From a virus, in the IMG/VR virus record IMGVR_UViG_3300031787_000981, positions 1 through 21,152 of that record: DNA of 21,152 nucleotides. One strand, written 5' to 3'. The translations under genes and the position numbers were made by a program. Shown here in pieces: positions 1-21,152 of the stretch. Position 1 is the first letter of the stretch. Every line of letters starts with the position of its first letter. The notes under the pieces were generated by a model that searched no databases, had not been told where the DNA came from, and saw only the letters and a list, made by a program, of their open reading frames with translations.

Positions 1-63
1 ACCCGCCAAGGGGCAATACAATGATAGGGGTTATTTTGTTAATACGTTTCAATTTTGGCGGGT
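1..63 (-). repeat. Long-range inverted repeat in leader of next gene
   Basis: The 9-base arm ACCCGCCAA at 1-9 is the exact reverse complement of TTGGCGGGT at 55-63. It lies just downstream of the minus-strand promoter at 76-106, so it would form a stem closing a 45-base loop at the very 5' end of that transcript. No ATG is present on the minus strand between the expected start site near 69 and the window edge, so the gene it leads lies outside. It could be a leader structure, part of a small RNA, or chance. Confidence 0.4.
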
Positions 64-75
64 AATTTAGAATTG

Positions 76-106
76 CAAATATACTAATTTATTTTAAGTA
101 TGCAAG
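76..106 (-). promoter_or_regulatory. Bacteroidota-type promoter, leftward
   Basis: On the minus strand the -7 box TATATTTG (76-83) is a perfect TAnnTTTG. A -33 box CTTG (103-106), one mismatch from TTTG, sits exactly 19 bases upstream, the same spacing as in the other promoters here. The -33 box overlaps the end of the exonuclease gene. It would drive a gene beyond the left edge. Confidence 0.55.
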
Positions 107-834
107 CGGCCTATCGAATTTCGCACCGCTATATCATACCGCTCCAACCACTCCCGGCACTCAATCACCCTTTGTATTATCTGTTGCTCAATGGTCACAT
201 CACGCTGCACCTTATACGCTACCCAACGATGTTCGGCAGGGATGTCATCGTAGTTTACCTCAACTCCGTAGTTAGCTTCCTCTGGTGTATTGAGCAGGCC
301 GTGAAATACAACAAAATTCGGCTTATCCCATAGCATCATATAACCGCGCCCTTGCCACTCGTAGTCCTTGTCAATACCACTCGTAACGGCATCGTGTAGG
401 GTCTTGATACTCCACGCGGCCTTGACATCAATGATGGTGTCACGTGTCACAACATCAGCCGTTCCAACAATGTACTCATTGTGCATCGTGATGGTGTTCT
501 TCTCGGCCATACCGAGGTTCAACTGCTCGGCCATGAAGTCAATCAAATCAAGTTCAACCATGTTGCCCTTGTCGATGTACTTGCTTCTAATCTCCTCGCG
601 GTCGTTTGCGTACCATTCCTTTAAATAAGTAGTGCAAGTATCGGGCAACTTTGGGTTGTTTTTCTTTTCGATTAAGTCAATTAAGTCAAGTTCCATATTA
701 GCAGTTAGTGGCTTAAGTCCTAATTTTTTTCGCTCAACTAATTCGTTTAACTTTATCGTTTGATTATCTGTTAATCCAACGTGGCCACTTATCTTGCCTA
801 TTTGGCTGCAATGTATTTGAAATAGCTTATCCAT
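94..834 (-). CDS. PD-(D/E)XK nuclease, YqaJ/RecB-like phage exonuclease
   Basis: This 246-aa protein is probably a phage recombination exonuclease that resects double-stranded ends in the cytoplasm. The PD-(D/E)XK core is visible: D127 in GTAD, then D136 and K138 in IIDVKAA, followed by an EWQGRGYM segment (159-166) that matches the Q motif of YqaJ/RecB-family nucleases. E94 is a candidate for the upstream acidic residue. The N-terminal third is charged and unassigned. The start ATG overlaps the end of the upstream gene by 8 bases, so translation is likely coupled. It sits in an operon with a DUF3127-type single-strand-binding protein, as expected of a recombination module. The family assignment is firm. 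Whether it acts in recombination or in host DNA degradation is inferred. Confidence 0.82.
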   Translation of the reverse strand: MDKLFQIHCSQIGKISGHVGLTDNQTIKLNELVERKKLGLKPLTANMELDLIDLIEKKNNPKLPDTCTTYLKEWYANDREEIRSKYIDKGNMVELDLIDFMAEQLNLGMAEKNTITMHNEYIVGTADVVTRDTIIDVKAAWSIKTLHDAVTSGIDKDYEWQGRGYMMLWDKPNFVVFHGLLNTPEEANYGVEVNYDDIPAEHRWVAYKVQRDVTIEQQIIQRVIECREWLERYDIAVRNSIGRLHT

Positions 835-1291
835 TGGTCAGTTCGGCCTCCATTTCCGCAGTTAAGGTGTACTTCTTCTTAATGGCATCAAGCGTAACCG
901 AACCCGCAGCGATAGCGGCCTTGGCTTTCGATAACGTGTCGGAAGTCATTGTCGGCTTGGTCGCTGGCTTGGTTGATACCCTAACGGCATCGTGTACCTC
1001 GCCAAATGCACGGACTTTCTCGGTAGTTAATACTATCTGTTTGCCAATCCATTCCTCAATGAATGGCGAGTTGTGCAGTTTTGCAATGCGCTTCAAGTTA
1101 GTAGCGTTAGCCACCATCGGCTTGCATTCGGCAAAGTGTATGGTGCAGCACTCGGACTCCCCGCCCTTGCCATCGTGTACCATTTCCTTGGTCACTTTGG
1201 TAATAGTTACGGTCTTGTCGGCATCGATTAAATCCCACCCGCCAATGTAGTTCGGGTTGCGTAAAACTTTGTAATGTGTTTTTGTGTTCAT
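827..1291 (-). CDS. Conserved phage protein paired with the exonuclease
   Basis: This 154-aa soluble protein has no function I can name. Residues 1-110 look like a compact beta-rich domain: conserved-looking GGWDLIDADKTVTI near 17-30, then a segment around WIGKQIVLTTEKVRAFG (81-97). That segment resembles small phage proteins often encoded beside recombination nucleases. A Lys/Ala-rich linker (107-130) leads to a short helical tail ending TAEMEAELTNG. It overlaps the exonuclease gene by 8 bases and follows a 49-aa DNA-binding-like gene, so all three are probably co-expressed. A role as nuclease partner or DNA-binding accessory factor is inferred only from position. An AAACAAAC motif lies 8 bases before the ATG. 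Confidence 0.7.
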   Translation of the reverse strand: MNTKTHYKVLRNPNYIGGWDLIDADKTVTITKVTKEMVHDGKGGESECCTIHFAECKPMVANATNLKRIAKLHNSPFIEEWIGKQIVLTTEKVRAFGEVHDAVRVSTKPATKPTMTSDTLSKAKAAIAAGSVTLDAIKKKYTLTAEMEAELTNG

Positions 1292-1306
1292 AGGTTTTTG
1301 TTTGTT

Positions 1307-1456
1307 TTAGGGGGTTAGTTGTTGTATTTTGTTCTTTACTAATTGTTTGATTTCTTTAATCCATTCGACACGCACGCGGAATGCGATTGTTTTTGTTTGA
1401 TAAAGGGCAGGTTTTCTGCCTGCCCCTTTGCGTTTGCCGCCTTGTTTAGCTTGCAT
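1307..1456 (-). CDS. Small ribbon-helix-helix-like protein (49 aa)
   Basis: The reading frame begins at ATG 1456, 2 bases after the stop of the upstream gene, and encodes 49 residues. The basic, Gly-rich N-terminus contains GGKRKGAGRKP, followed by TIAFRVRVEWIKEIKQLV, a predicted strand and amphipathic helix. This layout is common in small Bacteroidota phage and plasmid proteins thought to have a ribbon-helix-helix fold that binds DNA. It lacks room for a full second helix plus effector domain, so it would act as a dimer at most. A strong 7-base hairpin (1405-1411 with 1419-1425) lies inside the gene. The coding call rests on composition and tight packing. Confidence 0.65.
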   Translation of the reverse strand: MQAKQGGKRKGAGRKPALYQTKTIAFRVRVEWIKEIKQLVKNKIQQLTP

Positions 1457-1458
1457 TT

Positions 1459-1698
1459 TTATTTTATTATCACAAGTCCGTTTTTAATTTCTGTATTTTC
1501 ATCCGAAAGTATTTGCTGTATTCTTTCGCAAGTCATACCGTTTTTGGGTGCTACTGTTATACAATTCAATCCAAATACTTTTAAATGTCTTGCTTCATAA
1601 TCACCTACAAATATTGTTTGAAAATTTACTCTTTGAGTAGTTGCTTTTTTTAAGCCTGCTTTTACTAATTTTTTTGCTATGTTTTGAACCGTTGTCAT
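1459..1698 (-). CDS. Hypothetical phage protein (79 aa)
   Basis: I do not recognise this protein. It has a basic helical N-terminus (VQNIAKKLVKAGLKKATTQ, residues 4-22), then a beta-rich middle and a short helix (CERIQQILSDE) before the end. It is probably a soluble early protein. It is the first gene behind the promoter pair at 1722-1791, with a predicted leader of about 17 bases, so it heads a unit with the ribbon-helix-helix-like gene, the 154-aa protein and the exonuclease. Its leader has AACAAACACA close before the ATG rather than a Shine-Dalgarno site. Confidence 0.65.
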   Translation of the reverse strand: MTTVQNIAKKLVKAGLKKATTQRVNFQTIFVGDYEARHLKVFGLNCITVAPKNGMTCERIQQILSDENTEIKNGLVIIK

Positions 1699-1721
1699 TG
1701 TGTTTGTTATTAATTATGGCA

Positions 1722-1752
1722 CAAATATACATCGCATTTTGATAACTGCAAA
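1722..1752 (-). promoter_or_regulatory. Bacteroidota-type promoter for exonuclease unit
   Basis: On the minus strand TTTG (1749-1752), a 19-base spacer and TATATTTG (1722-1729) match the Bacteroidota consensus exactly. The ATG of the first gene lies 24 bases past the -7 box. A 14-base block covering this -7 box (1715-1728) is repeated identically at 6691-6704 in another promoter. Confidence 0.75.
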
Positions 1753-1759
1753 CTTTTTT

Positions 1760-1791
1760 CAAAAATAATTTGTAACTTACTGAAAATCAAA
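1760..1791 (-). promoter_or_regulatory. Second, overlapping upstream promoter
   Basis: On the minus strand TTTG (1788-1791), a 20-base spacer and TATTTTTG (1760-1767) also match the consensus. It lies just upstream of the 1722-1752 promoter and would give a transcript about 38 bases longer. It is a weaker candidate because it falls in an AT-rich stretch. Confidence 0.4.
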
Positions 1792-1801
1792 CAGAAAATT
1801 T

Positions 1802-2125
1802 TTAAAATAAAGTATCATCACTCAATCCTTTGGCATCCAACGGCACATTCTCTGTCCTGTCAATTTTCCATCCCTCAATCGAGTTGAAATACTTAACTGA
1901 ACCATCCTTGCCTTGGTATTGCTTACCTCGTAGATTGTAACACACGGTTACGTTATCGCCCACCATATACTTGTCAAGCATCGTGCATTTATCTTGTGTG
2001 AATTGAATTGTGATGTGTTGCGGGTATTTGTCGGCAACGGTGACAACCATTTCACGCTTGGCGAAGTTGTCATTTACTTGTTGGGTGTTGTAAATTTCTC
2101 GGATTGTTCCTGTGATTGTGTTCAT
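1802..2125 (-). CDS. DUF3127 single-strand-binding-like protein
   Basis: This 107-aa protein matches the Bacteroidota DUF3127 family, an OB-fold related to single-stranded DNA-binding proteins. Diagnostic segments are the KREMVVTV strand (23-30), YPQHITIQFTQDKC (34-47), LDKYMVGDNVTVCYNLRG (50-67) and YFNSIEGWKI (79-88). The last six residues, SDDTLF, form an acidic tip ending in Phe, like the SSB tip that docks partner proteins. It probably coats single-stranded phage DNA during replication or recombination, in line with the exonuclease downstream. Five bases separate it from the gene upstream. The family call is strong. The tip function is inferred. Confidence 0.88.
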   Translation of the reverse strand: MNTITGTIREIYNTQQVNDNFAKREMVVTVADKYPQHITIQFTQDKCTMLDKYMVGDNVTVCYNLRGKQYQGKDGSVKYFNSIEGWKIDRTENVPLDAKGLSDDTLF

Positions 2126-2130
2126 TGTTT

Positions 2131-2400
2131 TTAAATATAAAATTGGTTAATAATTTGTGTAAATAATTCGTTTGGAAGTGCCTTGGCATCATCACTAACA
2201 TTGGAGTATTCGTGTTCAGTCCAATGCTCATCACCTTGGCTTCTATTAACGTGTTTTACCGATACGGTGATGCGTACATCCGTTCTGCCCTCAAAGTGCG
2301 TTAAAATCTTATCTAATAGCTGCGTGTTAAGTTCGCTGCAATCTGCTGACCACTCGGCAATCAAGCCAAGTTTGTCAAGTGAATACCATACATCTATCAT
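2131..2400 (-). CDS. Hypothetical phage protein (89 aa)
   Basis: I do not recognise this protein. It is soluble and acidic, with two predicted strands carrying DVRITVSVKHV (41-51) and a C-terminal helix ending NQFYI. Its ATG overlaps the stop of the upstream alpha-CTD-like gene as ATGA, so the two are translationally coupled and probably work in the same early pathway. No catalytic motif or metal-binding cysteine set is visible. Confidence 0.6.
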   Translation of the reverse strand: MIDVWYSLDKLGLIAEWSADCSELNTQLLDKILTHFEGRTDVRITVSVKHVNRSQGDEHWTEHEYSNVSDDAKALPNELFTQIINQFYI

Positions 2401-2672
2401 AGCACCTCATTGATTAACTGATTAAACTCGCTTATAGTCAACTGCCCGCAACCGCGCACGGTCAATAATTTGCCCTCTGTTAGGTCTTCCACCGTATCGA
2501 ATTTTGCCGTGGCTTTGTTCAGCACGTTTACCAAACGCTTGCTCATTCTGTGCTTGTTGTACTCGATAAACGAGCGCAATGGTGTGCGCCCGATTTCGCT
2601 ATCAATCTGCGCCCGGTATTGTTGACAGATAAGTAGTGCCTTGTTGTAGTCGTTAAGCGATATTTTACTCAT
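2397..2672 (-). CDS. RNA polymerase alpha-CTD-like helix-hairpin-helix protein
   Basis: The C-terminal half of this 91-aa protein (43-91) reads like the alpha-subunit C-terminal domain of bacterial RNA polymerase: MSKRLVNVLNKA, FDTVEDLTEGKLLTVRGCGQ, then TISEFNQLINEVL. The pattern is a first helix, the T.EDL.....L helix, the GxG hairpin and a closing helix. The N-terminal 40 residues are a separate helical segment with no match to the alpha N-terminal domain, so this is a free-standing domain rather than a polymerase subunit. Similar domains bind UP-element DNA, sigma or activators; here it may recruit or divert host polymerase. It overlaps its neighbours by 8 bases upstream and by ATGA downstream. 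Confidence 0.65.
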   Translation of the reverse strand: MSKISLNDYNKALLICQQYRAQIDSEIGRTPLRSFIEYNKHRMSKRLVNVLNKATAKFDTVEDLTEGKLLTVRGCGQLTISEFNQLINEVL

Positions 2673-2850
2673 TGTGATGTTTGTTTAAAACGTTCATAAT
2701 AAATTCGTTTGTTGCAGTCGGCCACGATGCTTCTATTTTGCCATCTACCCATAGGTAAGTAGTTGAGCCATCAACTTCGATGCTCATTGATTTGTCTTTG
2801 GTTGCATACGTGTAAAGTATGTCAACTGATTTTGTGATTGTGTTGCTCAT
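2665..2850 (-). CDS. Hypothetical small phage protein (61 aa)
   Basis: I do not recognise this protein. Residues 20-42 look like a beta-hairpin (SMSIEVDGSTTYLWVDGKI), followed by a short helix and a polar His-rich end. It overlaps the alpha-CTD-like gene by 8 bases and is the first of a four-gene run down to 1802. The 66 bases upstream of its ATG hold no convincing promoter: a TATTTTCG-like -7 box at 2876-2883 lacks a -33 partner. Confidence 0.55.
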   Translation of the reverse strand: MSNTITKSVDILYTYATKDKSMSIEVDGSTTYLWVDGKIEASWPTATNEFIMNVLNKHHNE

Positions 2851-2916
2851 AGGTTATTGGTTTTAGATTAGGTTGCGAAAATAGTGTTTATAGTAATATG
2901 ATTGTGTTAAAAGTTG

Positions 2917-3258
2917 TTAAACCTCACTCATTATATTAACCACCGCCATGCCACTTGCTTCAGCTAACTTCACATTGTTCCTTATGCGCTCCCGAAACCT
3001 AAACGCTTCGTGTGCCGTTGTGAAGTCATCATTGTACAGGCCGACAACGTTGTTTTTTAGTTTCATAATGATAGCATCAATCACCTCCCTTACTTGCACA
3101 GGTGATAAGCGATGTATCATTGCAATTTCAGCGTAATGCAACCCCTTGTTATATTCGAGCCACATCGACCAATCACGGTCGCTGATATGTGCAGGTCGGA
3201 TGCTATCCCGGTAAGCATCGGTGATCACTCGGTTGGTCTTGCGTTTTTTATTAGCCAT
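2917..3258 (-). CDS. Sigma-region-4-like helix-turn-helix protein
   Basis: This 113-aa basic protein carries a helix-turn-helix at about 36-68 (YNKGLHYAEIAMIHRLSPVQ, then a recognition helix). The arrangement resembles sigma-70 region 4 or a LuxR-type HTH. The N-terminus is Lys/Arg-rich. The C-terminal 40 residues are helical and unassigned. It is probably a DNA-binding regulator of phage transcription. Its start is fixed by an unusually strong Shine-Dalgarno GGAGG six bases before the ATG, rare in this genome. It overlaps the 64-aa gene upstream by 8 bases. It could equally be a small terminase-like DNA-binding protein, since those also use such HTHs. Confidence 0.65.
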   Translation of the reverse strand: MANKKRKTNRVITDAYRDSIRPAHISDRDWSMWLEYNKGLHYAEIAMIHRLSPVQVREVIDAIIMKLKNNVVGLYNDDFTTAHEAFRFRERIRNNVKLAEASGMAVVNIMSEV

Positions 3259-3445
3259 TTGCCACCTCCTTTCTCCATTGGATTAGGTTCGTATGCAGGT
3301 CATTAAAGTTGTGGCATCTACGAGGTTGGGTTAGTTTCGCACCCGATTTTATTCGTGGTGCATTGGCAGTTGGGATGTGACAGAAGATTGCCTGCATCCA
3401 TTCCTTTGCGCTAAATTGAGCGCGGATTTCTTTTAGTAGGTTCAT
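3251..3445 (-). CDS. Hypothetical small basic protein (64 aa)
   Basis: I do not recognise this protein. It is Lys/Arg-rich, with a helical start (MNLLKEIRAQFSAKEWMQAI), a Pro/Lys-rich centre and a helical end. Two cysteines and three histidines are present but not in a clear zinc-finger spacing. Its last bases contain the strong Shine-Dalgarno site of the next gene, so the two are coupled. Confidence 0.5.
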   Translation of the reverse strand: MNLLKEIRAQFSAKEWMQAIFCHIPTANAPRIKSGAKLTQPRRCHNFNDLHTNLIQWRKEVANG

Positions 3446-3472
3446 AGGGTTTTGGGTTGTTTGGATTAGTGT

Positions 3473-3658
3473 TTATATCATTCCTAATTGAGATAGGCAT
3501 ATTGTGCAATACCTATCATATTTTTCACTTTCATATTTCAATGGTGTGTAATACCCATTTGCAGTTTCTTCAAATTCAGCATAGCAATTTTTACAATAAA
3601 TTACTATACCATTATGGTTTCCGTATGGCATTAATATTAATTCTTCTTCTTGTTGCAT
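3473..3658 (-). CDS. Small zinc-ribbon protein
   Basis: This 61-aa protein has two CxxC knuckles, C22/C25 (CKNC) and C51/C54 (CTIC), spaced as in a treble-clef or zinc-ribbon. The rest is acidic and aromatic. Such small ribbons in phage early regions usually mediate nucleic-acid or protein contacts, but nothing points to a specific partner. It lies 12 bases after the 86-aa gene upstream, in a stretch of AT-rich small genes. Confidence 0.65.
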   Translation of the reverse strand: MQQEEELILMPYGNHNGIVIYCKNCYAEFEETANGYYTPLKYESEKYDRYCTICLSQLGMI

Positions 3659-3670
3659 TTGTTATTTATT

Positions 3671-3931
3671 TTATGAATGATTTATAATCAAACGGTATTC
3701 TAATAAATTATTCATAAATCCTTTGACCTCAATAGCGCATTTTAAAAGATATGCTTTTGTAAGTTTTTTTTTGGGTACACGATTGACATAGCTTTCGTAA
3801 ATCTTAAATTCCAAATCTGTGCAATGCTCAAAAATCGTAAACCATCCGTGCGTTTCTTCTTCGTGAGTAAAGTTATCTAAATGAAAATTTTGTTGTTTTT
3901 CATTAAACTCTAATCTGTAAGTTTTTTCCAT
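3671..3931 (-). CDS. Hypothetical protein (86 aa)
   Basis: I do not recognise this protein. It begins with a beta-like segment (TYRLEFNEKQQNF) and an acidic His-containing middle, then a basic helix (PKKKLTKAYLLKCAIEVKGF, 53-72). It is likely soluble. An AAACAAAC leader motif lies five bases before the ATG. It sits between the HTH and zinc-ribbon genes and probably shares their transcript. Confidence 0.55.
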   Translation of the reverse strand: MEKTYRLEFNEKQQNFHLDNFTHEEETHGWFTIFEHCTDLEFKIYESYVNRVPKKKLTKAYLLKCAIEVKGFMNNLLEYRLIINHS

Positions 3932-3976
3932 TTTTTGTTTGTTTTTAGTTAGGTATTTTGGGTTTAGTTTGTTGTG

Positions 3977-4252
3977 CTATGACTGCATCCATTTATCAAT
4001 TTCTGATTTTAAAAATCTTAACTTTTTACCGCCTTTATGAACAGGAATACTCTTTGTATTTACCCAGCCATAAACGGTTGCTCTACTTGGTCTATCTGGT
4101 ATGTATTCGCACAATTCTTGCATATTCATCCATCTATCATTACTTTCTTCTTGTTTTAATTCTTTCAATTCTGCCAAAACTTTTTTGACACTTTTTTCAA
4201 TTAGTATTTCTAATTCTTCGGGTGTAATTTTTACAATTGTTATTGCTTCCAT
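3977..4252 (-). CDS. Excisionase-type (MerR-like) helix-turn-helix protein
   Basis: This 91-aa protein has an N-terminal coiled-coil segment (ITPEELEILIEK...KELKQE, 9-35) followed by a winged HTH of the excisionase/HTH_17 type: MNMQELCEYIPDRPSRATVY (42-61), GWVNTKSIPVHKGGKKLRF (62-80) and KSEIDKWMQS. This layout is common in Bacteroidota mobile elements and phages, where such proteins bind DNA as excisionases or small regulators. No integrase is in the window, so excision itself is unproven. Its leader holds three copies of AACAAACTAAAA on the minus strand (4253-4264, 4264-4275, 4281-4292). Confidence 0.85.
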   Translation of the reverse strand: MEAITIVKITPEELEILIEKSVKKVLAELKELKQEESNDRWMNMQELCEYIPDRPSRATVYGWVNTKSIPVHKGGKKLRFLKSEIDKWMQS

Positions 4253-4407
4253 TTTTAGTTTGTTTTTAGTTTGTTATTTATTTTAGTTTGTTGTGTATGC
4301 GATATAATTTAGCGGGTAGCGGGTAGTTAGCGGTAAGTTGCGTGCGACTAACTATCGTTTAAAGTACATTATTTTTTTTAAAAACATCTTTAACTTTTAA
4401 TATTGAA
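4253..4407. other. Gene-free stretch holding cassette left boundary
   Basis: This 155-base stretch holds the A-rich leader repeats of the HTH gene (4253-4292), a TAGCGGG tandem pair (4310-4323), the left boundary of cassette 1 at 4326/4327 and a 7-base inverted repeat TAGTTAG/CTAACTA (4324-4330 and 4348-4354). I see no convincing promoter for the plus-strand gene that follows. Confidence 0.6.
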
Positions 4408-4872
4408 ATGAAAATTGCAATTACAACGACACCACTGATTATAATGATTATTGCATTTATATGGACAAATTGGTTAATTAACTCAAGAATAAAAAGCAAA
4501 GCGGACAGAAAAAAATACAAGAAGTTTTTTAATGAACGACTAAGCATATTTTTCCAACCATTTTTTATTTTGACATTTCTAATAGGCATTGCACTTTTTC
4601 CTAAACCTGACTCTTGGGTGACTTTTGGTATCATAATGTTTTGTTTAAAATTTATTTTAATGATTATACAAGGATTGTTATCTATTCATTATTTTAAAGA
4701 CATAATATTTAGTTATAAACTTCTGCTTTATGGGACAATTGATGAAATAATAAATGATATGGAGAAAAACATAAAAACGCAAGGATAATAAAACCTACCG
4801 CTAACAACACATAAGCAAAAGCGGGCGAAACAAACTAACCGCATAAGCCCGCCTTCGCTTATCTGCAATCCG
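4327..4872 (+). mobile_element. Integron gene cassette 1 (membrane protein)
   Basis: The 546-base unit starts with TTAGCGG just after G4326 and ends with G4872, which is the cleavage G of an attC-like R' box. Its own R'' box CGCTAAC (4799-4805) is the exact reverse complement of GTTAGCG at its left junction (4326-4332). The match extends to 10 bases (GTTAGCGGTA with TACCGCTAAC, 4796-4805). That is the rule expected for a cassette inserted by site-specific recombination. The gene inside is in the usual orientation, with attC at its 3' side. No integrase is present. Confidence 0.65.
4408..4788 (+). CDS. Cassette-borne multi-pass membrane protein
   Basis: This is the only plus-strand gene. The 126-aa protein has about three membrane segments: 3-23 (IAITTTPLIIMIIAFIWTN), 48-64 (FFQPFFILTFLIGIALF) and 73-93 (FGIIMFCLKFILMIIQGLLS). 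Between the first two is a Lys/Arg-rich loop, and the tail is charged. I do not recognise the family. Small orphan membrane proteins are common cargo of integron cassettes. The gene ends 10 bases before the R'' box of the attC-like site, the usual cassette layout, which favours this strand over an overlapping minus-strand frame. The AT-rich composition differs from the phage structural genes. Function and promoter are unknown. Confidence 0.65.
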   Translation: MKIAITTTPLIIMIIAFIWTNWLINSRIKSKADRKKYKKFFNERLSIFFQPFFILTFLIGIALFPKPDSWVTFGIIMFCLKFILMIIQGLLSIHYFKDIIFSYKLLLYGTIDEIINDMEKNIKTQG

Positions 4873-4878
4873 TTATAC
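4799..4878 (+). repeat. attC-like site 1
   Basis: This 80-base imperfect palindrome opens with CGCTAAC (R'') and closes with GTTATAC (R', 4872-4878). Arms ATAAGCAAAAGCGGGC (4811-4826) and GCCCGCCTTCGCTTAT (4847-4862) pair at 14 of 16 positions around a 20-base loop, leaving unpaired spacers next to the AAC/GTT ends as in attC sites. R' differs from GTTRRRY at one base. R'' is a poorer match to RYYYAAC. The size is within the attC range. Confidence 0.6.
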
Positions 4879-5833
4879 GCAAGCACTACATATCGTTTGC
4901 AAAGAGAGTTTGCGGTTCAAAATTTTTATTAAAATCTCCCACCCTATTTAAAATAATATCGTAATACTTTTGTTCTTTTTCCATTACTATAAATTGGCGG
5001 TTTGTATTCAAACAAACTATTGCGGTTGTTCCGCTTCCTGCACAATTATCTAAAACCAAATCGTTTTCTTTACTGTATGTTTTCACAAGGTATTCAAATA
5101 ATGCAACAGGCTTCTGTGTTGGATGCAATCCCACTTCGGTATTAAATTTCTGTATGCTACTTGGGTTGCGTAAATTTTCATCAAGTTTCCTACGTTCTCC
5201 ATCTTGGTTATAAAACGTTTGGTTATTTATCGTTTCGCTTGTTACCTTGTTATTAAAAGTATAAGCACAACGGCTTTTACCACTTTCGCTTCTTTCTTCC
5301 ATTATCGGGTAGTAATTTGCAGTTTCTTTACTAAAAACTAAAACGCTTTCGTGTTCCTTAAATGGTTGCCATTTTAGTAAAGCAAAATTACTTCCTCTAT
5401 TCTTTTGCCAAACCCATTCGTGTCTAAACCATTTCGGCTTACTCATTACCAAAGCACTTGTAAAAGGCTGTGAAGCCGTTAATATAATTGGGGCATTTGG
5501 TTTAGCCACTCTTTCGTATTGCTCCCATAGTTTGTCAAAAGGTATTATTGCGTCCCATTTACAAGCCGTTGTTCCGTATGGTAAATCACAAAGTATCATA
5601 TCAATACTTCCGTTTGGTATATCCTTCATAAGTTCCAAACAATCTCCTAATAATATTTCTTTTTTGCCCTCGCTCATTTTAATAAAAATTTTGTTTCGTG
5701 TTCCAATTTAAGTTTATCGTTTAATCAACCGTGCCAGCGTATAACAGCGGTTTTGCGTCAGTTTTTGCCTTTAACTTTTGTGCTAACTTTGAACATTTCG
5801 GAAGGCAAAAACCGAACGCAAAGCCCGAAAACG
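4873..5833 (+). mobile_element. Integron gene cassette 2 (DNA methyltransferase)
   Basis: The 961-base unit starts at TTATACGC after G4872 and ends at G5833. Its R'' box GTATAAC (5739-5745) is the exact reverse complement of GTTATAC at its left junction (4872-4878), extending to 9 bases (GTTATACGC with GCGTATAAC at 5737-5745). It is therefore directly abutted to cassette 1 in the same attC orientation. The gene inside is reversed relative to attC, which puts it in line with phage transcription. The right junction is G|TTCAATC, where phage sequence resumes. Confidence 0.65.
4886..5677 (-). CDS. Orphan beta-class DNA methyltransferase (N4/N6 amino type)
   Basis: This 263-aa enzyme would transfer a methyl group from S-adenosylmethionine to an exocyclic amino group in DNA. 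Motif IV is DLPY (31-34), near the N-terminus. The conserved HPTQKP is at 185-190. The SAM-binding motif I, DNCAGSGTT (210-218), is followed by the motif II acid in VMEKE (231-235). This IV-before-I order marks the beta class. Amino specificity (m6A or m4C) cannot be told by eye. No restriction endonuclease is adjacent, so it is an orphan that could protect phage DNA from host restriction. It lies inside cassette 2 in reverse orientation, with its stop 13 bases from the cassette's left end. Confidence 0.9.
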   Translation of the reverse strand: MSEGKKEILLGDCLELMKDIPNGSIDMILCDLPYGTTACKWDAIIPFDKLWEQYERVAKPNAPIILTASQPFTSALVMSKPKWFRHEWVWQKNRGSNFALLKWQPFKEHESVLVFSKETANYYPIMEERSESGKSRCAYTFNNKVTSETINNQTFYNQDGERRKLDENLRNPSSIQKFNTEVGLHPTQKPVALFEYLVKTYSKENDLVLDNCAGSGTTAIVCLNTNRQFIVMEKEQKYYDIILNRVGDFNKNFEPQTLFANDM

Positions 5834-5839
5834 TTCAAT
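5739..5839 (+). repeat. attC-like site 2
   Basis: This 101-base imperfect palindrome runs from GTATAAC (R'') to GTTCAAT (R', 5833-5839), each one base from the attC consensus boxes. The inner stem is an 11-base perfect match, GTTTTTGCCTT (5761-5771) with AAGGCAAAAAC (5802-5812). It continues after an internal loop as GCGT/ACGC and GGTTTT/AAAGCC-type pairs out to 5749/5825. The loop is 30 bases. Its right end overlaps the stop codon region of the 57-aa gene. Confidence 0.6.
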
Positions 5840-6008
5840 CCCCCTCCTCCGCATTTATCCGCTTCATAACCGCCTTGTATTCAGCAGTAGCTTTGAGCCG
5901 TTTGATTTCGGCTTTGATGTGGTTTCTATACATTTCGGGTATGCGTATGCGAACGGCTTTGGGTTCAAGTTTGCGCCCTTGGTTTCTGTCGGAGTGTGGT
6001 CGTGTCAT
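5835..6008 (-). CDS. Small basic protein next to cassette junction (57 aa)
   Basis: The frame starts at ATG 6008, overlapping the stop of the 27-aa peptide as ATGA, and gives 57 residues. It is basic, with KAVRIRIPEMYRNHIKAEIK (18-37) suggesting a strand followed by an amphipathic helix, then a second helix (TAEYKAVMKRINAEEG). A ribbon-helix-helix-like fold is possible, but I do not recognise the family. The cassette insertion ends one base beyond its TGA, so the reading frame is left intact. It probably shares a transcript with the genes from 6666 down. Confidence 0.6.
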   Translation of the reverse strand: MTRPHSDRNQGRKLEPKAVRIRIPEMYRNHIKAEIKRLKATAEYKAVMKRINAEEGD

Positions 6009-6088
6009 TTCTTTGCGTTATTACGTTGTGAAGTTGCCGCCCAAGTGAGCGTAACTGTTGTGAAGATTACAAGTAGGATTGATGCCAT
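6005..6088 (-). CDS. Tiny single-helix membrane peptide (27 aa)
   Basis: ATG 6088 is preceded by AAACAAAC three bases upstream, the leader motif shared by seven other starts. It opens a 27-codon frame: a hydrophobic stretch ASILLVIFTTVTLTWAA (2-18), then a basic tail SQRNNAKK. It would be a one-pass membrane peptide or a signal-like leader. ATGA overlap with the next gene suggests either a real peptide or a leader that couples translation of the 57-aa gene. It could also be a chance frame, but the spacing and leader favour coding. Confidence 0.45.
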   Translation of the reverse strand: MASILLVIFTTVTLTWAATSQRNNAKK

Positions 6089-6098
6089 AGTGTTTGTT

Positions 6099-6482
6099 TT
6101 AGTGTTTAGGTTTGTAAATAATTGAAAACATTTTTAGTCTCTGTCTGTTTTTATCGTATCCGCACACAATACGAGCGTAATTATTTTGTTCTCGTAGTTT
6201 TTGTACAACTTCCTTAGCGTGTTCTTCTGAACTTGTCGAATACCTACAAATTATTGATTTTTCAACAATTAAAAACAAATTCCATCCGTTTTGTAACATT
6301 TTTTCGTGTTTGTCATTCCAATATTCATAGTTAGAACCTTTGTTGGCCTCTAATCTTTTTTTGTAATTTTCTGTATCCCACTTTAACCTTTGTTCGGGTG
6401 TCATATCTTGCCTGTGTCCCATTATTTGTTCAATTATGTTTGGTTCGTTTGTCGTTTCAATTATATCAATAAGGGGTTTCAC
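6099..6482 (-). CDS. Hypothetical phage protein, GTG start (127 aa)
   Basis: I do not recognise this protein. The frame opens with GTG at 6482, inside the end of the upstream gene (17-base overlap), with AAACAAAC seven bases before it. An ATG at residue 21 is the alternative start. The N-terminal half is polar and helical (TPEQRLKWDTENYKKRLEA, 28-46). The C-terminal half is mixed alpha/beta with WNLFLIVEKSIICRYSTS (67-84), a helix EEHAKEVVQKLREQ and a strand-rich end. No catalytic motif is visible. Confidence 0.6.
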   Translation of the reverse strand: MKPLIDIIETTNEPNIIEQIMGHRQDMTPEQRLKWDTENYKKRLEANKGSNYEYWNDKHEKMLQNGWNLFLIVEKSIICRYSTSSEEHAKEVVQKLREQNNYARIVCGYDKNRQRLKMFSIIYKPKH

Positions 6483-6666
6483 TTTTAATGTTTGTTTTAG
6501 TATTTTTAATTTGCTCTAATGCTTCTTTTTTTGTTTGGAAATAATCAGAAACAAGCCCTTGCGATGTTTCAACGAACCATCCTTCTGTGCTTTGAAATAA
6601 CATTATATTAACTCCTTTGCATTGAGTTAGTTTTACTAATCTGAATGTGAATGCTTGCGTTGTCAT
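6466..6666 (-). CDS. Hypothetical phage protein (66 aa)
   Basis: I do not recognise this protein. A beta-rich start (TFRLVKLTQCKGVNIMLFQS) is followed by GWFVETSQGLVSDYFQTKKE (29-48) and a helix. The GWFV....SDYFQTKKEA pattern resembles small beta-beta-beta-alpha proteins where a strand pair packs on one helix. It is the first gene behind the promoter at 6698-6728 and overlaps the next gene by 17 bases, so it heads the small-gene unit that ends at the cassette junction. Confidence 0.6.
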   Translation of the reverse strand: MTTQAFTFRLVKLTQCKGVNIMLFQSTEGWFVETSQGLVSDYFQTKKEALEQIKNTKTNIKSETPY

Positions 6667-6697
6667 AGGTTTGTGTTTTTTGTTTGTTTCTATGGCA

Positions 6698-6728
6698 CAA
6701 ATATCAACATAATATCTTTACCTCCAAA
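6698..6728 (-). promoter_or_regulatory. Bacteroidota-type promoter for small early genes
   Basis: On the minus strand TTTG (6725-6728), a 19-base spacer and GATATTTG (6698-6705) match the consensus with one mismatch. The ATG of the 66-aa gene lies 32 bases past the -7 box. The block 6691-6704 is identical to 1715-1728 of the exonuclease promoter. Confidence 0.65.
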
Positions 6729-6782
6729 TATTTTAACATATTTTAACAAATATAAATATACAATTGCCTGAAAATCAGCAAC

Positions 6783-6812
6783 AAAAAAAACGCAGTCCCT
6801 TACGAAACTGCG
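6783..6812 (-). terminator. Intrinsic terminator of the late unit
   Basis: On the minus strand CGCAGT (6807-6812 read in reverse) pairs with ACTGCG (6791-6796 read in reverse) around a 10-base loop, followed immediately by eight Us (6783-6790). It lies about 50 bases past the stop of the 146-aa gene and would end the long head-tail-lysis transcript. Confidence 0.8.
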
Positions 6813-6844
6813 CCTTACTATGAACAAACACCGCCTATGATAAC
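6783..6844 (-). ncRNA. Candidate small RNA between promoter and terminator
   Basis: A promoter at 6851-6881 would start transcription near 6844, and the terminator at 6783-6812 would stop it about 60 bases later. No ATG occurs in the interval on the minus strand, so the product would be non-coding. The sequence CTATGA occurs twice in the interval (plus-strand reading). It may instead simply be a promoter for leaky transcription into the 66-aa gene. Confidence 0.35.
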
Positions 6845-6850
6845 GATGTG

Positions 6851-6881
6851 CAAATATAATAATTATTTCACAACCGCCAAC
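6851..6881 (-). promoter_or_regulatory. Bacteroidota-type promoter upstream of terminator
   Basis: On the minus strand GTTG (6878-6881), a 19-base spacer and TATATTTG (6851-6858) match the consensus with one mismatch in the -33 box. It overlaps the 3' end of the 146-aa gene and fires straight into the terminator at 6783-6812. Confidence 0.5.
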
Positions 6882-7303
6882 ACTCCTAAAATAATTACTC
6901 CCAACACCGCCATGCGCTTGTGTCTGCGTTGTTTTCTTATCTCTTTGCGTTGCGCTACTATCAGCGTTGAGTCAGCTACAATAACGCTATCCTTTACCGC
7001 AATCTCAACTTCTTTGATTTGGACCAACGTGTCGCACTCTTGGACCACCAACTGAATGAATGTATCACACTCTGCTGGTGCAATGGTGCGAATGTACTTA
7101 ACCCTTGTAACATACACGGTATCACGTATTCTGCTTTTAGCTTCGGCCATTCTTGCACGTTCCCTCAATACTTCGGTTTGGTTCAATAAACTATCAATAT
7201 TGTGATTAACATTAAACGGCTCTACGTGCGTTCTGTGGCACGTTCGGTAAGTCATGGCCACCAACACAAGCAATAACGCGGCAAGTTGTAAATATACCCT
7301 CAT
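6863..7303 (-). CDS. Membrane-anchored coiled-coil protein, spanin-like
   Basis: This 146-aa protein has a hydrophobic N-terminal anchor (LQLAALLLVLVAMTY, 5-19), a charged helical middle likely to form a coiled coil (36-60 and 95-125), and a second hydrophobic segment at the C-terminus (MAVLGVIILGVLAVV, 131-145). It is the last gene of the late unit, next to holin-like and DUF5675 genes, so a lysis role such as linking inner and outer membranes is plausible. C22 lacks a lipobox, and I find no obvious nested outer-membrane partner. Ordinary i-spanins have only the N-terminal helix, so the second one is unusual. It joins its upstream gene by ATGA. Confidence 0.5.
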   Translation of the reverse strand: MRVYLQLAALLLVLVAMTYRTCHRTHVEPFNVNHNIDSLLNQTEVLRERARMAEAKSRIRDTVYVTRVKYIRTIAPAECDTFIQLVVQECDTLVQIKEVEIAVKDSVIVADSTLIVAQRKEIRKQRRHKRMAVLGVIILGVLAVVK

Positions 7304-7722
7304 ACTACTATAATGTTTTCAACTTTGACTTTGAATGGGATGCGCTTGCCGGTATAATCTTCTTCTGCATACGGTTTCAAAGTATAACCGATTGGCAATG
7401 TTCTACGGCTTGGGAAGCTAAACCCTTGTGTCATATCATTGACAATGCAATAGTATTCGTAACGGCTCATTTTGAGCGTTACGTGACAAAGTTCGCCCAC
7501 TTGCACTTCACAAATGTACTTGCTTATTTGCTTGCCGTTAAGGTATGTGTATAGAAACAATCGGCAGGTGCTTGTGTCTTCGCTTCGGTTGATGCCTATT
7601 CTAACCGAATTGATTTTATGATGCCCACGGCTAAACCCCGCAATCTTCTGTATGCCCTCGCTTGGAAGCATATCGGGGACGGTAAACTTAAAGGTCATTA
7701 TTCGGGGGTTGCACACTAACAT
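7300..7722 (-). CDS. Beta-rich phage protein of the late region
   Basis: This 140-aa protein is mostly predicted strand. Segments such as KIAGFSRGHHKINSVRIGIN (26-45), CRLFLYTYLNGKQI (53-66) and YTLKPYAEEDYTG (113-125) resemble a beta-sandwich family I associate with Bacteroidota phages, encoded near tail and lysis genes, with no known activity. It may decorate the virion or bind glycans, but nothing catalytic is visible. The start at 7722 is supported by GGAGG eight bases upstream, one of only three clear Shine-Dalgarno sites here. A second ATG at codon 9 is less likely. It overlaps the holin-like gene by 7 bases. Confidence 0.6.
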   Translation of the reverse strand: MLVCNPRIMTFKFTVPDMLPSEGIQKIAGFSRGHHKINSVRIGINRSEDTSTCRLFLYTYLNGKQISKYICEVQVGELCHVTLKMSRYEYYCIVNDMTQGFSFPSRRTLPIGYTLKPYAEEDYTGKRIPFKVKVENIIVV

Positions 7723-7973
7723 CCTGCGCCCTCCTCTCTTCGGTCTATTCTCGGTTCGGGTGTGTTATTGCGTAAGTTCACAATCTGCTCAACCGTAACT
7801 ATCCCCATACACACCGCAGCGAATATAAGCCACGCATACAACGCTTCTATTTGAGCGGCTGCGGGTATTAATCGAGCGGTAATGTATATCGATGTTGCAA
7901 CGGCTACGAATGCCGATAGTTTACGAGCAGAGTAGTTGCCCTTGATGTTTTTGAATGAGTCGAGTATTTTCAT
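7716..7973 (-). CDS. Two-helix membrane protein, holin candidate
   Basis: This 85-aa protein has two hydrophobic segments, about 19-37 (LSAFVAVATSIYITARLIP) and 43-64 (EALYAWLIFAAVCMGIVTVEQI). A basic N-terminus (KNIKGNYSARK) precedes them and a charged C-terminal tail (PRIDRREE) follows. Size and topology fit a class II holin, which would open the inner membrane at the end of infection. AAACAAAC lies one base before the ATG, and the ATG overlaps the DUF3310 gene as ATGA. Three other small membrane proteins lie upstream, so which of them is the holin cannot be decided from sequence. Confidence 0.6.
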   Translation of the reverse strand: MKILDSFKNIKGNYSARKLSAFVAVATSIYITARLIPAAAQIEALYAWLIFAAVCMGIVTVEQIVNLRNNTPEPRIDRREEGAGC

Positions 7974-8173
7974 TGTTTGTTTATTTCATGTTGTAAATAC
8001 CACAATGCCTTTTGCAAATCTTGTTTTCGGTTGCCTTTCTTGTCGGCTCTCAACACATATTTCAGCACATTGCCAAGTTCAAAGTTAAGGTCGTAGTGAT
8101 TAATAATCTTAATCACCTCCATTGGGTTATCCTCGCCTCCGTAGTGCTTTGGATGGTTGACTGCTTCGGTCAT
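7970..8173 (-). CDS. DUF3310 protein
   Basis: This 67-aa protein matches the DUF3310 phage family: NHPKHYGG (6-13), then MEVIKIINHYDLNFELGNVL (18-37) and KYVLRADKKGNRKQDLQKAL (38-57). The family is widespread in phages. Its biochemical role is unsettled, and it is sometimes labelled a nucleotide kinase without proof. Here it lies among lysis genes rather than with nucleotide metabolism. The start has a strong GGAGG four bases upstream, and both ends are joined to neighbours by ATGA overlaps. Confidence 0.9.
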   Translation of the reverse strand: MTEAVNHPKHYGGEDNPMEVIKIINHYDLNFELGNVLKYVLRADKKGNRKQDLQKALWYLQHEINKQ

Positions 8174-8346
8174 ATCACCTCCTGTAATTTCAACCGTTCA
8201 AACTCCTTAATAGTCATTGTGAACTTATTACCGCTTTCGGCTGCAAACTCCATATGTGGCATCAACTTGCCACCAATGGGTATGTTAATTAAGCGCAAGT
8301 AGGTTATTACTTTGCCAGAGTAATTGTATCGTTTGCCTTTTATCAT
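8170..8346 (-). CDS. Hypothetical small phage protein (58 aa)
   Basis: ATG 8346 overlaps the stop of the DUF5675 gene as ATGA, and the stop overlaps the DUF3310 start the same way, so this 58-codon frame fills an otherwise empty gap exactly. The protein starts with a basic beta-like segment (IKGKRYNYSGKVITYLRLIN, 2-21), continues through IPIGGKLMPHM and ends in an amphipathic helix (TMTIKEFERLKLQEVI). I do not recognise a family. A small SH3-like barrel is possible from the strand pattern. The strong Shine-Dalgarno of the next gene lies in its last codons. Confidence 0.7.
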   Translation of the reverse strand: MIKGKRYNYSGKVITYLRLINIPIGGKLMPHMEFAAESGNKFTMTIKEFERLKLQEVI

Positions 8347-8774
8347 AGTATTGTCAATCTAAAAGAGTTAGTACCAATAACCGCAAGCATTTGTTTTAGC
8401 GTTGCATTTGAGCGTGTTAGTTCTACGATGCCATCACCGTTGAGGTCAGCATAGCCACGACCAACACCGATGCAACCTAATAGGTCTGCTTTGCGTGTGT
8501 TAGGGTTCTTACTGCCGACATAGTTGGCTTGATGTATTAATATCCAACTGCGAGCGGGAACGTTTTGAATATGATAGTGCCTTGGATATTTTGCGCTTTC
8601 TCTGTAAACAACGTTATAAGTGCCAATAGGTATGCAGGATATTTGCGGTTGGTTGTTTAACCACGGCAGTTCAATCGTGTCGCAATCGAATATTACTGCG
8701 TTGTTTTGCTTTACAATCAGTTTGCCAAGCGTTTGTGTGCGCTGCGGGATGCGGGTGAGTGTTGCTTCAATCAT
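8343..8774 (-). CDS. DUF5675 protein, putative cell-wall-related
   Basis: This 143-aa protein matches DUF5675. Core segments are CIPIGTYNVVYRESAKYPRH (47-66), NVPARSWILIHQAN (71-84) and KADLLGCIGVG (95-105). H81 and C101 are arranged somewhat like the His and Cys of L,D-transpeptidase folds, and the gene lies beside holin candidates, so a peptidoglycan role as lysin or modifier is a reasonable inference, though unproven. An insertion after the Cys reads ADLNGDGIVEL (109-119), a calcium-loop-like DxNxDG. I see no other endolysin in the window. It overlaps the 79-aa gene by 8 bases. Confidence 0.78.
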   Translation of the reverse strand: MIEATLTRIPQRTQTLGKLIVKQNNAVIFDCDTIELPWLNNQPQISCIPIGTYNVVYRESAKYPRHYHIQNVPARSWILIHQANYVGSKNPNTRKADLLGCIGVGRGYADLNGDGIVELTRSNATLKQMLAVIGTNSFRLTIL

Positions 8775-9006
8775 AGGTTTCTTTGTAGTATTGTTCGGCT
8801 GTTAACACTCTTCCTAAAAATGTAGGTATGTTTCCATGTTTCCACGCATCTTTTATCTGCTGCTCAAACATTGCATTGGCTTGGTCGATAATTTTTGGAA
8901 TACATTTTATTGAATGAATTTCATTAGAATAAATTATTTCAATTTTGCCTAATTGGATTTGCTCCACCAACCATTCAACTGCGGTTTGTTTTTTAGGTGC
9001 GCTCAT
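8767..9006 (-). CDS. Conserved small Bacteroidota phage protein (79 aa)
   Basis: This 79-aa protein has the pattern KQTAVEWLVEQI (6-17), a central helix with QANAMFEQQIKDAWKHG (42-58) and a C-terminal EQYYKETYD. I associate this pattern with Bacteroidota phages and prophages. Its function is not known to me. It is soluble, helical and mildly acidic at the end. It is coupled by ATGA to the two-helix membrane protein upstream and overlaps the DUF5675 gene by 8 bases. Confidence 0.7.
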   Translation of the reverse strand: MSAPKKQTAVEWLVEQIQLGKIEIIYSNEIHSIKCIPKIIDQANAMFEQQIKDAWKHGNIPTFLGRVLTAEQYYKETYD

Positions 9007-9224
9007 TCCTTAATAATTGTATTATACCAAGTGATTAATGTAATCGGCAACGTAGCAAGCACAGCACTCAATGAAAAGCAAACGAACGCTTGAAGCACTC
9101 GGCTTTCCATTGTAATAATTTCTAATGCAATGTTTTTAAAGTCGGATAATACCGCAGTATTAATCACAACTGAAATGACCGCAAATATGGTCGTTTGGAA
9201 TAGTTTCTTTTGATTTCGGCTCAT
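9003..9224 (-). CDS. Two-helix membrane protein, holin candidate
   Basis: The chosen start at 9224 gives 73 aa. A longer frame reaches 9287 but would cover the promoter at 9248-9278, and the ATG at 9224 lies 24 bases past its -7 box, as in the other promoter-gene pairs. The protein has a basic N-terminus (MSRNQKKLF), a first hydrophobic segment (TTIFAVISVVINTAVL, 11-26) and a second (LQAFVCFSLSAVLATLPITLITW, 44-66). It is therefore a candidate holin or antiholin heading the lysis unit. ATGA overlap couples it to the next gene. Confidence 0.65.
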   Translation of the reverse strand: MSRNQKKLFQTTIFAVISVVINTAVLSDFKNIALEIITMESRVLQAFVCFSLSAVLATLPITLITWYNTIIKE

Positions 9225-9247
9225 AGGTATAGGTTTTAGTTCAGCCG

Positions 9248-9278
9248 CAAATATAGTAATAAATTTCAATCTCGCAAA
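9248..9278 (-). promoter_or_regulatory. Bacteroidota-type promoter for the lysis unit
   Basis: On the minus strand TTTG (9275-9278), a 19-base spacer and TATATTTG (9248-9255) match the consensus exactly. It overlaps the end of the 49-aa membrane protein gene and would give the lysis genes their own start within the late transcript. Confidence 0.75.
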
Positions 9279-9415
9279 CCTAACCAAACTAACACCGCCC
9301 CTAACACGGTTTTAACCGCCCTGCGATACTCTGCTCGCATAAGGATGACAAACACAACGGCTACGATTGCAACCGCAATGAATGGCTTAACGACCGTTAG
9401 CGTTTCGTTGGTCAT
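9266..9415 (-). CDS. Small membrane protein (49 aa)
   Basis: ATG 9415 opens a 49-codon frame that overlaps the end of the upstream 92-aa gene by 29 bases. The protein has a hydrophobic segment VVKPFIAVAIVAVVFVILM (8-26), a basic turn RAEYRRAVK and a second shorter hydrophobic run VLGAVLVWLGL (37-47). It could be a holin partner or accessory membrane peptide. The frame is open, ends just before the lysis promoter and fills a gap that otherwise has no gene. There is no leader motif before the ATG, so translation may depend on coupling. Confidence 0.55.
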   Translation of the reverse strand: MTNETLTVVKPFIAVAIVAVVFVILMRAEYRRAVKTVLGAVLVWLGLRD

Positions 9416-9665
9416 TTTTTAACCGTTCTAACTCTATTTTGTTTTTCTTGTAAGCAAGCCAACCGTTTACAATACCGAGTATAACCACGATTAACGAACC
9501 GATTTTGATTGCCCATTTGGTAAATTCGTCCATATCAACTCCCGATGTATAAAGTTCAACAAATAAAGTAGTAGTGCCTATCATCACTTGCAGTATTGCC
9601 CCCAAAATCGTTCCGCCAAATAGGTCAGTAATCGTGCTTTGCGCTTGCGCTATGTCTTGGTTCAT
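9387..9665 (-). CDS. Two-helix membrane protein, holin candidate
   Basis: This 92-aa protein has two hydrophobic segments, 17-39 (GGTILGAILQVMIGTTTLFVELY) and 51-71 (WAIKIGSLIVVILGIVNGWLA), followed by a highly charged tail (YKKNKIELERLKNDQRNAN). The topology with charged C-terminus is typical of class II holins. It directly follows the tail fibre unit through a 52-aa gene with an ATGA overlap. It could alternatively be a membrane-attached virion or superinfection protein. Confidence 0.6.
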   Translation of the reverse strand: MNQDIAQAQSTITDLFGGTILGAILQVMIGTTTLFVELYTSGVDMDEFTKWAIKIGSLIVVILGIVNGWLAYKKNKIELERLKNDQRNANGR

Positions 9666-9820
9666 AAGGTTTCAACTGCTATTTTGAGTTCATCCATTGT
9701 TTTGTATTCGGTGTCGGTAAGGTAAACGAATGTGATGCAGCCATCAAGTTCAATGTGGCATCCAAATTCATCAATCTGCTCAAAATATGTGCTTGTTACT
9801 TGCTTGTTGTATATTGTCAT
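9662..9820 (-). CDS. Small acidic protein after the tail fibre (52 aa)
   Basis: ATG 9820 lies two bases past the tail fibre stop, and the stop overlaps the next ATG as ATGA, so this 52-codon frame fills the gap exactly. The protein is acidic: a Tyr/Phe-containing start (TIYNKQVTSTYFEQIDEFGC), a strand-like GCITFVYLTD (27-36) and a short helix TMDELKIAVETL. I do not recognise it. Its position suggests a fibre assembly chaperone or a small accessory virion protein, which is inference only. Confidence 0.65.
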   Translation of the reverse strand: MTIYNKQVTSTYFEQIDEFGCHIELDGCITFVYLTDTEYKTMDELKIAVETL

Positions 9821-9822
9821 TG

Positions 9823-11412
9823 TTACGTTATAGATAAAACATTACATACTGAACTATCACCTGCTGCACCATTTTGAATAGCGCATATTAAGTAACTGTC
9901 AACTGTCCAATCAAGTGCAAGTGTCGATATCGCAGCCGTTGATACTCCGAAATCAGTAGCTGCAAATGTTGTGGCTGTGAACATACGTGTTCCATTTCCT
10001 GTTCCGTTTCCCACCTCAACAGGTATCCATCTTGACATTTGCGAAAAAACACTACTTGATGCACCTGCTGCGGTAGTGGCTAACAATATTGCACCTGTAA
10101 GTGATGCCGTTGTGTTCCAATATAAGCGCAGTTGTATTGTGCCTGCATTGCCTGTTTTTGCCGCCCTTGCTAATAATATAACAACCGACCCCGCTTTAAG
10201 TGTGTTTGCCTTTACAAGCAAACTTTTTGAAAGCGTGTTTGCCGTTGTTCCTGTAACTGCCGTTCCATTGGTGTTGTCGCTTACTTTAAGTGCTTTGGCT
10301 TCCCACAATGAAGTTGATGAATTGTAAATTAATGTGTTGTTGTCCGCAGGTGTTTGCGCTGATACATCGTGCAACTCTTCCAACTCATAGCCGTTTTGTA
10401 TATTAACATACATTCGACCTGCTGAACCTGCGCTTGCAGTTGTAACCGTACCAACATACACTAAATGATTAGGTGCGTATGGTTTCGTTCTTGTGATTGC
10501 CCCGTTGGTAGCACCTAAATAAACGCTATCCCCATCAACAAATGGCGAACCTAATATGCTTAAGCCATCAATCAAACCTTGCATAATAATAATGCCCTTT
10601 TGATTAGCCGCAATGCTTGCCGAGAATACTACACCAACCGTTCGGGCCGATGTTGCATCGGTTTGGTTATTTGCCAACTTCACGGTCATTCTGTCCCCTG
10701 TACCGCCAAACGCATACACCACTTGCCCCTTTGTAATGGTCACGCTATCATCATTTGTAATGTAGGCAAACAAGCTATTCGGACTTGTACCGATACATTG
10801 AAATCCGTTAAGTGTCGAGTTAAACACGCAAAGCATTTCAGCACCCGCCCAAATGTCACCGCCTATGATTGCGCCATCGTTATTGCGGTATAGTGTTTTT
10901 GCGCCAAGTGTATTAATATCCAGCGTTGCCCCTGTTGTGTTGCCGTTGGTAAATCGTATTAAGTAAGTGTCCCCATCAACATAACCTGTAACACCTGTTA
11001 TTGTGGTTGTGTACGTATCCGTACCCGCTGCGGTTGCCTTTGTGATGCCGCCTAAACCTGTCAAATCACTCAACATTGCAAAGGTTTGAGTGCCTGATTT
11101 GTCTGGTATTTCAAAAGTTGTTGAAGTTGTAAGATTTGGCGATGTTATAGATGCCTCTGCTGCCAACGTATTGACTATTTTTATTTGATTTGGCTTAATT
11201 TCTACGCTTTCACCTAAGCCATTGACAATACCCAAACCTGTTGTCGATACATTCCCCGCATCTAATACTTGTTGCAAGTCGGGGGTGGTGACTAAATTCG
11301 CCACATCCTGCACCGTTGTTTTTTTAGTGTCACCACCTTGCACTATCGGCAATGGCTCGGTGCCTGCTAATGCGCTTGCACTCGGTAACGCGCTTATTTT
11401 AGTATCAGCCAT
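9823..11412 (-). CDS. Tail fibre / receptor-binding protein
   Basis: This 529-aa protein begins with MADTKISALPSASALAGTEP followed by LPIVQGGDTKKTTVQDV, a start motif shared by many phage tail fibres and collar proteins. Long Thr/Gly/Ala/Asn-rich stretches follow, as expected for repetitive beta-structured trimers, with a central beta domain (about 215-340) and a C-terminal domain (about 380-529) likely to contact the host surface. It is the last tail gene, after hub, spike and gp25-like genes. It overlaps the LysM-like gene by one base (TAATG). The fibre call is firm. The receptor is unknown. Confidence 0.82.
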   Translation of the reverse strand: MADTKISALPSASALAGTEPLPIVQGGDTKKTTVQDVANLVTTPDLQQVLDAGNVSTTGLGIVNGLGESVEIKPNQIKIVNTLAAEASITSPNLTTSTTFEIPDKSGTQTFAMLSDLTGLGGITKATAAGTDTYTTTITGVTGYVDGDTYLIRFTNGNTTGATLDINTLGAKTLYRNNDGAIIGGDIWAGAEMLCVFNSTLNGFQCIGTSPNSLFAYITNDDSVTITKGQVVYAFGGTGDRMTVKLANNQTDATSARTVGVVFSASIAANQKGIIIMQGLIDGLSILGSPFVDGDSVYLGATNGAITRTKPYAPNHLVYVGTVTTASAGSAGRMYVNIQNGYELEELHDVSAQTPADNNTLIYNSSTSLWEAKALKVSDNTNGTAVTGTTANTLSKSLLVKANTLKAGSVVILLARAAKTGNAGTIQLRLYWNTTASLTGAILLATTAAGASSSVFSQMSRWIPVEVGNGTGNGTRMFTATTFAATDFGVSTAAISTLALDWTVDSYLICAIQNGAAGDSSVCNVLSIT

Positions 11413-11915
11413 TATAGTTGTATTTTAAAGCCACTTTCTTGCAACAAATAAAAACCATCCTCTAACAAAACAAAGTAAGGAATGGTCGGTTCATCTGTCC
11501 CAAACTGCGTTGCAAATATAGTGTTAGTTGGCACGTTTGTAGCTATTTTAGTTACTTGAATTTGTTGATTGCCGATTGCGTTTGATGATATATCCAACCC
11601 CGTTAGTTGACAAAATTCGGCAACTCTGTTTAAGCCGTACCCAAATTGCAAGGCCAAATCCCATACGGACTGCACTTGCTTGATGAAATACGTGTTGTCG
11701 GGCTGCTTTGGTGTATTCTGTTGCTTGATGGCAGCCGCTTCTACTTTTGGCTTTATTGTTTCATCGTATGTCAATGTCAACCCCTCAATGCTATCGGTAA
11801 TGGTCAATCCGTTGTCATTGCATAGCTTAACAGAATATTGCGCATCACCGTAAAGCAACACCGCAACATCGTATATTCCTTGACCGTTTTTAACTACGTA
11901 TAGCATCGACTTCAA
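11412..11915 (-). CDS. LysM-like baseplate/tail protein
   Basis: This 167-aa protein holds two LysM-like units: YVVKNGQGIYDVAVLLYGDA (6-25) continuing to about 50, and YFIKQVQSVWDLALQFGYGL (76-95) continuing to about 120. LysM modules bind peptidoglycan, and LysM-type proteins in contractile tails sit near the inner baseplate. A C-terminal part has VLLEDGFYLLQESGFKIQL (149-167), a duplicated LLE-GF/LLQESGF hairpin. It follows the gp25-like gene with a 26-base overlap. Another ATG at codon 4 shortens this. Most phages place this gene before the hub, so the position is odd. Confidence 0.62.
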   Translation of the reverse strand: MKSMLYVVKNGQGIYDVAVLLYGDAQYSVKLCNDNGLTITDSIEGLTLTYDETIKPKVEAAAIKQQNTPKQPDNTYFIKQVQSVWDLALQFGYGLNRVAEFCQLTGLDISSNAIGNQQIQVTKIATNVPTNTIFATQFGTDEPTIPYFVLLEDGFYLLQESGFKIQL

Positions 11916-12195
11916 AGTTAGTGGTGTTGTTATCTGTAAAGACTACCGAAACGCTGCTATATCCATCGGCAGTAAGTTGTTGTAGTATTTGTTTGCGTAG
12001 TTGTAACTGCGCCCCCGAACTATTGAGGAAGTTGTCGATGCCAACACCGCAAAAAATGTACTCTTTCCAATCACCTTGGTTTGAGTTAATAATGTCGATG
12101 ATATGGTCCTCATCACTATTGCCGATTACGAAGTCGTTATCCTTAATAAGAATATCACCCGTATCATCTTGTAAGAAGTCTTTAGCCGTTGCCAT
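11890..12195 (-). CDS. gp25-like baseplate wedge protein
   Basis: This 101-aa protein matches the T4 gp25 / Mu gp46-type family: DFLQDDTGDILIKDNDFVIG (6-25), the DEDHIIDIINSNQGDWKEY helix (28-46), the GVGIDNFLNSS loop (50-60) and a C-terminal strand. These proteins form part of the baseplate wedge that anchors the first sheath ring. It is encoded after the spike, as in Mu-like and P2-like phages. Overlaps with both neighbours (14 and 26 bases) point to coupled translation. No gpJ-like wedge partner follows. Confidence 0.85.
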   Translation of the reverse strand: MATAKDFLQDDTGDILIKDNDFVIGNSDEDHIIDIINSNQGDWKEYIFCGVGIDNFLNSSGAQLQLRKQILQQLTADGYSSVSVVFTDNNTTNFEVDAIRS

Positions 12196-12697
12196 GTTGT
12201 ACCGTTGTGTTTTCTATTTGTGAAATATTTATTTGTGGAAGAACAAGTGCAGTAAATGTTGACAATGCAACACCGCCATCAATAGGTGCATAACCCGCCA
12301 TAAGTGCAGTTATTGCTATTTTCAACGTATTAATCTCGGTCTGTAAGTTGTTCAACGCTGCGTTCAATACTTGCACCTTAACCAACCCCCCATTAGCATC
12401 GCCCGCCAAGTATATTTGGTCAACCTTACTCACCATGGACACGTATGCCGTTGCTTGCGAGGTCTGTTGAACTATCACAACACTATTGTTGGCAGGAATT
12501 AACGTAAATCCTTTATCGGCATCGGCATTGAGTAGCACATCAAAGAATTCTGCATCACCATTAATGGGTGTGCATGTGCAAGTCATTTCAGTTGTGTTGA
12601 TGTCGCTCACCGTACACGGTATGCCCTCGAATGTTAGGTCATTAAAACCGCTTAACGCTTGTATTGCCTGCCTTATATCTGTTACTAATACACTCAT
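12182..12697 (-). CDS. Baseplate spike protein, gpV-like
   Basis: This 171-aa protein fits the short central spike of contractile tails. An OB-like domain comes first (FEGIPCTVSDINTTEMTCTC, 23-42, to about 80). It is followed by the VVIVQQTSQATAYVSMVSKV strand region, the segment QIYLAGDANGGLVKVQVL (93-110), a helical stretch (111-145) and a terminal repeat-like QIENTTVQHG (160-169). The spike caps the tube and pierces the outer membrane. It overlaps the hub gene by ATGA, matching the hub-spike-gp25 order of P2 and Mu. Confidence 0.82.
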   Translation of the reverse strand: MSVLVTDIRQAIQALSGFNDLTFEGIPCTVSDINTTEMTCTCTPINGDAEFFDVLLNADADKGFTLIPANNSVVIVQQTSQATAYVSMVSKVDQIYLAGDANGGLVKVQVLNAALNNLQTEINTLKIAITALMAGYAPIDGGVALSTFTALVLPQINISQIENTTVQHGNG

Positions 12698-13680
12698 GCT
12701 ATTCTACGTTCTAATTCGATTGTTTGTTTACCGCCATTGTCGGTTGACACCGTTGTTGATACCGATTTCACAAGGTACTTGCCCTTGCGCTCGGGGTACT
12801 TCCAACTATCAACCACGATGTAATCACCGGGTACTATTTTCGGTTCTAAAAAAGTTTCAAACGAACCATAATACCCCGTGTAATTGGCTTGCTCTAAAAA
12901 TGAATTACATTTGACATCCAACTGCGCTTTTGTGCCACCGATTTGAGACACCGTGCGAACATCACCCGTTGGGTCACCGTAAGTGTACTCTGTGCGCTTT
13001 GTTCCCTCGATGATAACACCAACAACCTTGACCTTAACATCATCTTTTTTCAAGTATGTTAATTTCATCCCATCGGCAGTCATATCACGCTCAAATAGCA
13101 TGTAATGTTCCGTTGCTAATTTCGGATAAAATGCCAATCCAACGTATAACTTGCCCTCGATAAAAAACGAATACAAGCCGTATTCATCACGTAGTATTTG
13201 CAATATTTTACCAACATTTAAACTTGGAAAACGTATCTTGCCTAAGTCAGCATTGATAGCTTCAAACGGCACGGATTTTTCCGATAGTACTTTCTTTAAA
13301 AATTCTTCTAAAGTTATTGAATTGGATGTAATGTTAGGTGCAATTGCCTGCTTAATTAAAAACATTTCATCCTCACACAATAATTCAATAGGCACGTTGT
13401 TGTTTATCTTGGCAATGTACCCCGTGAATATAACGGTTTGGTTTGGGTGGTATGCTGCGGTTATTATTATCCTATCCCCCCTACGCATGATTGGGTTTTC
13501 GCCCTCGTACACGTTGCGGTCATTGTACTTGATATTTCTCGGTAGTATTACTGATGCCGTTTGCGTTTGCTTATCGTACGAGCGTGCCAACGTAATAGTG
13601 TTGACCTTATCCCAATAGTAAGTGTCACTTCTACCGTTGCCTTGTTGTTGTATTTCTACCCTGCAAACTAACCTAAACAT
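12694..13680 (-). CDS. Baseplate hub protein, gpD / gp27-like
   Basis: The start chosen at 13680 (328 aa) overlaps the upstream gene by 8 bases, the same overlap as several other pairs. A frame to 13782 would overlap by 110 bases. The protein shows a strand-rich first part with RSYDKQTQTASVILPRN, a VIFTGYIAKI segment, a helical EEFLKKVLSEKSVPFEAINA insert, then GKILQILRDEYGLYSFFIEG, and a C-terminal beta domain with PGDYIVVDSWKYPERKGKYL. This is the pattern of P2 gpD / T4 gp27 hubs, which form the ring between tube and spike. The next gene is the spike. Confidence 0.8.
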   Translation of the reverse strand: MFRLVCRVEIQQQGNGRSDTYYWDKVNTITLARSYDKQTQTASVILPRNIKYNDRNVYEGENPIMRRGDRIIITAAYHPNQTVIFTGYIAKINNNVPIELLCEDEMFLIKQAIAPNITSNSITLEEFLKKVLSEKSVPFEAINADLGKIRFPSLNVGKILQILRDEYGLYSFFIEGKLYVGLAFYPKLATEHYMLFERDMTADGMKLTYLKKDDVKVKVVGVIIEGTKRTEYTYGDPTGDVRTVSQIGGTKAQLDVKCNSFLEQANYTGYYGSFETFLEPKIVPGDYIVVDSWKYPERKGKYLVKSVSTTVSTDNGGKQTIELERRIA

Positions 13681-14362
13681 TTTTACGCTGAATTGTGTAG
13701 TCAGTATCCGAAACCGCTTGCCATTGGAAGTATTGCACGTTACGCATGCCTTGTTGTTGCGATAGTTGGCAACTTTCAACAACTATTTGCGTGATGCCTA
13801 AAATGTCGTTCAAAAACGTGCTTGTAACCTTTAACGGCACGGGTGCGCTTGCGTAGCTTTTAATCAACCTTGCATCAACATCGGGGTATTCATCGGGGTT
13901 CTTTGTTGCAACATAACCGCGTATAGTTAACTGAATGTCACCCATTCCTATGTACTCCTTAACCGTGCCGACTTTGTCAATCATAGCGGTTTTAATGATG
14001 TTTTTTTCAATAGTGGCATCAATGATTACCCCGTTCAAAAATAGTCCTTTAATTGCTTGCTGATTAGCGTTTGCATCCAACGGGTCGCTCACTTGCTTTG
14101 TGTTTGTAGCAAGTACGTTAGGTGTTTGCACGTATTCATTTGTAAAATCATTAAACTCATACGTGTTATATGTCGGCTGCTCAATTAACAACGTGTCATA
14201 AACAGGTGTGCCAAACAATGAAGTCGCATCGGGTTTATCCGTTGTGATGTCAAAGGTGTTGGCTAATATTGCACGTTGCACTATTGGCAGTCCAAACCCT
14301 TTTGATAGCGTTCTTGCGTTGGTCTTCGCAAGCGGTTGTGGTATGTAAAATTTTAAACTCAT
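13673..14362 (-). CDS. DUF6046-like baseplate/tail protein
   Basis: This 229-aa protein resembles DUF6046 proteins of Bacteroidota phages: a Pro-rich start, a central FLNGVIIDATIEKNIIKTAM region (107-126), the EYIGMGDIQLTIRGYVAT strand pair (136-153), then helix VDARLIKSYASA and the FLNDILGITQIVVESCQLSQ segment (183-202). It sits between tape measure and hub, where other phages encode tail-tip or initiator proteins that adapt tube to hub, so a similar role is inferred. It starts with TAATG overlap on the 45-aa gene. Confidence 0.62.
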   Translation of the reverse strand: MSLKFYIPQPLAKTNARTLSKGFGLPIVQRAILANTFDITTDKPDATSLFGTPVYDTLLIEQPTYNTYEFNDFTNEYVQTPNVLATNTKQVSDPLDANANQQAIKGLFLNGVIIDATIEKNIIKTAMIDKVGTVKEYIGMGDIQLTIRGYVATKNPDEYPDVDARLIKSYASAPVPLKVTSTFLNDILGITQIVVESCQLSQQQGMRNVQYFQWQAVSDTDYTIQRKNV

Positions 14363-14499
14363 TATTTAAAATCTTTTGCAACTTTGGTTAATACTTTTAT
14401 CATTTCTGCCTCTATAAAAGATTTGTCTAATATTGTTGCCTTTTTTATATCAGTTTTTTTAACCAATAATTTGTCAATATTTATTTCTATTGTTTTCAT
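14362..14499 (-). CDS. Small basic protein between tape measure and DUF6046 gene (45 aa)
   Basis: ATG 14499 overlaps the tape-measure stop by one base (TGATG), and its TAA overlaps the next start as TAATG, so this 45-codon frame fills the gap exactly. The protein is Lys/Ile-rich: MKTIEINIDKLLVKKTDIKK, then TILDKSFIEAEMIKVLTKVA and a basic end. It looks helical and soluble and is more AT-rich than its neighbours. It may be a small tail-tip chaperone. I do not recognise a family. Confidence 0.68.
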   Translation of the reverse strand: MKTIEINIDKLLVKKTDIKKATILDKSFIEAEMIKVLTKVAKDFK

Positions 14500-15908
14500 C
14501 ATTTTGTTGCCATTAATTGGAAGTCATTAACTGCTTCGATAAGTGCTTGTGCTACGATTTCTTTAATTTCGCCCGCGCCCTCTTTTATTTGTGTTGTTTC
14601 AACTTTAATCATTTCAACTAACTTGTCGATGCTGATGTTGAAATTTTGCACCCCTCTGCTTTCTAATATATTTAATCCTGTACCGCCTTTGGCTTTATTT
14701 GTGGATGTTGGCGCTGGTGCGCTTGCACCTCCAGATTTCATCGGATTAATTGCTTTTGATGGTGCACCAACACCGCTTTCGGCTGATTTGTTTAATTTGT
14801 CGTAAGCGTATTTTGCGGCCATAATACCTGTTGCTAATGCTGCCGCACCTGCTGCCGCTACCGCAAACAAACCAACACCGCTTAAACCTGCAAAAAATGC
14901 CGTAGCCGTATTTAATAACCATTGCGCTACCGTTACCCCATCAAGTGCCGCAGCTAATGACCAAATGCCCCAAATGAATTTAGCACCTGTCCAAATTGCC
15001 GCAGCTTTCATGTATGTGTTGTATAAAAAAACTGCCGTTGCTACTGAAGAAAACGCACCTGCCAAACCCGCAATTACATCAATATTCTCTCTTACAAAAT
15101 TTGTAAACGACCGTATAACTTCAACAACACCAACAATAACAGGCATTAACAATTCGCCAAGCGTTAACTTTAACTCTAAAAATGCGGTGTTCATTCGGTT
15201 TAAATTTGAAGTTAAACTTTCTCCTGCTGCATCCATACCACCTGCAAATTCCTTTTTTAATTGTGCAGCAAATTTAGGTATGAAATCCTCTGACATTAAC
15301 TTGCCATCTGCAACAAACTTATTTAACTCCATTGTTGTCATGCCCATGGCATCTGCTGCTATTCCAAATGCGCCCTTTAAACCTGCATCACCTAATTGCC
15401 CACGCAATTCTTCCATTGACACAACACCTTTGCCTGCCATATCGGACAATGCTTTAAATGCTTGTGCAGTTTGTTGCGCTGACATATGGTTAACGGTTGA
15501 TGCCATTGCCATACCCTCAAATACATCTCTTACTGCTTGTCCTTGTATTGATGTGCCTTTAAATGAAGCCGCCAAGCCAACAAAACCTTGTGTTGCGCTT
15601 AATAAATCCAATCCCATCTTTTGCGATGTTTCACGCAAATAATTAAAATCCCGTGCGCCTTGTTCTGCCGAGCCACTCGCAAAATTCAACTGATTTTGCA
15701 ACCCCTCCATTGATGCGGTTGTGTTTACGATTTCTCTAATACCTAAACCAAGTCCAATTCCTGCAAGTGCTTTTTGTAGCTTGTTTGCAGAATTTTGAGC
15801 CGTGTTCATGCTCGTATTTAACTTTTCAGTTTCACCCGTAGCGTTACGGATGCCACTTGACATTAAATCTTTTAGCCGTAAAATATATTCAACCGATGTG
15901 TTGCTCAT
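14499..15908 (-). CDS. Tail tape measure protein
   Basis: This 469-aa protein carries the tape-measure core: a helical start, GIRE...TASMEGLQNQLNFASGS (56-80), VSMEELRGQLGDAGLKGAFG (163-182) and LMSEDFIPKFAAQLKKEF (204-221). Several hydrophobic segments follow between about 252 and 370, as usual for proteins ejected through the membrane. A flexible Gly/Pro/Ala part (380-410) and a helical C-terminus finish it. At this length it would set a short tail, roughly 70 nm by the usual 0.15 nm per residue. Its start overlaps the frameshift product stop as ATGA. It works with the sheath, tube and chaperone encoded upstream. Confidence 0.92.
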   Translation of the reverse strand: MSNTSVEYILRLKDLMSSGIRNATGETEKLNTSMNTAQNSANKLQKALAGIGLGLGIREIVNTTASMEGLQNQLNFASGSAEQGARDFNYLRETSQKMGLDLLSATQGFVGLAASFKGTSIQGQAVRDVFEGMAMASTVNHMSAQQTAQAFKALSDMAGKGVVSMEELRGQLGDAGLKGAFGIAADAMGMTTMELNKFVADGKLMSEDFIPKFAAQLKKEFAGGMDAAGESLTSNLNRMNTAFLELKLTLGELLMPVIVGVVEVIRSFTNFVRENIDVIAGLAGAFSSVATAVFLYNTYMKAAAIWTGAKFIWGIWSLAAALDGVTVAQWLLNTATAFFAGLSGVGLFAVAAAGAAALATGIMAAKYAYDKLNKSAESGVGAPSKAINPMKSGGASAPAPTSTNKAKGGTGLNILESRGVQNFNISIDKLVEMIKVETTQIKEGAGEIKEIVAQALIEAVNDFQLMATK

Positions 15909-16377
15909 TTCTTAACCTGTATTGTTCCGTTAAACTTTAATACCCACAATATTTCTTCAATCGAACGCGCCCATTCATCATCTGTTAGCGTGCTTGGGTC
16001 TACGTGGTAATAAAAACGGATGAGTGCATTCTGACGCGCAAACTCATCCGTTTCAAGTAACTTTTTTGCCGAGTCTAATTTTTTTTTAACTCACCTGCTT
16101 CAGTTGACAACATTGGTAGGATGGTCATTGCCGCGCTGCGTAGTGCTTTGAAGTCATTGATGATGGCCTCAACATCGCCCTCAACACATAACGTGCGCAG
16201 GAACGACTCAACACCCATCAATTCATCTTTAGCAATTAACGCTGATACGGTCTTGTATGCCAGTCTATCCATTTCGCGCAAGTGTACCGTTAATGGTGCG
16301 CCTTGGCGGTTAGAAACGGTTAGCGTGTAGATTTCAACACCGGAAAACTTTGCCTTTAATTGTTCGATATTTGTCAT
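15905..16377 (-). CDS. Tail assembly chaperone, -1 frameshift long form (157 aa)
   Basis: A run of nine A on the mRNA (16079-16087) precedes the short form's TAG. Slipping back one base on A-AAA-AAA after Lys99 joins the short protein to an open -1 frame (15905-16081). That frame begins KLDSAKKLLETDEFARQNAL and ends with WARSIEEILWVLKFNGTIQV. It contributes 58 residues and stops in an ATGA overlap with the tape measure start. This is the arrangement of lambda gpG/gpGT and its many relatives, where the long form bridges tape measure and tube subunits. No ATG-started gene would otherwise fill this gap. Frameshifting itself is inferred from sequence. Confidence 0.85.
16075..16377 (-). CDS. Tail assembly chaperone, short form
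   Basis: This 100-aa acidic-basic helical protein lies between the tail tube and tape measure genes, the fixed place of tail assembly chaperones. The N-terminus (IEQLKAKFSGVEIYTLTVSN) is followed by LREMDRLAYKTVSALIAKDE (33-52) and a helical C-terminus ending in GELKKN on the slippery run. It would hold the tape measure in solution while the tube polymerises, and would not be in the virion. It has its own candidate promoter at 16400-16430, with the ATG 23 bases past the -7 box. Confidence 0.82.
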   Translation of the reverse strand: MTNIEQLKAKFSGVEIYTLTVSNRQGAPLTVHLREMDRLAYKTVSALIAKDELMGVESFLRTLCVEGDVEAIINDFKALRSAAMTILPMLSTEAGELKKN

Positions 16378-16399
16378 TGTGATTGATTTTAGTTTAGCG

Positions 16400-16430
16400 C
16401 AAATTTACTAAACAAATTCAATATGTGAAA
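16400..16430 (-). promoter_or_regulatory. Candidate promoter for chaperone and tape measure
   Basis: On the minus strand TTTC (16427-16430), a 19-base spacer and TAAATTTG (16400-16407) give a perfect -7 box and one mismatch in the -33 box. It overlaps the end of the tail tube gene. Confidence 0.5.
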
Positions 16431-16836
16431 CAATTAATTCCAAATCCATCGGGATTGAAGTGTCACCCGTTGCAGAGGTAATCATATTTGTTTTGAAACG
16501 GCAGTTGCGTATCTTATGCACAACGGGGATAAGGTTCACATCGGTAAACGTTACAATGATGTCAAACTCGGGAATGTCTTGCAATCGGCCATTTGGCGCG
16601 ACTGATACAATATTCATCACCTCGTTCATTAAGATAGTAATGTTTGCCGATGGCTCGATTTGACCGAACCCGCGCGCAACAGGGTAGCGCCCCGTTGCAT
16701 ACACGTTCTCGATGTTGTCTGTTTCACCGTACTCGATAGCGGTTACTCCTATGATTGGTGTTCCAAGTATGATGCAGGTAATATCTGCAAATTCATACGC
16801 TTTGCCGTTGATTAACGGTAGTCCATTTAGTGCCAT
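16408..16836 (-). CDS. Tail tube protein
   Basis: This 142-aa protein directly follows the sheath gene and has the tube pattern: GKAYEFADITCIILGTPIIG (11-30), GVTAIEYGETDNIENVYATG (30-49), PVARGFGQIEPSANITILMN (52-71) and DIPEFDIIVTF. It would stack as hexameric rings to form the inner tube through which DNA passes. Three bases separate it from the sheath gene. Sequence is close to the tube proteins of Mu-like and Bacteroidota contractile phages. Confidence 0.85.
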   Translation of the reverse strand: MALNGLPLINGKAYEFADITCIILGTPIIGVTAIEYGETDNIENVYATGRYPVARGFGQIEPSANITILMNEVMNIVSVAPNGRLQDIPEFDIIVTFTDVNLIPVVHKIRNCRFKTNMITSATGDTSIPMDLELIVSHIEFV

Positions 16837-16839
16837 TTT

Positions 16840-18387
16840 TTATACTGATTTTACGAAGCCAACATTAATTTTGATAATACGTGCAACACCTAACGGTACA
16901 TTTTGCAATGTCAATTCAAGTGTTGATGTAGCCAAAACATCTTGGGCGGGGTTAATAATTATTTTGTGTGCTGATAACTCGCCATCGGCCTCCATTTGCA
17001 CTAATGGATTGTTTGCCAAGGTTTCAAAGTAACCGATTGTTGCTGCGGTTAGTGTACCATCTGCATTCACTCTTAACGGTGAACTCAAAGCAGGCAACAT
17101 GTTGGCTCTAACAACGCGTGTAATCTTTTGGTAAGTACGGTTGTTTTCGATTGTCGAGTAGTCGCTTGTTGGTGTTACGGTTGTTTTTGAGTCACTCCAA
17201 TATGACCCCGCAATGCCTGTTAACTTGCGTAGGAACACGTATGCGTAGTTGTTTAAACTTTCAAACTGACTATCAGCAAGTGCCGAATATAACTGACCGT
17301 TGCTGAATGCGATAGTGTCGAGTTCCGTTCCAAGTGCCATGTTGAATTTAGACACCCATGCGATTGACTCGCTTACAAGTGCCAATGATACTGCGCCAAG
17401 CATAGCACCGCATGAACCAACTGACTTTCCCGTTGCCTTGTAAATTTTATACCCTGCTGCAACTCCATCTTGTGCGATAACAACGCTTACATTCGGTGCG
17501 GTTTGAGTTGATAGGTCAACTAAACTTGCCACACTTCCCGTTGCGCTTATTTCAGCGTTTAAAATGATTTGCAACGGCTTGTAAACGGCTTCGTTTGCGT
17601 TTGCGATTGCTTGCAATGCTGCACATTGAGCGGCTGCAAATACAACGTTTTTTTCAAACACGCTTATTTGCTTAATTTCGCCCATGGCGAAGTTTTGCAT
17701 GGTTGTAATCGCGTTAAACGTGTACGTGCTTGCTTCTTCTTCGTACAAACCTACATACAACTGCCCTTTCGGTTGAATTCTAAAATACTCAACAATGTGG
17801 TAGTATAGCGTATCAATCCATGATGCAACACCAAGCACGGTTGAACCGCTACCTGTTGGTTGTGTCCACGTGCCTGTTGAACCTCCTGTGATTGTTGATG
17901 CGTATGGTGTGCCACTATTCGGGAAAATACCCTCTCCCGCTTTTGTTGTTACCAACAATGATGCGGTGCTATTTGTTGCACTAAAACCATGTGTTTGCGT
18001 GCCTGCGTTAATAGCTGCGGCAAGTGCTGCGGCTGCGGTTGTTGTTGATACAGCATCGGCAGTTGTTAAGGTGTATGTGCTTAACACCGTTATTGCACCC
18101 ATAATGCCTGTGTAAGTGATTGCCACCGTGTCACCTGCTGCGGGAGTACCACCCACAACCATCTTTGCAACGGCTTTGGTTTCGCCTAATGAATTGCCAT
18201 TAATACCAAGTGCTTCGGCATCGGCTACGGAAAAAATCTTTTTGATGCGGTCATTTACGGTGAACCCTGTCGGCAACGTTGCGCCCGTTGCGTAGTAATG
18301 CAAGTGTGCGCTTATGTAATCGGTGCCGGGTAAAGCACGACCTAAACCGCTTGTGCTTTTTACGAAATTTATATTTGGTAGTGCCAT
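16840..18387 (-). CDS. Contractile tail sheath protein
   Basis: This 515-aa protein is the sheath subunit that contracts around the tube, and it shows the phage is a myovirus. The C-terminal half holds sheath features: AGYKIYKATGKSVGSCGAML (316-335), the NYAYVFLRKLTGIAGSYWSD region and a C-terminal domain with TLELTLQNVPLGVARIIKIN that links neighbouring subunits. It looks like the DUF2586-type sheath. Residues about 77-185 form a Thr/Ala/Gly-rich beta domain (GDTVAITYTG...) inserted near the N-terminus, likely exposed on the sheath surface. A hairpin precedes the gene. The sheath assignment is strong. The insert's role is unknown. Confidence 0.88.
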   Translation of the reverse strand: MALPNINFVKSTSGLGRALPGTDYISAHLHYYATGATLPTGFTVNDRIKKIFSVADAEALGINGNSLGETKAVAKMVVGGTPAAGDTVAITYTGIMGAITVLSTYTLTTADAVSTTTAAAALAAAINAGTQTHGFSATNSTASLLVTTKAGEGIFPNSGTPYASTITGGSTGTWTQPTGSGSTVLGVASWIDTLYYHIVEYFRIQPKGQLYVGLYEEEASTYTFNAITTMQNFAMGEIKQISVFEKNVVFAAAQCAALQAIANANEAVYKPLQIILNAEISATGSVASLVDLSTQTAPNVSVVIAQDGVAAGYKIYKATGKSVGSCGAMLGAVSLALVSESIAWVSKFNMALGTELDTIAFSNGQLYSALADSQFESLNNYAYVFLRKLTGIAGSYWSDSKTTVTPTSDYSTIENNRTYQKITRVVRANMLPALSSPLRVNADGTLTAATIGYFETLANNPLVQMEADGELSAHKIIINPAQDVLATSTLELTLQNVPLGVARIIKINVGFVKSV

Positions 18388-18402
18388 TTCTGTTTTAGTA
18401 TT

Positions 18403-18443
18403 AAAAAATGGCCTACCTACATTGATAGTTGGTAAGCCATTTT
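18403..18443 (-). terminator. Hairpin terminator between capsid and sheath genes
   Basis: Arms AAAATGGCCTACC (18405-18417) and GGTAAGCCATTTT (18431-18443) pair at 12 of 13 positions, with the mismatch a possible G-U, around a 13-base loop. On the minus strand the hairpin ends in six Us (18403-18408). It starts 19 bases past the capsid stop. No promoter is visible between it and the sheath gene, so it is probably partial and sets a high capsid to sheath ratio. Confidence 0.72.
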
Positions 18444-18462
18444 AGTTAAACGTTATTATTTA

Positions 18463-19398
18463 TTAAGATACCCAAGTTTGAACCAAAGCAGCAACACCTT
18501 TCATGTCGGTACGCAAAATTGCAGAACCTAACATTACTTCCATGTTGAAGATTGAACCTAAATACTCGGGCTTGCCGTTACCATTTGAACCGCTATCGTA
18601 CAATGGAGTCATGCTACCTAATGCACGAGATACTGATGATGAATGGAACGCGATGCAAGCAAGGTTATCACTTGTTGCTGTGGCTGCACCAAATGCCTTT
18701 GGAACGGTTGTTGAGTTAGCGTAAACCGATACAACAGGGCGCATCATGATGTCGAACCCGTATAGTTGTGCAACGGTTCCTGTTTGCAATACGTTGCCTT
18801 GGTTTTGGAAACCGTTGTAAGAAGCACGAATTACATCGCTGATTTGGAATAACTCCCAAAACATATCTGTTGACATTAACAACTTTCTGTTACCGCGTGG
18901 TACATTGTCCTTATCCATTTTAGCAGCAAGTGCAGCAATGTCAGCAAGGGCAACTTGTTTACGTGTTCCTGTTGCGCCCGGTGCAAGTGCAGTAGCAGCA
19001 GCAGCACCCGAAGTGCTTATGATGTTTGATGCACCCGAAGCAGACCAAGAAATAGCAACCTCATCACCGATACGCTGTGTAAGTGTGCTGATTTGTTGAC
19101 CAAGTACGCTTTGGCGCTTGTCATAACTGATTTGCAATTCATCAAGGTTGGTAATCAAAGTCGGCTCAAGAGCGAACTGATTAAGCGAGTATGTTCTGTC
19201 TGCATCAACACGCTCATTGATTGACAACGGGAATGTTGCAGGGTTCTTTAATACGGTTGGATTGCCTCCCGATTGTGGTACGTGAACGATACCGAATGCG
19301 ATATACGCAGAGTGGTCTACGGAGTAAGGTAAAAAGTCAGCGTTTCTGTTTAACGCTTCTTGTACATCCTGTACCCAAATTTCTTTTATTAGTGCCAT
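18463..19398 (-). CDS. Major capsid protein
   Basis: This 311-aa protein is the probable shell subunit. It follows the protease/scaffold and decoration-like genes, as the capsid gene does in most tailed phages. Segments such as ADFLPYSVDHSAYIAFGIVH (20-39), the loop-like PLSINERVDADRTYSLNQFA (57-76), TLTQRIGDEVAISW and the PRGNRKLLMSTDMFWELFQI (166-185) region fit an HK97-type coat fold with an N-arm, E-loop and helical spine. The length is normal for the fold. The terminator after it suggests very high expression. The exact capsid subfamily is not resolved by eye. Confidence 0.85.
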   Translation of the reverse strand: MALIKEIWVQDVQEALNRNADFLPYSVDHSAYIAFGIVHVPQSGGNPTVLKNPATFPLSINERVDADRTYSLNQFALEPTLITNLDELQISYDKRQSVLGQQISTLTQRIGDEVAISWSASGASNIISTSGAAAATALAPGATGTRKQVALADIAALAAKMDKDNVPRGNRKLLMSTDMFWELFQISDVIRASYNGFQNQGNVLQTGTVAQLYGFDIMMRPVVSVYANSTTVPKAFGAATATSDNLACIAFHSSSVSRALGSMTPLYDSGSNGNGKPEYLGSIFNMEVMLGSAILRTDMKGVAALVQTWVS

Positions 19399-19426
19399 TT
19401 TTTATTTGTTGTTTTTAAGTGAATAA

Positions 19427-19762
19427 TTAATCGATTTGAATTTTTGCACCGCTTGGTAAAAATACCGTACCATCGAACCAAAATGATTGAGTCCATGTCT
19501 TACCGGCAACACCTGTAACGGTTGGGGCATCGATGCCTGTACCGAATGTGAATGTTTCAGTTGCGGTTGTTTTTACTTTGATGTGCAATTGCGCGCCTGC
19601 CTTCAATTCGCTTGATAGCGTTAAGTCAAGTGTTGCGTTGCCTGTCAAAGTAGTTAGTGATGTAACTACCGTTTCATTGTTGGTAATTGTTGCGGCTGTT
19701 GTGCCTGTGGCAGCAATTGTCAATGTGCCTGCTGCGCCAAATGGGTTGTTAATTGTTGCCAT
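19427..19762 (-). CDS. Capsid decoration-like protein
   Basis: This 111-aa Thr/Ala/Gly-rich beta protein lies immediately before the major capsid gene, the usual place of a head decoration or stabilising protein. Alternating strands such as GTLTIAATGTTAATITNNET (12-31) and AQLHIKVKTTATETFTFGTG (57-76), then WTQSFWFDGTVFLPSG (89-104), suggest a beta-sandwich. It would bind the outer capsid surface. The role is inferred from position and composition. I do not recognise the family with certainty. Confidence 0.62.
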   Translation of the reverse strand: MATINNPFGAAGTLTIAATGTTAATITNNETVVTSLTTLTGNATLDLTLSSELKAGAQLHIKVKTTATETFTFGTGIDAPTVTGVAGKTWTQSFWFDGTVFLPSGAKIQID

Positions 19763-19765
19763 TGT

Positions 19766-19957
19766 TTATTTATTTGATTTTTTAGTTGGTTTCGGTTCTT
19801 CTGTTGCTTGCTCTTCTGTTGGTCTGCTCACGGGTTTGAAATCGTTGCCTGTGGTCTTTTTGTAAGCCGCTGCATCGTTTAACTTCTCAAAGCAGTTGCC
19901 ATCCTCGAAGCAGTATAGCAAGTTGATGTTTGGGTTTGCGTTCCAAATTGCTTCCAT
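19766..19957 (-). CDS. Small head-region protein (63 aa)
   Basis: This 63-aa protein has a folded N-terminal part (NLLYCFEDGNCFEKLNDAAAY, 12-32) and a disordered charged tail (TEEQATEEPKPTKKSNK). The YCFEDGNCF segment with two cysteines resembles small proteins encoded next to capsid genes in Bacteroidota phages. It lies 2 bases after the protease/scaffold stop and 3 bases before the decoration-like gene. Its function is unknown. A capsid cement or connector role is possible but unsupported. Confidence 0.6.
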   Translation of the reverse strand: MEAIWNANPNINLLYCFEDGNCFEKLNDAAAYKKTTGNDFKPVSRPTEEQATEEPKPTKKSNK

Positions 19958-19959
19958 AA

Positions 19960-20466
19960 TTAAAACTTCTTATCGGTTGCAGGATTGTAGTTCGGTGACA
20001 AGTTGCTTGGCAAACCTTTGATAAGGTTCTCAAACGATACGCTGTCGTTTTCTTTCATTTCGGCAAGTCCTTTTGGGTCGTTCTTTGACCAATCATTGAA
20101 AGTCCAATTTTCGCGACCTGCAACGGCTTGTGGTGCATTGCCCTTGTTGTCAAATATCGGTGTGTATGCAGGTTTTAATTTACCGATAAGGTCTTTAAGT
20201 TCTGCATTTGACTTGTTGCTCAACAAGTAAATATCTTTTGTTGCAACATCAATTTTGCCCTCTTTAACGGCATTCTCGATAAGTTCTGCTTTCACGGCTT
20301 GCTCGGCTGCATCGTTTGCTTCTTTCAATGCGTTTAATTCGGCAGTTGCAGTTTCGATGCTTGCTTCTAATTCGGCAATTTTAGCATCTTTTGCGTTAAC
20401 CGCTTCGATGATAGCTTCCTCGCTCGCTTCGTTAGATAGCTTTAATAAATCAGTTAATTTATTCAT
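19960..20466 (-). CDS. Possible nested scaffold protein (internal start)
   Basis: An in-frame ATG at 20466 (codon 204 of the protease gene) begins exactly where the scaffold domain starts and is preceded by an A-rich ACACAAATCAAA, similar to leaders here. It would give a 168-aa scaffold without protease, as lambda Nu3 is made from within gene C. This is inference from the start context and domain boundary. Confidence 0.35.
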   Translation of the reverse strand: MNKLTDLLKLSNEASEEAIIEAVNAKDAKIAELEASIETATAELNALKEANDAAEQAVKAELIENAVKEGKIDVATKDIYLLSNKSNAELKDLIGKLKPAYTPIFDNKGNAPQAVAGRENWTFNDWSKNDPKGLAEMKENDSVSFENLIKGLPSNLSPNYNPATDKKF

Positions 20467-21075
20467 TTTGATTTGTGTTTTGGTTATTACTTTATTATAC
20501 ACCGCATACAATTCGCGCACACTTGCGTTCATTGCTGGCTTTACTTTTTTTGTTTCGATTACTTCATCAACTATGCCTAACATTTTGCACTCATCGGCAG
20601 TCATCCACGTTTCCTTATTCATCAAGTCCTTGCACTTGTCAAGTGTCATGTTGGTATTGCGCTCAAATAGTTTTGCTAATGAGTTGGTGATTAACATCAA
20701 CACTTCCTCATTGTCACCTCCGTTAGCGTTGTGCATCATGAACGTACCGTAATCGGCCATGTATTTCTTTTGACCACATATCGCAATAACACCCGCCATT
20801 GAATAAGCCATGCCATCGATGTACGTGTTGCATGGTATTTCGCTGTTGAGTATAGCTGAAACGATTGATAACCCCTCTTGAACTGAACCACCAATGGAGT
20901 TGATGCGGATATTGATAGCAGTTATTTCTTCTTTGTAAAATTCATTCAACATTTGAATGTCCTCTGCTACCCATGCACCGTTAACACCCATACCCATGCC
21001 ATCAATATCACCGATATGCTTGTAAAGCAGTATCGTTGCCGTGCCGTTGGATATGTTGGTTATTTTAGTATTCAT
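19960..21075 (-). CDS. ClpP-like prohead protease fused to scaffold
   Basis: This 371-aa protein has an N-terminal ClpP/S14-type serine protease (about 10-175): INSIGGSVQEGLSIVSAI (58-75), the nucleophile S92 in DGMAYSMAG, the base H115 in FMMHNANGG, and ETWMTADECKMLGIVDEV (155-172), where E155 or D161 could complete the triad. After residue 204 comes an acidic coiled coil (EEAIIEAVNAKDAKIAELEA, to about 272), then a tail with NWTFNDWSKNDPKGLAEM, a usual scaffold end. It would guide prohead assembly, then cleave scaffold and capsid N-termini. It precedes the capsid genes as expected. No portal is visible; it probably lies beyond the right edge. Confidence 0.88.
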   Translation of the reverse strand: MNTKITNISNGTATILLYKHIGDIDGMGMGVNGAWVAEDIQMLNEFYKEEITAINIRINSIGGSVQEGLSIVSAILNSEIPCNTYIDGMAYSMAGVIAICGQKKYMADYGTFMMHNANGGDNEEVLMLITNSLAKLFERNTNMTLDKCKDLMNKETWMTADECKMLGIVDEVIETKKVKPAMNASVRELYAVYNKVITKTQIKMNKLTDLLKLSNEASEEAIIEAVNAKDAKIAELEASIETATAELNALKEANDAAEQAVKAELIENAVKEGKIDVATKDIYLLSNKSNAELKDLIGKLKPAYTPIFDNKGNAPQAVAGRENWTFNDWSKNDPKGLAEMKENDSVSFENLIKGLPSNLSPNYNPATDKKF

Positions 21076-21115
21076 GCCACAAAATTGGTTACATATTTGC
21101 CGATAAGTCCAAATA

Positions 21116-21144
21116 AGTTACTAAATTTAACCCGTTTAGTAACT
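21116..21144. repeat. Perfect 10-base inverted repeat upstream of protease gene
   Basis: AGTTACTAAA (21116-21125) and TTTAGTAACT (21135-21144) are exact reverse complements around a 9-base spacer. The palindrome lies 41 bases before the protease/scaffold ATG and lacks a following U-tract on the minus strand, so it looks more like an operator or RNA leader structure than a terminator. No consensus promoter is visible between it and the gene. Confidence 0.5.
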
Positions 21145-21152
21145 AATATTTC

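Follow-up and report, generated by a model that had tools for sequence, protein, structure and literature searches.

The -1 programmed frameshift of phage lambda, which gives gpG and gpGT, is conserved in long-tailed phages (PMC5009743). In published cases of frameshifting, the 3' stimulator lies 5-9 nt, rarely 12-15 nt, from the slip site (PMC5009743). Elements further away can also act: in T7 gene 10, frameshifting depends on a portion of a terminator located well downstream (PMC5009743). A change of frame can likewise be produced by RNA polymerase: nine A's is the length of efficient bacterial polymerase slipping, and Thermus dnaX uses A9 in this way (PMC5009743, PMC3711429). In reporters, frame transition amounted to 40% with a nine-A cassette and 10% with a seven-A cassette (PMC3711429).

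Here, the tail assembly chaperone gene of a virus record of 21,152 nt (the window, i.e., the whole stretch of DNA analysed) is compared with these systems. Conservation among relatives makes it very probable that a -1 frame transition in this gene gives two chaperone products.

The chaperone locus in the window

The structural module of this 21-kb record lies on the minus strand and includes the genes for the protease, major capsid, sheath, tube, chaperone, tape measure and baseplate hub. Judged by the homology of this module, the window belongs to a contractile-tailed phage related to Winoviridae; the record may be a fragment. According to the open reading frames and their phrog and Pfam matches, the chaperone locus is placed between the tube and tape-measure genes (Table 1). 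The match of the 0-frame chaperone to phrog_19076 is stronger in a homologue, L138 (6.5e-12). Elsewhere in the window, a DNA methylase gene (4886-5693; Pfam N6_N4_Mtase 1.7e-27) carries a perfect 18-bp inverted repeat near both of its ends (4918-4935/5676-5693).

Table 1. Features of the chaperone locus and its surroundings, in window coordinates.
Feature	Position	Strand	Basis
Tail sheath protein	16840..18387	-	phrog_907 1e-32
Tail tube protein, 142 aa	16408..16836	-	phrog_4579 tail protein 1e-14; Winoviridae homologues annotated 'tail protein'
0-frame tail assembly chaperone (gpG-like), 100 aa, C-terminus ...ELKKN*	16075..16377	-	ORF; phrog_19076 E 9e-4
A9 slip site, 0-frame TTA AAA AAA AAT TAG; heptamers A_AAA_AAA and A_AAA_AAT	16079..16087	-	Sequence; conservation
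0-frame stop TAG (TAA in some relatives)	16075..16077	-	Sequence, relatives
-1 frame extension (gpT-like part), 58 aa, KLDSAKK...VLKFNGTIQVKK	15908..16081	-	ORF; dN/dS; model
Conserved RNA hairpin within the extension; arms 16056-16042 and 16025-16011; GC-rich core 16050-16017	16011..16056	-	Folding, codons, compensatory pairs
Tail of the hairpin, rich in U (TTTTTATT); core and tail together resemble an intrinsic terminator, d = 16.9	16009..16016	-	Terminator score
ATGA overlap: extension stop TGA 15907-15905 and tape-measure ATG 15908-15906	15905..15908	-	Sequence
Tape-measure protein, 469 aa	14499..15908	-	Pfam TMP_3 3.8e-30; phrog_2335 6e-46
Terminator-like hairpin between the capsid and sheath genes (comparison case)	18409..18439	-	d = 23.7; conserved

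The chaperone ORF reads GAG TTA AAA AAA AAT TAG at its 3' end, with a run of exactly nine A's. An earlier note, made from the sequence of the window, had this frame stop two codons after the run; the frame does stop at the run, but the TAG directly follows the AAT codon which holds the last two A's. From A9, the -1 frame is open for 58 codons up to a TGA that overlaps the tape-measure ATG, as that note had described with coordinates that hold on the minus strand, and the predicted shifted product is a fusion of 157 aa. Unless the frame is shifted, the gap ahead of the tape-measure gene is, again in agreement with the note, without a gene: the ORF list contains no other frame of at least 50 aa filling it on the same strand. 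In the window, the extension has no ATG, nor any GTG or TTG ahead of its core (the first TTG sits near the extension end).

Judged from the window alone, A9 and the open frame are weak, unremarkable evidence. About 2.3 runs of nine or more A's are expected by chance per strand of the window; the probability of A9 in a 473-nt stretch is 0.043, and that of 57 open codons is 0.044. Actually, a second A9 run is found at 3772-3764 (minus strand), inside an 86-aa ORF (3671-3931) that reads through it; A9 alone is not diagnostic. The slip site is taken as real because it is conserved across relatives, not because it is rare in the window.

In the proposed scheme, most ribosomes would terminate at the TAG and release the 100-aa chaperone, and a minority of products would shift -1 on A9, gain 58 more codons and end as a fusion on the tape-measure start. 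The slip would be mainly ribosomal, and the two products may take the roles of gpG and gpGT, i.e., tape-measure coating and tube-subunit recruitment. The predicted fold of the chaperone (pLDDT 86) has as its best PDB match an uncharacterised structure (3fgx, Z 8.3), followed by YqbN (3klu, Z 3.5) and the HK97 chaperone (2ob9, Z 2.7), both weak. The extension is modelled as three helices (pLDDT 89). In the models, the C-terminal end of the short form is a helix and the extension begins with another; the two could plausibly form one uninterrupted helix.

Conservation of the slip site and mechanism of the shift

Relatives were gathered by protein similarity to the chaperone, tape measure and tube; the A run was not used as a criterion. 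Chaperone identity to the window ranges from 39 to 90% in the aligned set, a second clade (L215-L220) being more distant. The comparison of run and frame in homologues, proposed in the earlier note as a check, bears its reading out: A9 is exact in the 58 distinct relatives with a complete region and in all 64 distinct sites of a wider scan which accepted 7-12 A's, with no A8 or A10, although the sequences counted are interrelated and such counts overstate independence. Both Lys codons of the run are AAA in 64/64; elsewhere in these genes, Lys codons vary. The -1 frame spans 57-62 codons to the tape-measure start in all but one of the 58 relatives. L143 alone departs from this; its contig is that of L057, where upstream indels upset the automatic frame assignment. 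These single-base indels, at about 4056 and 4174 of L057, fall in the chaperone 0 frame and are probably sequencing errors; A9 is intact.

Codon substitutions show purifying selection on the extension. Compared with the window type, ten relatives as far out as L138 have a measurable dS and give dN/dS values of 0.08-0.35; in L215, the most distant relative, the estimate is saturated. In the main clade, identity of the extension is conserved down to 62%, and conservation reaches right to the A run (KL); across the same stretch, the 0 frame contains 3-6 stops. A Pfam search of the extension and the chaperone gave no match above cut-off, and the extension found no match among genome contigs, where the tube protein found one, a Saprospiraceae MAG (L214). 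With the fusion as query, the search of phage records gave a single partial match, and the tube protein was used instead to reach cultured phages, several of which are classed as Winoviridae.

Among these cultured phages, lotta8-1, FPSV-S27 and Peternella_1 have A_AAA_AAG one codon ahead of the 0-frame stop, and fF4 has G_GGA_AAG at the slip position. In all four, the -1 frame is then open up to the following gene, and recognisable extension residues are present in it in the first three. The frameshift is marked in none of the annotated records examined (lotta8-1, FPSV-S27, Peternella_1, fF4). In those of FPSV-S27 and Peternella_1, there is a gap where the extension lies; in lotta8-1, gp39, a 42-aa CDS labelled 'hypothetical protein' (L228 4045-4173; NC_048829.1 24223-24351), matches the distal portion of the chaperone's -1 extension, and its status as a separate gene is likely an annotation error. 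Two further relatives, L226 and the Saprospiraceae MAG, have A_AAA_AAG and A8G, respectively, as slip sites, followed by a homologous or positionally equivalent -1 extension. Both carry strong stems 5-6 nt after the heptamer, which is the textbook layout; for this reason, -1 ribosomal frameshifting is likely the ancestral state. In Meiothermus phage MMP7 (L232 3443-3911), it is the +1 (or -2) frame of the chaperone gene that stays open to the tape-measure start, and this phage appears to use +1 in place of -1. Bacteroides phage BS-TP1 and two faecal contigs were dropped as support, as their -1 frame is offset and a clear heptamer is lacking.

The gp39 annotation is one of two points which speak for an independent small gene, or for reinitiation after the TAG, as the source of the second frame; the other is a TTG or GTG ahead of the core in the -1 frame in 30 of the 64 sites. 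Even so, this is very improbable. The independent start that, according to the earlier note, would count against a shift is not a feature of the homologues: ahead of the core, ATG is absent in 62/64 and GTG/TTG in 34/64, while conservation extends up to the A run and the slip site is invariant. Still less probable, to the point of being negligible, is an assembly or sequencing error at the homopolymer, or a decayed gene. Homopolymers are indeed error-prone and the L057 contig has other indels, but the same nine A's recur in 64 distinct sequences from many metagenomes. The independent gene, error and pseudogene readings were hence rejected.

The -1 frameshift which the earlier note assigned to the tail assembly chaperone gene is thus upheld by the conserved run, the conserved -1 protein, the lack of a conserved start, the gene order and the heptamers of cultured relatives. 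Its description as 'programmed' calls for qualification: the -1 transition is strongly supported, but the ribosomal mechanism is only the most likely one, with slippage of RNA polymerase as a rival. The favoured event at A9 is -1 ribosomal slippage on A_AAA_AAA (or A_AAA_AAT), since relatives carry, at the same position, heptamers that are known for ribosomal slippage but not long enough for the polymerase to slip on a homopolymer. In the rival scheme, the shift would arise during transcription: stuttering of RNA polymerase on A9 would give transcripts with an additional A, from which the -1 frame is read directly. The run has the length at which bacterial polymerases slip efficiently, as in Thermus dnaX, and is of the kind expected for transcriptional slippage, a homopolymer of 9 or more A/T; it is kept at nine though a heptamer needs only seven, and the A9 clade has no conserved proximal stem. 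Polymerase slippage is nevertheless rather unlikely, as it cannot account for A_AAA_AAG (A6) or G_GGA_AAG at the same position in relatives, and the last two A's of the run also belong to a conserved -1 Lys codon. Because relatives use A_AAA_AAG or G_GGA_AAG there, the ancestral mechanism was probably ribosomal. A second slip at the -1-frame GCA AAA AAG, closer to the hairpin described below, was dropped, as it is not kept in most relatives.

The hairpin downstream of A9

The earlier note did not mention a hairpin within the extension. Folding predicts a strong stem downstream of A9 in 36/36 distinct sequences. In the window, its minimum free energy is -20 kcal/mol vs a mean of -9.3 for synonymous-codon versions, and 1 of 500 recodings is as low; in 16 representatives, z ranges from -2.95 to -4.95, with at most 4/500 synonymous recodings as stable. 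Codons in the arms are frozen (Glu GAA 59/59, Thr ACG 57/57, Asn AAT 59/59, Ile ATC 58/58), while those of the loop vary; in the arms, ACG and ATC are fixed even though these genes mostly use other codons for Thr and Ile. The codons of the U tail are equally constant (TTT 63/64, TAT 64/64). A compensatory change from A-U to G-C occurs in L052 and L138. Pair counts are above nearly all shuffled controls, and both pairing and the covariation score are above all slid controls. In the second clade, the 5' arm lies one codon earlier but the 3' end and the U tail have not moved; at two pairs, C-G and G-C are exchanged when L215-L217 are compared with L218/L220. In comparative terms, these codon and pairing patterns demonstrate that the hairpin with its U tail is a selected RNA element.

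An Rfam search found no relevant family. A pseudoknot between hairpin loop and spacer (GCAA/TTGC) was rejected, as it fails in L069/L070, L052 and L138 in the alignment read by eye. Unusually strong folding is also predicted at about 15872-15783 (minus strand), near the tape-measure start (z about -3.5 vs synonymous recoding).

As for its role, the hairpin could be a 3' stimulator of -1 ribosomal frameshifting acting at unusually long spacing. In all sequences it follows the slip site, relatives with other heptamers carry stems at the classical place, and T7 gene 10 provides a precedent for action at a distance. On the other hand, its stem begins at a distance of 21-30 nt from the slip site, depending on heptamer and stem-base definition, vs the published spacing given above; in the second clade, the 5' arm is displaced by one codon and the 3' end and U tail are not; and the element has the properties of a terminator. 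A stimulator is, therefore, a real possibility but short of an even chance. In the A9 clade, no stem or pseudoknot is conserved within 5-9 nt (about 15 at the outside) of the heptamer, the place where L226 and L214 have theirs. The chaperone frameshift is not defined by a proximal stem, so the lack of one does not bear on the frameshift itself.

Regarding termination, the window has a stable stem followed by a U tract with d above 0, and the score is positive in 13/13 sequences scored (d 1.0-24.3). Synonymous null sequences are rarely above 0 (0-3 of 300), and the observed score is reached in none of six recoding tests of 300 recodings each. A simple terminator scan, which allows loops of 3-8 only, missed the hairpin. 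It ranks third of 14 terminator-like sites in the window, after the one at 6812-6791 and the capsid–sheath site. The former (minus strand; d 48, CGCAGTTTCGTAAGGGACTGCG then T8) is probably an operon end. The latter is conserved: 28 distinct near relatives have it with other stem sequences (d 20-43), and in lotta8-1 and FPSV-S27 it reaches a still higher score (d about 50). By these scores, the phage group places terminator-like hairpins inside its structural operon, and because of this we lean to a tape-measure attenuator over a stimulator. The hairpin in the extension is, hence, regarded preferably, although with less certainty, as a putative attenuator or terminator of tape-measure transcription rather than a classical stimulator. 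Contrary points are (i) the long loop (16 nt); (ii) a U tract that contains one A and owes part of its sequence to the Phe-Tyr codons, so that it is not strong evidence by itself; and (iii) the weak tail of L017 (d 1.0).

If the hairpin attenuates, a frameshifted ribosome trailing the polymerase might perhaps relieve it. In such frameshift-gated antitermination, the terminator in the -1 part would end transcription into the tape measure unless a -1-slipped ribosome follows and holds the hairpin open. This coupling is unlikely as matters stand, but, were it true, one slip would set both the level of the gpGT-like fusion and that of tape-measure mRNA. The stimulator and terminator roles could also coexist, given the dependence of T7 gene 10 frameshifting on a portion of a remote terminator (PMC5009743).

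Comparison with known systems

A literature search of partial coverage found no prior description of A9 together with a distal terminator-like hairpin. Each part has its own counterparts. Like intrinsic (Rho-independent) terminators, the hairpin has a stable stem and then TTTTTATT, with d up to 24, and lies 18-24 nt past a stop codon; unlike them, it is found inside a translated -1 reading frame and has a long loop. With a conserved terminator-like hairpin so placed, coupling of recoding to transcription in a phage tail operon could be put to the test. Thermus thermophilus dnaX (A9, transcriptional slippage) and Escherichia coli dnaX (A_AAA_AAG) represent the same two A-rich slip-site types, but in another gene with another product logic; the ribosomal mechanism favoured for the window is predicted from sequence.

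Closer are the Winoviridae (Flavobacterium phages lotta8-1, pippi8-1 and FPSV-S27; Winogradskyella phage Peternella_1), which share the gene order and have A_AAA_AAG one codon ahead of the stop. Compared with the tube protein of L140, which belongs to the wider group of the window, theirs show about 31-42% identity, and the extension core is the same (ALIRFY...YVLKF in lotta8-1). They differ from the window in that they have a seven-base heptamer only, lack the distal terminator-like hairpin (d below -30) and are annotated without the frameshift. The slip site thus differs among relatives (A_AAA_AAG, G_GGA_AAG, A9), and the shift accounts for a gap which is empty or mis-annotated in several cultured Bacteroidota phages, as with gp39 of lotta8-1.

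With lambda gpG/gpGT, the locus has in common two overlapping frames between the major tail or tube gene and the tape-measure gene, as well as a short and a C-terminally extended -1 product; the relative fF4 even carries the lambda heptamer, GGGAAAG. The window is unlike lambda in its A9, which ends one codon ahead of the stop, its contractile tail and its distal conserved hairpin with a U tail. By this comparison, the frameshift of the window joins the known gpG/gpGT kind, and the gpG/gpGT rule extends to this group of Bacteroidota phages.
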